NCBI RefSeq assembly: GCF_900637845.1
Contig: NZ_LR134439.1
Span: forward strand, 62,001 to 126,000
DNA from: Erysipelothrix rhusiopathiae
Lineage (GTDB): Bacteria > Bacillota_I > Bacilli_A > Erysipelotrichales > Erysipelotrichaceae
Reading direction: 5' to 3'
DNA length: 64,000 nt
Numbering within the stretch: the first letter of the stretch is position 1; each line of letters begins with the position of its first letter. The translations under genes and the position numbers were made by a program. The notes below the pieces were generated by a model, which worked only from the letters and a program-made list of their open reading frames with translations, was not told the DNA's origin and ran no database searches. Below, piece by piece: positions 1 to 64,000 of the stretch.

Positions 1-1320
1 AAGCATTTTGTTTTGGTAATACTCATAACGGACACGCTCCATCGCTGCATGCTGATCAATAATATAGAGACCATTTTCCCCTTGAGCGAGAATATAACAT
101 CCGCTCATTTGTGATAATACAGTAAGAGGTTCTATTTTTCCCGATTCTATTTGAGGTTCTACTTCGCGTGGTTTAAAATCTGATATTGGTAAAGAATCCG
201 GTATATAATCGGGTACATATATTTTCTTTGGTTCCTCAATGAGTGGTTCAAACCGTGGTATTGGTTCACCGAGCAACGCTTCTTTGATATCCGTTTGCAC
301 GGCAACGGGACTTGGAAAGGTAACTCGTTGTGGACGCATGTTTTTGTCTAAAATTGAGGAAAAGCAATCCTGAATAAGTTCCACTAGAACATTATCTTTA
401 GATAAACGAATCTCCCATTTACTAGGATGTACGTTCACATCTACTAACTGAGGATCAACATGGATGTTCATCACGACAATTGGATAGCGATCAGTAGGCA
501 TATGACGTCGATAGCCATCTACAATTGCTTTCTGTATCTTAGGAAAACGAATCATACGATTATTAATATATAGCCAAATTGAATATCGATTCGCTCGGTT
601 GTGTTGTGGAAGCGCCATAATACCATCAATTTTAAAATCGTAATTTTCTGCACTAAACAACTGTGTATCTTGTGTTACTTGCGCACCGTAAACACGATGA
701 AAAACATCCGCAATATCATTTCTTCCATAACTTCTAAAACTTACTTTGCTTTCGTTATAAAGAGTGAACGCTATTTTAGGATTACCCATTGCAAACTTTT
801 GAATTGTATCGAGTACAATCGATGTTTCATAATGAACATTTTTAATATGTTTTAGCCGTGCCGGTGTTTTAAGAAAGAGACTCGAAACCGAGATTGTTGT
901 CCCTTGATTACGAGCTGCTCTCTCTTTCACCTTTTTGACTCCATTATCAATGATTATTCGATGGCCTTCAACACCATCGCTTGAAATTGCCTCAACATGG
1001 CTTACAGATGCAATCGACGGTAAAGCTTCACCTCGAAATCCAAATGATGAAATCGCATTAAGGTCTAAAACGCTCTTTATTTTAGAGGTTGAATGGCGTT
1101 CAAATGCTTGAGATAAATCCTCACCACTCATGCCATCACCATTATCACTCACTTCGATTAATCCCATACCACCTTCAATAATACGCACTTCAATACTTGT
1201 AGCATTCGCATCAATAGAATTTTCTACAAGTTCCTTTATAATTCCAGCAGGTCGTTCTACAACTTCACCCGCAGCAATCATATTTGTTAGATGTGTATCC
1301 AGTACTTTAATTTTATTCAT
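1..1320 (-). CDS. mutL: DNA mismatch repair protein MutL (C-terminal end outside the window)
   Basis: MutL is the ATP-dependent link between MutS and strand removal in mismatch repair. The first 440 residues are present. The N-terminal GHKL ATPase shows its motifs in order: ENSIDANA (about residue 33), DNGDGM (about 59) and GFRGEAL (about 94). The C-terminal domain begins near residue 400 and contains DQHAAMERVRYE, which fits the DQHA(X)2E(X)4E metal-binding motif of MutL proteins with endonuclease activity. That is expected in an organism using methyl-independent repair without MutH. The ATG lies 8 nt inside the 3' end of mutS, so the two are translationally coupled. The frame is open to base 1; the missing part should be the rest of the dimerisation/endonuclease domain. 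Confidence 0.96.
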   Translation of the reverse strand, partial: MNKIKVLDTHLTNMIAAGEVVERPAGIIKELVENSIDANATSIEVRIIEGGMGLIEVSDNGDGMSGEDLSQAFERHSTSKIKSVLDLNAISSFGFRGEALPSIASVSHVEAISSDGVEGHRIIIDNGVKKVKERAARNQGTTISVSSLFLKTPARLKHIKNVHYETSIVLDTIQKFAMGNPKIAFTLYNESKVSFRSYGRNDIADVFHRVYGAQVTQDTQLFSAENYDFKIDGIMALPQHNRANRYSIWLYINNRMIRFPKIQKAIVDGYRRHMPTDRYPIVVMNIHVDPQLVDVNVHPSKWEIRLSKDNVLVELIQDCFSSILDKNMRPQRVTFPSPVAVQTDIKEALLGEPIPRFEPLIEEPKKIYVPDYIPDSLPISDFKPREVEPQIESGKIEPLTVLSQMSGCYILAQGENGLYIIDQHAAMERVRYEYYQNKML

Positions 1321-3820
1321 TGCCTTTGTCCTCAATGATTGATTTTAATTCAGAAAGAACCATGAGTGCTTCAATTGGTGTTAATTGATTAACATCCAGG
1401 CTCTGCAATTTATTTTTAACTATATTATAACCCTGTGGTTCAATTTCTACGGTTACCACTTTTGTGTCTATATCTAAACGATTTTTTGATAATTCAAGAA
1501 CCTCTAGATTATGTTTGGCACGTTCAATAATACTTTGTGGTAGATGAGCCAATCGGGCTACATTTATCCCATAGGATTTATCTGCACGTCCATCAATTAC
1601 TTTGTATAAGAATGTGACATCATCATTTTCTTCGTGAACTTCCACATGAATGTTCTTGATGCCGTCATACATTGATTCTAAAGTAACCAATTCATGATAA
1701 TGTGTGGAAAAGATTGTACGACTTTGGATTGAATTGTTAATGTATTCGATAATTGCTTGCGCGAGCGCCATACCATCGTACGTCGAAGTACCACGTCCAA
1801 TTTCATCAAAAAGAACTAAGGAATGCTTCGTAGCGCGAGATAAAGCAGCTTGAGCCTCCATCATTTCAACCATAAAGGTCGATTGGCCCATGAGAATGTC
1901 ATCACTTGCACCCATTCGTGTAAAGATTTGATCAACAAGACTTAGTGTCATTGTTTCACACGGAACATAACATCCAATCTGTGCCAAAATAACATTCAAT
2001 GCAACCATTCTCATATAAGTACTTTTACCACCCATATTAGGTCCCGTTAAGATTAGAGTATTTCGACTTGTATCCATTAATACATCACTAGCGATATATT
2101 GATGATCTTTTAATGTAGACTCTAAAACAGGGTGCTTGCCATTTTTAATATCTAAGACATTTCCAGAAACAAACTGGGGTCTTTGATATCCTGGTAAAGC
2201 TGAAATTTCAGAAAGCGATAAGAGGGCATCCATGAGTGCGATGGCTGAACCAATTTTATGGATTTGAGAAGTATATTGGGAAATATAGCGAGAGACTTTA
2301 TCAAAAAGTTCATGCTCAATTTCTAAAATACGTTCACTTGCTTGGCTTGTCTTAAGTTCATATTCTTGTAATGCTTCACTGATGTATCGCTCAGCATTCG
2401 TCAAGGTTTGCTTTCGAATATAACCAAAATCATCACGAACATTCTCAATTTGACCTTTAGTAATTTCAATATAATACCCAAACGCTCGAGTATAACCGAC
2501 TTTTAAGTTTTTTATACCCGTTTTTTCGCGCTGTTCCGCCTCAAAATTAATCAACCATTTTCTTCCGTTTTTGGAAAGTTCTAATAATTCGTCCAATTCG
2601 GAATGAATCCCTTGTTTAAAAGTTCTACCTTCTTTAAGAGCAACTGGAGCATCATCTAATATATGAGTATCCAATAATTGATATACATCTAAAAGTGGAT
2701 CGACAAGCATAAAACTAAAACAATCGATGCCATCAACCGTTTCTTGCATTTGTTTAAATGTACCTAATGTCTTCTTCAAACGAACAAGATCTTGTGCATT
2801 ATGTTTAGCCGTTGATAAACGGGCAATAACACGATGAATATCGTAGGTTTCTTTTAAACTATGACTTAATGAATCTGCAAGTAGATAATCTTCAATTAGC
2901 GTCTCTATCTGGAGGTGACGCTTCTCAATTGACTCGACATTAACTAGAGGTTGCATCAACATTTCTTTAAGTGCTCGTGCACCCATGTTCGTTTTAGTAT
3001 GATTAATAAAGTGAAATAAGGATAATTCTTTTCCTTTTTGATGATCAATGAGTTCTAAATTTGTCATCGTAGCATAATCCATACGTAAATATGCTTCGTC
3101 ATTTAAAACAACAACCTCAGACAGATGATTCAGACTTCGTTTATGCGTATAAATGAGATATTGAATCAAACGTGCTTGTGTTTTACGAATTGTTGGATCT
3201 TGATGTTGAACTTCGTCCGCCAATTCTTCTTGATATGAGACGTATATCTCTGTTTTGTTTTTTATTTCATTGATAATTTTAGAATCAAAGTGTTCCGAGA
3301 CGACAATTTCTTTAACTTGAAATTGTTGGAGAACCTTGATAATCTCCACAAAATCATTCATAACACGAATTGCACGTAAATTTCCCGAAACAATATCACA
3401 ACTTACAATCGTTGCATAAACTAAATCAAGAGTAATTGAAGCTATTTCTCGTGTTTCATTATCGTCCATCTCAAAATAAGTACCTGGCGTGACAATCTCA
3501 ACAACATCTCGTTTTACAATCCCCTTTGCTTCTTTAGGATCTTCAACTTGTTCAACTATCGCTACTTTATAACCTGCTGCGACTAATTTTTGAATATAAC
3601 CTTGAGCTGCATGGTGCGGAACACCACACATAGGCGCTTTTTGATCTTTACCTGCTGATCGCGCTGTTAAAACGAGGTCCAAAACTTTAGATGCTGTAAT
3701 TGCATCTTCAAAGAACAATTCATAGAAGTCTCCCAAGCGATAAAACACCAACGCATCATTGGTGTTTTTCTTTATGTCCATATATTGTTGTAGCATTGGT
3801 GTTAATGTTGCTTTAGTCAT
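1313..3820 (-). CDS. mutS: DNA mismatch repair protein MutS
   Basis: MutS recognises mismatches and small loops and recruits MutL. The 835-residue product is close to the usual bacterial MutS length. The N-terminal mismatch-binding domain includes the FYELFFEDA segment near residue 32, whose Phe-x-Glu-like pair contacts the mismatch. The C-terminal ATPase carries Walker A (GPNMGGKST), Walker B (DEIGRGTST) and a helix-turn-helix dimerisation tail. Its ATG overlaps the TGA stop of the upstream PTS-like gene (ATGA), and its TAA overlaps mutL by 8 nt. All three genes therefore form one coupled minus-strand unit. Confidence 0.97.
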   Translation of the reverse strand: MTKATLTPMLQQYMDIKKNTNDALVFYRLGDFYELFFEDAITASKVLDLVLTARSAGKDQKAPMCGVPHHAAQGYIQKLVAAGYKVAIVEQVEDPKEAKGIVKRDVVEIVTPGTYFEMDDNETREIASITLDLVYATIVSCDIVSGNLRAIRVMNDFVEIIKVLQQFQVKEIVVSEHFDSKIINEIKNKTEIYVSYQEELADEVQHQDPTIRKTQARLIQYLIYTHKRSLNHLSEVVVLNDEAYLRMDYATMTNLELIDHQKGKELSLFHFINHTKTNMGARALKEMLMQPLVNVESIEKRHLQIETLIEDYLLADSLSHSLKETYDIHRVIARLSTAKHNAQDLVRLKKTLGTFKQMQETVDGIDCFSFMLVDPLLDVYQLLDTHILDDAPVALKEGRTFKQGIHSELDELLELSKNGRKWLINFEAEQREKTGIKNLKVGYTRAFGYYIEITKGQIENVRDDFGYIRKQTLTNAERYISEALQEYELKTSQASERILEIEHELFDKVSRYISQYTSQIHKIGSAIALMDALLSLSEISALPGYQRPQFVSGNVLDIKNGKHPVLESTLKDHQYIASDVLMDTSRNTLILTGPNMGGKSTYMRMVALNVILAQIGCYVPCETMTLSLVDQIFTRMGASDDILMGQSTFMVEMMEAQAALSRATKHSLVLFDEIGRGTSTYDGMALAQAIIEYINNSIQSRTIFSTHYHELVTLESMYDGIKNIHVEVHEENDDVTFLYKVIDGRADKSYGINVARLAHLPQSIIERAKHNLEVLELSKNRLDIDTKVVTVEIEPQGYNIVKNKLQSLDVNQLTPIEALMVLSELKSIIEDKGNE

Positions 3821-5352
3821 TCTTCAGTTTCCTCTTTAGGGAGTGCATCAAGATGACGGTTTACAGCACGTTGTAACATATAAGATGAAGATCCCACAGA
3901 AAGTGTAAATCCTTGTCGAGTTTCAACGATACGCGTAACACCTTGACGGTGTAATCCCGAAACATTTAATTCATCACGATCACGTAGCGCAACATGAATA
4001 TGAGTTGGAGTACTTGATATTGCTTCGATATTCTCAAGCCCACCAAGTCGTTCAATGAAATCATTAACACGTTCTTTTTTACTTCCAATATTTAAGACAT
4101 CAATTGCCATTCTACTGTAATAGAAACGAGTCATCGCAAAGTAAATAATAAATGTAATAATACCCACTAATAGAATAATCATAATTTTATTAAACATTAC
4201 CGTATTTCTCATAAGTCCAATGAAGTCAATGAGGTTACCGGGTGTAGCACTTGTTAATGTTCCCAAATATGAGAACCCAACAGTTGCTCCAAAACCTACA
4301 AGAATCGCATAAATAAACGCGGTCATAAAGAGATGGAAGAAATACAGAATTGGACTTGTTAAGAGCATTAATAACTCAACCGGGAAAATAATCCCACCAA
4401 GCATTGATGTTAAGATAACAATAATAAAGAGTGAAATATTCTTCTTTAAAACTTTTTTATTTGAGATTGTTGAAATCACTGCAAGAAGATAACCTGGAAT
4501 CGCAAATAAATTAAGTACATAGTATGCACTTGTATAGCGTCCAGCACCACTAATCATATTTAAACCCTCTTTAAGTTGAGCAGTCCATATATTAGCATCC
4601 CCTACAAAAGTTTCACCACCGATATTCATCCATGATCCACCCAGTGAACCCAACCAGATTTCCTGGTGCATCATTGTTTGAATATTACCAAGTGTTAAAA
4701 GACGTTCTAAGCCCCCATAGGCAAAGAGACTCATTGGATTATGTGAATCCGAAGAGATAAATTTCAATGCATTGTAAATTCCATCAACAAACATAGGCCA
4801 TCCATATGCAAAAATCGCCCCTACGATTGCTGAACCAATAATCGAATTTACTAATTTAATTGTATCTCTGTCTAAGTAAGAAACTTGAGAAAATCCCGTT
4901 GTTTCTTTATGGCTACGATAACAATACCGAACCACTAATAATACGGCTAAGAAGCCAAAAATTCCTGTTTTAAACAAACCATATGATTCGTTTCCAATTG
5001 TAATGTTTAGAATGTCTGAATACGCAGCTTTAGGTGAAGTCGTTGGTGATAACAAAGTCATCACAACTAAAAATACTAAATATGAAATGAATCCTGTAAC
5101 CACAACATTGGTTTCATCATTTCGATGCGTTAACAATTTAATAAAAACATACAGTGGAAAATATGATAAAATGATACCACCAGCATACAACAACAATTTC
5201 GATGCTGTAACAAATAGTGGACTGTTAAATTTAAATATCATGACGATATATGGGTTTGCTATAATAGAACCGATTGTAATCAAGAAACAACCCAAGAATA
5301 ATGATTTCAATGGGAGTTGTAACTGTTCATAATATGTCTGAAGACGATTCAT
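3817..5352 (-). CDS. Degenerate glucose-family PTS EIIC-EIIB-like membrane protein
   Basis: This 511-residue protein has roughly ten hydrophobic segments (residues about 15-415) resembling the EIIC permease of the glucose PTS family. A C-terminal domain (about 425-500) aligns with EIIB. Key residues are altered. The EIIB phosphorylation site, usually C-I-T-R-L-R after an acidic residue, reads TPTHIHV in the context ISSTPTHIHVALRD, so the Cys is missing. The EIIC motif GITEPIEF reads GIIFPVEL. Phosphotransfer is therefore unlikely, and a sensor or regulatory role is possible but inferred. I chose the ATG at 5352: it has an AGAGGTG ribosome site about 7 nt upstream, and a TATAAT box at 5385-5380 lies inside the longer reading frame (529 codons). 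It is coupled to mutS by an ATGA overlap. Confidence 0.75.
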   Translation of the reverse strand: MNRLQTYYEQLQLPLKSLFLGCFLITIGSIIANPYIVMIFKFNSPLFVTASKLLLYAGGIILSYFPLYVFIKLLTHRNDETNVVVTGFISYLVFLVVMTLLSPTTSPKAAYSDILNITIGNESYGLFKTGIFGFLAVLLVVRYCYRSHKETTGFSQVSYLDRDTIKLVNSIIGSAIVGAIFAYGWPMFVDGIYNALKFISSDSHNPMSLFAYGGLERLLTLGNIQTMMHQEIWLGSLGGSWMNIGGETFVGDANIWTAQLKEGLNMISGAGRYTSAYYVLNLFAIPGYLLAVISTISNKKVLKKNISLFIIVILTSMLGGIIFPVELLMLLTSPILYFFHLFMTAFIYAILVGFGATVGFSYLGTLTSATPGNLIDFIGLMRNTVMFNKIMIILLVGIITFIIYFAMTRFYYSRMAIDVLNIGSKKERVNDFIERLGGLENIEAISSTPTHIHVALRDRDELNVSGLHRQGVTRIVETRQGFTLSVGSSSYMLQRAVNRHLDALPKEETEE

Positions 5353-5379
5353 TTTGAGCACCTCTAACTTTTCCATTCT

Positions 5380-5408
5380 ATTATACACTATTACATTCAT
5401 TCGCAAAA
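5380..5408 (-). promoter_or_regulatory. Probable promoter of the PTS-like/mutS/mutL operon
   Basis: A perfect -10 TATAAT reads on the minus strand from 5385 to 5380. The -35 at the usual distance (TTTTGC, 5408-5403) is weak. It sits between the divergent PTS-like and rodA genes and decides the start of the former, because transcription would begin at about 5373, past the longer reading frame's ATG. Confidence 0.55.
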
Positions 5409-5417
5409 GGAGGCACG

Positions 5418-6629
5418 ATGAACAAATTTATAAATGAAAGCAAACGACACTTCACCCTTGATGTGACTTTAATTGTCTTGCTCTTTGCACTTTTTGGAAT
5501 AAGCCTCGTTGCAATTCATCTTGCAGCACCACTTATGAACCAAGATGGCGGCGTTAATTTAGTCATTAAACAGATTAGTTGGATTGTCGTGGGTCTTGGA
5601 GTCGTTGCTTTTCTCCTCAAAATCGGTGTCGACCGTATCTTCACTGCAGTAGACATTGCATATTGGATTTTGATGGTATGCCTACTTGGTCTAGTCATAG
5701 CACGGGTACTCTCTTCACGCTTTGGGATTCATATTCCCTTTGCCGCTGAAATAAATGGTACACATGCTTGGTATTCTATTCCTGGTATTGGTTCCTTCCA
5801 ACCGAGTGAATTTATGAAAATCGTACTCGTAATCAAAACAGCCAATACAATTCATGAACACAACACTTTAAAAACAGAATATTCATTCAAGAGTGATTTT
5901 GAATTAATCTTTAAAATGATTAAGTATGTTCTTCCGCCCTTTATTCTCATATTTCTACAACCCGATACAGGAGTTCCAATCGTTATTCTTGTCAGTCTTG
6001 CTACGATGTTCTTCTTATCTGGTGTTCGTAGAGAATGGTTTATTGTTATTGTAGGACTAGCTCTTGGACTTTTACTTGGTATCGTATGGCTTTACTATAA
6101 TAATCAAGAATTGCTAAACACCATACTTGGTGGTGGTGCAACGCATTACCGTCTTACTCGCTTCTATGGTTGGTTGGACTATGAGAAATATCCACAAACT
6201 TATGGATATCAACTCTTCCAAGCACTGCTATCTCTTGGTACTGCAGGACTAACAGGACATCCTTTAGGTTCTGTGATTGCACAGTTTCCTGAACCTCAAA
6301 CCGATTTTATTTTCGCAGTTATTTCGCAGAATTTCGGATTTCTAGGTGCCTCTTTGGTCGTTATTTTATCGTTTGCTTTTGATATTAAACTTGTAATCAA
6401 TACATTAAGAAGCAACTTATCTAAAGAACGGTATATGATGATGGGAATCATTGGTATGATTGTATTCCAAGATTTACAGAATATCGGTATGATTCTTGGT
6501 ATTCTTCCAATTACCGGAATTACACTCCCCTTTATATCTTATGGGGGATCATCCCTAGTATCTTATATGATACCAATTGCTGTTGCATTGCATATGTATA
6601 GTGAAACCGTAAATTTACATAAACATTAA
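5418..6629 (+). CDS. rodA: Rod shape-determining protein RodA (SEDS peptidoglycan polymerase)
   Basis: SEDS family glycosyltransferase that polymerises lipid II into glycan strands during lateral wall growth, working with a class B penicillin-binding protein in the membrane. The 403 residues show about ten membrane segments. Family hallmarks include PSEFMKI after the extracellular loop (about residue 128), the LIFLQPDTG segment, whose Asp is the catalytic candidate, and the C-terminal GITLPFISYGGSS signature. RodA is preferred over FtsW because of the HAWYSIPGIGSFQPSEFMKI loop and the lack of an FtsW-type extension, but the paralogues are close. The start has AAAGGAGG 6 nt upstream. It is divergent from the PTS-like operon and converges on nadK through a shared terminator. 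Confidence 0.9.
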   Translation: MNKFINESKRHFTLDVTLIVLLFALFGISLVAIHLAAPLMNQDGGVNLVIKQISWIVVGLGVVAFLLKIGVDRIFTAVDIAYWILMVCLLGLVIARVLSSRFGIHIPFAAEINGTHAWYSIPGIGSFQPSEFMKIVLVIKTANTIHEHNTLKTEYSFKSDFELIFKMIKYVLPPFILIFLQPDTGVPIVILVSLATMFFLSGVRREWFIVIVGLALGLLLGIVWLYYNNQELLNTILGGGATHYRLTRFYGWLDYEKYPQTYGYQLFQALLSLGTAGLTGHPLGSVIAQFPEPQTDFIFAVISQNFGFLGASLVVILSFAFDIKLVINTLRSNLSKERYMMMGIIGMIVFQDLQNIGMILGILPITGITLPFISYGGSSLVSYMIPIAVALHMYSETVNLHKH

Positions 6630-6630
6630 A

Positions 6631-6668
6631 AAAGAAGGTATGACAATCTTGTCATACCTTCTTTTCTT
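6631..6668. terminator. Bidirectional rho-independent terminator, rodA/nadK
   Basis: Inverted arms (AAAGAAGGTATGACA and its complement, 15 bp) with a 4-nt loop at 6646-6649. The hairpin is flanked by A-rich and T-rich tracts, so it can stop transcription from rodA on the plus strand and nadK on the minus strand. Confidence 0.9.
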
Positions 6669-6669
6669 T

Positions 6670-7452
6670 TTAAAATAAAGCATTTAACCGTTGAATATGC
6701 GGTATATCAATAAAACGAGCAAAACGCATTACTTTAGGATAACTCGATATTCTAATCTCATGTATGCCATCGAGATGTTTATGCAGATGGTCATAACACA
6801 ACAAAGCATGATCGAACGAATCACTTTTTAAAATAATTTTGGAATCGGGATGCATAATTAAAGGAGAGTCCAAACTACGGGCATAGCGATGGTGAATTCC
6901 TGATATTTCGGTAAGCTGTAATAAATCCAATCCTGGAAAAATTACTGCACCACCAATCGAACGATTATAAGCTGTCGATCCATATTGACCCGAGATACAA
7001 ACGCCATTACCTCTAAACGTTTCGAAATAGCAATCATCGATATAAATCTCTAATGCTTGTGTTTTAACGATATTCTCAACGCGTATTTCATTTAAAGCGC
7101 AGATATGAATTTCTCGGGTGTCATTAATACAGAGTGCTTCGAGAATTCGTTTTTCTTCAATAACAGGTTCATTATGAACAACATCTTTAATGAACTGATC
7201 AACACAATCTTTTGTATAATCTGTGGAAAAGCCAAGAGTTCCTGAATGGATTCCTACGAAAGCAACATCATCAATTATATGAATCCAATCATGAAACGCT
7301 TTTAAAAGTGTTCCATCGCCACCAACACATATTATGAGTTCTGGATTCTCAGCATCAAATATAAAATTATTTTCCACAAGTGCATCGCGAATCTTCATGC
7401 AAATACCTTGTGACGCAGTATCACCACGTTGAACAAGTGTGAAACGTTTCAT
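6670..7452 (-). CDS. nadK: NAD kinase
   Basis: ATP- (or polyphosphate-) dependent phosphorylation of NAD to NADP in the cytosol. The 260-residue length fits the short Gram-positive NAD kinases. The diacylglycerol-kinase-like fold signature GGDGTLLKAFH is present near residue 44. Further on are HSGTLGFSTDY (NAD-kinase GTLGF motif) and GSTAYNRSIGGAVIFPG, matching the family's GSTAYNxSxGG. A GGAAGTGG ribosome site precedes the ATG. The adjacent divergent CYTH gene matches the association of these two families in Bacillus (yjbK near ppnK). Confidence 0.95.
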   Translation of the reverse strand: MKRFTLVQRGDTASQGICMKIRDALVENNFIFDAENPELIICVGGDGTLLKAFHDWIHIIDDVAFVGIHSGTLGFSTDYTKDCVDQFIKDVVHNEPVIEEKRILEALCINDTREIHICALNEIRVENIVKTQALEIYIDDCYFETFRGNGVCISGQYGSTAYNRSIGGAVIFPGLDLLQLTEISGIHHRYARSLDSPLIMHPDSKIILKSDSFDHALLCYDHLHKHLDGIHEIRISSYPKVMRFARFIDIPHIQRLNALF

Positions 7453-7494
7453 AATCCACTTCCTTTTCCTTTAAACTTATTGTACCATAGATGT

Positions 7495-8040
7495 ATGAAA
7501 CAACATCTCGAAATTGAATATAAAACGCAACTTACACAGGAAGAATTTAATCATATTTTAAATTCATTTCCTTTTAATGATCCTAAGTATCAAGAAAATA
7601 CCTATTATGATACGCCTGAAGGCTCATTATTCAAGCAACACTCCATGTGCCGTATTCGCACGATTGGAAGTACTTACGAATTCACATTAAAGGTTCCACA
7701 AGAAGAAGGTGTTTTGGAATACGAGGTTACCTTAAATGAAAAATCACTTATGGATGAACGAATCATTGATTTTTTGAATACGAAATCAATTGATGTTGAT
7801 GCAATGGAAGTCATCGCATTCAGTAATACGGTGCGATATGAATATTCTGATATCTATGGCGTATGGTGTCTAGACTATACCCGTTTCTTAAATGGTTCTG
7901 ATTTTGAACTGGAGTATGAACTCCATGAAGGTAATGAAAAAGCGTACCAACATTATCTTGATACGCTTAAATCCCTAGGAATTCAATTTAAAGCTTCCAA
8001 ACCTAAATATCTACGAGCTCTAAATTCATCCGCTGAATAA
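7495..8040 (+). CDS. CYTH-domain (triphosphate tunnel metalloenzyme) protein
   Basis: The 181-residue protein starts with HLEIEYKTQLT, matching the ExExK motif that opens CYTH/triphosphate-tunnel enzymes. It continues with alternating charged strands (RIRTIGSTYEFTLKVP, YEVTL, WCLDYTRF, FELEYEL) typical of the eight-stranded tunnel that binds triphosphates and divalent metal. Substrate is unknown; inorganic triphosphate or a nucleotide is possible. I chose ATG 7495 over the upstream in-frame ATG at 7429 because the ExExK motif should lie next to the N-terminus and the extra residues overlap nadK. No clear ribosome site precedes it, so a leaderless or very short-leader mRNA is possible. Its 3' end overlaps the next, convergent gene by 38 nt. 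Confidence 0.85.
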   Translation: MKQHLEIEYKTQLTQEEFNHILNSFPFNDPKYQENTYYDTPEGSLFKQHSMCRIRTIGSTYEFTLKVPQEEGVLEYEVTLNEKSLMDERIIDFLNTKSIDVDAMEVIAFSNTVRYEYSDIYGVWCLDYTRFLNGSDFELEYELHEGNEKAYQHYLDTLKSLGIQFKASKPKYLRALNSSAE

Positions 8041-8881
8041 GATCTTGGTAAGGTTGTGAAACACTTTGATTCTTAGTACATAAGGAAATCGAGAACTTGA
8101 AATCATCAAGTTCTTTTTTTATTACCCAGGAAATACCCAACAGTGGATAAATTTGGTTTTTAATTGAAGAACACGGCAATAAAACAGCGGCTTTTTTGTT
8201 ACCCTTATATGTATACCCTATTGACCCAATTTTGTATATTTCTTCATTTGAAGGAATCATGGTCTCCTGTATTTGCGTCCATTCCGTGCGAATGCTTGCG
8301 ATAACATCTCTTAACCGTTGGTGATCGATATCTTCTTTGATATCTTTTACACCTAGAGCATGTTTATGTACTTTGGTAAACCACTGATCAATTCCGATTT
8401 CCAGTCCCTTGTTTAGTAAATTCAATACAATACTGTTCTCCTCATCTTCAAGATACGTAAACGATTCGAGACGTTTAGTTAGCTTAAAGTCGACTTCATG
8501 TAAATAGATAGGAGCTGCGAAGAACTTAATATCTTCGAGTTCAATACTTTGAATTTGTTTCGGTAATTTATTATCTTTAGTTCGATTTAAAATCGCTTCT
8601 TCAAACATATCATAAGAGGTGTATCCGTTCATGGTTCCATATTGATCCCATGTTCGTCTAACGCTCATGGTACGGATTGTTCTTGCGCGTCCATAACCAA
8701 TAATCCCTTTTTCTTTCGTTTGAGGATGTGTATATCGTTTGTCTAAGAAAAAAAGTAAGTCACCAACATCAAACCGCTCGAATCCTTTAAGACTTAGTCT
8801 CCAAAAATTCACAGTTTGATTTCCATTAGTTCGATGATATTCAACCATCTTTTCATCGGAAATATACGCTATTGAGCTCAT
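8003..8881 (-). CDS. Uncharacterised protein, possible PUA/EVE-like N-terminal domain
   Basis: I do not recognise this 292-residue protein firmly. The N-terminal half has FWRLSLKGFERFDVGDLLFFL followed by KGIIGYGRARTIR, a pattern seen in PUA/EVE-type folds: a 'gated' strand, GDLLFF, then a small-residue strand. The comparison is by eye only. The rest is charged and helix-rich, with no catalytic motif I can name. The start has a strong AGGAGG ribosome site. It lies 9 nt downstream of recR and so probably belongs to the dnaX-recR transcript. Its 3' end overlaps the convergent CYTH gene by 38 nt, so there is no space for a terminator between them. Confidence 0.7.
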   Translation of the reverse strand: MSSIAYISDEKMVEYHRTNGNQTVNFWRLSLKGFERFDVGDLLFFLDKRYTHPQTKEKGIIGYGRARTIRTMSVRRTWDQYGTMNGYTSYDMFEEAILNRTKDNKLPKQIQSIELEDIKFFAAPIYLHEVDFKLTKRLESFTYLEDEENSIVLNLLNKGLEIGIDQWFTKVHKHALGVKDIKEDIDHQRLRDVIASIRTEWTQIQETMIPSNEEIYKIGSIGYTYKGNKKAAVLLPCSSIKNQIYPLLGISWVIKKELDDFKFSISLCTKNQSVSQPYQDLIQRMNLELVDI

Positions 8882-8890
8882 ATGGACCTC

Positions 8891-9481
8891 CTATTTGACT
8901 TTACTTCGACCCTCAAAAGCTTTCATTAGTGTCATATCGTCAGCATAATCTAAATGCCCACCTATTGGTAAACCAAATGCTAAACGTGAAACATCTGTCT
9001 TATCCTCTAGTTTTTTGGCAAGATAGAGGGATGTCATTTCGCCTTCAACTGTAGCATTAAGCGCCAAAATAACTTCAGTAACATTTTCATCGACACGATT
9101 AATGAGAGATAATATATTTAAATTCTCAGGAAGTATCCCTTTCTGAGTAGAGATTAATCCTCCTAATACATGATAGACACCATGGTATTCATTCATTTTT
9201 TCGATTGAGAATGCTTCTTTTGCAGTAGCAACCACACATATTATGGAACGATCACGTGTGTTATCTTTGCATATCTGACAAATTTCCTCGTCTGAGAGGT
9301 TGTGACATACCTTACATGATTGAATCTCATTCCGTGCGATGGTTAGATCTTGTGAAAATTTATCAACATCTTGTGTTTGTTGATCCAAGATACTTAATGC
9401 ATAGCGCTCAGCCGTTTTTTGCCCAACTCCTGGAAGCATCATAAACGACTCAATTAATTGTTCAAGTTTTTTAGGATACAT
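8891..9481 (-). CDS. recR: Recombination mediator RecR
   Basis: RecR acts with RecO (and RecF) to load RecA on SSB-covered gaps. The 196 residues carry the canonical N-terminal helix-hairpin-helix (LPGVGQKTAERYA). A four-cysteine zinc finger follows (C-x2-C...C-x2-C, CKVCHNLSDEEICQICKD). The Toprim domain has CVVATAKEAFSIEK, and the C-terminal LAFGLPIGGHLDYADDMTL matches the Walker-B-like RecR tail. It is 10 nt downstream of dnaX and clearly in one operon. The usual small gene ybaB/ebfC between dnaX and recR is absent here. Confidence 0.96.
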   Translation of the reverse strand: MYPKKLEQLIESFMMLPGVGQKTAERYALSILDQQTQDVDKFSQDLTIARNEIQSCKVCHNLSDEEICQICKDNTRDRSIICVVATAKEAFSIEKMNEYHGVYHVLGGLISTQKGILPENLNILSLINRVDENVTEVILALNATVEGEMTSLYLAKKLEDKTDVSRLAFGLPIGGHLDYADDMTLMKAFEGRSKVK

Positions 9482-9491
9482 ATATTCACAC

Positions 9492-11294
9492 CTACGATTC
9501 TATTATTTCAACAATGCCTCCAAAAAGTTCTTTTACCTTTTCGAGACTTTCATCTTTTTGTTCACGCTCTTCTACTTGCGTTGTATCGTGAAACGTTTTT
9601 GGTTCCATTGGTTCCGGTAAGGCGTTTTCTTTTGAAAGTACTAAGAATTTAGAAACTGCTTCAGAATACATTTCTTGCGTAATGGCTAAAATTTGTTTTT
9701 CATCACCAAAGAGCACTTTAGAGAAGTTATATAACTCAATTTGATTTCTCTGTTCCGCAACTTCTCTTACTGCAGCTTCATTTATAAGGGCAATTACAGC
9801 GAAAAAATGACTACTTAATACCAATTTTCCTCCGCTTATCAAACGGCTAGCACGTGCCCACTTAAGATCGACCTTATAGCGATCGATTTCTTGATACGAT
9901 GCATCATCTTGTATACGAATTGCTTTATCAGCTGTTACCATATATCGAACGACATCATCAACCGTTAAAAAAGATTCAGTTTGTTCGGTTGACACTTCAC
10001 TCAATACTTGTGTTTCAATAACAATTTCTTCTTCTACAGAATCTATATCCTTATCTTCTTCGAATGGAACACTCTCTTCAACAGGTGCTGGCTTCTTAAT
10101 TACTTCGATTTGAGTTGAAGTTTTTGGTTTTTGTGGCTTAATATTGTTTTCTGCTCTATAAATTTGTTCCGCTGTCATTGTTAGTTCAGTCTGTTGATTT
10201 AAATTCACATTTTTATTACTAAATGAATTAAAGACATCTACCATAGCGACTTCAAAATAAGTTGATTGATTCTGTGAGAATTTCATTTTGTCAGTATAAC
10301 TTAATAATTTTTCGATAACTTTCAAGCGTTCATGAACTTGAAGTGTTTCTGCGAGATAATGAATAAACATTAGACTGTTCTCATTAACCAACGCATCAGA
10401 CTTTGTATGTGAGTAGATAATTGAGTCTTTCAATCCACTGACTAAATCCATCATTAAACGATCGATATTAACACTTTTTTCATTCATCATTGCAATTTGA
10501 TTAACAAGTGCTTCCATCTGTTGTTCACGAATGCTATCAAACAAGTTGATTTTATCTTGGTCTGTAATAATGCCATTGGTATCATAAATTTGATTTACTG
10601 TAATTTGATCATCTGCGAGTACAATCGCTTGTTCTAGGATTGTTAATGCATTTCTAAGCCCACCACCGGATAAGCTTGCGATCAGTTTTGATACGCCTTG
10701 TTCGGCCTCTACATTTTCATTATTAAGGACATAGTCCAGTCTTTTCGCGATATCTACTTCACCAATTCGATTAAAATCATAGCGTTGACAACGTGAAATT
10801 ATAGTGGGTAATACTTTATGTATTTCTGTAGTAGCTAGGATAAATACCACGTGACTTGGTGGTTCTTCTAATGTTTTAAGAAGTGCATTGAAAGCCCCTT
10901 GTGAGAGCATATGAACCTCATCAATGATATAAACTTTATACTTTCCAAGTATCGGCGTATATTTCACTTTTTCGATTAGACCACGAATTTCATCTACACC
11001 ATTGTTACTCGCTGCATCGATTTCGATGAGGTCTGGATGTGTACCATCAGCGACGGCTAAACAGTTATCACAGGTTCCACAGATTACTTGATCTGGGTTC
11101 TCGCAATTCACTGCACGTGCAAATAATTTCGCGATTGACGTTTTTCCGGTTCCACGTGGACCACAAAAAAGATATGCGTGTGATATCTTATTTTTAGTAA
11201 TCGAATTTTTTAATACATTAACGACATGTTCTTGCCCCACAACTTCGTCAAGATGTGCAGGTCTATATTTACGATATAACGATTGATACGACAT
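9492..11294 (-). CDS. dnaX: DNA polymerase III subunits gamma/tau
   Basis: The clamp-loader ATPase that opens and loads the beta clamp. The 600 residues begin with YQSLYRKYRPAHLDEVVGQ. Walker A is GPRGTGKTS (about residue 45), a zinc module follows (C..CGTCDNC) and then HPDLIEIDAASNNGVDEIR. Walker B/DEVH is IIDEVHMLS, and the arginine-finger region is TTEIHKVLPTIISRCQRYDF. A low-complexity acidic linker (about residues 395-450) leads to the C-terminal tau domain. I did not find a convincing slippery sequence for a short gamma product. It is divergent from the sortase gene, 88 nt away, and heads the dnaX-recR operon. Confidence 0.97.
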   Translation of the reverse strand: MSYQSLYRKYRPAHLDEVVGQEHVVNVLKNSITKNKISHAYLFCGPRGTGKTSIAKLFARAVNCENPDQVICGTCDNCLAVADGTHPDLIEIDAASNNGVDEIRGLIEKVKYTPILGKYKVYIIDEVHMLSQGAFNALLKTLEEPPSHVVFILATTEIHKVLPTIISRCQRYDFNRIGEVDIAKRLDYVLNNENVEAEQGVSKLIASLSGGGLRNALTILEQAIVLADDQITVNQIYDTNGIITDQDKINLFDSIREQQMEALVNQIAMMNEKSVNIDRLMMDLVSGLKDSIIYSHTKSDALVNENSLMFIHYLAETLQVHERLKVIEKLLSYTDKMKFSQNQSTYFEVAMVDVFNSFSNKNVNLNQQTELTMTAEQIYRAENNIKPQKPKTSTQIEVIKKPAPVEESVPFEEDKDIDSVEEEIVIETQVLSEVSTEQTESFLTVDDVVRYMVTADKAIRIQDDASYQEIDRYKVDLKWARASRLISGGKLVLSSHFFAVIALINEAAVREVAEQRNQIELYNFSKVLFGDEKQILAITQEMYSEAVSKFLVLSKENALPEPMEPKTFHDTTQVEEREQKDESLEKVKELFGGIVEIIES

Positions 11295-11382
11295 ATTATC
11301 ACCTTTATCTCATTATATCATGGAGGACCTTATATTGATATTCTGTTTTACAATCTATATAATGTAATTAAGGTGGATAACT

Positions 11383-12006
11383 ATGGAAAACAATACTAAG
11401 AAAAAGAAAAAATTTAATTTATTTGGTTTTTTAGGAATTATGATGATCCTCGCAGGATTGGGAATAATCATTTATGATGTCGGTTCTTCTTATCTTGAAC
11501 GTGAAGCGCTCAAACGAGAATTACAAGATTTCCTTAATGCTCCCCTACCTCAAGATGATTCTGATGGTCCTTCAAAACAAGAAACTGATAAATGGGGATC
11601 AATCGAGATTGAAAAGCTTGATATCAACCATTTAATTGTGAAATCTGACGACTGGGGTTATCTCAATCGTTATGTTGTAGCCTGGAATCGGTCAATAGAC
11701 CCTCCTGGAGAAGGAAACTTCTCAATTGCTGGACATAATGGTCGTTGCGCAAGCTGTGTCTTCCGTGATTTTGAGAAGATTGAAAAAGGCGATACGATTA
11801 AATTACATCGTAAAGAAGATAACACTACTTATATATATAAGGTTTACGATAACTTTGAAGTTCCTTATACTGATACTTCTGTACTTAATGACGATGAATC
11901 TCGTGGAGCTACACTTACTCTTGTAACATGTACCGAAGCAAATGATTACAGCGTTAACCGTACAATCATTAAAGCAGAACTTGAAAGTTCTGAACCAACT
12001 CGTTAA
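11383..12006 (+). CDS. Sortase (LPXTG transpeptidase)
   Basis: A cysteine transpeptidase that cleaves LPXTG-type sorting signals and links surface proteins to the wall. The 207 residues have a lysine-rich N-terminus, one membrane segment (about 13-33) and a catalytic domain. The triad is visible: His in SIAGHNG (about residue 118), Cys in TLVTCTE (about 183) and Arg in SVNRTII (about 193). Cys in a TLVTCT context fits sortases of classes A or D; I cannot separate them. Two LPXTG proteins in this window (41.8 kb and 57.6 kb) are plausible substrates although they are not linked to it. It is divergent from dnaX and converges on tadA. Confidence 0.92.
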   Translation: MENNTKKKKKFNLFGFLGIMMILAGLGIIIYDVGSSYLEREALKRELQDFLNAPLPQDDSDGPSKQETDKWGSIEIEKLDINHLIVKSDDWGYLNRYVVAWNRSIDPPGEGNFSIAGHNGRCASCVFRDFEKIEKGDTIKLHRKEDNTTYIYKVYDNFEVPYTDTSVLNDDESRGATLTLVTCTEANDYSVNRTIIKAELESSEPTR

Positions 12007-12014
12007 GTAAAGAA

Positions 12015-12080
12015 ACAAATAAAAACACCGGATCACGGAACTAGGTCAGTTCCCATATTTGATTCGGTGTTTTTATTTGT
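12015..12080. terminator. Bidirectional terminator with 21-nt arms, overlapping the tadA 3' end
   Basis: Arms 12015-12035 and 12060-12080 are complementary over 21 positions, with one G-U pair and a 24-nt loop. The outer parts are A- and T-rich. The right arm encodes the last residues of the tadA fusion, whose stop codon (12043-12041) lies in the loop. Confidence 0.85.
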
Positions 12081-12937
12081 TTAGTCATTTTTATATGGGA
12101 AATACCAGCTTCTTCGAATATTTCCCCAGCTTCTTCGAATCCTTGCCGTTTATAAATGTTTATTGCACTTAATTGAGCATTAAGTTCGATTAAGTGAATT
12201 CCATTGTTCTCGGCTTGTATGATTGCGTAACGAACCAACTTGGAAGCAACTTTCTTATTCCTAAAAGGCTTTAGAACAGCAAGTCTTCCAACTTTCATGG
12301 TTCTATTAGCGGATATGAGCCTCATCGTCCCAATTACCTGTTCTTGTTTAATGGCAACAATATGCTCAACGCGGTTGTTTTCAAGTGTATCGAGCGCATC
12401 GTACTCCTCTTTTGGATCAATGTTCTGTTCATTAACGAATACTTCTTTACGAACTTTAAGATAACTTTCGAATGTATTTCTATCTGCTTTTTTGATTTTT
12501 ATTTGTTTATTACGTTGTTGTTTGAAAAAGTCTTTCATTAACTGTTTTGCTTTTTCTTCTTCAACTCCTGCAATTACTGTAGGATAGTGGTTATACCCCT
12601 CTATTTGAGTAAAATCAATAACCGATCCTAAGCAACCACTTTTCGGCTCCTTTGAACCGTATACAACAGTACTCACTCTTGATTGCATAATCGCGCCGGT
12701 GCACATTGCACACGGTTCGAGTGTCACATATAAGGTACACCCTTCTAAGTTCCATGACCCAAGCGCTTTCCCTGCTTGATCCATTGCAATGATTTCCGCA
12801 TGGCCTGAGGGTTGATGTTGTGTTTCTCGAACATTATGTCCTCGTCCTACGATTTGATTGTTATGAACAACGACAGCGCCTACCGGTACTTCTTCAAGAT
12901 TATATGCAAGAAGTGCTTCTTGGTATGCCTCATCCAT
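12041..12937 (-). CDS. tadA: tRNA adenosine deaminase TadA fused to a GNAT acetyltransferase
   Basis: Residues 1-150 are TadA, which deaminates A34 of tRNA-Arg(ACG) to inosine. The zinc and proton-shuttle motif HAE (SGHAEIIAMDQA) and PCAMC (LEPCAMCTGAI) are both present. Residues about 155-298 are a GNAT acetyltransferase with an acetyl-CoA loop (RFRNKKVASKLVRYA-type) and a terminal NAQLSAINIYKRQGF segment, like ElaA/YjcF proteins. No stop or frameshift separates the halves, so this is a real fusion unless there is an assembly error. ATG 12937 is chosen because TadA homologues begin at this point and the longer frame runs into the SRP RNA gene. The upstream SRP RNA and nearby dnaX match the Bacillus tadA-scr-dnaX neighbourhood. 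Confidence 0.9.
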   Translation of the reverse strand: MDEAYQEALLAYNLEEVPVGAVVVHNNQIVGRGHNVRETQHQPSGHAEIIAMDQAGKALGSWNLEGCTLYVTLEPCAMCTGAIMQSRVSTVVYGSKEPKSGCLGSVIDFTQIEGYNHYPTVIAGVEEEKAKQLMKDFFKQQRNKQIKIKKADRNTFESYLKVRKEVFVNEQNIDPKEEYDALDTLENNRVEHIVAIKQEQVIGTMRLISANRTMKVGRLAVLKPFRNKKVASKLVRYAIIQAENNGIHLIELNAQLSAINIYKRQGFEEAGEIFEEAGISHIKMTKQIKTPNQIWELT

Positions 12938-12976
12938 ATATTTGTGATGTTCGATTGATAACGCCCCCTTATATAC

Positions 12977-13062
12977 AAAAAGAGCCACAACACACATAAG
13001 AGCTAATGTAAGGCTGCTGCATTCCTGCCCTGACCTGGTTAACTAGATTATGTTGTTGTAGC
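12977..13062 (-). ncRNA. ffs: Signal recognition particle RNA (small 4.5S type)
   Basis: On the minus strand the segment around 13038-13011 reads GGTC-AGG-GCA-GGAA-TGC-AGCA-GCC. This is the invariant helix-8 domain that binds Ffh: a GNAR-type GGAA tetraloop, symmetric AGG/AGCA internal loop and flanking GGTC...GCC. The ends pair over about 14 positions (GCTACAACAACATAA with TTATGTGTGTTGTGGC), closing one long hairpin, followed by TTTTT at 12981-12977. At about 86 nt it is the short form without the Alu domain found in Bacillus SRP RNA. The promoter lies just upstream. Confidence 0.93.
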
Positions 13063-13068
13063 ATAGTT

Positions 13069-13096
13069 ATTATATCAAAACTGTCCTAAAATGCAA
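13069..13096 (-). promoter_or_regulatory. Promoter of the SRP RNA gene
   Basis: TTGCAT (13096-13091), 16-nt spacer, TATAAT (13074-13069). Transcription would start at about 13062, exactly where the closing stem of the SRP RNA begins. Confidence 0.85.
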
Positions 13097-13117
13097 CCTC
13101 TTAAACGACTATTTTAA

Positions 13118-13146
13118 ATGTTCCACGTGAAACATTATGGTATAAT
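13118..13146 (+). promoter_or_regulatory. Promoter of the HAD-phosphatase gene, overlapped by parS
   Basis: TGG-TATAAT (TATAAT at 13141-13146) is an extended -10. The -35 position (13118-13123) is poor (ATGTTC) and lies in parS. ParB loading here could interfere with initiation; that effect is inference. Confidence 0.55.
13119..13134. other. parS site (ParB-binding centromere)
   Basis: TGTTCCACGTGAAACA matches the 16-bp Firmicutes parS consensus TGTTNCACGTGAAACA at every position. It lies about 14 kb from oriC between the divergent SRP RNA and HAD-phosphatase promoters. The ParB that would bind it is encoded at 62.5 kb. It overlaps the -35 position of the phosphatase promoter. Confidence 0.93.
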
Positions 13147-13163
13147 TTTGATGGAGGTTTCTT

Positions 13164-13952
13164 ATGATTAAATTAATAGCTACTGATATGGATCACACGC
13201 TTTTAGACGATGATTCAAATCTACCCCGTAATTTTGAAGAAGTACTAAAGACGCTTAAAGATAATAACATCCATATGGTCTTGGCCAGTGGACGCACTCT
13301 ATTTAGCATTAAGAAAAAAGCGGTTAATTTCATTGATGATCTATCGTTTGTTTCTGACAACGGCGCCATTGTAGAGCACAACGGCGAGATACTGTATAAA
13401 TCAGTATTCTCTAAACTAGACGTAGAAACAGTAACAAAGGTTTTCCGTACATGTATCGAAACTTCGATTATTGCATCAGGTATTGATTGTGCCTATGTTG
13501 AACTCGGCGACCCAATACACGAACAATATCTCGAAGAGTATTATCCTGGGTTCGTTATTGTCGACGATCTCACAGCTGTAGATGTAGATTTTGTTAAGAT
13601 AACTGCATGCAGTCTCAATCACACGGTTTCTAATTTTAATGAGATCGTTAAAGAATCTTTAGACGGGCACTTTAATGCTGTAACTGCGGGAGCGGTATGG
13701 ATTGATGTAATGCATTCCAATGTTAATAAGGGATTTGGAATCAAGCACTTGCTAAACGCGCTTAATATCGACGCTGCGGACATTATTACGTTCGGTGACT
13801 ATCACAACGATATCCAGATGTTAGAGCTGGCAGGAAGCTCTTATGCAGTCGCTAATGCACATGGGGATGTTAAAGGCGTTGTCACTGAAGTTATTGAATC
13901 GAATAATGAAAATGCTGTAATGAATCAAATTCAAAAATTAGTAAAAAAATAG
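13164..13952 (+). CDS. Cof-type HAD-IIB sugar-phosphate/nucleotide phosphatase
   Basis: Soluble haloacid-dehalogenase phosphatase of the Cof family, 262 residues. Motif I is DMDHTLLDDDS (nucleophile Asp at residue 8, general acid Asp at 10). Motif II is LASGRT, the lysine of motif III is in the NKGFGIKHLL segment, and motif IV is ITFGDYHNDIQML. The cap lies between motifs II and III (about residues 80-185), as in subclass IIB. Such enzymes hydrolyse sugar phosphates, FMN or pyridoxal phosphate; the substrate cannot be told here. A GGAGG ribosome site precedes the ATG. It ends in a terminator shared with serS. Confidence 0.92.
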   Translation: MIKLIATDMDHTLLDDDSNLPRNFEEVLKTLKDNNIHMVLASGRTLFSIKKKAVNFIDDLSFVSDNGAIVEHNGEILYKSVFSKLDVETVTKVFRTCIETSIIASGIDCAYVELGDPIHEQYLEEYYPGFVIVDDLTAVDVDFVKITACSLNHTVSNFNEIVKESLDGHFNAVTAGAVWIDVMHSNVNKGFGIKHLLNALNIDAADIITFGDYHNDIQMLELAGSSYAVANAHGDVKGVVTEVIESNNENAVMNQIQKLVKK

Positions 13953-13979
13953 AGCCTATTGATTAGGCTCTATTTTTTT
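13943..13979. terminator. Bidirectional terminator between the HAD phosphatase and serS
   Basis: AATAGAGCCTA and TAGGCTCTATT form a stem around TTGAT, with seven A on one side and seven T on the other. It contains both stop codons (13950-13952 and 13958-13956). Confidence 0.92.
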
Positions 13980-15242
13980 CTTGAATCCCATGTAGGGTTG
14001 AAGTGCTTCAGGAATCAATACACTCCCATCTGCTTGAAGATTGTTCTCTAAAAATGCGATAAGCATTCTTGGTGGTGCTACAACTGTATTATTTAAAGTA
14101 TGTGCATAAACACGGCCTTCTGGCGTATCAATACGTATTTTTAATCTACGTGCTTGAGCATCTGTTAAATTTGAACAGCTTCCGACTTCGAAATATTTCT
14201 TCTGTCTTGGGCTCCATGCCTCAACATCAACACTCTTATTCTTTAAATCCGCAAGATCTCCAGAGCAACATTCGAGAACACGAACAGGAATATCTAGGGT
14301 TCTAAAGAAATCTACTGAATTGTGGTAAAGTTCTTCGAATAGTGCCGCGCTGTCATCTGGGTGGCATACTACAACCATTTCTTGTTTCTCAAATTGATGG
14401 ATACGGTATACCCCGCGTTCCTCAATTCCGTGAGCCCCTACTTCTTTACGGAAGCATGGTGAGTAACTTGTAAGTTTATGAGGTAGCGTTTCTCCGTCGA
14501 TAATAGTATCAATGTATTTACCAATCATGGAGTGTTCACTTGTACCGATTAGATATAAGTCTTCTCCTTCGATTTTATACATCATGTTTTCCATCTCTTC
14601 AAAACTCATTACGCCACTTACTACATCACGATGAATCATAAATGGAGGGATAACATAGTCATAGCCACGATCAATCATAAAATCGCGTGCATATGAAGTA
14701 ACTGCGGAATGCAATCGTGCGATATCCTTTTGAAGGTAATAGAATCCAGCTCCCGCAACTTTTCGTGCTGCATCAAGATCAATACCGCCAAACGACTCCA
14801 TAATATCAGTGTGATAAGGAACGTCGAATCCTTTATCGACAATATCTCCCACTGTATAGCGTTCAACATTCTCACTGTCATCTTTACCAATAGGTACATC
14901 GTCCGCAATGATATTAGGGATCTCCATCATTAAAGCTTTTATTTTATCAAACAAAGGTTCTTCGCGTTCTTCGATATCTTTAAGTTCGAGAGCGAAAGCT
15001 TGAACTTGTTCCTTTACAGCATTTGCTTCATCAATCTTTTTCTGACCCATAAGCTGACCAATTTGTTTACTTAAAGCATTACGTTGCCCTCTTAGTTCAT
15101 CGGCGCGAGTCTTAATTCCGCGATATTCAATATCTAGAGCAATGATTTCGTCTACCATATCCGCTTTATGTTCTTGGAACTTCTTCTTAAGGTTTTCCTT
15201 AATAAGCTCAGGATTGGTTCTAAATAGATTAATATCTAACAT
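13956..15242 (-). CDS. serS: Seryl-tRNA synthetase
   Basis: Class II synthetase charging tRNA-Ser (and tRNA-Sec where present). The 428 residues start with MLDINLFRTNPELIKENLKK, the family's N-terminal antiparallel coiled coil (about 1-100) that binds the long variable arm of tRNA-Ser. The catalytic domain has motif 2 (SPCFRKEVGAHGIEERGVYRIHQF type, split here for length) and motif 3 (NNTVVAPPRMLIAFLENN). TSEHSMIGKY is the serine/ATP site. AAAAGGAG precedes the ATG. Expression is governed by the T-box leader immediately upstream. Confidence 0.97.
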   Translation of the reverse strand: MLDINLFRTNPELIKENLKKKFQEHKADMVDEIIALDIEYRGIKTRADELRGQRNALSKQIGQLMGQKKIDEANAVKEQVQAFALELKDIEEREEPLFDKIKALMMEIPNIIADDVPIGKDDSENVERYTVGDIVDKGFDVPYHTDIMESFGGIDLDAARKVAGAGFYYLQKDIARLHSAVTSYARDFMIDRGYDYVIPPFMIHRDVVSGVMSFEEMENMMYKIEGEDLYLIGTSEHSMIGKYIDTIIDGETLPHKLTSYSPCFRKEVGAHGIEERGVYRIHQFEKQEMVVVCHPDDSAALFEELYHNSVDFFRTLDIPVRVLECCSGDLADLKNKSVDVEAWSPRQKKYFEVGSCSNLTDAQARRLKIRIDTPEGRVYAHTLNNTVVAPPRMLIAFLENNLQADGSVLIPEALQPYMGFKKKIEPNQ

Positions 15243-15253
15243 ATTTTTCTCCT

Positions 15254-15461
15254 TTTGAAAATAAAAAAAACACCTCTTAAGGGACGTGTAAACGTGGTGC
15301 CACCCTTTTTCATATGTTCCACGTGGAACATACCTTTAACAGATAACGGTTGTCTTCCGAAATGAATCTCTCCAGGGTGGAACTATAAAGTTTTATAATG
15401 ATTTTCACCAAGCATCATCTCTCTTAAATAAAACAGTTATATTAATCCCTCTCAACGAGTT
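15254..15461 (-). promoter_or_regulatory. T-box riboswitch leader of serS
   Basis: The minus-strand leader contains the T-box core AGGGTGGCACCACG (about 15305-15291). It is followed by a terminator stem with AAGAGGTG and a run of eight T (15274-15259). Further upstream lies an AGAGA element of Stem I (about 15423). The antiterminator bulge reads TGGC; the C pairs with a G discriminator base, as tRNA-Ser has, instead of the more common A. A UCC triplet in a plausible specifier position (about 15380) fits serine, but I have not folded Stem I. Uncharged tRNA-Ser would switch the downstream terminator off. Confidence 0.92.
15315..15330. other. parS site inside the serS T-box leader
   Basis: TGTTCCACGTGGAACA is a perfect 16-bp palindrome and a known parS variant. 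It differs from TGTTNCACGTGAAACA by one base. It lies 2.2 kb from the first parS, a few nucleotides 5' of the T-box sequence in the transcribed leader. Confidence 0.85.
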
Positions 15462-15467
15462 AAGTAA

Positions 15468-15496
15468 ATTATAGCGATTATCATATTTTAAGTCAA
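15468..15496 (-). promoter_or_regulatory. Promoter of serS
   Basis: TTGACT (15496-15491), 17-nt spacer, TATAAT (15473-15468). Near-consensus sigma-A promoter; start at about 15461 gives the 5' end of the T-box leader. Confidence 0.9.
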
Positions 15497-15509
15497 ATAG
15501 AATCGAAAG

Positions 15510-15534
15510 AAAAAGCAAGGAGTTTCCTCCTTGC
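15510..15534 (-). terminator. Terminator of the gyrB-gyrA unit
   Basis: On the minus strand GCAAGGAG-GAAA-CTCCTTGC is followed by TTTTT, five nucleotides after the gyrA stop codon. Confidence 0.93.
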
Positions 15535-15539
15535 TTATG

Positions 15540-18047
15540 TTACTCTGCAATTTCTATTTCTTTTTCATTAACAGGTTCTACTTGATCTGTTGTTTGTTCT
15601 TCATCTGGTTCCTCAACTGTAGGTTGAAGAATCGCAACTTGCGACACAGAATCTGTTTCACCAACGTTAATCAAACGAACACCAATCGTTGATCGTCCAT
15701 AAATTCCGATGTTACTGATTTCTGTACGAATAACAGTTCCTTCATTAGAGATGATTAATGCTTCCTCATCACCGTTAACTGCACGAAGTGAGACAAGGTT
15801 ACCATTCTTCTCAGTAATGTTTACTGTTTTAACGCCCTTAGCCCCACGTTTGGTGCGTCGGTATTCCGCGATGTCAGTACGCTTACCGTAACCTTTTTCG
15901 GTTACAGCTAGGATATATTGACCTTCACGGTCAGTAGCAATTCCTACTACTTCACCTTCATCAACATTAAATCCAATAACACCTGATGCTGTACGTCCCA
16001 TAGAACGGACTTCATTTTCATCGAATCGAACGGCCTTACCGTTGCTTCCTCCGATAATGATTTCATTATCTCCGTTTGTCATGCGAACACCTACGAGTTC
16101 GTCATCTTCACGAAGTGTAATCGCAATTTTACCGTTTTGGCGTATTGATTCAAACTCTTGAACTTCAACACGTTTCACAATACCTTGTTTTGTAACGAAG
16201 AATGCATATTTTGATTCGTCATCTTTCGCAACTTTAACGAGCGTTTTAACGGTTTCACCTTCTGTAAGGTTTAATAAGTTAACAACTGGTATTCCTTTTG
16301 ATGTACGGCTTGATGACGGTACATTAAATCCGCGAATACGGTAAACTTTTCCGAGGTTTGTAAAGAGTAATAGATAATCATGTGTCGACATCGCTATAAA
16401 TTGATCAACGGTGTCTTCATCGTATGTACTAATACCGCGTACACCTTTTCCACCGCGATTTTGTGTATTGAATGAATCAACTGTGGTACGTTTGATATAT
16501 CCATTCATTGTCATCGTAACAACAATATCTTCAACTGGAATTAAGTCTTCATCTAACATATCAATATCAGCTTCTACAATTTCAGAACGACGATCATCAC
16601 CAAATTTTGTTTTGATTTCGATTAATTCATCTTTAATGATTGTAAGCAATCGGTCGTGGTTCGCTAAAATATCTTTTAAATCAACAATTAGAATAGTTAA
16701 TTCATTGAATTCATTCTCAACTTTATCACGTTGCAATCCGGTCAAACGACGCAATTGCATATCTAATACTGCTTTAGATTGAATTTCTGTTAAATCAAAC
16801 GCTTCATTGAGTCGAGTAATCGCTTCTGGATCATCCTTGGATGAACGTATGATTGAAATAACTTCATCAATATGATCAAGTGCAATCATAAGTCCTTGTA
16901 GGATATGTGCGCGATCTTCTGCTTTTTTCAATTCAAATTGTGTTCTACGTGTAACAATTTCAATTTGATGATCACGATAGTGACTTAATACTTGTAATAG
17001 ATTTAATAACTCAGGTCTTCCATTAACAAGTGCTAACATATTCACCCCAAACGATGATTGGAGTGCTGTAAGACGATAAAGTTGGTTTAATACAACTTCC
17101 GCTTGAACTTCTCTTCGTAGTTCTACTACAATACGAATTCCTTCACGGTTTGATTCATCTCTTAGGTCTGTGATTCCATCAATTTCTTTATCACGAACAA
17201 GTGTTGCGATTTTTTCTACTAAAGTAGCTTTATTAACTTGATATGGGATTTCGGAAATAATAATTCGTGGTTTACCATTCTTCATTTCTTCGATATCCAC
17301 TTTTGCCCGCATAACTACAGAACCTCGTCCTGTTTCAAACGCTGACTTGATTCCACTACGTCCAAGTAAAAGTGCCCCTGTTGGAAAATCAGGACCAAAA
17401 ATATAATCTTCCATTAGTTCTTTGATTGTTATATCTGGGTTATCGATTAATGCAATCGTTGCATCAATTACTTCTCCAAGATTATGAGGAGGAATATTTG
17501 TTGCCATACCAACCGCAATCCCAGTACCACCATTAACAAGAACATTAGGGAAACGCGATGGTAGTACAACGGGTTCACGCTCTTCACCATCATAGTTATC
17601 AATAAAATCTACAGTATTCTTATTGATATCACGAATTAATTCCATTGAGATTTTAGACATACGCGCTTCTGTATAACGCATCGCAGCCGCACCATCTCCA
17701 TCGATTGATCCGAAGTTACCGTGACCATCAATCAACATATATCGATATGAAAATTCTTGTGCCATACGTACCATTGAATCATAAACAGCTGTATCACCAT
17801 GAGGGTGATACTTACCAATTACTTCACCAACAATACGAGCAGATTTTTTATAAGGTTTATCACTTGTCATACCAAGATCATTCATCGCATATAAAATACG
17901 GCGGTGAACTGGTTTCAAACCATCACGCACATCTGGCAACGCACGTGAAACAATAACCGACATGGCATAGGAGACGAATGATTTTTTCATTTCTTCAGAA
18001 ATATTACGTTGTTTTATTTTGTCATAACTCTGTGTATTATCTTCCAT
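15540..18047 (-). CDS. gyrA: DNA gyrase subunit A
   Basis: Breakage-reunion subunit of gyrase, which introduces negative supercoils. The 835 residues contain the catalytic tyrosine in [11 protein letters not shown] (about residue 124). The quinolone-determining segment is [12 protein letters not shown], with Thr at the position equivalent to E. coli Ser83; I cannot judge susceptibility from this. The GyrA box QNRGGKG, which opens the C-terminal DNA-wrapping propeller, distinguishes it from ParC. The acidic tail ([14 protein letters not shown]) is normal for GyrA. It is 9 nt downstream of gyrB, in the same operon, with its own terminator. Confidence 0.97.
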
Positions 18048-18056
18048 TATGTCCTC

Positions 18057-21050
<2,994 letters not shown>

Positions 21051-21061
<11 letters not shown>

Positions 21062-21263
21062 GTTCTGTTGTGATTTCGTGTTTATTACCGTTAATTACAA
21101 CAACATCTCCAGGATACAACTTTCTACCGCGTCGGTTCTCTTCTTCTCCGTTTACTTGAATTGAAAACGAATGAATCAGGTGTTTCGCTTCACCACCCGA
21201 ATTAACATAATCCGCCACTTTTAGAAATTGTCCTAAAGTGATATATTGAGTCTCTTTTTTCAT
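21051..21263 (-). CDS. yaaA: S4-domain RNA-binding protein YaaA/YlmH-like
   Basis: The 70-residue protein has an S4-like RNA-binding fold (ITLGQFLKVADYVNSGGEAKHLI, then GEEENRRGRKLYPGDVV). It belongs to the small YaaA family conserved between dnaN and recF in Firmicutes. Its function is thought to concern ribosomes or RNA; nothing here adds to that. ATG 21263 is chosen over 21272 because AAGGA sits about 8 nt before it but directly abuts the upstream ATG. The gene overlaps recF by 11 nt and heads the yaaA-recF-gyrB-gyrA operon. Confidence 0.92.
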
Positions 21264-21343
21264 AGCACCCATCCTTTTTATTACCTTATTATTATACTAT
21301 AAAACCGAATTAAAATCATCTTTTTACGGCTCTTAAAACGCAC

Positions 21344-21376
21344 AAAAAACCACATTCTTTAAACGAAATGTGGTTT
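21344..21376 (-). terminator. Terminator of the fructose operon
   Basis: On the minus strand AAACCACATT pairs with AATGTGGTTT around a 10-nt loop, followed by TTTTTT. It separates fruA from the yaaA promoter region. Confidence 0.9.
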
Positions 21377-21400
21377 CATGATAATTGTGTTAAAAAACAA

Positions 21401-23257
21401 CTAAATACGCTTTAAAATACCCATTAAAAGCCCACTAACAACAGAACCAATAATGATAAACAAAATATACAAGAGTGGTTGACTCACAAGAAGAATAACA
21501 AAGAGTCCACCGTGTGGTGCATTAACCGTGATATTGAACGCTAAAGACAAAGCTCCAGTCAGTGCGGAACCAACAATAAAACTTGGTATAACACGAAGCG
21601 GATCACTTGATGCAAATGGAATTGCACCTTCAGTAATGAAAGAAGCTCCTAAAATCAAGTTTGTCATACCCGCCTGACGCTCTTCAGCTTTAAATTTATG
21701 TTTGAATAATAATGTAGCAACAAAGACAGCAAGCGGAGGAACCATTCCTGCAGCCATTACCGCTGCCATTACCGCACTCCCTTGCCCTGCTGCTGTAGCA
21801 GCTAAAGTACCTGTCCCAAAGACATAAGCAGCCTTATTAATTGGACCACCGAGGTCTACAGCCATCATACCGCCCAAAAGTGCTCCCAACAATACCGCAT
21901 TTGTGCCTGACAAGCCGTTTAAGAAGCCATTCATTGCTTCATTAACAGATTTCATAGGTATATTTATTAAAACCATCAATAAACCTGTCACAAGCACCCC
22001 TAGTACCGGATACAAGAGGATCGTTTTGATACCGTCTAAGCTTTGTGGAAGATTCGTTAGAAGTTTCTTAATCATATTCATTGTATAACCTGCTAAGAAA
22101 CCACCAATTAGAGCACCTAAGAACCCTGCACCTCCTGTCGATGCAATACCACCGGCAACAAAACCTACAACAAGACCTGGACGGTCTGCAATACTATAGG
22201 CAATATAACCTGCTAGAACGGGTAACATAAATCCGAATGCTTGGCCTCCAATATCCTTCAAGATAGCTGGAAATGCATTATAAGAACCCAGTTGACCTAA
22301 CTCCGCTGTTGGCACACCAATGAGCTGGTCAAGCATAAATGCAATAGCAATCAGAATCCCACCACCAACAACAAATGGTAGCATATGTGACACACCATTT
22401 AAGAGATGCTTATAAAGATTACTTCCTTCAGACTCTTCATTTGAAGAATCGGTAGAAGATGCGGTATAAACGTCCGCTTCAGTTAATGCTTTGTCAATCA
22501 ATGAATCAGGATGACTTATTGCAGAAGCAACCGGAACTTTAATTAATTTTTTTCCATTAAAACGATTCATCTCAACATTAATATCGGCAGCAACAATAAC
22601 TGCATCCGCATTTTTAATATCGTCTTGTGTTAAACGATTTCCAACTCCAGATGATCCATTTGTTTCAACTTTAATCGCAATTCCTTTATTTTTAGCTGTT
22701 TCTTGTAGTTTTTCAGCTGCCATATATGTATGCGCAATACCTGTTGCACATGCAGTTACAGCAACTACAAATGATTCACTATCCACAACTTCCTGTTTTG
22801 GTTCATTATCGATATCAAATGCTTCAACCAATTCATCATAGGTTGAAGCAGTACGTATTGCTTCTTGAACTTCTGACTTCATCAATAGACCGGATAATGT
22901 GGATAAGATTGATAGATGATCATCGCCTGAATTTTCAGGTGTCGCAATCATAAAGAACAGATGCGCTGGTTTTCCATCCATAGAGGCAAAATCAATTCCA
23001 GTATCACTACGTCCAAAGACAACAACGGATTCAGATACGACAGAACTTCGACCATGAGGAATCGCAATTCCATCACCAACACCAGTCGTACTTATTGCCT
23101 CACGTTCTTTAAGTGTCTCAATAAAAGACATTTCATTCGCTACAATTCCCTCTTGGCTTAGCTTCTGGGCCATTTCAGTAAGAACTTCATCTTTAGATGA
23201 TGCATTTAAATTAAAAATAACAAGATTCGGTTTTAAAACTTGAGTAATGTTTTTCAT
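21401..23257 (-). CDS. fruA: Fructose-specific PTS EIIABC component
   Basis: Takes up fructose and delivers fructose 1-phosphate. The domain order in 618 residues is EIIA, EIIB, EIIC. The EIIA phosphorylation site is His in IAIPHGRSS (about residue 67). The EIIB site is Cys in VAVTACATGIAHTYMAAE (about 170). The EIIC membrane domain (about 285-615) has the usual glycine-rich segments (GFVAGGIASTGGAGFLGALI). It is one nucleotide downstream of fruK. The three-gene set fruR-fruK-fruA is typical, but its location within the dnaN-recF interval is not. Confidence 0.95.
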   Translation of the reverse strand: MKNITQVLKPNLVIFNLNASSKDEVLTEMAQKLSQEGIVANEMSFIETLKEREAISTTGVGDGIAIPHGRSSVVSESVVVFGRSDTGIDFASMDGKPAHLFFMIATPENSGDDHLSILSTLSGLLMKSEVQEAIRTASTYDELVEAFDIDNEPKQEVVDSESFVVAVTACATGIAHTYMAAEKLQETAKNKGIAIKVETNGSSGVGNRLTQDDIKNADAVIVAADINVEMNRFNGKKLIKVPVASAISHPDSLIDKALTEADVYTASSTDSSNEESEGSNLYKHLLNGVSHMLPFVVGGGILIAIAFMLDQLIGVPTAELGQLGSYNAFPAILKDIGGQAFGFMLPVLAGYIAYSIADRPGLVVGFVAGGIASTGGAGFLGALIGGFLAGYTMNMIKKLLTNLPQSLDGIKTILLYPVLGVLVTGLLMVLINIPMKSVNEAMNGFLNGLSGTNAVLLGALLGGMMAVDLGGPINKAAYVFGTGTLAATAAGQGSAVMAAVMAAGMVPPLAVFVATLLFKHKFKAEERQAGMTNLILGASFITEGAIPFASSDPLRVIPSFIVGSALTGALSLAFNITVNAPHGGLFVILLVSQPLLYILFIIIGSVVSGLLMGILKRI

Positions 23258-23258
23258 A

Positions 23259-24185
23259 TTATAGATCGATCCTTTCGATAATTATTTTATCTTTTAGTTT
23301 TTCAATTGTTTCAAAAGACGCAAGATGATCAGAGAATGCTGTGGCACTTCCAGCAGCACAGGCCAATCGATACGCATCAACTAGCGAATAATCATTTACA
23401 TAACCATATATAAATGCTGCAACCATCGAATCACCAGCACCTACAGAATCTATCAGAACCCCTTCAGGTGCATATGCGCGATAACAAGCTTCATCAGTAA
23501 TTAACATAGATCCTTGTGATCCAAGTGAGACAATAATATTACGTGCCCCCCTTTCAATTAATTTTTTTGACTCACTTAATAATCGTTCAAAGGATAAATT
23601 CTCATTTTGTAAGCCGAGAATAGCACAAATTTCATCCTGATTTGGTTTTATTAAGATTGGATGATAAGAAATCATATCAATGAGTTTGTCTGAACTAACA
23701 TCAACTGCAAAAGGGATATTTTGTTTATCTAGTGCCTCACAAACTGAGACATACCAGTCGTAAGACATTCCCGATGCAACACTACCAGTTAGAACAACAA
23801 AGTCCTCTGGCTTAAGTGTCGTTATAAATGTAGATAACGCTTCAATTAGAGAAGCATCGATAGGATGACCACTCCCATTAATTTCCGTCTCTCCCTTGTA
23901 ATCAAGTTTAATATTGATGCGAGTTGGATGTTTAGAGTCTCTAAAACCATCAACAAGTAGAGGATATTTTTTTAATTCTTCACGAATGTGATTTCCTGTA
24001 AATCCGCCGAGAAATCCAACACATGTGGAAGATTGTCCAAGATTGTTGAGTACAACTCCGACATTAATACCTTTTCCACCAATACGTATCTGTTCTTCTT
24101 CAGAACGATTCGTTATCCCCAAGGATAATGTTTTTGGGGACATTAAGTAATCAATTGAAGGGTTAAGTGTAACGATATAAATCAT
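23259..24185 (-). CDS. fruK: 1-phosphofructokinase
   Basis: PfkB-family kinase converting fructose 1-phosphate to fructose 1,6-bisphosphate. The 308 residues have the N-terminal glycine motif RIGGKGINVGVVLNNLG. The C-terminal PfkB signature DSVGAGDSMVAAFIYGY includes the catalytic Asp of GAGD. NPSIDYLMSP at the N-terminus is typical of 1-phosphofructokinases (and tagatose-6-phosphate kinases, which cannot be excluded). The fructose PTS gene one nucleotide downstream settles the role. TAGGAGGAAA is its ribosome site. Confidence 0.94.
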   Translation of the reverse strand: MIYIVTLNPSIDYLMSPKTLSLGITNRSEEEQIRIGGKGINVGVVLNNLGQSSTCVGFLGGFTGNHIREELKKYPLLVDGFRDSKHPTRINIKLDYKGETEINGSGHPIDASLIEALSTFITTLKPEDFVVLTGSVASGMSYDWYVSVCEALDKQNIPFAVDVSSDKLIDMISYHPILIKPNQDEICAILGLQNENLSFERLLSESKKLIERGARNIIVSLGSQGSMLITDEACYRAYAPEGVLIDSVGAGDSMVAAFIYGYVNDYSLVDAYRLACAAGSATAFSDHLASFETIEKLKDKIIIERIDL

Positions 24186-24205
24186 AATTATTTCCTCCTA
24201 AAAAT

Positions 24206-24234
24206 AGAATAACATATTATGTAAGTGGTTTCAA
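24206..24234 (-). promoter_or_regulatory. Promoter of fruK-fruA
   Basis: TTGAAA (24234-24229), 17-nt spacer, TATTCT (24211-24206), directly upstream of fruK. FruR presumably acts near it; I could not identify an operator. Confidence 0.7.
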
Positions 24235-24275
24235 ACATTATTTATCATAAAATATCATTTATATTCAATACATAG

Positions 24276-24300
24276 AAAAAGGTGAACTTATCGCTCACCT
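24276..24300 (-). terminator. Terminator after fruR
   Basis: AGGTGA and TCACCT pair around a 9-nt loop on the minus strand, followed by TTTTT. The stem's first arm lies within the last codons of fruR. Confidence 0.75.
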
Positions 24301-25037
24301 TGTATTTTAATATCATAGTTATTATATGCTTTTCCTGGATCTTGATCTGTAATAAGAACTCCATCATTAGATGATGCGAATCGCACACTTGATTTCTTAT
24401 TAAACTTAGAACTATCTCCAATAAAATATACCTGTGATGATTGAGCAATAATTGTTGATTTCGTTACTGCTTCCATTTCATCCGGTGTGGAAAATCCAAA
24501 ATCCACATCCAATGCATTAAATCCAATGAATGCTTGGTCAAAATTCATCTGCTTTAAATACTGTGTACTTAATCCACCTACTGCAGCACGCGTTGTAGGC
24601 TTCACAAAACCACCGATAACATAACACTCGATACCATACTGCACTAATGCTTCCACATGATGTAAACCGTGCGTATAGACCGTAACATGCTTATCTTTGA
24701 GATATGGAATCATCCGTGAAACAGATGTTCCAGCATCAAGATATACAACAGCATTCGTTTTAACCAATGATGCAGCTGATTTTGCTAATTGGTCTTTAAT
24801 ATCAGAATTAACGTCGTTTCGTGTATGTAATTCAATATCATTAGAGTAATCTCGTATTGTGATGGATGTAGCACCACCATGAACTTTATGAACTAACCCT
24901 TTTTCATCCAATTCATTGATATCTCGACGAACGGTTATTTCGGAAACATCCACAAGTTGTGCAAGCTCTTCAACTTTTGCAAATTGATGCAAATCAATAT
25001 AGTGGATAAGTTGTAAATGTCTTTGATTCTTTAACAT
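24288..25037 (-). CDS. fruR: DeoR-family regulator of the fructose operon
   Basis: A 249-residue DeoR-type repressor. The N-terminal winged helix is LAQLVDVSEITVRRDINEL, with the family signature VRRD. The DeoR C-terminal effector domain shows VHGGATS and LDAGTSVSRMI, the sugar-phosphate-isomerase-like loop, which should bind fructose 1-phosphate. Only 5 nt separate it from the dnaN stop codon, so it is probably expressed from dnaA-dnaN transcripts, unlike fruK-fruA, which have their own promoter. Confidence 0.9.
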   Translation of the reverse strand: MLKNQRHLQLIHYIDLHQFAKVEELAQLVDVSEITVRRDINELDEKGLVHKVHGGATSITIRDYSNDIELHTRNDVNSDIKDQLAKSAASLVKTNAVVYLDAGTSVSRMIPYLKDKHVTVYTHGLHHVEALVQYGIECYVIGGFVKPTTRAAVGGLSTQYLKQMNFDQAFIGFNALDVDFGFSTPDEMEAVTKSTIIAQSSQVYFIGDSSKFNKKSSVRFASSNDGVLITDQDPGKAYNNYDIKIQGER

Positions 25038-25042
25038 ACTAT

Positions 25043-26161
25043 TTAATCGAAGGTTCTTACAGGTAATACGAGTTGAACAATCGAATCATCTTCTGGGTTT
25101 TTAAGAATGAACGCTTGCATTTCTCCCACAAATAAAATCTTAACGGTATCTGTTTTAAATGATTTCAGTGCTTCAATCATATAACGACCACTAAAAGAAA
25201 TTTTTAAATTACCACCAATGTAATCAATTGGTTTTAAGATTTCTTCAGAGCTACCGATTTCTTGAGATTTTGAACTTATCAACACACCTTCATTCGATGC
25301 TTCTAATTTTACAGTCCAATAACCGTCACTCTTTAGAAAGGATGAGCGGTCAATTGCACTAATCATATCGTGACTATTTACTGTTAATTCAAATCCATAC
25401 TCTGCTGGAATTAATCGATTTACATCAGGGAATAATCCATCGATAAGACGTGATTGAATTAGAGTTGAATCCACATAGAATTGAACAAGTTTATCTGAAA
25501 CTGCAATATGAACGTCTTTATTGTCACTGATTGTCTTCGAGACTTCATAAAGATTTACTGCAGGAATACAAATATTGAAATCCATAGGTGTTGGTAGATC
25601 AATTGATTTTTTAGCTAATCGATAGCTATCAGTCGCAACACAGTTCATGGTATTTCCATCTGCCTTAAAATTAACGCCTGTGAATATTGGACGATCTTCA
25701 CTTGTAGAACAAACGAATGCTGTTTGTTGAATCACTTCGGAAAGTTTAAAACCAGGCATCTTAAATTCTTTAGTTGGTTTTGTAAAATCAATTGTTGGAT
25801 AAAGTTCTGCTTTACTACCATTGATGTTATATTCGGCTTTATTTCCACTAATGCGTGTTAACGCACCATCAATAATTTCAAAATCAATAAAATCGCTATC
25901 AAGCTTACGAACTGCTTCTAGAATATAGCGTGACTCTAAAACTACTTCCCCTTCTTCATAAACGTTCAATTTATTTTCGTCATTCGCATAAAGAACTTCT
26001 TTAATGGAAATATTTGAATCACTTGCAATTAATGTTAAAGCATCGTCTCTTAACTCGAACTTAATTCCAGACAGAATTGGTAACGGTGAATGTGTAGATG
26101 CTGCACGTCCTACAGAGGACAATGCTTTATAAAATGATTGTTTCTTTATATTGAACTTCAT
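25043..26161 (-). CDS. dnaN: DNA polymerase III beta clamp
   Basis: The ring-shaped sliding clamp. The 372 residues open with MKFNIKKQSFYKALSSVGRA and end with ILPVRTFD-like VLPVRTFD, the standard termini of bacterial beta clamps. Three clamp domains of about 120 residues are discernible. ATG 26161 is preferred because GGAGGG lies 5 nt before it; the upstream ATG at 26173 is itself part of that ribosome site. It is the second gene of the dnaA-dnaN pair and is followed after 5 nt by fruR. Confidence 0.96.
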   Translation of the reverse strand: MKFNIKKQSFYKALSSVGRAASTHSPLPILSGIKFELRDDALTLIASDSNISIKEVLYANDENKLNVYEEGEVVLESRYILEAVRKLDSDFIDFEIIDGALTRISGNKAEYNINGSKAELYPTIDFTKPTKEFKMPGFKLSEVIQQTAFVCSTSEDRPIFTGVNFKADGNTMNCVATDSYRLAKKSIDLPTPMDFNICIPAVNLYEVSKTISDNKDVHIAVSDKLVQFYVDSTLIQSRLIDGLFPDVNRLIPAEYGFELTVNSHDMISAIDRSSFLKSDGYWTVKLEASNEGVLISSKSQEIGSSEEILKPIDYIGGNLKISFSGRYMIEALKSFKTDTVKILFVGEMQAFILKNPEDDSIVQLVLPVRTFD

Positions 26162-26331
26162 ATAACCCTCCAAATGATAAACACTATTGTCTTAATTATA
26201 TCATATTATGAACTTTTTATTGTATTCTTTTTCGTAAAAATAAACCTATTTCCTAAAGAACTTTTAATTAAATTGTTCTACAAGGCGATAAGTTTATTAG
26301 TATTAAATAATTAATTAGTATTACTAGGGTC

Positions 26332-26424
26332 TGTGGATAAGTGTATAACTTGTATGAAACACTGTAAACAAGCAGTTATTTGATGATAAAAATCTGTTGC
26401 TAAAGTGTGGATAACTGTTGATAA
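26332..26424. other. DnaA-box cluster between dnaA and dnaN (origin sub-region)
   Basis: TGTGGATAA occurs at 26332-26340 and 26406-26414 and TGTTGATAA at 26416-26424, all the same orientation. The second and third are separated by one base, and the third ends next to the dnaA stop codon. The whole 263-bp dnaA-dnaN gap holds no gene and is AT-rich (26180-26330), so it may include the unwinding element. Confidence 0.8.
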
Positions 26425-27786
26425 CTATTTAATTTTAGCTTCAAGTTCATAAACAGCACGTGCAAGCATTTGGTCTGTTTTAAGTTTCTTTTCTATCTTA
26501 TCGCAAGCACTGATAATTGTAGAGTGATCACGCTTTCCAAAATCCTCACCAATTTTATTATAAGGCAAGTCAAGATGTTTACGGCATAAGTAGATTGCAA
26601 TATGACGTGCATTCGCAATTGCTTTTGTACGCGCTTTGGACACAAGTTGTGCTTGGGTTAATCCATAGTAGTCCGCAACGATGCGTTTAATGGTCTTTGT
26701 ATCGAGTTCATTAGTTTTAATGGGTTCCCCATTTGTTTTAAAGGCATTCATCGCGATGTTGATATCAATATGATCATTTTGCGAAAACTCAATTGAGAAG
26801 AAGAGCAATCTGTTTAGAGCACCCTCAAGCATACGCACATCTTTTGAGAAATTTGATGCGATATAGCTTAGTACATCTTCATCAAACAATCCTGGATCAA
26901 CACTTTTGTGTTTAATTTTTAATTCAAGAATTGCAAGTGATGTTTCAAATTCTGGAGAATCAACACCGACAGATAGACCTGAGGAAAAACGGCTTATTAA
27001 GCGGTCTTCAAGACCTTTAATTTCTGTTGGTAGACGATCACTTGTAATGACAATTTGTTTTTTATTGTAAATAAGTTCATTAAAGATATGGAAGAATATC
27101 TCATGGGATTTTTCTTTACCCGCAAGAAATTGAATATCATCAATCAGGAGAACATCAAGGTTATACATTTGCTCTTTGAAATCTTCAATTGTTCGATTTT
27201 GTATTGAATTAGCGACTTGTCGGACAAAATCAGAGCTAGATGTATAGAGGACACGAGCATCCGGATTAAGTTTTTTGATATAATTACCAATCGCGTTTAA
27301 GAGATGAGTTTTCCCCAGTCCAGAATTACCGTATATAAAGAGTGGTGTGTAAAACTGTCCAGGACGATAAGCACATCCTAATGCTGCAGAATGACTTTCT
27401 TTGTTACTTGGACCAACAACAAAGTTATCAAATGTTTGATTCGGGGCAATTCCATCATTACGAATGACGACAGGAATTTGAGGTTGAACGGGAACTTGAA
27501 CTGCAATATTTTTTTTAAATTCATTTTCGAGTAAAACCTCACAAGCCATTGAAGTTTTATCCAAAATTTGATTAATAACGTCGTTTAAAAAAGGAATCTC
27601 TTCCGAAAGAATAACTTTTTGGAGATAAGTTGGAACGACAATTACAGCCCTTGACTCATCTAATGCAGCAAGGTTAGTGTCTTCGATGTACGTATTATAG
27701 ATTGGTTCATCGAAATGATTGCTTTCCTTGATCGCCAGTTTAACTTTCCCCCACACATCTTCTAAATAAAATTTCATAGTTGTCAT
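26425..27786 (-). CDS. dnaA: Chromosomal replication initiator DnaA
   Basis: AAA+ initiator that binds DnaA boxes and opens oriC. The 453 residues comprise domain I (about 1-85), a short linker and the AAA+ domain. The latter has Walker A GNSGLGKTH, Walker B LLIDDIQFLAGK and sensor 1 ITSDRLP. The C-terminal domain IV has the DnaA signature GEDFGKRDHSTIISACDKI. ATG 27786 (MTTMKFYLEDVW) is chosen because AAAGGGG lies about 9 nt upstream and homologues start here; the longer frame begins 28 codons earlier. It is flanked on both sides by DnaA boxes. Confidence 0.97.
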   Translation of the reverse strand: MTTMKFYLEDVWGKVKLAIKESNHFDEPIYNTYIEDTNLAALDESRAVIVVPTYLQKVILSEEIPFLNDVINQILDKTSMACEVLLENEFKKNIAVQVPVQPQIPVVIRNDGIAPNQTFDNFVVGPSNKESHSAALGCAYRPGQFYTPLFIYGNSGLGKTHLLNAIGNYIKKLNPDARVLYTSSSDFVRQVANSIQNRTIEDFKEQMYNLDVLLIDDIQFLAGKEKSHEIFFHIFNELIYNKKQIVITSDRLPTEIKGLEDRLISRFSSGLSVGVDSPEFETSLAILELKIKHKSVDPGLFDEDVLSYIASNFSKDVRMLEGALNRLLFFSIEFSQNDHIDINIAMNAFKTNGEPIKTNELDTKTIKRIVADYYGLTQAQLVSKARTKAIANARHIAIYLCRKHLDLPYNKIGEDFGKRDHSTIISACDKIEKKLKTDQMLARAVYELEAKIK

Positions 27787-27862
27787 ATTCAAATACCCCT
27801 TTGCAAGTTCTATAATATCAAATTTAAAATACAATTCCATAGACAAAAAAACTCCCCACAAG

Positions 27863-28245
27863 TTATCCACACAAACTTTAGTGGAATATCGCTATTTTAA
27901 TGCTTATATAGATAGTTATCCACAATTGTCCACAAAATTATAAATGTTTATAAAATGTGGAGTTCTTAAATAAGTTATCAACATAGCGTTGAAAGAATTC
28001 CTGATATGAATATTTTAAGAATTATACTCAAGCATATCAACACATAAATATACAGTATAGAAGCGGTATTATGTAGTTTCCCACATTATCCACAATCTGT
28101 TGATAAACAATGTTATAAACTAGTCTAAAATGGTGTTTATAGTTTTCTAGGTGTTTTTATGAGTTTAAATCCATCCACAGAATTTATCCCACAGATCTCC
28201 TAGGGTTACCAACATTTCATACAACAACCCTGAAAAAGTGGATAA
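27863..28245. other. oriC: oriC, DnaA-box cluster between dnaA and rpmH
   Basis: Gap of 791 bp without genes between dnaA (start 27786) and rpmH. DnaA boxes read on the plus strand: TTATCCACA at 27863-27871, 27916-27924 and 28086-28094, TTGTCCACA at 27926-27934, TTATCAACA at 27975-27983. On the minus strand: TTATCAACA at 28098-28106 and TTATCCACT at 28237-28245. Weaker CCATCCACA lies at 28171-28179. Gene strand changes here, with dnaA and rpmH pointing away from each other. The tract 28260-28500 is AT-rich without boxes. Together with the dnaA-dnaN cluster this is a bipartite origin. Confidence 0.93.
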
Positions 28246-28500
28246 CTTTAGTAATTTTTAGTACATATCAACGAATATTGGTGAATAAAGCACAAGCATC
28301 GGAGAATTTTTGATGGTATGCTTACCGTTTTTTTGCTTATAAATTATATTATGGATGCTATAAACTAAAAAAAACGAAAAAAATATCGTGATTGAAAGAT
28401 GAATGTGTTACAATAACGATGATAATTCTATAAAGTTAGAATGAAATAGTATCAATTAGATGGTGAATCAGATAATCAAAACGTTATTTAAGACACTTTA

Positions 28501-28529
28501 TTGACATTGAAAAGTATTTCTTATATAAT
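28501..28529 (+). promoter_or_regulatory. Consensus promoter of rpmH
   Basis: TTGACA (28501-28506), exact 17-nt spacer, TATAAT (28524-28529): a perfect sigma-A promoter, as expected for ribosomal protein L34. It fires away from oriC. Confidence 0.95.
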
Positions 28530-28577
28530 TTTAAAGCATTTGCTCTTCGTATATATAAAGAACTGGAGGTGGTTTTC

Positions 28578-28712
28578 ATGAAGAGAACTTATCAACCGAG
28601 CAAACGGAAACACCAAAAGGTCCATGGTTTTAGAGCCCGTATGAAAACAGTAGGCGGTCGCCGCGTGCTTTCACGTCGTAGATCAAAAGGAAGAAAAGTG
28701 TTATCTGCATAA
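28578..28712 (+). CDS. rpmH: Ribosomal protein bL34
   Basis: 44-residue basic protein [14 protein letters not shown]..., with the family pattern [23 protein letters not shown] and ending VLSA. It is part of the large subunit near the exit tunnel. A GGAGGTGG ribosome site precedes it. It is the first gene right of oriC and is followed by rnpA, the usual arrangement. Confidence 0.98.
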
Positions 28713-28714
28713 CA

Positions 28715-28738
28715 GTCACCCTTATGGGTGACTTTTTT
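28715..28738 (+). terminator. Hairpin with T-run between rpmH and rnpA
   Basis: GTCACCC-TTAT-GGGTGAC followed by TTTTTT. It would make rnpA expression lower than rpmH by partial termination, since no strong promoter is visible in the remaining 22 nt before rnpA. Confidence 0.85.
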
Positions 28739-28760
28739 GTCATAGTGGAAGTGAAAAAAA

Positions 28761-29087
28761 ATGAGAGAAGAATTTAGAGTAAAAAAAGCCGCGGAATTTC
28801 AAAAAATCATGGGGGCTCGTCGATTTAAAAATACTAAAGCTTTTACAGTATATATAGATAAGAGAACTAAAGATAACTCACGTTATGGAATTGCAGCACC
28901 AAAAAAATTGGGAAATGCAGTAGTGCGTAACAAAACAAAACGCCAAATAAGAAGCATGCTCCAAGATATCAACATGTTTGATACGCCTTACGATTACATA
29001 GTTCTAGTTCGAAAAAAATATTACGAACAGAGTTATGAGGAAAATCAAAAAGACTTGGAAAACCTAATAAAAACGGTTAAAATATAA
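28761..29087 (+). CDS. rnpA: Ribonuclease P protein component
   Basis: Protein subunit of RNase P, which matures tRNA 5' ends. The 108 residues contain the family RNR motif region as AVVRNKTKRQIRSML, and YGIAAPKKLGNAVVRN, matching the conserved 'xxxSKKxGxAVxRNxxKR' block. The ATG is preceded by a purine-rich GGAAGTGA. It lies between rpmH and yidC as in most bacteria. Confidence 0.96.
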   Translation: MREEFRVKKAAEFQKIMGARRFKNTKAFTVYIDKRTKDNSRYGIAAPKKLGNAVVRNKTKRQIRSMLQDINMFDTPYDYIVLVRKKYYEQSYEENQKDLENLIKTVKI

Positions 29088-29116
29088 AGTGAGTATTTTT
29101 AGATTAGGAGATAGGT

Positions 29117-29959
29117 ATGAAAAAATATAAAAAACTGATTATTTTCAGTATTTTGCTACTAGCATTAACTGGATGTACTCAAGTTATTGATCCACAAACG
29201 AAACAAGTATATGCCGACAAGATCATTAGTTTAGGTGATTCATGGACATGGGGTAGTGACACATGGTTCGGAGCCCTATTTGTATGGCCAATTGCACAAG
29301 CATTAAACTTTTTCTCACAATACGTTGGAACAATCGGTTCTATTGTTGTTGTAACATTAATCATTAAAATTATTACAATTAAGGGTTCAATTAAAGCAAC
29401 TGTTCAACAACAAAAAATGCAATTAATTGGTCCTGAACAAGCTCGTATTGAAGCGAAGTATCAAGGTCGTAATGATCAACAAGCAAAACTTCAAAAAGCT
29501 ACAGAGATGCAAAAATTGTTTGAAAAACATGAAATTAATCCAATGGGTGCTTTAGGAGGAACATTCCTTCAATTGCCAATTATGATTGCAATGTATCAAG
29601 CAGTTATGCGTTCAGAAGCAATTATTAATGGTACTGTATTTGGACAAACTTTAGAATTAACACCTATGCAAGGATTTACACAAGGAAATATTATTATTAT
29701 TGGAATTTTTATTCTAATGGCTTTATCACAATTCCTATCAATGTTCTTGCCACAATATCTCGCTAAACAAAAGATTCGCAAACGTTCATATGAAAAGCAA
29801 CCCGCTAATCAAGCAAATATGATGATGTACTCATCATTAATCATGATTGTTGTTCTTGCTCTAAACTGGCAAGTAGGTATGAGTTTATACTGGATGGTTT
29901 CGGCTCTTGCACAATTAGTACAAACATTATTTATTAATCATAAATACGGCGCAAAATAA
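29117..29959 (+). CDS. yidC: Membrane protein insertase YidC/OxaA (lipoprotein)
   Basis: Inserts membrane proteins with or without SecYEG. The 280 residues begin with a lipoprotein signal peptide (lipobox LTGC, Cys at about residue 20), then five predicted membrane segments with the conserved hydrophilic-groove region FQLPIMIAMYQAVM-like LQLPIMIAMYQAVM. The size fits Gram-positive YidC1/2 (SpoIIIJ/YqjG) without the large periplasmic domain. It is 29 nt after rnpA and precedes jag. Confidence 0.95.
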   Translation: MKKYKKLIIFSILLLALTGCTQVIDPQTKQVYADKIISLGDSWTWGSDTWFGALFVWPIAQALNFFSQYVGTIGSIVVVTLIIKIITIKGSIKATVQQQKMQLIGPEQARIEAKYQGRNDQQAKLQKATEMQKLFEKHEINPMGALGGTFLQLPIMIAMYQAVMRSEAIINGTVFGQTLELTPMQGFTQGNIIIIGIFILMALSQFLSMFLPQYLAKQKIRKRSYEKQPANQANMMMYSSLIMIVVLALNWQVGMSLYWMVSALAQLVQTLFINHKYGAK

Positions 29960-29976
29960 TAAAAGGAGGAATACAC

Positions 29977-30591
29977 GTGAAGCAATATACAGCTAGGTCT
30001 TTAGATGATGTTCTAAAAAATGTCGCTAAAGAAAAGAATGTTGAACAAAGTGATCTTATCTATTATGTCATTGAAGAAAAATCAGGTTTCTTAGGCATCG
30101 GGTCGAGTGTTACTGCTGAAGTGTTTGCCCTTGATGATGTCAAATTGTTTGTTGAAGAATATTTTGATAAATTCTTTACAGGTTTGGGATTAAAAGTTGA
30201 ACAAGAAATTACTGTCAAAAATAATAACGTTAAAGTTTCATTAAATGCTGACAACAACGCAATCCTCATTGGTAAAAATGGGAAGTCATTGGAAGGTATG
30301 AATATGTTACTGAAACATGTAGTAAATTCAGAGTTTAAACGTCGTTTTTATGTCATGATTGATATAAATAACTATAAAACAGATCGTTATCAAAAACTTA
30401 AGGCTATGGCAAAACGGATTGCTAAAAATGTGAGTCGTTCAAAAATTGACGCATCTTTAGATCCTATGCCGAACGACGAACGTCGTGTGATTCATAAAGA
30501 ATTGACCAATTTTCCAGGTATCCGCACACAGAGTGAAGGTTCCGGAAGAGACCGTCATCTTAAGATTGTATATGATCCAAACAAAGAGTAA
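29977..30591 (+). CDS. jag: RNA-binding protein Jag/KhpB
   Basis: The 204-residue protein has an N-terminal Jag_N domain (about 1-52; EKSGFLGIGS), a KH-like domain (about 65-130; AILIGKNGKSLEGMNML) and an R3H domain at the C-terminus (ERRVIHKELTNFPGIRTQSEG). KhpB pairs with KhpA and affects cell elongation in other Firmicutes. It starts with GTG, 9 nt after AAGGAGG, 17 nt downstream of yidC, and so is co-expressed with it. Confidence 0.93.
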   Translation: MKQYTARSLDDVLKNVAKEKNVEQSDLIYYVIEEKSGFLGIGSSVTAEVFALDDVKLFVEEYFDKFFTGLGLKVEQEITVKNNNVKVSLNADNNAILIGKNGKSLEGMNMLLKHVVNSEFKRRFYVMIDINNYKTDRYQKLKAMAKRIAKNVSRSKIDASLDPMPNDERRVIHKELTNFPGIRTQSEGSGRDRHLKIVYDPNKE

Positions 30592-30630
30592 GGGAAGTCC
30601 CTTATTCTTTTTTGCTTAATGGAGGAATGT

Positions 30631-31179
30631 ATGAAAGTTATCGTAGGATTAGGAAATCCAGGAAAACAATATGAGAATACAAGACATAACGCAGGTTTTC
30701 TTGTGATTGATGAGGTTGCATCGAAATTAGGTGTCTCGATTTCAACCAATAAATTTAAAGCTCTCATTGCAGAGACATTTGTAGGAACAGAGAAGGTAGT
30801 TTTAGTTAAGCCACAAACCTTTATGAATCTCTCGGGTGAATCTGTAGGCGAGGTCATGCGTTATTATGATGTCGATTTAGAGGATCTACTGGTAATTAGT
30901 GATGATATGGATATAACTGTAGGATCACTTAGACTTAGAGAAAAAGGATCGTCAGGTGGACAAAAAGGTGTTAAGAGTATTATTGATCACTTAGGATCTA
31001 ATGAATTCTTAAGACTTAAAGTTGGAATTGGTAAGAGCACCCAAATTAAAACCGTTGATTGGGTTCTCGGTAAAATTGATGAAGAGACAGCGATTTCTTT
31101 AGGTGCTCAATGTGTTAGTGATTTTATCAGTGGAAAACGCACCGATCAACTGATGAATGAATACAATATAAGAGTCTAG
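30631..31179 (+). CDS. pth: Peptidyl-tRNA hydrolase
   Basis: Recycles peptidyl-tRNA released from stalled ribosomes. The 182 residues carry the family motifs VGLGNPGKQYENTRHNAGF (catalytic His in RHN) and SGESVGEVMRYY, and the C-terminal block GSSGGQKGVKSIIDHLGS. ATG 30631 is chosen because GGAGGAAT lies upstream and the VGLGNPG strand should be close to the start; an ATG 12 nt earlier is less suitable. Its stop overlaps the beginning of mfd. Confidence 0.96.
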   Translation: MKVIVGLGNPGKQYENTRHNAGFLVIDEVASKLGVSISTNKFKALIAETFVGTEKVVLVKPQTFMNLSGESVGEVMRYYDVDLEDLLVISDDMDITVGSLRLREKGSSGGQKGVKSIIDHLGSNEFLRLKVGIGKSTQIKTVDWVLGKIDEETAISLGAQCVSDFISGKRTDQLMNEYNIRV

Positions 31180-31181
31180 TG

Positions 31182-34100
31182 ATGAATTGGTTATATAATT
31201 ATTTAGAAAAACATGAACTTGTTAAAGAGTACACCCAGGGCAAAAGTGTTTTTGCCCATTTAAGCGTGGTTCAAGAAGCACTTTTAGTATTAGGTTCAAG
31301 TAAAATTAGTAAGAAACCATTATTTATAATTAAGGAAAACGAACAACAAGCATCGAATTTATATAATGAGATTAAACATCTTGATGAGAATGCAAATGTT
31401 GTTTATTACAATCATGAAGAATCGCTTCGCGTTGAGGCTATCGTTCAATCAGAAATAATGAAAGCTAACCGAATTGACGCATTATTTAAAATTATAAATG
31501 GTGATTTTGATATTTGTATTACTCATGCTATTGCTTCTGTAAGAAAGCTCTCACCTGCAGAAGTGCTTAAGGCATCAATCATAAATATTAAAACAGGTGA
31601 TGAGTGGGAACCATTACAGCTTGCTCGAGAACTTGAGCGTCTAGGTTACACACGGGTTAAGTATGTTGAGAAACCATTTACGTATGCTATTCGTGGTGGG
31701 GTTTGTGATGTGTTCTCAATCCAAATGGAACAACCGCTGCGAATTGAGTTTTTTGACGTAGAGGTCGACAGTCTTCGATATTTCGATATTGAAAATCAGC
31801 GATCTTTATCAAGAGTTGAGGAAGCAACAATTGCGTTTGCGACCGATATCCTTCTTAAAGAAAATGATATACAAGAAATTAGTAATGCATTAACTTCCAA
31901 AATAGAGGGAATCGAAAATAACGATTTGATTCATGAAATGGAACAGAAGCGCGAGTTATTACAAATGAATCAATTTGATGTAACCTTGTATCCACTTCTT
32001 TCTTTTTGGTCAAACTATGCAACTATTTATGATTATCTTAAAGACGCAAACACATATATGAGTCCAATTGAGGCAATCGAAAGAACGCTCAAGCAAAATG
32101 CGTTAGATTCTCACACTTTTATTGAAGAGCAGTATGAGATGAATCAGATGATTTTTGTTTCAGATATTTTTGAGTCATTTGAACGTATCAAAGCGAAACA
32201 TACGCATCGAGAAATTTTTGAATACCAGACTGAAGGCGAAGTCTTTATTCCCTGGCATTCAGCAAATATTGTATCGGAAAGTATTGAACAAACCATGAAG
32301 TGGCTTAAAAAAGAAGCCATTACTCAAAAAGTAATAATCACTTTAGATGAAGATACTATGGAAGATTTTATTAAGATCATGCTCCAACAAGGTGTTGAGT
32401 ATCAAGTTTTAACGGATAAACCAACCTCAAATGGAATCTATATCGACTATGGTCATATAACTTCAGGCTTTATTCTTGAGGATTTAAATACAGTTGTTTA
32501 TACCGCTAACGAATTGTATAAGTATAAGAAAAAAATGTTCCGATACGATAATAAATTCTTAAAAGCAGAATCTTTAAGTCAGCTTTCTGATCTCGATACA
32601 TTAGATTATGTTGTCCACAGACAATATGGAATTGGAAAATATATGGGAATCACAACAAAAGAAATTGAAGGAATCCATAAAGATTTTATGAGGATTCTTT
32701 ATCGTGATGGTGATGAGTTGTTTGTACCACTCGAACAGTTTAATCTTGTGAGAAAGTTTATGTCACGAGAGGCGGCATCTGTGCGCCTTAGCAAGCTTGG
32801 AACAAGCACATGGCAAAAAAATAAAGAACGTATTAAACAAGATGTTGCGGATGTTGCAGATAAACTTGTCACACTCTACTCTACAAGAATGGATGCAAGT
32901 GGATTTGCTTTCAGCCCAGATACAGAGTATCAAAAGCAATTTGAAGATGCATTTGAATATGAATTAACACAGGATCAGAAAACCGCAATTGATGAGATTA
33001 AGCGTGATATGGAACGCGATGTTCCGATGGACCGTTTGCTTTGTGGTGATGTTGGATTTGGGAAAACTGAAGTTGCCATTCGTGCTGCATTTAAAGCTTT
33101 TGTAGACCATAAGCAAGTCGTTTTCCTTTGTCCAACAACAATCCTTTCTCAACAACATGCTCGAACACTCAAAGAACGTCTTAGTGACTTTCCTGTAACG
33201 ATTGAGGTTTTAAATCGATTTGTTTCTGATAAAGAAAAAAACGAAATAATTCAACGTGTTAAAGATGGAAAAGTTGATATTTTAGTTGGTACACACCGTG
33301 TTTTATCGCGTGATGTTAAGTTTAAAGATCTTGGACTTTTGATTATTGATGAAGAACAACGCTTCGGTGTTGAGCATAAAGAACGTATTAAGGAGTTTAA
33401 GGTGTCTGTGGATGTATTATCCCTCAGTGCGACTCCAATACCTCGAACACTCCAAATGTCTCTTATTGGGCTCCGCAGTCTATCACAGCTTAATATGCCA
33501 CCTTCAAATCGTCTTCCAGTTATGACCTATATTATTGAGAAAAACCAGAAAACAATTAATGATATTATTTCTAAGGAACTAAATCGAGATGGACAAGTGT
33601 TCTACTTATTTAATAATGTAGAGCAAATATATTCTGTTGCATCAGTAATCGCTAATCATGTTGAAGCAGCGAACGTTGCAGTCGTACATGGACAAATGGA
33701 ACGACATGAAATCGAAGATGTTATGATTCGATTTATTAGTAAAGAGATAAATGTATTGGTATGTACGACAATAATAGAAACAGGAATTGATATTCCAAAT
33801 GCGAATACGATTATTGTTGATAATGCGCATCGTTTTGGTTTATCACAACTCTATCAAATCAAAGGTCGTGTAGGACGATCAGATCGTCTTGCCTATGCAT
33901 ACTTTGTCGTTCCCAATAAACGTGGACTAACAGAGCTCGCTCAGAAAAGACTTCAGGCCATCAAAGAATTTACTCAACTTGGTAGTGGATATAAAATCGC
34001 GATGCGCGATTTAACCATTCGTGGTGCTGGTGAGCTCTTAGGTGGAAATCAATCAGGCTTTATTGATACCGTCGGAATCGACTTATATGTACAACTTCTT

Positions 34101-34598
34101 AAAGAGGCTATTGCGAAACGACAGGGTAAAGAAGTAATTGATGTTGAAGAGCAAGAACGATTTAATCTTAAAGTGGATGGATATTTACCGGAAGACTTTA
34201 CGAGTGATGATGGTGAAAAATTAGACCTATACCAACAAATTAATCAAATACAATCTATAGATGAGTTAAAACATTTTAATGAGATGATTGATGACCGCTA
34301 TGGTAAATTACCGAACTCTGTTAAGATGTTATTAGAGAAAACACGTCTTGAATTGTTCTTAAACGATAAGCGTATTAAGTCTTTTAAAGAACGTGTCAAT
34401 AAAGTAGAATTAGTCTTTACAGAGGAATATAGTAGCCAAGTAGATGGGGTACATTTATTCGAATTAATCTCTGAAAAGTCCAGTGAAATTAAGATAAAGT
34501 ATCTAAATCAAACAATTATTATTACCATGCCAATGTATACAGAATGGGCAGAGGATTTAGTTTATATACTTGAAAATTTAAAGGAGCAACAAATATGA
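31182..34598 (+). CDS. mfd: Transcription-repair coupling factor Mfd
   Basis: Removes stalled RNA polymerase and recruits UvrA. The product is 1138 residues (from ATG 31182; a GTG at 31179 is an alternative). Domains in order are a UvrB-homology region (about 1-330), the RNA-polymerase-interaction domain (about 470-530; DYVVHRQYGIGKYMGI) and a superfamily 2 translocase. The translocase has LLCGDVGFGKTEVAIRAAFKA (Walker A GDVGFGKTE), DEEQ box (IIDEEQRFGV) and motif VI (GRVGRSDR). The C-terminal TRCF domain is also present. It overlaps the next gene by 4 nt. Confidence 0.96.
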   Translation: MNWLYNYLEKHELVKEYTQGKSVFAHLSVVQEALLVLGSSKISKKPLFIIKENEQQASNLYNEIKHLDENANVVYYNHEESLRVEAIVQSEIMKANRIDALFKIINGDFDICITHAIASVRKLSPAEVLKASIINIKTGDEWEPLQLARELERLGYTRVKYVEKPFTYAIRGGVCDVFSIQMEQPLRIEFFDVEVDSLRYFDIENQRSLSRVEEATIAFATDILLKENDIQEISNALTSKIEGIENNDLIHEMEQKRELLQMNQFDVTLYPLLSFWSNYATIYDYLKDANTYMSPIEAIERTLKQNALDSHTFIEEQYEMNQMIFVSDIFESFERIKAKHTHREIFEYQTEGEVFIPWHSANIVSESIEQTMKWLKKEAITQKVIITLDEDTMEDFIKIMLQQGVEYQVLTDKPTSNGIYIDYGHITSGFILEDLNTVVYTANELYKYKKKMFRYDNKFLKAESLSQLSDLDTLDYVVHRQYGIGKYMGITTKEIEGIHKDFMRILYRDGDELFVPLEQFNLVRKFMSREAASVRLSKLGTSTWQKNKERIKQDVADVADKLVTLYSTRMDASGFAFSPDTEYQKQFEDAFEYELTQDQKTAIDEIKRDMERDVPMDRLLCGDVGFGKTEVAIRAAFKAFVDHKQVVFLCPTTILSQQHARTLKERLSDFPVTIEVLNRFVSDKEKNEIIQRVKDGKVDILVGTHRVLSRDVKFKDLGLLIIDEEQRFGVEHKERIKEFKVSVDVLSLSATPIPRTLQMSLIGLRSLSQLNMPPSNRLPVMTYIIEKNQKTINDIISKELNRDGQVFYLFNNVEQIYSVASVIANHVEAANVAVVHGQMERHEIEDVMIRFISKEINVLVCTTIIETGIDIPNANTIIVDNAHRFGLSQLYQIKGRVGRSDRLAYAYFVVPNKRGLTELAQKRLQAIKEFTQLGSGYKIAMRDLTIRGAGELLGGNQSGFIDTVGIDLYVQLLKEAIAKRQGKEVIDVEEQERFNLKVDGYLPEDFTSDDGEKLDLYQQINQIQSIDELKHFNEMIDDRYGKLPNSVKMLLEKTRLELFLNDKRIKSFKERVNKVELVFTEEYSSQVDGVHLFELISEKSSEIKIKYLNQTIIITMPMYTEWAEDLVYILENLKEQQI

Positions 34599-34867
34599 GA
34601 CTTGATAAATATTTAAAAGTATCACGAATCATTAAACGCCGTACTGTAGCCAAAGAACTTGCAGATGATGATCGTGTCTTTATTAATGGAAAAAAAGCGA
34701 AACCCTCATCTGAGGTTTCGCTTGAAGATGAAATTGAAATTCGATTTGAACACCGTCATATAAAAATAGAAGTCACATTTTTAAGTGATAAAATATTGCG
34801 AAGCAATCCACCAATGTATGAACTTATTTCCGATCAACGCATCGATCGGAACGTTCTAGAAAACTGA
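34595..34867 (+). CDS. rqcP: S4-domain protein RqcP (Hsp15-like)
   Basis: 90 residues with the S4 RNA-binding motif MRLDKYLKVSRIIKRRTVAKELADDDRVFINGKKAKPS (split: RLDKYLKVSR and DRVFINGKKAK). RqcP binds obstructed 50S subunits and promotes Ala-tail addition with RqcH. Its place directly after mfd, upstream of divIC, matches Bacillus yabO. The first codon overlaps the mfd stop (ATGA). Confidence 0.92.
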   Translation: MRLDKYLKVSRIIKRRTVAKELADDDRVFINGKKAKPSSEVSLEDEIEIRFEHRHIKIEVTFLSDKILRSNPPMYELISDQRIDRNVLEN

Positions 34868-34873
34868 CAACTC

Positions 34874-34901
34874 TTGCATTTTTTGAGAATGTCAGTATAA
34901 T
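34874..34901 (+). promoter_or_regulatory. Promoter of divIC
   Basis: TTGCAT (34874-34879), 16-nt spacer, TATAAT (34896-34901), between rqcP and the next gene. Confidence 0.85.
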
Positions 34902-34946
34902 GAGTATAGATAAATAAACTAACAAAAAAGAAAGAGGAGTGGAAAG

Positions 34947-35267
34947 ATGGGACAAACAGTTACGAAAACGCGAATAGCTAAGAATCCAACAATTAAATTT
35001 GCATCAATCATTCTTGGTATTTTGATAGTATCCGTTTCATGCCTAATGTTATCTAAATCTGCAAAAGAATTAGTATCAACATTCCAATTGAATCAACAAC
35101 TTAAAAGTGAACGCTCAAATTTAAAAGTACTTGAAACAAAACAAGGTGAACTTGCTCTTGAAAAAGCAAAACTTCAAGATCCTACTTATGTTCAAAACTA
35201 TGCTCGAGGAAAACACCTCTTGTCAAAGTCAGAAGAACAAGTATTTATCTTACCTAAAACAGAATAA
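34947..35267 (+). CDS. divIC: Septum formation initiator DivIC/FtsB-like
   Basis: A 106-residue bitopic protein with one membrane helix (about 20-40), followed by a coiled coil (about 48-85; LKSERSNLKVLETKQGELALEKAKL) and the short DPTYVQNYARGKHLLSKSEEQVF end typical of DivIC/FtsB (PxYVEKIAR.. pattern). DivIC stabilises the FtsL-DivIB complex at the division site. Its position after mfd-rqcP matches Bacillus. Confidence 0.88.
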   Translation: MGQTVTKTRIAKNPTIKFASIILGILIVSVSCLMLSKSAKELVSTFQLNQQLKSERSNLKVLETKQGELALEKAKLQDPTYVQNYARGKHLLSKSEEQVFILPKTE

Positions 35268-35271
35268 TATG

Positions 35272-35306
35272 AAAAAGAGTAACAGAAATCGTTACTCTTT
35301 TTTTAT
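35272..35306. terminator. Bidirectional terminator after divIC
   Basis: AAAAAGAGTAAC and GTTACTCTTTTT around a 7-nt loop, with T-rich tails on both strands. It also ends the convergent gene at 35313. Confidence 0.92.
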
Positions 35307-35312
35307 GTCTAA

Positions 35313-36317
35313 TTATAATTTATTCATGGTCTCTATCATTTGTTTACGTCTCACTTCATAACGAATAATTTCATGATTATTAACCAATTGAGGATCAAAA
35401 TAAAATTGTTGGATTTGTCGATTCTCATAAGTTGAGATATTGATCGTTCTGTTTTCTAAATCATATGCCGATGTGTATTGTGTGTACTGTACTTGTTCCT
35501 TTTCGTCTACAATGAGACCATAAGGGATATCGACGGTATTTAGAATACGAAAAACTTTATCTAAAGCCTGATCGTCGTGAGGTTGTTCTGAGAGACTGTT
35601 AAATACGGTAGCTCGGACAAATCGTGATTGTGGTGTAAAATCACCAGGTAAACCAAATAAACCATTACCCATTCCAGAACTAAATGTTTCAAACTTTCCA
35701 AATTTTCGTGAAGGATAAATATGGTTATTCATTGATACATAATTTTGTAGGTTTTGAACATGCCATGGAAATTCGGGTTGATTGGTGAACGTTCCAATTT
35801 CATTAGGATATATATCAAAAGATCCAGCTGAGGAAGGCTCGAGTACGATACTAGCACCGGTACGGTCTACAAATACATAATGTTGTGGGATTACGTTTCC
35901 ATGGATATTGGGTTCACTTGATATTGCGACTTCTTTAATGGCTTTACGATGTAAATCAATGATAGAATCACAGTTTAAAAGTGCCCAGGTAACAAATTCT
36001 TCTCCCCGTAACGCCTGCTTACCCATTAACTCGATTGCACTACTTGGAGCGTAATCAGCATAATCATTTCCAAAATAAAAGCTACCACCTGCGAGTCCAT
36101 GTTCATTCATACCATCCATTAATAAAATATCTTGACTGGAATCGTTAAGACTGATTCCTGCTGCAGCGTTTTTCGCAACTATCGGAGAGAGCATCGTATT
36201 AATAGCTGTTCCACGAGGGACAATCACTCCACAAACGGGTAAAAATGTATCAAATTCTTGGGTTCTTCCCCAATAAGTATTATTTTGCTTTGATATTACT
36301 TGTATTCCTGTACACAT
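35313..36317 (-). CDS. Choloylglycine hydrolase family (bile salt hydrolase / penicillin V acylase-like)
   Basis: An Ntn-hydrolase of 334 residues whose nucleophile is Cys2 (MCTGIQVISK), exposed after Met removal. WGRTQEFD, equivalent to the conserved Arg-Asp site, lies near residue 17. Later ELMGKQALRGEEFVTWALLNC and the NQPEFPWHVQNLQNY segment match the family. No signal peptide, so probably cytoplasmic. Substrate (conjugated bile salts or penicillin V) cannot be decided from motifs. It stands alone on the minus strand, convergent to divIC, with a leader region of about 100 bp. Confidence 0.9.
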   Translation of the reverse strand: MCTGIQVISKQNNTYWGRTQEFDTFLPVCGVIVPRGTAINTMLSPIVAKNAAAGISLNDSSQDILLMDGMNEHGLAGGSFYFGNDYADYAPSSAIELMGKQALRGEEFVTWALLNCDSIIDLHRKAIKEVAISSEPNIHGNVIPQHYVFVDRTGASIVLEPSSAGSFDIYPNEIGTFTNQPEFPWHVQNLQNYVSMNNHIYPSRKFGKFETFSSGMGNGLFGLPGDFTPQSRFVRATVFNSLSEQPHDDQALDKVFRILNTVDIPYGLIVDEKEQVQYTQYTSAYDLENRTINISTYENRQIQQFYFDPQLVNNHEIIRYEVRRKQMIETMNKL

Positions 36318-36383
36318 ATAAGTACCGCCTTTCTCGTCTCTAATATATTAACATTTTATGTGAGCAATTGGTGAATAAGCATC

Positions 36384-36413
36384 AAAAAAGGCTAACCAAA
36401 TGAACGGTCTAGC
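36384..36413 (-). terminator. Terminator downstream of the Nudix gene
   Basis: On the minus strand GCTA-G-ACC pairs with GGTTAGC around an 8-nt loop with one bulged G, followed by TTTTTT. Less perfect than the other terminators here. Confidence 0.65.
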
Positions 36414-36416
36414 TTT

Positions 36417-36953
36417 TTATTTTTGAGAGAGATAATAGTTTACTTTGTAAGCAAGGGAAATCGTCTTTGCATCTGTTATCTTATTTGACTCAATATCATT
36501 AATAATGTCCTGAATATCCCGCGTATAGACATTTAAGACTTCATTTTCATCAAGTTCTTGTCCAACGTAGTCTAAATCAGTTGCATAATAAAGATACAGG
36601 ACTTCATCGAGATATGCAGGGGATGGGTGAATGTATCCAAGATGAATCAGTGTTTTTGCGACAAACCCAATTTCTTCACGTAATTCACGTAATGCGGCAT
36701 CAAGTGGTTGTTCTTCTTTATCAATTTTTCCAGCAGGAAATTCTCGCATAATCTGTTCAACACCATATCGATATTGATCAACACAATAGAATGCTTTATC
36801 ATCATGGGTTGCGGCGATACACACACCACCATCATGCTTTAAAATTTCAGCTTCAAACAATCCGGTCTGTGTTTCAAATTCAACGTCATATACATCTATA
36901 ATCTTTCCTTGATACTTGAGTACTTCATTTAGTTTTAAGCCGTCTCTTACCAT
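36417..36953 (-). CDS. Nudix hydrolase, ADP-ribose pyrophosphatase type
   Basis: 178 residues with a full Nudix box GX5EX7REUXEEXGU: G-KIDKE-E...AALRELREEIGF near residues 74-96. The overall pattern (PAGKIDKEE with Pro 13 residues after..., C-terminal YAT..ELDENE) resembles ADP-ribose pyrophosphatases. Probably hydrolyses ADP-ribose or a related nucleotide sugar. Its ATG directly abuts the stop codon of the small membrane protein upstream, so they are co-transcribed. Confidence 0.9.
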   Translation of the reverse strand: MVRDGLKLNEVLKYQGKIIDVYDVEFETQTGLFEAEILKHDGGVCIAATHDDKAFYCVDQYRYGVEQIMREFPAGKIDKEEQPLDAALRELREEIGFVAKTLIHLGYIHPSPAYLDEVLYLYYATDLDYVGQELDENEVLNVYTRDIQDIINDIESNKITDAKTISLAYKVNYYLSQK

Positions 36954-37148
36954 CTAATCTTCCTTCTTTATAATATGTTTAACCAGAACTCCAAAAGCAA
37001 TACAAAACATCAATAATGTTAGTACCGTCAGAAACATAGTATTAAGAAAGTAGTTAATTACAATTAATAGTACTACGATTCCTAAAACAAGCATATATAC
37101 ATTGTCATTTGATGCTTTTTCAAATCCATTTTTAATTTGTTCAATCAT
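36954..37148 (-). CDS. Small membrane protein of unknown function
   Basis: A 64-residue protein with two hydrophobic segments (MLVLGIVVLLIVINYFL and MFLTVLTLLMFCIAFGVL) and a basic-acidic end (KHIIKKED). I do not recognise a family. ATG 37148 is chosen for AGAGGAAAC about 7 nt upstream; the ATG at 37175 has no good ribosome site. It is the first gene of a pair with the Nudix gene. Confidence 0.75.
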   Translation of the reverse strand: MIEQIKNGFEKASNDNVYMLVLGIVVLLIVINYFLNTMFLTVLTLLMFCIAFGVLVKHIIKKED

Positions 37149-37267
37149 AATTGTTTCCTCTGATAATTTCTTCATCCCTTACATAATAATCCAAATTGCT
37201 AAAACACACAACTTTTAGAATAGACCGTGCTATACCATGCTATAATATTCAAAGAAGAGGTGGCAAC

Positions 37268-37891
37268 ATGACATTATTTGTATCATTTGAAGGTCCAGAT
37301 GGAAGCGGTAAAACGACAATTACCAAGATTGTTTCGGAGTATTTTGAGAAGAAGAATCAACCTGTTCTCTGTACTCGAGAACCGGGAGGAATTCGTATTT
37401 CTGAAAAGATTAGAGAGTTGATTCTCGATCCGGAACATGAAGAAATGGATGATCGCACAGAGGCATTACTTTATGCTGCAAGTCGCCGACAACATTTAAT
37501 TGAGAAAATTAAACCTGCACTTGGTAGGGGAGAACTTGTAATTTGTGATCGATTTGTTGATAGTTCTCTCGCTTATCAAGGCTATGCCCGTGGAATTGGT
37601 ATTGATGATGTTTGGGATATAAATATGTTTGCTATCGATGGGTTTTTACCTGACTTAACAATCTTTTTGGATTTGAAACCTGAAGAAGGCCTGAAGCGTA
37701 TTGGTGTTCGTGGATATAAAGACCGATTGGAGCTTGAAGGGGACGTCTTTCATGAAAAGGTGTATCAAGGCTACCAAGAAGTGATTCGTCGTTTTCCAAA
37801 TCGTATTAAGATTGTGGATGCAGCTCAGTCCATTGAAGATGTTGCTGCGGATGTGATTAAGATTATTGAGACGCAGTTGAGTTATGAATAA
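37268..37891 (+). CDS. tmk: Thymidylate kinase
   Basis: dTMP to dTDP. The 207 residues have the P-loop FEGPDGSGKTT (about residues 8-18), the DR(Y/F/H) motif CDRFVDSSLAYQG and the LID region RGYKDRLE. The start has AAGAGGTGG 7 nt upstream; the longer frame (from 37196) is ruled out because TGC-TATAAT at 37241-37246 is a likely extended -10 promoter inside it. It overlaps holB by 8 nt. Confidence 0.96.
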   Translation: MTLFVSFEGPDGSGKTTITKIVSEYFEKKNQPVLCTREPGGIRISEKIRELILDPEHEEMDDRTEALLYAASRRQHLIEKIKPALGRGELVICDRFVDSSLAYQGYARGIGIDDVWDINMFAIDGFLPDLTIFLDLKPEEGLKRIGVRGYKDRLELEGDVFHEKVYQGYQEVIRRFPNRIKIVDAAQSIEDVAADVIKIIETQLSYE

Positions 37892-38834
37892 CATTCAAAA
37901 TCAAACTAAAGCCTTAAATCTATTTCATCGACAACAATCCAAAAATCGAGTTTCTCACGCATATTTGATTGTTGGGGATTATGGGACACTTGACTACGCT
38001 AAATATATGGCAATGAGTATGATGTGTGGTGAACAAGACATCGGTGCTTGTGGATCCTGTAGTACATGTCAGCGAATCGATTCTGAAAACCATGCGGATT
38101 TCAGAATATTAAGTGGAAAAGAACAAAGTATTAAAAAATCTGAGATTATCAGTCTGAAAGAGTATTTTAGTCAGTCATCCATTGAAACAGCGGGCCATCA
38201 AGTCTATATAATCGAAGATGTGGATAATGCGACTGTTGAGGCAATGAATAGTCTTCTAAAGTTTTTAGAAGAACCAGAGGGTGATATTGTCGCAATCTTA
38301 ACAACACGCAATGAAAATCGTGTTCTTGAAACAATACGTTCGAGATGCTTAACGGTTCATCTTGAATCCATGAATCATCAAGTTTTATTTGATAAAGCAC
38401 ATGAACAAGGGATTGATGATGTTGATGCTTATTTATTATCGAGGATGAATCATAACTTTGAAGAACTCGAACTTCAAAGTAGTACTGAAGTGTATAAAGA
38501 AGCCAGTTCAATCTTTTTTGATGTTCTTGAATGTTTAAACCAACGTGACTACTTATCCGCAATCCTAACGTTGCAAGTAGAAGGCATTAAGAAAAAAAGA
38601 TTGGATAGAGAACGCTTGTTATTGTTATTTGAACTACTGGAATTGTCCTTTTCATCACAAGGTCAGCAAGAACAAACGATACACCTTCGTACAAACGCAA
38701 TAACAAATGTAGATCGTATTCATTTACTTCAAATAGTATTAAGCTTGAAAGATCGTATAAGACCTGGCGTTAATATTAATTTGGTTATTGATCAATTTGG
38801 ATATGAATTAACGAAATACTACAAGAACCTTTAA
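37884..38834 (+). CDS. holB: DNA polymerase III delta prime subunit
   Basis: Non-catalytic AAA+ subunit of the clamp loader. The 316 residues show HAYLIVGDYGTLDYAKYMA (degenerate Walker A, as expected), a CGSCSTC zinc motif, HADFRIL and the SRC motif (RSRCLTVHLE). Directly follows tmk with an 8-nt overlap. The Bacillus neighbours yaaT, yabA and yaaR are missing between holB and rsmI. Confidence 0.9.
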   Translation: MNNIQNQTKALNLFHRQQSKNRVSHAYLIVGDYGTLDYAKYMAMSMMCGEQDIGACGSCSTCQRIDSENHADFRILSGKEQSIKKSEIISLKEYFSQSSIETAGHQVYIIEDVDNATVEAMNSLLKFLEEPEGDIVAILTTRNENRVLETIRSRCLTVHLESMNHQVLFDKAHEQGIDDVDAYLLSRMNHNFEELELQSSTEVYKEASSIFFDVLECLNQRDYLSAILTLQVEGIKKKRLDRERLLLLFELLELSFSSQGQQEQTIHLRTNAITNVDRIHLLQIVLSLKDRIRPGVNINLVIDQFGYELTKYYKNL

Positions 38835-38870
38835 TTTCGATTAAAGGTTTATCTATTTTAGGAGAATCTA

Positions 38871-39716
38871 ATGATAAAACAACAAAGCTTTAAAAATGAA
38901 AAACCAACACTTTTCCTAGTCGCAACTCCGATTGGGAATTTAAATGAAATGACACCGAGAGCGATTGAAACATTAAAAACTGTAGATATTATTGCTGCAG
39001 AGGATACGCGTAATGCCCGTAAACTTTGTTCACACTTTGAGATTAATACAAAGATGATAAGTCACCATATGCATAATGAACAAGAATCTACAAAAGGGAT
39101 TATTGATTTGTTAGAGTCAGGTATGAATATCGGGTTGGTAAGTGATGCAGGGTATCCCCTTATTTCAGATCCAGGTCAAACCTTGGTTCGTGATGTGATT
39201 GCGGCAGGGTATAATGTTGTGCCAATTTCAGGGAGCAGTGCATTTCTTAATGCATTAGTCGCATCAGGGTTAATTGTTCAACCATTCGCGTTTATGGGCT
39301 TTATGGAACATAAAGAAGGGCAACTCAAAAAACAATTAATACAACACAAAGATTTACCCATGACAACAATCTATTATTTATCAGTTCATAAATTAGAAAA
39401 GACACTTGAAATCGTGTATGATGTGTTAGGTAATCGAAAGATTTGTCTTGTGCGTGAGATTACAAAAATGCACGAGGAGTTTATACGTGGTACGGTTACC
39501 GAGGTTATGGAGTCTGTTGAAACGATAAAAGGTGAGTTTGTAATTGTTATTGAAGCAAATACTGAAGTATCAGAAGTTAGTTTTGATGATTTAATCATTC
39601 GCATCAAGGAACAGATCAATGCAGGAAATTCTGTTTCGCGTTCAATTTCTTCTGTGGCCAAAGAGAATGGTGTTTCAAAAAATGAACTCTATTCTTACTA
39701 TCACGAGAATAAATAG
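38871..39716 (+). CDS. rsmI: 16S rRNA 2'-O-ribose C1402 methyltransferase RsmI
   Basis: SAM-dependent ribose methylation of C1402 in 16S rRNA, supporting decoding fidelity. The 281 residues have the tetrapyrrole-methylase fold, with LFLVATPIGNLNEMTPRAI at the N-terminus, AAEDTRNARKL and VSDAGYPLISDPGQTLV, all RsmI signatures. A 10-bp hairpin (38826-38849, TTCG loop) lies between holB and this gene. It is followed after 9 nt by guaC. Confidence 0.94.
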   Translation: MIKQQSFKNEKPTLFLVATPIGNLNEMTPRAIETLKTVDIIAAEDTRNARKLCSHFEINTKMISHHMHNEQESTKGIIDLLESGMNIGLVSDAGYPLISDPGQTLVRDVIAAGYNVVPISGSSAFLNALVASGLIVQPFAFMGFMEHKEGQLKKQLIQHKDLPMTTIYYLSVHKLEKTLEIVYDVLGNRKICLVREITKMHEEFIRGTVTEVMESVETIKGEFVIVIEANTEVSEVSFDDLIIRIKEQINAGNSVSRSISSVAKENGVSKNELYSYYHENK

Positions 39717-39725
39717 GAGGCCGTA

Positions 39726-40700
39726 ATGAAAATATTTGATTACGAAGATATTCAATTAATTCCAAATAAATGTATTGTAAAAAGTCGCTCTGAATGTGAT
39801 ACAAGCGTTAAATTGGGAAATCGAACCTTTGAGATGCCTGTTGTTCCTGCAAACATGCAAACAATAATCGATGAACCACTCGCTATCTGGTTAGCAGAAC
39901 ATAATTATTTTTATGTTATGCATCGTTTTAACGAGGAACGTCGTTATGGCTTTATTCAAGATATGAATCAACGCGGTCTTTATGCATCAATTAGTGTTGG
40001 TGTAAAAGATGACGAGTATGATTTTGTACGTCGATTGGCAGAAGAAAATGTCATTCCTGACTATATCACAATCGATATTGCACACGGTCATTCAGAACAA
40101 GTTATCCGAATGATTAAGTATATTAAAGAATTCTTACCAAGCACATTTGTGATTGCAGGAAATGTTGGGACCCCTGAAGCGGTTCGTGAACTTGAAAATG
40201 CAGGTGCTGATGCCACAAAAGTTGGTATTGGACCGGGTAAGGTATGTATTACAAAATTAAAAACAGGGTTTGGAACTGGTGGATGGCAATTATCCGCATT
40301 ATCATGGTGTGCTAAAGCAGCTCGAAAACCTTTAATTGCAGATGGTGGAATCCGAGACCATGGTGATATCGCGAAATCAATTCGATTTGGTGCTACGATG
40401 TGTATGGTTGGTTCACTCTTTGCAGGACATGAAGAGTCACCTGGAGAAACAATCGATATTGATGGTGTTGCATTCAAAGAATACTTTGGAAGTGCATCAC
40501 AGTTTCAAAAAGGTGAACACAAAAACGTTGAAGGAAAGCGTATCTTAATCGAACATAAAGGTAAAATCGAAGATACTCTAAGAGAAATGCAACAAGATCT
40601 TCAATCATCAATTTCATATGCCGGAGGTCGTGATCTCGAAGCGATTCGTAAGGTTGATTACGTGATTGTTAAGAACAGCATTTTTAATGGAGATCGTTAG
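39726..40700 (+). CDS. guaC: GMP reductase
   Basis: Converts GMP to IMP with NADPH, releasing ammonia. The 324 residues have the IMPDH/GMPR fold and active-site loop [12 protein letters not shown] (catalytic Cys), [11 protein letters not shown] and [17 protein letters not shown], and no CBS domains, which separates it from IMP dehydrogenase. It is the class of short GMPR common in Firmicutes. The ribosome site is AGGAGG. Confidence 0.93.
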
Positions 40701-40714
40701 ATTAAAGCAAATAT

Positions 40715-40743
40715 TCTTGAAAAAGTATATTTTATGCTATAAT
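40715..40743 (+). promoter_or_regulatory. Promoter of the Fur-family gene
   Basis: TCTTGA (40715-40720), 17-nt spacer, TATAAT (40738-40743). Transcription would begin at about 40750, which rules out ATG 40748 as the start codon. Confidence 0.7.
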
Positions 40744-40759
40744 TAAGATGGTGATGATA

Positions 40760-41155
40760 ATGAGTATCAAACTTACTAAACAAAGACAAGAGATTTTAGA
40801 TTTAATTCAAGCATCTGAAGGTCATATGACGGCAGATCAAATTCATACAAAACTTAAAGAAGGTGATGTATCAATTGGAATTGCGACGGTCTATCGAAAT
40901 TTAAATGTACTCTATAATGAAAAATTAATAAACCGTGTTAGACATCCAGAACTTGGATTTATCTATGATAAAAATCTACACGATCATTATCATTTTAGAT
41001 GCAGAGAATGCAATCGCATTGAAGATGTGGAATTAGATTACCGAAAAGAATTACATCAACTCGTCGAAGAAGAATTAGGATGTCTAGTGTTAGATCACGA
41101 TATCACATTCGAGGGTATTTGTAAGGACTGTTTGGCGAAATCAAATCAAAAATAG
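40760..41155 (+). CDS. Fur-family regulator, PerR-like
   Basis: 131 residues with the Fur winged helix (VSIGIATVYRNLNVLYNEKLI), a HDHYHFRC metal-binding segment and structural zinc cysteines (CRECN and GICKDC, four Cys in two pairs). Together with the DLI...KLTKQRQEIL start, this resembles PerR more than Fur or Zur, but the metal specificity cannot be read directly. ATG 40760 is chosen because transcription starts at about 40750; a GGTGAT site lies nearby. Ends in two terminators. Confidence 0.88.
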   Translation: MSIKLTKQRQEILDLIQASEGHMTADQIHTKLKEGDVSIGIATVYRNLNVLYNEKLINRVRHPELGFIYDKNLHDHYHFRCRECNRIEDVELDYRKELHQLVEEELGCLVLDHDITFEGICKDCLAKSNQK

Positions 41156-41162
41156 TAGTAAG

Positions 41163-41224
41163 AAAAAAAGGAGCCTAAGCTCCTTTTTTTGTGTTGCCGT
41201 TCATCAAAAGGTGAACGTTTTTTT
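41163..41224. terminator. Tandem terminators between the Fur and XRE genes
   Basis: First hairpin 41163-41190: AAGGAGC-CTAA-GCTCCTT with A- and T-runs (bidirectional). Second at 41198-41224: CGTTCA and TGAACG around an 8-nt loop, followed by seven T, plus strand. The second reaches the XRE stop codon. Confidence 0.88.
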
Positions 41225-41579
41225 ATTTGTAACCTTGCGCTACTTTACCTACTGCTTCATTTACTTTTTCATAACTATATAAATCTAATTGAGAAAAACA
41301 TTCAACAAGTTGATCAACTGTAACAGATTGAAGATGTTCAACGATTGCTGTAGCGGTTAAAGCTTCAAGTTCTTCTTCTAAACCTAATAAGTACGTTGGA
41401 GTTGTTTCTAAAGCCTCGGCGATATCATAAATTTTTGACTGAGGAAGATCGATCACACCCGCTTCAATTTTAGCGATTGTAGAACGTGATGTATAACCCA
41501 CAGCAACAGCAAGTTCCTGTTGAGAAATACGTAGTTCTTTACGACGAGCTTTCAGTCTTTGACCTAATATATTCGACAT
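41223..41579 (-). CDS. XRE-family transcriptional regulator
   Basis: 118 residues. The N-terminal helix-turn-helix (about 6-60) is KARRKELRISQQELAVAVG then SRSTIAKIEAGVIDLP, typical Cro/C1. The C-terminal 55 residues are helical with no metal or effector motif. It has its own promoter and is divergent from the large surface protein gene, whose promoter region contains an inverted repeat; control of that gene is a natural guess but unproven. Confidence 0.9.
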   Translation of the reverse strand: MSNILGQRLKARRKELRISQQELAVAVGYTSRSTIAKIEAGVIDLPQSKIYDIAEALETTPTYLLGLEEELEALTATAIVEHLQSVTVDQLVECFSQLDLYSYEKVNEAVGKVAQGYK

Positions 41580-41600
41580 AATTACTCCTTCACCTCAATG

Positions 41601-41629
41601 AATATAGCATTTATATCTTTAATTTGCAA
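41601..41629 (-). promoter_or_regulatory. Promoter of the XRE gene
   Basis: TTGCAA (41629-41624), 17-nt spacer, TATATT (41606-41601). Confidence 0.8.
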
Positions 41630-41761
41630 TATCTATTCAGTGAGTGTGAAATTTCCATATAAAATTCGTCCCTTCTAGTATTAATATGGTGAATTACAAG
41701 CCCTTTTGTGTTAATTATCGATGCGATGGTAAAAAAAGTGGACATTTTATGACAAAAATAA

Positions 41762-41811
41762 TTGACTAAATATGTGAAAACCAATAATATCACTTTGTGA
41801 TTAAAAATCAC
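41762..41811 (+). promoter_or_regulatory. Promoter and candidate operator of the VWA/Cna-B surface protein
   Basis: TTGACT (41762-41767), 17-nt spacer, TAATAT (41785-41790). Immediately at the expected start lies the inverted repeat GTGATT-AAA-AATCAC (41797-41811), with ATCACTTT repeated on each side. It could bind a dimeric repressor such as the adjacent XRE protein. Confidence 0.65.
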
Positions 41812-41840
41812 TTTAAATGATACTTGTAAGGAGGAAAAAA

Positions 41841-44800
41841 ATGAAAACGAGAATCATTAAAAGCGGATTAACAGTATTGTTAATCACAATGGTATTATTG
41901 TCTATAAATACATCATTTGTATCTGCAGAAGGAAATTCTTCTTCAAGTGAAAAAACAATTACAAATTCAATACAAATAGATAACATGAATGAAGGGGAGG
42001 TTCGAGTGTTTAAAACAGCGAAACCGATCCCAAACAGTATCAATCGTTGGGAAATATCGATTGATGTGTTCGGACGTTTAAAACGCGAACCGTCAGATAT
42101 TGTTTTAGTACTCGACACATCAGGAAGTATGGATCCACAGAAAAACCCACAAGGAATTGACCGAATTTCTAAAGCGAAACGTGAGGCAATTCATTTTGTG
42201 AATGAAATTTTTGAAAGAGATGCCTCAGCACGTGTTGCACTGGTATCTTATGGAACCAAAGTATCCTCAAACTCTTTTCATACGAAACAAGAATCAAATT
42301 TATTAATCAATGAAATTAAGAGTCTTAAAGCAGAAGGGGGAACGTTTACTCAAGGGGCACTATATGAAGCGAAAATGCTATTAAATCAAAGTAGCGCACC
42401 CAATAAAACAATTGTATTATTATCTGATGGACAACCGACTTACCGATATCCACTCAAAGCGAAAGTAAATCAAGATTTGCTTCGTTACGATGGCAATGTT
42501 ATCGTCCAAAAACGTTATAATGGACAACAACGTCCTTTTGATATTGGGATAACAAGTTCAAGTAATCAAGCCATTCCAGGGTATCGATTTAAGTCACGCC
42601 CGAATACGAATGTATTTGATTATAATGCGATGGTTTATGGAACGGGTAATGAATATTATTTGGATGAACTTGGGGAACTAAGATCCCAAGGGAATCAAAA
42701 TTATTTCGTATATATGTCCTCGGCAGATGCAGCAATAATCGAATCCAATCAAATCCACCAGGAACAAATTCATTTATATGCAATAGGATTTGATACGGAT
42801 GCTAGAGGAACAGATATCTTAAAACGTATTAGTAATAACAATTATTATGATGCTTCATCAAGTCGCGATAATTTGGACGACATATTTAAGAAAATTTCAA
42901 ATAATATTTATTCTGCAGCGAAGGATATTCATATTGAAGACCCTATGTCTGATGCCTTCATCGTCGATGAATCAAGCTTAACAGAAGAACTTAAATCAAT
43001 GTTTGATGTGACACATCAACGCTTCAACATTCGAAGTCAAGGTTTACTCGATGAGGATGGCGATATCCAGCATTTCGGTTATAAATATGAAGTGGCTACC
43101 AAAGCATCCTCTACCATCAGTGAAAATGATTTCTATGAACTTAATAAAACAACGATGATTACATATAGCGATGTTAAGAATCAAACCGTTAAGAAAACGA
43201 TTAAGGTACCACAAGCTAAACCCACACCGGTACGACTTAAAACCGAAGTCTATAAGGCTGACAAATCTCGAGATTTAAATACAAAGTATCAAATTGATGT
43301 TCTATTTAAATCTAAAGATAAGGAACATAAACTTCGTAATGAAAGTGCATCGAATAAAGTCTCAACTTCTTGGTCTTTTACCGACCACGGAGCATATGAT
43401 GTCATGATTGATTCATTAAACGTTGATTCATCAACGCATAATCTGGATGACTATGATGTTGTGTATGAATATTACGAGCATCAAAACGGTGTGCGTAAAC
43501 CTGTCTCGGGTTTAAACATCCACGAACATCCTGAATCCTATGAAGTAGTTGTTAAGCTGTATCAAAAACCACTCGGTACCATCACAATTGATAAGACTGT
43601 AAAGCAAGGATCAAAGACAGTCTATCCGGAAGATACGTTTACTTTTGAAGTGTTTAATGACGACTACAAAATTGATGAGATTTTGTTAAAATCAGGAGAA
43701 TCACGTACGCTTGATAACCTACCCATTGGTCAGTATCAAATCCGCGAGAAAGAACGAGCAGGCTATACATCGAGAAACCCTAACCAAAGCTTTGAAGTTA
43801 CATATTCTAACCGTAATCATGAACTGCATTTTATCAATGACGTGGAGAATAGAACATCTTACTTTGTAGAAAAAGTTTGGGTAGGTGGAACGGTGCGTCA
43901 TAGTGATGTCCGAATTGATCTAAAACAAAACGGAACCCCTCTTAATACCCCAAAAGTTCTTGAAAAAGGAAACAAGACACTTGAGTTTACCAACCTTCCT
44001 CGTTTTGATGAAGCAGGTAATGAATATGTCTATTCCCCTTATGAACTGGATAGTCCAGATCATTTTGAATCTTCTGTAGCAGGTAATAAGATTACAAATA
44101 CATATGTTATTCCGCAAAGAAGCTACACAGTTACTAAAGTTTGGGATGGTGGACCGCTTATTAAACCAAACATAACAATCCAGCTATATCAAAACAATCA
44201 ACCTTATAAACGCATTGAACTTGAGTCGGGTCAAACCTCATACACATGGGATGAACTCCCAGAGACGGACGATCAAGGAAATGCATTCAATTACCATGTC
44301 GAAGAAATGAACGTTCCCGAAAATTATGAAATGCACGTTGATGACGCAACAATCACCAATACCTATATCAGTCCGACTCGTGATATTTCTGTTATGAAAG
44401 AATGGATTGGTGGTCCTGTTACAAAACCAACGATTGAAATTGCATTGCTTGCTGATGGTTATGAGGTAGATCGTCAAGTGATGGAATCTGGAACGAACCA
44501 AATTACATTTAAAAATCAACCAGTTAATGATCGCAATGGTTTACCAATAAGCTACAAAGCAATTGAAACAAAAGGAGCACAAGATTATATCAACATCCCC
44601 TCCGACAATCCACTTGTTATTAAAAATGAATACCGACAACCCAAAATTACAGAGCCCATCATCGCAACAAAAATTTGGGAAGGCGGACCATCGGAAAAAC
44701 CTGATGTGGAAATGGTTCTTTATCGCCAAAGCACATCCACGAAGGAACGTGTGGATTCAAAAGTATTAAGCAGTGGACAAACTAAAGTATTATTTACCGA

Positions 44801-46217
44801 TTTAGAGAAAACAGATAAGGACGGAAATCTCTATACGTATTGGATTGAAGAAGGAAATCAAGAGCACTTGTTCAAGGAGCACCACTATACGGCAGAACGC
44901 AAGGATGCCTTCACAATCGTGAATCGCTATCAATCCCCTAAAACCACCTTTACGATGAATAAAGTTTGGGATGGTGGTCCTGAGATTAAACCAGATATTG
45001 AAGTGCAACTTTTAAAAAATGGTGAAAATGCAGGCGTTCCGGTAATCCTTCATCACGGAGAAACAAGCTATACATGGTCTGATCTCGATGAATATGATAA
45101 CAACGGGAATAAAATTGATTATCGCGTCCGAGAGATTCATGAACCTAAAGGTTACGTACAAGAAATCGATCAATCAGGATCTACGATTACAAATCATTTC
45201 AATCCAGAGATGAGAACAATCAATGCTTATCTATATTGGGAAAATGGTCCAGATCAAAAGCCGACTGTAACATTTAATCTCTATCAAATCATCAATGGTA
45301 TTGAAACACCAGTTGGAGATCCAAAAACCTTAGAAACAGGCGTATCAAGTGTATCGTGGGATGTACCCGCGCAGACACAAGAAGGCCAAAATATCGAGTA
45401 TTTTGTGAAGCAAACAGATCTTACTGATGATTATACGATGCGCTATGGTTCAGACCGATTAATCGTAATCAACACCTACCACCCTCCTGTTCATGAAATA
45501 GTATTAGACAAACAATGGGTAGGTGGTGCTATGACTCAAGCAGAGGCGGAATTTACACTTTACCAAAACGGAAACATCTATGATGTTGTGAAGCTTGGAT
45601 ATAACGATTCAAGCTATACATGGCTTGTGAATTCAAAAGATTTGAAGGGGAATGAAATGAATTATAAACTTGAAGAAACTTCGGTACCTGATCATTTCGT
45701 TTCGGAAACAATTGATGCATGGACATTCCGAAATACTTATACATCCCCTAAAAAAGATGTAACTGTTACGAAACATTGGATTAATGCCCCTGATAATGTT
45801 CCGACGGTTCATCTCCAACTTTTAAGAAATAATGAACCGATAGGTAATCCAATCTCACTCGAGAACGGACAAACAACCTATACATGGAAAAATCTTGATG
45901 AAACAGATGAACATGGAAACGCCTATGAATACCGTGTTCATGAAATTGATCCACCCGAAGGTTATGTGGTTCAATACAGTGAAGATGGACTGGAAATATT
46001 CAACAAATATCAAGGAGATGTATCCAGTATTCAAAAAGATAAACCAAATCCTCAAACTCCACTTGAAAAAAATACAGAGCCAAAAGAAGAGAATAGTAAT
46101 AAACCAATGAGCAATGGAGTACTCCCCCAAACAGGAGTTGGTAACCGTGTTTTAATTATTTCTGGAGGTTTCATGATAGGAATGGGTATTCTTATATTAT
46201 TGAAAAAGAAAGATTAG
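41841..46217 (+). CDS. LPXTG-anchored surface protein with VWA domain and eight Cna-B repeats
   Basis: 1458 residues. Signal peptide at residues 1-32 (ending VSA-EG). VWA domain from about 85, with an intact MIDAS start (DTSGSMD). A SpaA/prealbumin-like domain at about 565-665. Eight Cna-B-like repeats of about 85-90 residues at about 668-1390, each opening with K-V-W-x-G-G or a variant and ending in ITNTY-like strands. The sorting signal LPQTG is at 1428-1432, then a membrane helix and KKKD. Cna-B repeats usually hold isopeptide bonds. The design suits an adhesin or pilus-tip protein. ATG 41841 has AAGGAGGAAAAAA upstream; the sortase at 11.4 kb may anchor it. Confidence 0.95.
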   Translation: MKTRIIKSGLTVLLITMVLLSINTSFVSAEGNSSSSEKTITNSIQIDNMNEGEVRVFKTAKPIPNSINRWEISIDVFGRLKREPSDIVLVLDTSGSMDPQKNPQGIDRISKAKREAIHFVNEIFERDASARVALVSYGTKVSSNSFHTKQESNLLINEIKSLKAEGGTFTQGALYEAKMLLNQSSAPNKTIVLLSDGQPTYRYPLKAKVNQDLLRYDGNVIVQKRYNGQQRPFDIGITSSSNQAIPGYRFKSRPNTNVFDYNAMVYGTGNEYYLDELGELRSQGNQNYFVYMSSADAAIIESNQIHQEQIHLYAIGFDTDARGTDILKRISNNNYYDASSSRDNLDDIFKKISNNIYSAAKDIHIEDPMSDAFIVDESSLTEELKSMFDVTHQRFNIRSQGLLDEDGDIQHFGYKYEVATKASSTISENDFYELNKTTMITYSDVKNQTVKKTIKVPQAKPTPVRLKTEVYKADKSRDLNTKYQIDVLFKSKDKEHKLRNESASNKVSTSWSFTDHGAYDVMIDSLNVDSSTHNLDDYDVVYEYYEHQNGVRKPVSGLNIHEHPESYEVVVKLYQKPLGTITIDKTVKQGSKTVYPEDTFTFEVFNDDYKIDEILLKSGESRTLDNLPIGQYQIREKERAGYTSRNPNQSFEVTYSNRNHELHFINDVENRTSYFVEKVWVGGTVRHSDVRIDLKQNGTPLNTPKVLEKGNKTLEFTNLPRFDEAGNEYVYSPYELDSPDHFESSVAGNKITNTYVIPQRSYTVTKVWDGGPLIKPNITIQLYQNNQPYKRIELESGQTSYTWDELPETDDQGNAFNYHVEEMNVPENYEMHVDDATITNTYISPTRDISVMKEWIGGPVTKPTIEIALLADGYEVDRQVMESGTNQITFKNQPVNDRNGLPISYKAIETKGAQDYINIPSDNPLVIKNEYRQPKITEPIIATKIWEGGPSEKPDVEMVLYRQSTSTKERVDSKVLSSGQTKVLFTDLEKTDKDGNLYTYWIEEGNQEHLFKEHHYTAERKDAFTIVNRYQSPKTTFTMNKVWDGGPEIKPDIEVQLLKNGENAGVPVILHHGETSYTWSDLDEYDNNGNKIDYRVREIHEPKGYVQEIDQSGSTITNHFNPEMRTINAYLYWENGPDQKPTVTFNLYQIINGIETPVGDPKTLETGVSSVSWDVPAQTQEGQNIEYFVKQTDLTDDYTMRYGSDRLIVINTYHPPVHEIVLDKQWVGGAMTQAEAEFTLYQNGNIYDVVKLGYNDSSYTWLVNSKDLKGNEMNYKLEETSVPDHFVSETIDAWTFRNTYTSPKKDVTVTKHWINAPDNVPTVHLQLLRNNEPIGNPISLENGQTTYTWKNLDETDEHGNAYEYRVHEIDPPEGYVVQYSEDGLEIFNKYQGDVSSIQKDKPNPQTPLEKNTEPKEENSNKPMSNGVLPQTGVGNRVLIISGGFMIGMGILILLKKKD
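43858..46014 (+). repeat. Eight tandem Cna-B repeat units within the surface protein
   Basis: Units start near 43861 (KVWVGG), 44125 (KVWDGG), 44380 (KEWIGG), 44647 (KIWEGG), 44950 (KVWDGG), 45217 (YLYWENG), 45496 (KQWVGG) and 45760 (KHWINA). They are divergent at the DNA level, so not recent duplications. Units six and eight lack one of the Gly after Trp. Confidence 0.85.
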
Positions 46218-46228
46218 TTTGATAAATA

Positions 46229-46260
46229 AAAACCTCGTACCGTTAAAAGTACGAGGTTTT
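46229..46260 (+). terminator. Terminator after the surface protein gene
   Basis: AAAACCTCGTAC and GTACGAGGTTTT around CGTTAAAA; only moderate T-run after it. Confidence 0.85.
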
Positions 46261-46266
46261 GTCTTA

Positions 46267-46295
46267 TTGTAGAGTGCCCCTAAATAGGCTATAAT
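46267..46295 (+). promoter_or_regulatory. Promoter of metG
   Basis: TTGTAG (46267-46272), 17-nt spacer, TATAAT (46290-46295). The leader to metG is only about 22 nt, so there is no room for a T-box or S-box here. Confidence 0.8.
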
Positions 46296-46324
46296 TAAGG
46301 AGAAATTCTGGCGGAGGAAATCAA

Positions 46325-48259
46325 ATGAAAAACAATAAAAATTACTATATAACAACCGCTATTGCTTATACATCAGCAAAACCTCATATTGGAAACATTT
46401 ATGAGATTGTGCTAGCAGATAGTATTGCGCGCTTTAAACGTGCTCAAGGTTATAATGTTCGTTTTCAAACAGGAACGGATGAACATGGTCAAAAAATAGA
46501 AGATAATGCGAAAGAACACAATATGTTACCGAAAGATTATGTTGATAATATTTCAGGTGTGATTCGTGGTCTATTTGATCTGATGAATGTTAAATACGAT
46601 TATTTTATTCGTACAACGGATGATTACCATAAAGAGCAAGTTCAAAAGGTTTTCAAAAAACTCTTTGATCAAGGTGATTTATACAAAGGGAATTATGAAG
46701 GATGGTACTGTAAATCGTGTGAATCATTCTATTCTGACTCACAGGTAGAAGATGAAACCTGTCCCGAGTGTGGTGGGAAAGTTGTACGCCAACAAGAATC
46801 ATGTTACTTCTTTAAAATGAGTAACTATCAAGAACGACTTGTACAATATATCAAGGATAATCCTTCATTTATTCAACCTGAATCACGTAAGAATGAGATG
46901 CTTCAAAACTTCCTTAAAGAAGATCTTTACGATCTTGCGGTTTCACGAACCAGTTTCAAGTGGGGAATTCCAGTAGACTTTGATCCAGAACATGTTGTAT
47001 ATGTTTGGATTGATGCACTGATTAACTACATAACTGGTTTAGGTTATGATGTTGACGGGAATAACGGACCACTCTTTGATGAGTTTTGGCCTGCAGATGT
47101 TCATTTAATTGGAAAAGATATTTTGCGTTTCCACACAATTTACTGGCCAATTTTATTAATGGCACTTGATATTGAGTTACCAAAACAAATCTTTGGACAC
47201 CCATGGTTACTTACTGGCGACAGCAAGATGAGTAAATCCAAAGGGAATGCGGTATATGTTGATGATCTCACATCGGTACTAGGAGTTGATCCAGTTCGTT
47301 ACATTATGCTTCATGAAATGCCTTTTGAACGTGATGGTCATCTCACCTATGAGTTAATGATTGAACGTATTAATACAGACCTTGCGAATATTATTGGAAA
47401 CCTTGTTAATCGTACAATCTCCATGACAAATAAATACTTTGATGGTGTATTAACAGTTAATCATGTAGATGATGACATGGATGATGAGTTGATTGCCGCA
47501 TGTAAAAATTTAATTCCTAATGTTGAAGCGAAGATGGATACACTTCATGTAGCGGATGCAATTTCTGAAATTGTTGCGCTCTTTAGAAAAGGGAATAAGT
47601 ATATTGACGATACACAACCTTGGGTTCTTGCGAAAGATGAAACAAAACAAGAACGTCTTCAAACAGTACTCTATAATCTAACGGAATTGATTCGTATTGG
47701 TGGTATTGCACTGGAATCATTCATTCCCGAAACATCACAACGCATTCTAGCACAATTACAAACAGAACATACATCGTTTGAAAGTGCGAAGACGTTTGGT
47801 CTCTTTGAACTTAATAAACCTGTCGTTTCAAAAACAGACATCATTTTTAATCGTTTAGATGTGAAAGAAACACTTGAGTTATTAGAAAAGGAGGTAGAAC
47901 CTGTGGTAGAAACAAGCGTTGTTGAAGAAGAAGAAGTAAAAGAAATTACGTTTGATCAATTCCAAGATGTTGAACTTCGTACGGGGACAATCGTTAAAGT
48001 CGATAAACACCCTAAAGCAGATAAGCTCTATGTATTACAAGTTGATTTAGGCAGCAAAGAAGTAACTGTAGTAAGCAGTCTTGTAGATTTCTTTACTGAA
48101 GAAGAACTCCTCAATCATAAAGTTGTTCTTGTTGCAAACCTCAAACCCGTTAAACTTCGCGGTGTTATGTCAAATGGTATGATTCTTACAGCTGAAGAAG
48201 GCGATAAAGTAAGACTTGTAACCGGCGGTGATGTAGCAAACGGAACGTTATTACGTTAA
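46325..48259 (+). CDS. metG: Methionyl-tRNA synthetase with C-terminal tRNA-binding domain
   Basis: Class I synthetase, 644 residues. The HIGH equivalent is HIGN (AKPHIGNIYE) near residue 21. A knuckle with four Cys (CKSC...CPEC) is at about 130-150. KMSKS is intact (SKMSKSKG). The tail (about 535-644; FDQFQDVELRTGTIVKVDKH) is a Trbp111/Arc1p-like OB fold that binds tRNA and dimerises. A perfect AAAGGAGG followed by an in-frame GTG at 47903 lies exactly before this tail. GGAGG precedes the ATG. Confidence 0.96.
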   Translation: MKNNKNYYITTAIAYTSAKPHIGNIYEIVLADSIARFKRAQGYNVRFQTGTDEHGQKIEDNAKEHNMLPKDYVDNISGVIRGLFDLMNVKYDYFIRTTDDYHKEQVQKVFKKLFDQGDLYKGNYEGWYCKSCESFYSDSQVEDETCPECGGKVVRQQESCYFFKMSNYQERLVQYIKDNPSFIQPESRKNEMLQNFLKEDLYDLAVSRTSFKWGIPVDFDPEHVVYVWIDALINYITGLGYDVDGNNGPLFDEFWPADVHLIGKDILRFHTIYWPILLMALDIELPKQIFGHPWLLTGDSKMSKSKGNAVYVDDLTSVLGVDPVRYIMLHEMPFERDGHLTYELMIERINTDLANIIGNLVNRTISMTNKYFDGVLTVNHVDDDMDDELIAACKNLIPNVEAKMDTLHVADAISEIVALFRKGNKYIDDTQPWVLAKDETKQERLQTVLYNLTELIRIGGIALESFIPETSQRILAQLQTEHTSFESAKTFGLFELNKPVVSKTDIIFNRLDVKETLELLEKEVEPVVETSVVEEEEVKEITFDQFQDVELRTGTIVKVDKHPKADKLYVLQVDLGSKEVTVVSSLVDFFTEEELLNHKVVLVANLKPVKLRGVMSNGMILTAEEGDKVRLVTGGDVANGTLLR

Positions 48260-48290
48260 GATAGGTATTGTATAGAAAAGAGGGTGCTTT

Positions 48291-48893
48291 ATGAAAATTG
48301 TATTAGTAAGACATGGTTATACGACTTCTAATGAAGAAGGAACGTATTCAGGTTGGTCTGATGTTCACTTGTCGAAACAAGGAATCGAAGACTTAAAACA
48401 ATATAAATTGGAGTACGCATATCCAAAAACAGAGCGTTATTACACATCTGATTTAACACGTACCATTGATACGTTTGAAATTCTTTACGGAAAAGAAACA
48501 CCAATTTATGAATCAAGTAAAGAATTACGAGAAATATACTTTGGTGATTATGAAGATGTACATGGGGATGATGTATCCGAAAACTATTTCGACGGATTCC
48601 TTATTAACAAACGCATTGCTCATGGAGAAACGTTGACGGAATTTAGCTATCGCATTATATCTAAGTTGGAATGCATTCTCAAAGATATGAAAGCAAACAA
48701 TGTGGAATCTTCTACAATTGTTTGTCATTCGGGTGTTATTAAAACCCTGTTAATATTCTTAGAAAACAGACCTTTCTTAGACTTTAGAGAAATTCATGCA
48801 CCTAATGGACTGGGATACATACTTGATGTTGATTTCGAGGATTCGTTAAATCGCATTATCTTAAAGAACGTAGAAGAATTACCTAAAAAATAG
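48291..48893 (+). CDS. Histidine phosphatase (phosphoglycerate-mutase-like) family protein
   Basis: 200 residues. RHG motif LVRHGYTTSNEEGTYSG at the N-terminus and the second histidine in IVCHSGVIKTLL. The RxxxT-type salt bridge and the YTSDLTRTIDT segment match the phosphohistidine phosphatase superfamily. Cofactor-dependent phosphoglycerate mutases would be larger and more conserved, so a CobC/PhoE-like phosphatase is more likely. Substrate unknown. Confidence 0.88.
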   Translation: MKIVLVRHGYTTSNEEGTYSGWSDVHLSKQGIEDLKQYKLEYAYPKTERYYTSDLTRTIDTFEILYGKETPIYESSKELREIYFGDYEDVHGDDVSENYFDGFLINKRIAHGETLTEFSYRIISKLECILKDMKANNVESSTIVCHSGVIKTLLIFLENRPFLDFREIHAPNGLGYILDVDFEDSLNRIILKNVEELPKK

Positions 48894-48923
48894 AAAGACA
48901 CGTACGAATACGTGTCTTTTTTT
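48894..48923. terminator. Terminator after the histidine phosphatase gene
   Basis: AAAGACACGTA-CGAA-TACGTGTCTTT with T-run; serves also the convergent ABC permease gene. Confidence 0.9.
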
Positions 48924-48932
48924 ATGTATTTT

Positions 48933-50927
48933 CTAGGCGTCTTTTCTTACCGAGAGGTAGTATTCAAAATAAATATTAAGATCTGAAACTTCAACATTTA
49001 CCCGGTAGACATCATGAGGGTTATTTGAAATGACAAATGAAGAGACCTTGTCTTTGAGAGATTTCAATTCGCTTGAATTCACAAAATCCGAATCGTAATT
49101 ACTTACTCGGTCACTGACATAGATCGATGAAGAAGCACTGATTCCTTTAGAGAATAAAGAATCTCCATTATCGTCGCGATAGATTACGGCTTCAGTATTG
49201 ACGTCATCGATAGGTTTCAAGTTGTTTTTGATGTACTCTGTTGTTTTTGGATGGCGATTATCAATGTTTAAAAGGTAATCGTTCCCATAGTCACGATCTT
49301 TTACCTTATAAGCAAGGACAAAGTTTAATGTATCACCATTGGGTTGGAAATCAGTGTTTTGAAGGTCTTCTTTATATGTTTCGATGAGTTCACTTCGTGA
49401 ACCTGTAAATCGATATCCTTCAGTTAAGGTATTATTGAAGATATAAATCTGATTGATTTGTTTTTCTTCATTAAAAAAGATGTTTGTATCTTTTAAAGTT
49501 GCAGGATTATTAACTGCAGGATAGAGTGGTTTTAGTAACTCATCCTTAACATTGAAACGACGTTTTATTTTACTTCCACTTTTGAGTTTGTACTCAATGT
49601 AGATGGGAGTATAATCCGAAGTTTGTTCAAGATTTGAACTTACTGAGGGTTCTTTTTCAATCAATTGATTAGTGATTGAATAATGGAATGTATTTGTAAG
49701 TTGAAGCAATTCTGGATGTTCACGGGTAATATGTAAGTCTTTTTGAAATAGATAGTTTCCTCCACTAGGAAGGAAGTCCTCATTTTCGTTTCCATAAATT
49801 TCGCCTTGAGACGTTATGGTGACAGACTCAATTTTATCAATCTTCGGAATGTAATATGTATATCCGAAACCATCTGTTGTATACAAAATTGTACAGAATA
49901 TCATTAACACAACCGCAAAGATTGTATAGTTTTTAAGGATTACGGTCATATTTTTAAGTGAACGATTTTTGATAATGTTTAAAAGTGTAAAGAGCAGTAA
50001 AGCGATTAAAACAGGCATAACTACTGAACCTACAGTAAGCGTTCGATTTCCAATCGCAAAGATTGGAAGTAAGAATACTAAAACGATACCAGTAAATAAA
50101 TAGATGATTAATGGGAAAAACCAATTATTAACAAATGGTGTCTCACTTTTCTCAGATTTACGGCCATCATGAATTACAAGTGATACTGACAAGAGTATGA
50201 GCCCAAGTATCAACCAATATGAAGCATAAAGACCCATATCATAGGGAGAATTCATCGATTTTAATCCGAATAATACGGAAGTAGGCGGTGATAAGAATGC
50301 TATAGAGTCCATTCTCATGGAGGTGTATCCAATTACAAATGTGGATGCAAAGAGTTCTAATGCGCCGAAAGCTAAAAATGGCGCTACAAAGATAATTACC
50401 GTGTAGATCAATGCATCTGAAAGTGTTCCTGTATTCATTAAGACGAACATAACAGGTGTTGTCGTTGCAAAGAAGATTGCGAGTAACTGGAAGTAAGTTT
50501 CAATGTGATACCACTTTAAGGATGCACTGTACAAAAGATTGTTGAGTGCATAGCCAGAGAAATAGGCGATGGTAAACGGAATGAAAATAATGAGTAGTGA
50601 AGCTACATAGTTCGTGAGAAACAAGTCACTACGCTTAATGGGTAATGAATGAAACACATCAACAGATTTCTTACTACTTAAATAGTTAAAGAGAATCATC
50701 GGTGTCACAATCGATAAGAATATTGTGATGATAATAGGCACATACACTGAACCGGTAGAATAATTTTCATAATGATAACGGTCTGGAGTTTGAATCCAAC
50801 GGATTAAAGTTGGTATTGGAAACGAAGTCATAAGAAGAATTGTATAGAATAAGAGTAAACCTTTGTATTTCTTAAAGTTAAACTTTAAGTAATCAAAATT
50901 AATTCTTGAGTTAATCAATGTTTTCAT
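48933..50927 (-). CDS. ABC transporter permease with large extracytoplasmic domain
   Basis: 664 residues. About ten hydrophobic segments: six at 15-265 (LLLFYTILLMTSFPI, YVPIIITIFLSIVTPMILFNYL, ...), more at 275-365, then a hydrophilic region of about 290 residues (375-664). This resembles ABC-2-type permeases of cell-envelope-stress or antibiotic-response transporters near GntR regulators (YtrC/D type), but I cannot assign a substrate. The ATG at 50927 lies inside the 3' end of the ATPase gene; the two overlap by 17 nt. The stop is followed by the terminator shared with the histidine phosphatase gene. Confidence 0.85.
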   Translation of the reverse strand: MKTLINSRINFDYLKFNFKKYKGLLLFYTILLMTSFPIPTLIRWIQTPDRYHYENYSTGSVYVPIIITIFLSIVTPMILFNYLSSKKSVDVFHSLPIKRSDLFLTNYVASLLIIFIPFTIAYFSGYALNNLLYSASLKWYHIETYFQLLAIFFATTTPVMFVLMNTGTLSDALIYTVIIFVAPFLAFGALELFASTFVIGYTSMRMDSIAFLSPPTSVLFGLKSMNSPYDMGLYASYWLILGLILLSVSLVIHDGRKSEKSETPFVNNWFFPLIIYLFTGIVLVFLLPIFAIGNRTLTVGSVVMPVLIALLLFTLLNIIKNRSLKNMTVILKNYTIFAVVLMIFCTILYTTDGFGYTYYIPKIDKIESVTITSQGEIYGNENEDFLPSGGNYLFQKDLHITREHPELLQLTNTFHYSITNQLIEKEPSVSSNLEQTSDYTPIYIEYKLKSGSKIKRRFNVKDELLKPLYPAVNNPATLKDTNIFFNEEKQINQIYIFNNTLTEGYRFTGSRSELIETYKEDLQNTDFQPNGDTLNFVLAYKVKDRDYGNDYLLNIDNRHPKTTEYIKNNLKPIDDVNTEAVIYRDDNGDSLFSKGISASSSIYVSDRVSNYDSDFVNSSELKSLKDKVSSFVISNNPHDVYRVNVEVSDLNIYFEYYLSVRKDA

Positions 50928-51801
50928 TATTTTTGTTCTCCATTTCATAAATAAATATCTCTTCGAGCGTCACATCGTTATGTTCGATGAGTAACGGATT
51001 CATTGAATTGAGGTCCGCTTCAATTTTTTCACGATCGCCTTTGAGAATTATCGAAAAGATTCGTGCCGAACCCGTTACATTTAAAGGATTCATAAAATCA
51101 AAATCTGAAATCTTCGTTTCCACATCAAATGCAATTTGGTAACGGTGGTAAATTGAACCAAAGTCATTGGTTGATTGATTCATCATAATATTATTTTCAT
51201 CAATAATCGCAACGGTATCGCAAATATCTTCAAGCTCTCTTAAATTATGAGATGAAATAATAACAGTTGAGTTATGATCAAGAATCATTTCTCCAAGCAA
51301 TTGTTTAATTCGAAATCTCATAATCGGATCAAGCCCGTCAAATGCTTCATCGAGAAGTAAAATCTTTGGCTTTGATGCGAGCGCAAGTAAAAGTGATACT
51401 TGGCGTTTCATTCCTTTTGATAATGCGTTTATTTTACGATTTTCATCTAAACCAAACAAACTGAGCAGTTCACGGTAGTAATTATCATCAAAGGACTTAT
51501 AGAATACTTTATAAAATTGTTGCATATCTTTAATCGTTGATTGACTAAAGAAGAAAGGATCATCCCCAACAAAGAACAAGTCCTTTTTAGTTTCGGGATT
51601 ATCATAGACCAGTTGATCATTAATTAAAACGACACCAGCATCTGCATGCAGTACGCCACTGATAAGACGTAAAAGGGTTGATTTACCCGAGCCATTCTTA
51701 CCAACAAGACCGATAATCGAACCATCTTCAAACGTAATGTTGATGTCCTCGAGTACTATTTTATTATCAAATTTTTTATTAACATTAGTGAATCGTATCA
51801 T
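50911..51801 (-). CDS. ABC transporter ATP-binding protein
   Basis: 296 residues: Walker A GLVGKNGSGKST (about residue 32), signature LSKGMKRQVSLLLA, Walker B ILLLDEAFDGLD and H-loop VIISSHN. The last 80 residues are a C-terminal extension typical of these exporters. Middle gene of the GntR-ATPase-permease cassette: it overlaps the regulator by 17 nt and the permease by 17 nt. Confidence 0.94.
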   Translation of the reverse strand: MIRFTNVNKKFDNKIVLEDINITFEDGSIIGLVGKNGSGKSTLLRLISGVLHADAGVVLINDQLVYDNPETKKDLFFVGDDPFFFSQSTIKDMQQFYKVFYKSFDDNYYRELLSLFGLDENRKINALSKGMKRQVSLLLALASKPKILLLDEAFDGLDPIMRFRIKQLLGEMILDHNSTVIISSHNLRELEDICDTVAIIDENNIMMNQSTNDFGSIYHRYQIAFDVETKISDFDFMNPLNVTGSARIFSIILKGDREKIEADLNSMNPLLIEHNDVTLEEIFIYEMENKNNENID

Positions 51802-52156
51802 TATGTGACTCCTTCAATATATTAAGTATAGTTTCTTGTGTTTCTCCTAATTCAAGTAATTTATGATAGATTGCGGTGAGTTCTTGATAAGCATCGCTAA
51901 CGAGGTTACTGACACCTTTCTCATGCTCGCTGACAAAAGATCCCTTTCCAGGGATTGAATAAATTAGCCCATTCATTTCACATTCGTGATAAGCCTTTGA
52001 GACTGTATTGGGATTAACACCAAGATCTTTGGCTAGAGAACGAACTGTTGGAAGTTGTTCATGTGGTTGAAGTATCCCCATAGCAATAAACTTTCCAACC
52101 TGTTGAATAATCTGTTCAAATATTGGTGTTGCAATCCGTGTATTAATTGTAAACAT
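51785..52156 (-). CDS. GntR-family regulator, YtrA subfamily
   Basis: 123 residues, winged helix only (LPTVRSLAKDLGVNPNTVSKAYHECE) with a short dimerisation tail, no large effector domain; typical of YtrA-type regulators that control ABC transporter genes in the same operon. The promoter upstream overlaps an inverted repeat CTGTA...TACAG. Confidence 0.92.
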   Translation of the reverse strand: MFTINTRIATPIFEQIIQQVGKFIAMGILQPHEQLPTVRSLAKDLGVNPNTVSKAYHECEMNGLIYSIPGKGSFVSEHEKGVSNLVSDAYQELTAIYHKLLELGETQETILNILKESHNDTIH

Positions 52157-52169
52157 AGATACCTCCTAT

Positions 52170-52217
52170 CTGTACCACTTACATTAATACAGTATTACAT
52201 CATGACGAATGTGTCAA
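52170..52217 (-). promoter_or_regulatory. Promoter and candidate operator of the GntR-ABC operon
   Basis: TTGACA (52217-52212), 17-nt spacer, TACTGT (52194-52189). The repeat CTGTA/TACAG (52170-52174 and 52188-52192) overlaps the -10, consistent with autorepression. Confidence 0.75.
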
Positions 52218-52298
52218 GTTTGAATAAATAAGTGAACTTAAATCATTATCAACTCGAATGTTGTATAATTGTGATAAAATACCAACGGAGGCTTTTAT

Positions 52299-54149
52299 AT
52301 GTATGATGTTATAGTAGTAGGAGGCGGTCATGCCGGTGTTGAAGCAGCTGTTGCTTCAGCCAGAATGGGGCAAAGAACTGCACTCTTTACGTTAAATGTA
52401 GATAAAATTGCATCAATGCCTTGTAATCCATCCATCGGTGGACCTGCAAAAGGCATTGTTGTTCGAGAAATAGAAGCGCTTGGCGGCGTTATGGGAAAGA
52501 TTGCGGATAAGACTGCATTACAATTTCGAATCTTAAATTCAAGTAAGGGACCAGGTGTGCAGTGCTTACGTGTTCAGTCTGACAAATTAGCTTATTCGCG
52601 TGCGATGCGTGATGCTGTGCTTGCTGAACCTGGAATTGAAATTGTTCAGAAAATGGTAGAAGGTGTTGTAGCTGAAAATGGCGTTGTTACCGGTGTACGT
52701 TGTAAGGGTGATGAATTTGTAGCTGCTAAGACTGTTATTATTACCAGCGGAACTTACATGAGTTCTAAGATTTTACTTTCATCAACCGTTACAGTGAGCG
52801 GACCTGATGGGGATCCAACGACGAATAATCTTTCTGAATCTTTGCGCGCATTGGGCTTGAAGACATTCCGTCTTAAAACAGGAACCCCTGCACGTGTTTA
52901 CACGGATAGTATTGATTTTAGTAAAACTACGATTCAACCCGGTGATGATGAACCGTATTACTTTTCTAACAGTACAAAAAAGGATGATGTAATTAAGGAA
53001 CAATACCCTTGTTACTTAACATATACAAATCCTACAACACACGATCTAATTGAAGCAAACCTTGAAAAATCAAGTATGTATTCAGGTGTTGTTGAAGGGG
53101 TTGGTGCGCGTTATTGTCCATCAATTGAAGATAAAATTGTTCGCTTTTCAGACAAAAATCGTCATCAAATCTTTTTAGAACCCGAATCTGCAGAGTTGGA
53201 TACAACGTATGTGCAGGGACTATCTTCATCCTTACCAGAAGATGTTCAAGATGCGATGATTCGTACCGTTCCCGGATTGGAAAACTGTCGTGTTCAACGT
53301 TATGGTTATGCTATTGAATATGATGCAATTGATCCTATTCAATTGAAGCCGTCACTTGAAATCATGACTGTGGAAAACTTATTTACAGCTGGTCAAATTA
53401 ATGGTACTTCAGGTTATGAAGAAGCTGCCGGACAAGGACTGATGGCTGGAATTAATGCTGCACTTAAAAATCAAGGCAAAGAACCACTTATTCTGAAACG
53501 TGACGAAGCTTATATTGGTGTAATGCTTGATGACCTTGTTACTAAGGGGACTTTAGAGCCTTACCGTCTTTTAACTTCACGTGCAGAATATCGACTCTTG
53601 CTGCGTCATGACAATGCATATCGTCGTTTATCACACTTTGGTCACGAGATTGGATTGTTAAGTGATGAGGATTATGAGAAAATAGAATTAGATATTCAAA
53701 TCATTGATGAATTTATTGAAGCAAGTAAGACAATCAAATTGCCACATAATCCGGAATTTGAAGCCTATTTCGCTGAAAAAGATTCACCATTCCAAGCACA
53801 TGATCTAACAATTTACGACGCGGTAAAAAGACCGGGTATTGAGTTGTTAGAGGTATTAGAACTGATGGACATGGAAGTCCGTAAAGACTTAGCATTCCAA
53901 ATCCAAGTAGAAATCAAGTATGAAGGTTATATTAAGAAAGCCATGAAAGAAGCAGAAAAACTTCGATCGATGGAAAATATTAAATTACCGGAAGATATTA
54001 ACTATGATTCTATTGAAAACTTATCAATTGAGGGGCGTCAAAAACTGACTGCTGTCAGACCGATCACAATGGGTCAAGCATCGCGTATTTCAGGTGTTAA
54101 TCCAGCAGATATTGCAATTCTTGCTATGGTACTCAAACACAAAGGATAG
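52299..54149 (+). CDS. mnmG: tRNA uridine 5-carboxymethylaminomethyl modification enzyme MnmG
   Basis: FAD-dependent partner of MnmE that modifies U34 of several tRNAs. The 616 residues have the N-terminal FAD motif VVGGGHAGVEAAVASARMG, NPSIGGPAKGIVVREIEALGG and the C-terminal block with SIEGRQKLTAVRPITMGQASRISGVNPADI (split: ARPITxGQASRISGV family motif). No mnmE lies beside it. A TATAAT (52264-52269) precedes it. Normally rsmG follows directly; here three accessory genes intervene. Confidence 0.97.
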   Translation: MYDVIVVGGGHAGVEAAVASARMGQRTALFTLNVDKIASMPCNPSIGGPAKGIVVREIEALGGVMGKIADKTALQFRILNSSKGPGVQCLRVQSDKLAYSRAMRDAVLAEPGIEIVQKMVEGVVAENGVVTGVRCKGDEFVAAKTVIITSGTYMSSKILLSSTVTVSGPDGDPTTNNLSESLRALGLKTFRLKTGTPARVYTDSIDFSKTTIQPGDDEPYYFSNSTKKDDVIKEQYPCYLTYTNPTTHDLIEANLEKSSMYSGVVEGVGARYCPSIEDKIVRFSDKNRHQIFLEPESAELDTTYVQGLSSSLPEDVQDAMIRTVPGLENCRVQRYGYAIEYDAIDPIQLKPSLEIMTVENLFTAGQINGTSGYEEAAGQGLMAGINAALKNQGKEPLILKRDEAYIGVMLDDLVTKGTLEPYRLLTSRAEYRLLLRHDNAYRRLSHFGHEIGLLSDEDYEKIELDIQIIDEFIEASKTIKLPHNPEFEAYFAEKDSPFQAHDLTIYDAVKRPGIELLEVLELMDMEVRKDLAFQIQVEIKYEGYIKKAMKEAEKLRSMENIKLPEDINYDSIENLSIEGRQKLTAVRPITMGQASRISGVNPADIAILAMVLKHKG

Positions 54150-54159
54150 GGTGGAAATT

Positions 54160-55137
54160 ATGAATATTGGAACAATTGGAACAGGGGTTATTGTTGAAGA
54201 CTTTATCAAATCAACACAGGATTTATCGGGTGTGTCGTTTAAAGCTGTTTATTCACGAACACAAGGCAGAGCAGACGCTCTAGCAAAACGTTTTGGTATT
54301 GAGCAGACACATACTACTCTTGATGCTTTATTTTCAGATGCGTTGGTGGATACGATTTATATCGCTTCCCCAAACAGTCTTCACTATGAGCAAGCTTATG
54401 CTGCGCTTAAAGCCGGAAAGCATGTTATTGTAGAAAAACCTTTTGTTGAAACAGAGGAACGCGCACAACAATTAATTCGTTATGCACAAGACCATAATTT
54501 ATTCCTCTTTGAGGCAATTTGCAATATTCATTTACCGCATTATCAATTTATTAAATCGAATTTAGAGGTTATTGGTAATATTAAACTCGTTCAGTGTAAT
54601 TTTAGTCAATATTCAAGTCGCTACGACGCACTGTTAGCAGGTGAAACTCCAAATGTATTTAACCCTCATTTTTCAGGTGGTGCTTTAGCTGATATCAATA
54701 TTTATAATATTCATTTTGTTGTTGGTATCTTTGGAATGCCTGATGAGGTTAAGTATTATGCAAACAAGCATTCAAATGGTATCGATACATCAGGAATTTT
54801 AATGATGAAGTATCCTTCGATGACGGTGGAGTGTGTTGGTGCTAAAGATAGTTTTTCTCAAAACTTTGGTCAAATTCAAGGCGATAAGGGTTATATTTAT
54901 ATCCCAGAAAGTGTCAGCAGTATTGAGTCGGTAAGTATTGTTACGAAAGATTCAAAAGAGTTGATCAACATTCAAGATTTACCAAGACTTGCATATCAAG
55001 TTGAAGTATTCGAGCGTGCAATTCGCACTCAAGACTTTGAAATTCGTGATCTGTACTTAGATCAAACATTAAGTGTCGTGAGAGTTGCGGAAAAAGCACG
55101 GAAAACTGCTAATAATTACTCAAAGCCAACCCAATAG
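54160..55137 (+). CDS. Gfo/Idh/MocA family oxidoreductase
   Basis: 325 residues. N-terminal Rossmann fold IGTIGTGVIVEDFIK, the EKP motif (HVIVEKPFVE) that supplies the catalytic Lys, and a C-terminal substrate domain with GGALADINIYNIHFV. NAD(P)-dependent sugar or inositol-type dehydrogenases look like this; the substrate is unknown. ATG 54160 has GGGTGGAAAT upstream and lies 10 nt past the mnmG stop, so it is in one transcript with mnmG. The longer frame overlaps mnmG by 56 nt and is unlikely. Confidence 0.9.
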   Translation: MNIGTIGTGVIVEDFIKSTQDLSGVSFKAVYSRTQGRADALAKRFGIEQTHTTLDALFSDALVDTIYIASPNSLHYEQAYAALKAGKHVIVEKPFVETEERAQQLIRYAQDHNLFLFEAICNIHLPHYQFIKSNLEVIGNIKLVQCNFSQYSSRYDALLAGETPNVFNPHFSGGALADINIYNIHFVVGIFGMPDEVKYYANKHSNGIDTSGILMMKYPSMTVECVGAKDSFSQNFGQIQGDKGYIYIPESVSSIESVSIVTKDSKELINIQDLPRLAYQVEVFERAIRTQDFEIRDLYLDQTLSVVRVAEKARKTANNYSKPTQ

Positions 55138-55151
55138 GGTTGGCTTTTTTT
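55124..55151 (+). terminator. Terminator after the oxidoreductase gene
   Basis: AGCCAACCC-AATA-GGGTTGGCT followed by seven T; the stop codon is in the stem-loop. Confidence 0.93.
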
Positions 55152-55375
55152 GAGAAATCTCTAAAACCACTGTTTTCCAGATTATTGATACTTAAAGTCA
55201 AAGTTTTGCCACTGATAAAATATTTTTCATATTTGTGCACATCTACATAGGGGTCTATTTGTACATGTCGTAATCTTCTTAGTGATTTCCTTTCTATTCT
55301 CGATTCGTACTGATATAAAAAAATTCAACATCATTGGTAAGGTAGCACATACTGCTTTTTAATTATTAATTATGA
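55152..55375. other. Intergenic stretch without identifiable gene
   Basis: About 220 bp of AT-rich sequence between the oxidoreductase terminator and the promoter of the GTPase leader. I see no gene, RNA motif or mobile-element trace here. Confidence 0.6.
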
Positions 55376-55381
55376 TATAAT
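55376..55381 (+). promoter_or_regulatory. -10 element of the GTPase leader transcript
   Basis: GA-TATAAT-GTG at 55376-55381; the -35 position (about 55353-55358) is poor. The transcript would begin at about 55388, shortly before the leader ORF. Confidence 0.65.
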
Positions 55382-55402
55382 GTGCCAAAGCGAGGTTATA
55401 GC

Positions 55403-55462
55403 ATGTCAACAAACGAACAAATTCTAGTCATGACACCTCCAATACCTATATTATCGAAGTAA
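55403..55462 (+). CDS. 19-residue leader peptide upstream of the BipA-like GTPase
   Basis: ATG at 55403 with CGAGG 8 nt upstream, then 18 codons and TAA: MSTNEQILVMTPPIPILSK. It contains a Pro-Pro pair and a further Pro (TPPIP), which slow translation. It lies 103 nt before the GTPase start, in the same transcript, followed by a hairpin. The arrangement resembles leader peptides of ribosome-targeting resistance genes; function here is inference. Confidence 0.6.
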   Translation: MSTNEQILVMTPPIPILSK

Positions 55463-55474
55463 ATAGAGTGTATT

Positions 55475-55522
55475 GAAGGTATAAAACAGAACATAAAATA
55501 TAGTTCTTTTAAGTGTACCTTC
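55475..55522 (+). promoter_or_regulatory. RNA hairpin in the GTPase leader
   Basis: GAAGGTA (55475-55481) pairs with TACCTTC (55516-55522); inside, AGAAC pairs with GTTCT. The 3' arm extends to CTTCCT (55519-55524), which is also complementary to the AGGAAG (55547-55552) ribosome site of the GTPase gene. The two pairings exclude each other. Confidence 0.6.
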
Positions 55523-55565
55523 CTGTACTGAAATTAATAGATAAATAGGAAGCGAAAAAATAATA

Positions 55566-57350
55566 ATGAAAAAAATAATAAATATTGCCATCATCGCTCA
55601 TGTCGATGCTGGTAAGAGTACACTTGTTGATGGGATTTTATCCACGTCAGGTGCTTTTAAACTTGAGCAAAAGGCAGTCGATCGTGTGATGGATCGTAAT
55701 GATCTCGAGAAAGAACGCGGGATTACGATCTACTCTAAAAACTGTTCGGTCTTCTATAAAGATACGAAAATTAATATTGTCGATACACCAGGTCATGCAG
55801 ATTTTGCTGGAGAAGTAGAACGTATAATCAAAACAGTTGATACTGTAATTTTGTTAGTAGACTCTGTGGAAGGACCAATGCCTCAAACACGGTTCGTCCT
55901 TCGCAAAGCACTTGAACAGAATCTAAAGCCAATAGTCTTAATTAATAAAATGGATAAGTCTGAGCGTCGTCCTGATGAAGTTCTCGAAGAAATTTATGAT
56001 TTATTCTTGGATCTTGATGCAGATGAATCACAACTGTTTTTTCCAATACTATATGGTGTAACACGGGATTTTAAGGTAAGTCGTCATCAAGATGTACGTG
56101 ATGCGTCGATGGATGTGCTATTTGATACAATTCTCGAACATACGGATGTCTATGCAGACAAAGATACCCAGCCATTACAGATGCAAGTTTCAACACTTGA
56201 TTACGACGCATATCTAGGACGTTTGGGAATTGGACGTATTCATCAAGGGGTATTAGAACAAGGACAGGGTATATTGGTTATTGATAACTCTGGGAAACAT
56301 TCTCACTCACGAATTAAAAAGATGTTTGTTTACAATGGTGTAACACATAAAGAAGTTACGCGAGCTCATAGTGGAGATATCGTAGTAATATCAGGAATAT
56401 CGAGTGTCACTGTAGGGGATACAATCTGTTCACTAGATGCTCCGATTCCTATGGAAGCGATTAGGGTAGAACAACCCACGTTGTCCATGAACTTTTATGT
56501 TAATTCCTCTCCATTTCAAGGAAAAGAAGGTAAGTATATTACTAGTCGAAATATTAAAGAGCGACTTGATCGAGAGTTGGAGGTTAATGTGGGTATGAAG
56601 GTCGAGCCCGGCCTATCATCTGATTACTTCACTGTATCAGGACGAGGCGAGTTGCATCTTTCTGTTTTGATTGAAACGATGCGACGCGAAGGTTACGAAC
56701 TCTCAATTGGAAAACCGCACGTAATTCTTAAAGAACGCAACGGAATAATGTATGAACCAATCGATCGCGTAATTATCGAAACACCTGAAAAGTATAGCGG
56801 TAAGATTATTGAGCAGATGAGCCTTCGCCATGGAAATTTATATGATGTCGAACAAAGCAAGAATAATATTCGACAATATTGGTATATCCCAGCACGCCTC
56901 ATATTAGGGTTTAGAACAGACCTCATTAATTTGACGCGCGGTAATGCGATTTTGATGCGTGAACATTATAAGTATGATGTTCAGCAAGGAATCTTGAATA
57001 CGCCCAAACGTGGGTCACTCATATCCAACGCTTCGGGTAATTCAATGGCATTCCCTATGTTTCATATTCAAGATCGTGGCAGTTTTTTTATTGGTGCTCA
57101 AACGGAAGTCTATCCAGGAATGATAGTTGGGGTTACGAACAAAGAAAATGATATGTGGGTAAATGTAATTCGAAACAAACGATTAAATAGCTACCGAGGT
57201 AATGGACGAGGTGGTAAAGAAGATGCTTTAAAACTTGAGGATCCGATTACTCTCACCTTAGAGTATGCTCTTGACTATATCACTGAGGATGATCTTGTTG
57301 AGGTGACACCCTTGAATATTAGATTACGTAAGAAAAATTTACGACAATAA
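55566..57350 (+). CDS. Divergent BipA/TypA-like ribosome-associated GTPase
   Basis: 594 residues, domain order of BipA: G domain, EF-Tu-like beta barrel, two EF-G-like alpha/beta domains and the BipA C-terminal domain. G1 is AHVDAGKST, where typical BipA has HVDHGKTT. G2/switch I NDLEKERGITI, G3 DTPGH and G4 NKMD are normal. PMPQTRFVLRKALEQNLKPI and the VSGRGELHLSVLIE segment support the family. The region equal to SRGLIGFR reads ARLILGFR, and the end is shorter than usual. It may be a paralogue, as house-keeping BipA tends to be conserved at these places. The ribosome site AGGAAG is 13 nt before ATG, longer than ideal. Confidence 0.88.
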   Translation: MKKIINIAIIAHVDAGKSTLVDGILSTSGAFKLEQKAVDRVMDRNDLEKERGITIYSKNCSVFYKDTKINIVDTPGHADFAGEVERIIKTVDTVILLVDSVEGPMPQTRFVLRKALEQNLKPIVLINKMDKSERRPDEVLEEIYDLFLDLDADESQLFFPILYGVTRDFKVSRHQDVRDASMDVLFDTILEHTDVYADKDTQPLQMQVSTLDYDAYLGRLGIGRIHQGVLEQGQGILVIDNSGKHSHSRIKKMFVYNGVTHKEVTRAHSGDIVVISGISSVTVGDTICSLDAPIPMEAIRVEQPTLSMNFYVNSSPFQGKEGKYITSRNIKERLDRELEVNVGMKVEPGLSSDYFTVSGRGELHLSVLIETMRREGYELSIGKPHVILKERNGIMYEPIDRVIIETPEKYSGKIIEQMSLRHGNLYDVEQSKNNIRQYWYIPARLILGFRTDLINLTRGNAILMREHYKYDVQQGILNTPKRGSLISNASGNSMAFPMFHIQDRGSFFIGAQTEVYPGMIVGVTNKENDMWVNVIRNKRLNSYRGNGRGGKEDALKLEDPITLTLEYALDYITEDDLVEVTPLNIRLRKKNLRQ

Positions 57351-57387
57351 ATGAAACAATAACGAAATAGATAATTAATCAATTGAT

Positions 57388-57411
57388 TAGGGGGCTTCGG
57401 CTCCTTTTTTT
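57388..57411 (+). terminator. Terminator after the BipA-like gene
   Basis: GGGGC-TTCG-GCTCC with a T-run of seven, a stable UUCG tetraloop. Confidence 0.88.
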
Positions 57412-57554
57412 GATAAATTAAAGAGCAAAAATTTCTTTGGGTCATTTTGTTGTGAGCCCATCTACCACATTTAGTTGTAAATTCTAAGACCTCTTTACAA
57501 TTTAGGCTACTGTATGTAAAAATTTAACACGCTAATTAGTGTGGAGGGGATAAA

Positions 57555-60011
57555 ATGATACGAAAAATCTGTATTTTTGTAATGTTTATTTTACTTTTCG
57601 GTGCTTATCAAATAGATAATGTTTCCGCAGATGTGAATTATGAATTCCAAGACTTGAATCGGGATGTTGGTGTAAGTATGCGCGGAATTTGTAATCGTAA
57701 GGAATCCTGTGTTAGCGGGTCTAAAACTTACACAATACAATGGCTCGGAATGGAGAGTGGTGATGAACCGGTATCCTTGGTCATGCAAGAGGAGTTTAAG
57801 AATAATTTTTCGATTGAAATTGGTAAAATATCAAATCTTACCAAGGACACAAAATCTATAACAATTGATAATTTAGCATTACAAGATTTTATGGGTTTTA
57901 ATTTGGAAGACTCCAATGTTTATCACAAAGTGTATGGATTTAAAATTCATGGTGAAACACCGGACGCTTCGGAATATCGAGTAATCCAGCACCAGAATAC
58001 AATTAATATTTATCGAATAAAAAATCAAACAATTAAATTTTCGGTAGTACGTGATGGTCCCATCAATGATGTAAAGTCGTTACAGTTTATCTTAACGAAA
58101 AATGGAGAGCGGTCAAAGAGTCTTCAAACAACACATCATTTACGTATCTCGAGACAGCATTATTCATTTATCACAACAAAGTATGACGATGACCATAAAC
58201 CATTTACTTTTGATATCATTACGGATGGAGATGATCGAATTCAAATCGAAAAAAAAGTTATCAATGATTATGAGTTTGAATTCCGACTTCGTCAAAATAT
58301 TACGAAAGAAATTCCATTAATCGGCTTAAGCTTGAAAAGTGTTACGGGCGAAATTGTCCTTATAAATGAAAAACAAAAAGAGCTTGTAGGTACTGTTAAG
58401 GATGAGAAGGTAATGTTTAAAAATGTTCATCACGATGATTTAGATACGTCATTTAAAATTAAACGCTATACACTGAGTGACCCAAGTGTTGAGTTAAACA
58501 TTAATGAGGACAAGCTTAAGAATATATCTAAAATAAATGTAGAACGATTTATTAATAAAAAATATCAAATTGAATGGGGACCTAATATTCTCACTTATCC
58601 AAACGTTAAATCGACAGATACAATTGATATTCATCTTTTAGAAGATAATCAAGCAACACATATTAAAAAATCGGTAGCTTTTAATCAGTCGCACCTTTTA
58701 TTCAAGTTAAATCTTTCTAAAAAGCCATCGTTTTCTGTTGGTGATGACTTTGTGATTGCAGCAAACGATTCGAAAATATATATTGATCGTGCAATTCAGC
58801 CATTACATATTGAAATTCAGAAGGCATATAAACCCAAAAAAGAAGAGGATATTGATATTTCATTAGAAATTTTGATTCCAAACATTAATGGTGGAAAGGT
58901 GGATCCAAATGAATTATTGAGTGTAGACGGGTTTGTAATTCAAGAAAATTCAAAACAAGAATTGAAGCCAAATCTTGAAGAAATACTCTCTGTTGAAGGA
59001 TTTAGTGTAAATGAGACCATCGCTGAGGAACCAAAAAACGTACTGCTTCCAGATCCTATATTTCTAGAAGGATACAGTATTGATGAGATACCCAATCACG
59101 AGTTTTACCACGGTATGGAAGCAATTATGGAGAAAGAATTCATTAAGCAAAAAAACTTAGAACAGATTTTGGAACAAGATCGTAAAAACCGTATTGCATA
59201 TGAATTGAGCATCAAAGAATATGAGGAGCAGTTAAAACCAATCAGTCTCGAAAATCATCTCGAAGGTGAGCAAATTGAATTGAACGAAAATCCAATCACC
59301 ATTGAAAATATTAATCAATCAAGTCAAAAATTAGAAAAAAAGGGATTGTTTAATGATAATCAGCAGGTTTATTTCATGTTAGATGTGAACGGGCACGCAA
59401 TACAGGATCATCCATCATTTGACACGATGCCTCTTTTAGTGGGTACAGAGATACCAGAAGAAATAATAGATTCAAGCAAAATGGACGAAGCATATAAAGT
59501 CTTAGATTTTATTGAGACTCAAAAGCGCATTAACTTAGAACGAATTTTACTACAAGACATTGAAAATCGAATCCATCATGAACAAGAATCTGAAAAGATA
59601 ATGAATGATCTTTATAAAGAACGTTCAACCATTGAACACCAAATGGATGTTTATGAAATAGCAGCGTCCTACTTAATTGACGGAGTGGAGATGGAAAATA
59701 AGAATCATAATGACATAAGCAGTTTCAAAGAGACTGAAGAAAGAGATGCTATAACGGTTATGAGAACAACACCATCAGATACTAAATCACTTAAAAAAGA
59801 CAGAATTCAAAAGCAAAAACAAAACCAAGTTGGAACGGATATACAAAACTTTGATGAAAAATTGATTACCCGGGGAATAGAGAATAACAAAGATAGCGTT
59901 CTTCCCAAAACAGGGAAACAAAAACACAGTAATATTTGGAGTAAATTCCTCATATTGACGGGTGTTTGTGTATTATTATCGAAAAGGTATAAAAATAGAA
60001 TTGTTAAATAG
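57555..60011 (+). CDS. LPKTG-anchored surface protein of unknown type
   Basis: 818 residues; I do not recognise a family. Signal peptide at 1-25 (ending VSA-DV). Long N-terminal region (about 26-430), beta-rich with several repeated immunoglobulin-like stretches. Then three short repeats ILSVDGFVIQ, ILSVEGFSVN and FLEGYSIDEI at about 448, 475 and 502. Two coiled-coil-like blocks share NLEQILEQDRKNRI (about 534-547) and NLERILLQDIENRI (about 660-673), 126 residues apart. The sorting signal LPKTG is at 783-787, followed by a membrane helix and KRYKNRIVK. GTGGAGGG precedes the ATG. It has its own terminator. Confidence 0.88.
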   Translation: MIRKICIFVMFILLFGAYQIDNVSADVNYEFQDLNRDVGVSMRGICNRKESCVSGSKTYTIQWLGMESGDEPVSLVMQEEFKNNFSIEIGKISNLTKDTKSITIDNLALQDFMGFNLEDSNVYHKVYGFKIHGETPDASEYRVIQHQNTINIYRIKNQTIKFSVVRDGPINDVKSLQFILTKNGERSKSLQTTHHLRISRQHYSFITTKYDDDHKPFTFDIITDGDDRIQIEKKVINDYEFEFRLRQNITKEIPLIGLSLKSVTGEIVLINEKQKELVGTVKDEKVMFKNVHHDDLDTSFKIKRYTLSDPSVELNINEDKLKNISKINVERFINKKYQIEWGPNILTYPNVKSTDTIDIHLLEDNQATHIKKSVAFNQSHLLFKLNLSKKPSFSVGDDFVIAANDSKIYIDRAIQPLHIEIQKAYKPKKEEDIDISLEILIPNINGGKVDPNELLSVDGFVIQENSKQELKPNLEEILSVEGFSVNETIAEEPKNVLLPDPIFLEGYSIDEIPNHEFYHGMEAIMEKEFIKQKNLEQILEQDRKNRIAYELSIKEYEEQLKPISLENHLEGEQIELNENPITIENINQSSQKLEKKGLFNDNQQVYFMLDVNGHAIQDHPSFDTMPLLVGTEIPEEIIDSSKMDEAYKVLDFIETQKRINLERILLQDIENRIHHEQESEKIMNDLYKERSTIEHQMDVYEIAASYLIDGVEMENKNHNDISSFKETEERDAITVMRTTPSDTKSLKKDRIQKQKQNQVGTDIQNFDEKLITRGIENNKDSVLPKTGKQKHSNIWSKFLILTGVCVLLSKRYKNRIVK
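59865..59878 (+). other. Candidate Noc-binding sequence at the end of the LPKTG gene
   Basis: ATTACCCGGGGAAT matches 12 of 14 positions of ATTTCCCGGGAAAT. It lies about 1 kb from the noc gene; Noc sites close to noc would be plausible, but the match is imperfect. Confidence 0.3.
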
Positions 60012-60014
60012 CAC

Positions 60015-60051
60015 ATAAAAGACAGTATTGACTGTCTTTTATGCTTTTTTG
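60015..60051 (+). terminator. Terminator after the LPKTG gene
   Basis: CATAAAAGACAGT-ATTG-ACTGTCTTTTATG followed by C and six T. Confidence 0.92.
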
Positions 60052-60076
60052 CCCAAATATTTGTCTCTAGGTTTTG

Positions 60077-60105
60077 TTGTGGAAATCTGTGAAATACGCT
60101 ATAAT
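60077..60105 (+). promoter_or_regulatory. Promoter of the rsmG-noc-soj-parB operon
   Basis: TTGTGG (60077-60082), 17-nt spacer, TATAAT (60100-60105); leader of about 77 nt to rsmG. Confidence 0.85.
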
Positions 60106-60188
60106 TACAACGTAGTTTCGATTCTAATCTTAAGAATCAAAGATGGTAAAAATGTGTTAATAAAAGATGCATTGCAATTGGAGGCTTC

Positions 60189-60905
60189 ATGAATTTTTTA
60201 GAATTTATTAGTAAAATTGAAGCGTTGGGGATTGTTGTTTCAGAAGAAATGAAACAACAATTTTTAACGTACAAGAATCTTATTCAAGAAGTGAATAAAG
60301 TCTTAAATTTAACGGGAATCGATGATGATGAGGGGATATTTTTAAAGCATTTCTATGATTCATTGCTTATTTCGCCATTAATAAAAGAAAACAGTAGCAT
60401 TGCAGACATTGGGAGTGGTGCTGGATTTCCAGGAATCGTCCTTGCAATTGCGCGTCCCGATGTCACAGTAACGTGTATCGAGCCAACAACTAAGCGAACA
60501 AACTTCTTAGAACGTGTTGTACAAGAGTGCGGCTTAAAAAATACAATCGTTTTAAATGGTCGTGCAGAAGATGTTATCGGAGAACTTCGTGAGTCTTTTG
60601 ATGTCGCAACAGCACGTGCCGTTGCTTATCTTGATATACTCAGTGAATTATGTTTGCCTTTTGTCAAAGTTGGTGGCGTATTTTTAGCAATGAAAGGAAC
60701 AAAAGGAATCGAGGAATATGAAGATTCCCTAAAGGCTATCAAAATCCTGGGTGGAGAATTAATTCAAACTCATAAATTTTGTGATGATATCATGGGCGAC
60801 CGCTATAATTTAGAGATTAAAAAAGTGAAGTCCGCTTCGAAGAAGTATCCAAGAAGTTATGCTAAAATTAAGAAGACACCACTGTCTGGGAGGAATCATG
60901 ATTGA
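60189..60905 (+). CDS. rsmG: 16S rRNA G527 N7-methyltransferase RsmG
   Basis: SAM-dependent methylation of G527 in 16S rRNA. The 238 residues have the SAM motif IADIGSGAGFPGIVLAIA, VLNLTGI and the GRAEDV segment of RsmG/GidB. The ATG has GGAGG upstream. It overlaps noc by 8 nt. It is separated from mnmG by about 6 kb, which is unusual. Confidence 0.96.
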   Translation: MNFLEFISKIEALGIVVSEEMKQQFLTYKNLIQEVNKVLNLTGIDDDEGIFLKHFYDSLLISPLIKENSSIADIGSGAGFPGIVLAIARPDVTVTCIEPTTKRTNFLERVVQECGLKNTIVLNGRAEDVIGELRESFDVATARAVAYLDILSELCLPFVKVGGVFLAMKGTKGIEEYEDSLKAIKILGGELIQTHKFCDDIMGDRYNLEIKKVKSASKKYPRSYAKIKKTPLSGRNHD

Positions 60906-61653
60906 TCGTAGAGAAATAGCTATTGAAAAAATTAAACCTAACCGTAATCAACCACGGCTAACTTTTAACGATGAGAGTTTGTTGGAATTGGGTCAATCGA
61001 TTAGTGAAAATGGCCTTCTTCAACCGATTGTTGTTCGTGAAGTCAACGAGATAGATGAATATGAAATTATTGCCGGAGAACGTCGTTATCGAGCAATGCG
61101 AATGTTCGGTTTTACAGAAGTTCCGTGCATTATCAGTAATATTGACGATGATAAAAGTGCAACATTAGCGCTTATTGAAAATATACAGCGAGAAGATTTA
61201 AGTGTGTTAGAAGAAGCGAAAGCATATCGCGATATTTTACGAATTCAAAAAATAACTCAAAAGGAACTCGCAACCAAAGTAGGGAAATCACAATCAGCGA
61301 TTGCGAATAAAATCCGTTTACTTGAATTGCCTGAACCCGTACTCGAAGCCTTAGGAGAGCGTAGAATTACTGAGCGTCATGCGCGTGCTCTATTAAGTGT
61401 TGAAAAAGAAAAAACTGAAGAAGTTTTAGACGAAATCCTTAATAAAAAGTTGAATGTTAAAGAGACAGAGACCCTCATTAACAAACCACGAAAGAAAAAA
61501 ACAGTAACACGTGGTATTTCTCAACACATTAAGATTGGTATTAATACAATCAAGCAATCGATCGGAATGATTGAAAAAACAGGAATTACGGTAAAACATG
61601 AAATGGAAGAAACGAATGATGAGGTTATCATTACGATACGCTTCCCTAAATAA
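60898..61653 (+). CDS. noc: Nucleoid occlusion protein (ParB-like, Noc by position)
   Basis: 251 residues, ParB/Noc fold: N-terminal CTPase motif IIAGERRYRAMRMFG (about 59-73), NIQREDLSVLEEAKAY and the helix-turn-helix TQKELATKVGKSQSAIANKIR. Its position between rsmG and soj is that of Bacillus noc. It starts almost directly with the ParB-like core (AIEKIKPNRNQPRLTF), so the basic amphipathic N-terminal extension that ties Noc to the membrane is missing. ATG 60898 has GGGAGGAATC upstream and sits at the rsmG stop; the longer frame would overlap rsmG by 47 nt. Alternatively a second ParB. Confidence 0.82.
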   Translation: MIDRREIAIEKIKPNRNQPRLTFNDESLLELGQSISENGLLQPIVVREVNEIDEYEIIAGERRYRAMRMFGFTEVPCIISNIDDDKSATLALIENIQREDLSVLEEAKAYRDILRIQKITQKELATKVGKSQSAIANKIRLLELPEPVLEALGERRITERHARALLSVEKEKTEEVLDEILNKKLNVKETETLINKPRKKKTVTRGISQHIKIGINTIKQSIGMIEKTGITVKHEMEETNDEVIITIRFPK

Positions 61654-61682
61654 CTTAAGAATATAACAAAGGATGTGAGTCA

Positions 61683-62480
61683 ATGGGGAAAATAATTGCT
61701 GTAGCTAATCAAAAAGGTGGCGTTGGGAAAACAACGACGAGTATTAATTTATCTGCTGGGTTAGCCTACTTAGGCCAAAAAGTTCTATTAGTAGACCTTG
61801 ACCCCCAAGGAAATGCATCTCAAGGTGTAGGTGCAAATAGAATGGCGATTAAAGACAGTACCTATGATTTAATTCTTTCTGAAAAAGAAGTAAGCGACAT
61901 TAAAATGTCTTTGAATACTCCCCCAATGGATTTAATTCCCGCAACAATTGATCTTGCTGGAGCAGATCTCGAGATGGTTGAGTTTAAGATTGGTCGTGAG
62001 CGTCTTTTAAAGAATAAATTAATTAAAGCAAAGGATGACTATGATTATATTATTATAGATTGTCCACCATCATTAGGTTTGTTAAATACAAATGCATTGA
62101 CGGCTGCGGATTCAGTCATAATACCGGTTCAATGTGAGTATTATGCACTTGAAGGGTTAACACAATTGTTATCCACAATCCGGCTTGTACAAAAGCTGTT
62201 TAATCCAGATTTAAAAATAGAAGGCGTTTTACTTACGATGTTTGATGTTCGTACTCGTTTGAGTGTTGAGGTTCAACAAGAAGTTCGTAAATATTTTAAA
62301 GAACGTGTCTATAAGAGTAATATCCCTAGAAATGTTAAGTTGTCAGAAGCTCCTTCTCGTGGAAACTCAATCTTCGAATATGATTTAAAATCGGAAGGCG
62401 CTAAAGCATACGCATCTCTAGCGAAAGAAGTCTTATCATATAATAAGAAACGGAGTGACTCGAATGGCAGAGAAAGATAG
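61683..62480 (+). CDS. soj: Chromosome partitioning ATPase ParA (Soj)
   Basis: 265 residues with the deviant Walker A of ParA/MinD ATPases (KGGVGKTTTSINLSAGLA), DLDPQGNASQG, IIIDCPPSLGLLNTNAL and the C-terminal LSEAPSRGNSIFEYD. It binds DNA non-specifically in the ATP dimer and regulates DnaA in Bacillus. 29 nt after noc; overlaps parB by 17 nt. Confidence 0.96.
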   Translation: MGKIIAVANQKGGVGKTTTSINLSAGLAYLGQKVLLVDLDPQGNASQGVGANRMAIKDSTYDLILSEKEVSDIKMSLNTPPMDLIPATIDLAGADLEMVEFKIGRERLLKNKLIKAKDDYDYIIIDCPPSLGLLNTNALTAADSVIIPVQCEYYALEGLTQLLSTIRLVQKLFNPDLKIEGVLLTMFDVRTRLSVEVQQEVRKYFKERVYKSNIPRNVKLSEAPSRGNSIFEYDLKSEGAKAYASLAKEVLSYNKKRSDSNGRER

Positions 62481-63333
62481 TAATCGTTTAGGTCGTGGAC
62501 TGGGTGCAATTTTTGGTGATGATGTATCTTCAGTACTTGAGGATATTCAACAAGGCAATAATGATGAATTTACGGGTGTTAAAACAAGCCTTAAAGTCAA
62601 AGATATTCGCACAAATCCATACCAACCGCGTCGACATTTTGACGAGGATAAATTAGAAGAATTATCACAATCAATTTCAACACATGGTTTGTTTACACCG
62701 ATTTTAGTTCGTGAAACGAATAAGGGATACGAACTTGTAGCTGGAGAACGTCGTTTACGTGCTACCAAACGCGCAAATATCGAAGAAATCGCAGCGATCG
62801 TTGTGGATTTTGATGATTCACAGATGATGGAAATTGCGATTATCGAGAACGTTCAACGTGAAGATTTAAATGTAATTGAAGAGGCGATGGGATATAGTTC
62901 ATTAATTGATCGTTTAGGTTTAACTCAAGAAGAAGTTGCGAAACGAGTAAGTAAATCCCGTAGTCATATTACAAACTTATTACGTTTATTAAGACTTCCA
63001 AAATCTGTACAAGAAATGGTCAGCGATAACAAACTCACAATGGGTCATGTGCGCCCACTTGTCACAATCGAAGATCCAAAAGAAATTGAACGCATTGCGG
63101 AAGAAATTTTAAGTAAGAAGTTATCGGTACGGGAAGCAGAACGTCTCATCAATAAAGAAGATGTGAAACCTGTTGAACCGAAGTTACGTAATAAAGATTA
63201 TGATTATGCACAATCATTATTCGAACGACGCTTACAAACACGCGTTAATATCGCGAATAATAAAGTGATGATTTCGTTTGATGACGACGAAGATTTAAAT
63301 CGTATTTTAGAGTTGCTTGATATTATTGAGTAA
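62464..63333 (+). CDS. parB: Chromosome partitioning protein ParB (Spo0J)
   Basis: 289 residues. N-terminal ParB domain with LVAGERRLRATKRA (CTP-binding GERRxRA), NVQREDLNVIEEAMGY, then the helix-turn-helix LTQEEVAKRVSKSRSHITNLLR and a C-terminal dimerisation helix. N-terminal stretch LGRGLGAIFGDD is the ParA-stimulating arginine-rich peptide of Spo0J. ATG 62464 is preferred over GTG 62455 because GGAG lies 8 nt upstream. It should bind the parS sites at 13.1 and 15.3 kb. Confidence 0.96.
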   Translation: MAEKDSNRLGRGLGAIFGDDVSSVLEDIQQGNNDEFTGVKTSLKVKDIRTNPYQPRRHFDEDKLEELSQSISTHGLFTPILVRETNKGYELVAGERRLRATKRANIEEIAAIVVDFDDSQMMEIAIIENVQREDLNVIEEAMGYSSLIDRLGLTQEEVAKRVSKSRSHITNLLRLLRLPKSVQEMVSDNKLTMGHVRPLVTIEDPKEIERIAEEILSKKLSVREAERLINKEDVKPVEPKLRNKDYDYAQSLFERRLQTRVNIANNKVMISFDDDEDLNRILELLDIIE

Positions 63334-63355
63334 GGACGCCAAAGCGTCCTTTTTC
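63334..63355 (+). terminator. Terminator of the partition operon
   Basis: GGACGC-CAAA-GCGTCC followed by six T, immediately after the parB stop codon. Confidence 0.93.
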
Positions 63356-63421
63356 TATCTTTCATAGTAATTTCTCATATCGCTAAAATGATAATGATAT
63401 TGTAACGTTAGAGGTGAAATT

Positions 63422-63937
63422 ATGAAACAAGAGCGACAAACAGAACTAAAAAAATCCAATAAAAGGAATCAACGTTTAATAAAAATTGCAGTCGTACTAA
63501 TGTTAATGGTAATTGGGCTTTTGGTCTATCAAAAATCACAAACTCAAGACCAAGAAGTCAAAGATGATACCTTAGTTCGAGATGTATCGATCTTAGTAGA
63601 AACGTTTAGTGATACACTTAATGAGAATGCAGAAGAATTCTACCAAAATCTCGTAAAAACAGATACAATTCGATCATTTCGTCTGAACCCTTTAGATATG
63701 TGTGTTGGTGGAAATCAAAGTGTTCAAGCAAGAATTTATGTCGTAAATATTGAGGAAGAAAATCCTGAAACAAAGAATATAGAATATAAACCTGAGTATT
63801 TGATTTCAGGAGCGACAGAAATTATATATGATAATAAAGAAGTAAAAGGGTATAGACTATGGATTGATCGTTCACCGACCATTGAGGGAATTCATGAGCT
63901 GGTTAAAACGAATCAACTTGATTGCTATATTCCTTAA
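63422..63937 (+). CDS. Uncharacterised single-pass membrane protein
   Basis: 171 residues: basic N-terminus, one membrane segment (about 20-38, LIKIAVVLMLMVIGLLVYQ), then an extracytoplasmic domain of about 130 residues with two Cys (LDMCVGG and LDCYIP) that could form a disulphide. I do not recognise the family. It has an AGAGGTGA ribosome site, 88 nt after parB, and probably continues in one transcript with the nucleoside hydrolase 20 nt downstream. Confidence 0.8.
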   Translation: MKQERQTELKKSNKRNQRLIKIAVVLMLMVIGLLVYQKSQTQDQEVKDDTLVRDVSILVETFSDTLNENAEEFYQNLVKTDTIRSFRLNPLDMCVGGNQSVQARIYVVNIEEENPETKNIEYKPEYLISGATEIIYDNKEVKGYRLWIDRSPTIEGIHELVKTNQLDCYIP

Positions 63938-63957
63938 AATAGAATAGAGGGGATTTT

Positions 63958-64000
63958 ATGAAGTATATTTTAGATGTGGATACAGGTATTGATGATACGT
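63958..64000 (+). CDS. Nucleoside hydrolase (N-terminus only)
   Basis: Only 14 codons are inside the window. They read MKYILDVDTGIDDT, matching the DxDxGxDD calcium-binding signature that opens inosine-uridine-preferring nucleoside hydrolases. AGAGGGGA precedes the ATG. The rest lies beyond base 64000. Confidence 0.8.
   Translation, partial: MKYILDVDTGIDDT

Follow-up and report, generated by a model that had tools for sequence, protein, structure and literature searches.

A gene of Erysipelothrix joining the tRNA adenosine deaminase TadA to a GNAT acetyltransferase domain

In the window, the 64,000-nucleotide stretch of the Erysipelothrix rhusiopathiae genome (1.77 Mb, one contig) analyzed here, a single gene joins a tRNA-Arg-editing enzyme to an acetyltransferase, and the fusion is real. 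The minus-strand frame at 12041-12937 runs from ATG to TAG without interruption and encodes 298 amino acids, of which residues 1-145 form TadA and the remainder a complete GNAT domain, with almost no linker between them. The most probable reading, to which we assign a probability of roughly 0.6, is that the product is bifunctional and that the GNAT half has kept the substrate of its own family, acting independently of the deaminase. Few tRNA-modifying enzymes are as conserved as TadA, from which the adenine base editors are derived, and a natural C-terminal fusion shows what it can carry under selection. The parts of the gene are the following:

12503..12955, minus strand: TadA domain, Pfam PF14437/PF00383, closest solved chains 2b3j and 7cph; ATG at 12937, likely start ATC
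12044..12502, minus strand: GNAT domain of the YjcF/SACOL1063/ElaA type, PF13673 at 62 bits, chains 5jq4, 5jph, 1q2y and 5z6n
12491..12517, minus strand: junction, residues RNKQIKIKK, from the alignment of 12 fusions and a codon listing of 12 genomes

The first half was readily recognized as TadA. PF14437 (MafB19-deam) covers residues 1-142 at 141.2 bits, PF00383 is a further Pfam match, the closest solved chains are both TadAs, and the NCBIfam TadA equivalog NF008113 was missed by 0.5 bit (149.5 bits, cut-off 150). The HAE and PCAMC motifs, described as intact in the earlier note, lie at residues 46-48 and 75-79, and H46-A47-E48 and P75-C76-x-M78-C79 are invariant in all 12 aligned fusions. 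This is the sole TadA found in the genome, the other deaminase match extending over only 56 residues at 32% identity. Among 54 of the 55 tRNA matches examined, tRNA-Arg(ACG) is present in two copies and there is no Arg(GCG) tRNA; with a single TadA and this tRNA complement, the deaminase should be in use. The description of the deaminase as essential reflects the usual view, but is weakened by the abstract of PMC10454642, in which the B. subtilis tadA (yaaJ) is reported to be dispensable.

The GNAT domain was judged complete from the outset, and this holds: residues 185-287 match PF13673 (Acetyltransf_10) at 62.0 bits (cut-off 23.6), and PF00583 also exceeds its gathering score in this half (49.6 against 20.7). 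The best solved GNAT chains are 5jq4 and 5jph (SACOL1063), followed by 1q2y, which carries the entry title 'similar to hypothetical proteins' and which we take to be YjcF, and by ElaA (5z6n). In the alignment of 12 fusions the TadA helix ends near R142 and the GNAT-homologous sequence begins at approximately residue 146-153. The stretch at 12490-12510, where a frameshift had been considered, is in frame. No in-frame ATG, GTG or TTG was found within the junction of the window, and none is conserved there in the codon listing of 12 genomes, which makes it unlikely that the GNAT is produced apart from TadA. AlphaFold2, run with an alignment of 13 rows, gave a mean pLDDT per 10 residues of 91-99 for the TadA part (residues 1-150); in the GNAT half, for which only 1 of the 13 rows is a GNAT, the values are mostly 30-60, and the arrangement of the domains is not readable from the model.

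Both domains are present in all 13 Erysipelothrix genomes searched, and in 12 of them, at 44-100% identity, a single frame runs through both with one stop codon, behind the GNAT. The exception is G101, where two overlapping frames were found in an assembly that is 88% complete and consists of about 270 contigs. That split is the one observation in line with a frame error having joined two genes in sequencing or assembly; since 12 of the 13 have a continuous frame, even where identity falls to 44%, and no start is conserved at the junction, such an artefact has practically no chance of being the explanation and was rejected for the genus. The outcome that would have undone the fusion, separate genes in relatives combined with a frameshift, is thus excluded within the genus; the separate tadA and GNAT genes outside it are the ancestral state and not an error. 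In G099 the fusion frame is intact although it is followed directly by a transposase-like gene and by a region other than the usual one. At this locus (L251:12842-13984) transposase-like genes stand immediately behind the fusion, and the block normally found downstream is displaced.

Purifying selection acts on both halves. Seven pairs of fusions were compared; four of them, not counting the distant pair G082-G100, have finite dS in both halves, and the remaining three are saturated in at least one half. In these four pairs the dN/dS ratios of TadA and GNAT were 0.07/0.11, 0.04/0.07, 0.02/0.13 and 0.11/0.05, i.e. ranges of 0.02-0.11 for TadA and 0.05-0.13 for the GNAT; two of the four have a dS exceeding 1.4. 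In the pairs nearest to the window TadA is more conserved than the GNAT, for example with 94% against 87% identity.

The remark in the earlier note that no widespread fusion of this kind is known to its author agrees with all searches as far as they reached. An order-wide search gave matches in 310 of 315 genomes, and among the rows listed the full-length ones all came from Erysipelothrix. No fusion of the same type was found outside the genus among the matches listed for these 315 genomes, nor among those listed at the level of the class (395 genomes) and of the phylum (295 genomes); low-scoring fusions of TadA to unrelated GNATs could escape the matches listed, as one described below did in the 395-genome class search. 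A scan of genome contigs for exact peptide patterns returned 20 stretches with three relatives and no fusion, a scan of viral contigs for the GNAT half found no relative, and a literature search found no description of a TadA-GNAT fusion.

The gene probably begins somewhat upstream of the ATG at 12937. The features around its two ends are:

12953..12955, minus strand: probable non-ATG start codon ATC; the aligned codon is ATG in 8/12, ATC in 3/12 and ATA in 1/12
12964..12970, minus strand: Shine-Dalgarno-like AAGGGGG, 8 bases before the ATC
12978..13065, minus strand: small SRP RNA gene directly upstream, RF00169, 64 bits
12019..12076, no strand: inverted repeat ATAAAAACACCG / CGGTGTTTTTAT, read from the sequence, between the convergent fusion and sortase genes
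11383..12006, plus strand: sortase gene, convergent with the fusion, PF04203 at 79.9 bits

Eight of the 12 fusions have an ATG about six codons upstream of the position matching the ATG at 12937, and the aligned start sits 7-8 bases behind the AAGGGGG. The other four carry ATC (three, including the window) or ATA (one) at this place; besides the window, these are the loci L036, L037 and L038. The start stretch of G099 has a stop codon immediately before it, so that no ATG, GTG or TTG start is available upstream there. A mechanical open reading frame reaching 12997 starts inside the SRP RNA gene. The simplest reading is that AUC or AUA is the likely tadA start in four of the 12 intact fusions; alternatively, the ATG at 12937 would be used, at a distance of about 26 bases from the Shine-Dalgarno-like site. 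At the other end, the last residues and the stop codon of the fusion lie inside the inverted repeat, which is probably a two-way terminator, and the sortase gene is found at the same place in all nine compared loci that show it. Elsewhere in the window, a T-box leader (RF00230) lies upstream of a seryl-tRNA synthetase gene at 15277-15464.

In the best tree all fused GNATs fall into a single group (support 93/88), which points to one joining of tadA and GNAT in the ancestor of the genus. The GNAT coding sequence would thus have come in frame behind tadA once, and would now be made only together with TadA, having no conserved start codon of its own. A possible source is the GNAT gene that some relatives have next to rodA or a CYTH gene. 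This is the position of 11 of the 46 stand-alone GNATs examined, 10 of these 11 also being beside a PTS-like gene, and in the relatives' loci showing both, tadA lies about 6-10 kb from this GNAT. The corresponding place in the window is:

5407..5417, no strand: gap of 11 bases separating rodA from the PTS-like gene; in some relatives a stand-alone GNAT gene lies here

The slot at rodA lacks a GNAT in all 13 genus genomes (the window, nine and three loci), and a relocation of the GNAT gene is therefore possible. Other stand-alone GNATs are, however, nearer to the fused ones in the best tree (86/87), a clade of the fused and rodA/CYTH-side sequences was neither supported nor rejected (p-AU 0.129), and the rodA-side gene points the opposite way, so that a simple deletion cannot explain the fusion; a move over 6-7 kb with a change of strand is possible. 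We regard this origin, which is compatible with all functional readings considered here, as tentative, with odds a little short of even.

The 13 fused GNATs were set against 46 stand-alone relatives belonging to the same family. Thirty GNAT positions do not vary among the fused sequences, and at 19 of these at least 41 of the 46 stand-alone ones have the identical residue. The near-invariant residues kept include R163, F167, E170, D180, D183, R206, R218, R226, Q255, Y262 and H281. The pocket has thus not been rebuilt, which argues for the family's own substrate and favors a bifunctional protein. The CoA-binding motif A of GNATs reads R/Q-x-x-G-x-G/A. Its arginine and last G/A are present in 13/13 fused GNATs, and its first glycine in 2/13, compared to 28/46 of the stand-alone ones; in the 11 others it is replaced, mostly by lysine, which may reduce the binding of acetyl-CoA. 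As a hallmark of the fusion the loss of this glycine was weakened, since 18 of the 46 stand-alone GNATs are without it too.

These substitutions bear on the reading that the GNAT half is no longer catalytic and has become a structural or RNA-binding addition to TadA. The replaced glycine would fit it, as would the somewhat less acidic cores of the fused GNATs, with a median net charge of -2 (n = 13) against -5 (n = 53) in stand-alone ones; the comparison was made on the GNAT core, since slices including the basic junction bias the fused values. The idea of a basic GNAT as RNA binder was set aside, as the gap shrinks to these values once the junction is excluded. A charge that is still around zero or negative, the pocket residues (including Y262) kept in 13/13 and the stand-alone enzymes that also lack the glycine make a non-catalytic GNAT very doubtful.

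For the bifunctional protein we favor, the proposed working is as follows. The N-terminal TadA would deaminate A34 of tRNA-Arg(ACG) to inosine, and the C-terminal GNAT would be a working acetyltransferase of the YjcF/SACOL1063 type acting independently on the substrate of its own family, for which an amino acid or another small amine is the likeliest candidate. The two activities are inferred, as are the small-molecule nature of the substrate, deduced from distant homologues, and the independence of the halves. According to a passage of PMC10267138, SACOL1063 is a homologue of an enzyme that, like SACOL1063 itself, acetylates threonine, and in the relevant part of PMC8666670 the malonyl-ACP decarboxylase MadA-N, which has a GNAT fold, is modelled on SACOL1063; for this reason such a decarboxylase was among the families considered for the fused GNAT. 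The independence of the GNAT is supported by a YjcF-type GNAT that also joins another partner: the protein at L126:1060-2214 (G064) combines a related GNAT with a methyltransferase domain. The L130 frame is similarly long. Of the three possibilities raised earlier for the acetyltransferase (tRNA, TadA itself or a small molecule), the evidence leans to the family's ordinary substrate.

A second TadA-GNAT fusion, independent of the one in Erysipelothrix and new here, was found in g174, which belongs to another family of the same class (loci examined: L201, L202 and L213-L218). A profile search revealed 338-residue open frames in G454 and G514 in which TadA is fused to an Acetyltransf_3 (RimJ/RimL-like) GNAT, scoring 80.2 and 76.1 bits (cut-off 25.4). 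Six of the eight g174 genomes carry the fusion, whereas in the remaining two TadA stands by itself and a GNAT relative is encoded separately; class-wide, it was found in 4/394 genomes, all of g174. In both fusions the GNAT starts shortly after FFxxxR, the conserved end of TadA, in that of g174 within about 10-15 residues of it. The recurrence of the same domain order with a tiny linker suggests more than accident would give. With a genus-wide fusion and a second, independent one, it can be tested directly whether acetylation and wobble editing are linked or tadA merely tolerates passengers.

Besides these fusions, four Erysipelothrix genomes (four of the seven loci tested) have a second GNAT gene at a distance of about 190-230 bases from tRNA-Arg(ACG):

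L002:1501-1881 and 2074-2150: second GNAT gene and tRNA-Arg(ACG), with the same pair at L054, L055 and L056

Among unfused tadA genes, GNATs account for four of 59 upstream neighbors (L007, L011, L197 and L100, from three genera), and none was recognized downstream among 65 neighbors read by eye. GNATs are a common family, and 4/59 is not clearly above expectation; a general linkage of tadA and GNAT genes was therefore not retained.

The two independent fusions in one class, alike in order and linker and different in their GNATs (Acetyltransf_10 and Acetyltransf_3), and the GNAT gene near tRNA-Arg(ACG) would both suit a functional coupling, in which the GNAT has tRNA, TadA or a translation protein met by TadA as its target, or couples I34 formation to the supply of acetyl-CoA. 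Coupling would also be in line with TmcA and Elp3, tRNA-linked, GNAT-containing enzymes that act at wobble base 34, yet the fused GNAT is not of either type, as neither their partner domains nor their GNAT types were matched when the fusion was searched with Pfam and NCBIfam. The retained residues of the stand-alone family, the unremarkable frequency of GNATs upstream of unfused tadA, and the restriction of the GNAT/tRNA-Arg pairing to one clade, with 3/7 loci tested being without it, also count against coupling, and we consider it unlikely. The more specific proposal that both fusions arose because acetyl transfer and wobble-34 editing cooperate, with the GNAT beside the deaminase acetylating tRNA, TadA or a translation partner or coupling inosine to acetyl-CoA, appears distinctly improbable.

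Compared to known systems, the first half of the protein resembles TadA (B. subtilis yaaJ; 2b3j, 7cph) over the whole domain, including HAE and PCxMC, and differs by the C-terminal GNAT, the narrowly missed NCBIfam model and the probable AUC start. The g174 fusion likewise has TadA followed by a GNAT over a tiny linker, but its GNAT is of the Acetyltransf_3 type and it occurs in only part of its genus. A Nudix-TadA protein from the same family (G047, L203:1156-2073) is alike in that TadA is fused to another enzyme domain, the partner here being an N-terminal Nudix domain; the gene immediately upstream of tadA in G080 and G037 is also a Nudix gene. TmcA and Elp3 share with the Erysipelothrix protein a GNAT on a protein working at tRNA position 34, and differ in their other partner domains and GNAT types. 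The closest relatives of the second half are the YjcF/SACOL1063/ElaA GNATs (1q2y, 5jq4, 5z6n), which are similar over the full domain with the 19 near-invariant positions kept, whereas the fused form stands behind TadA, has no start of its own and has the first glycine of motif A replaced in 11/13 sequences.
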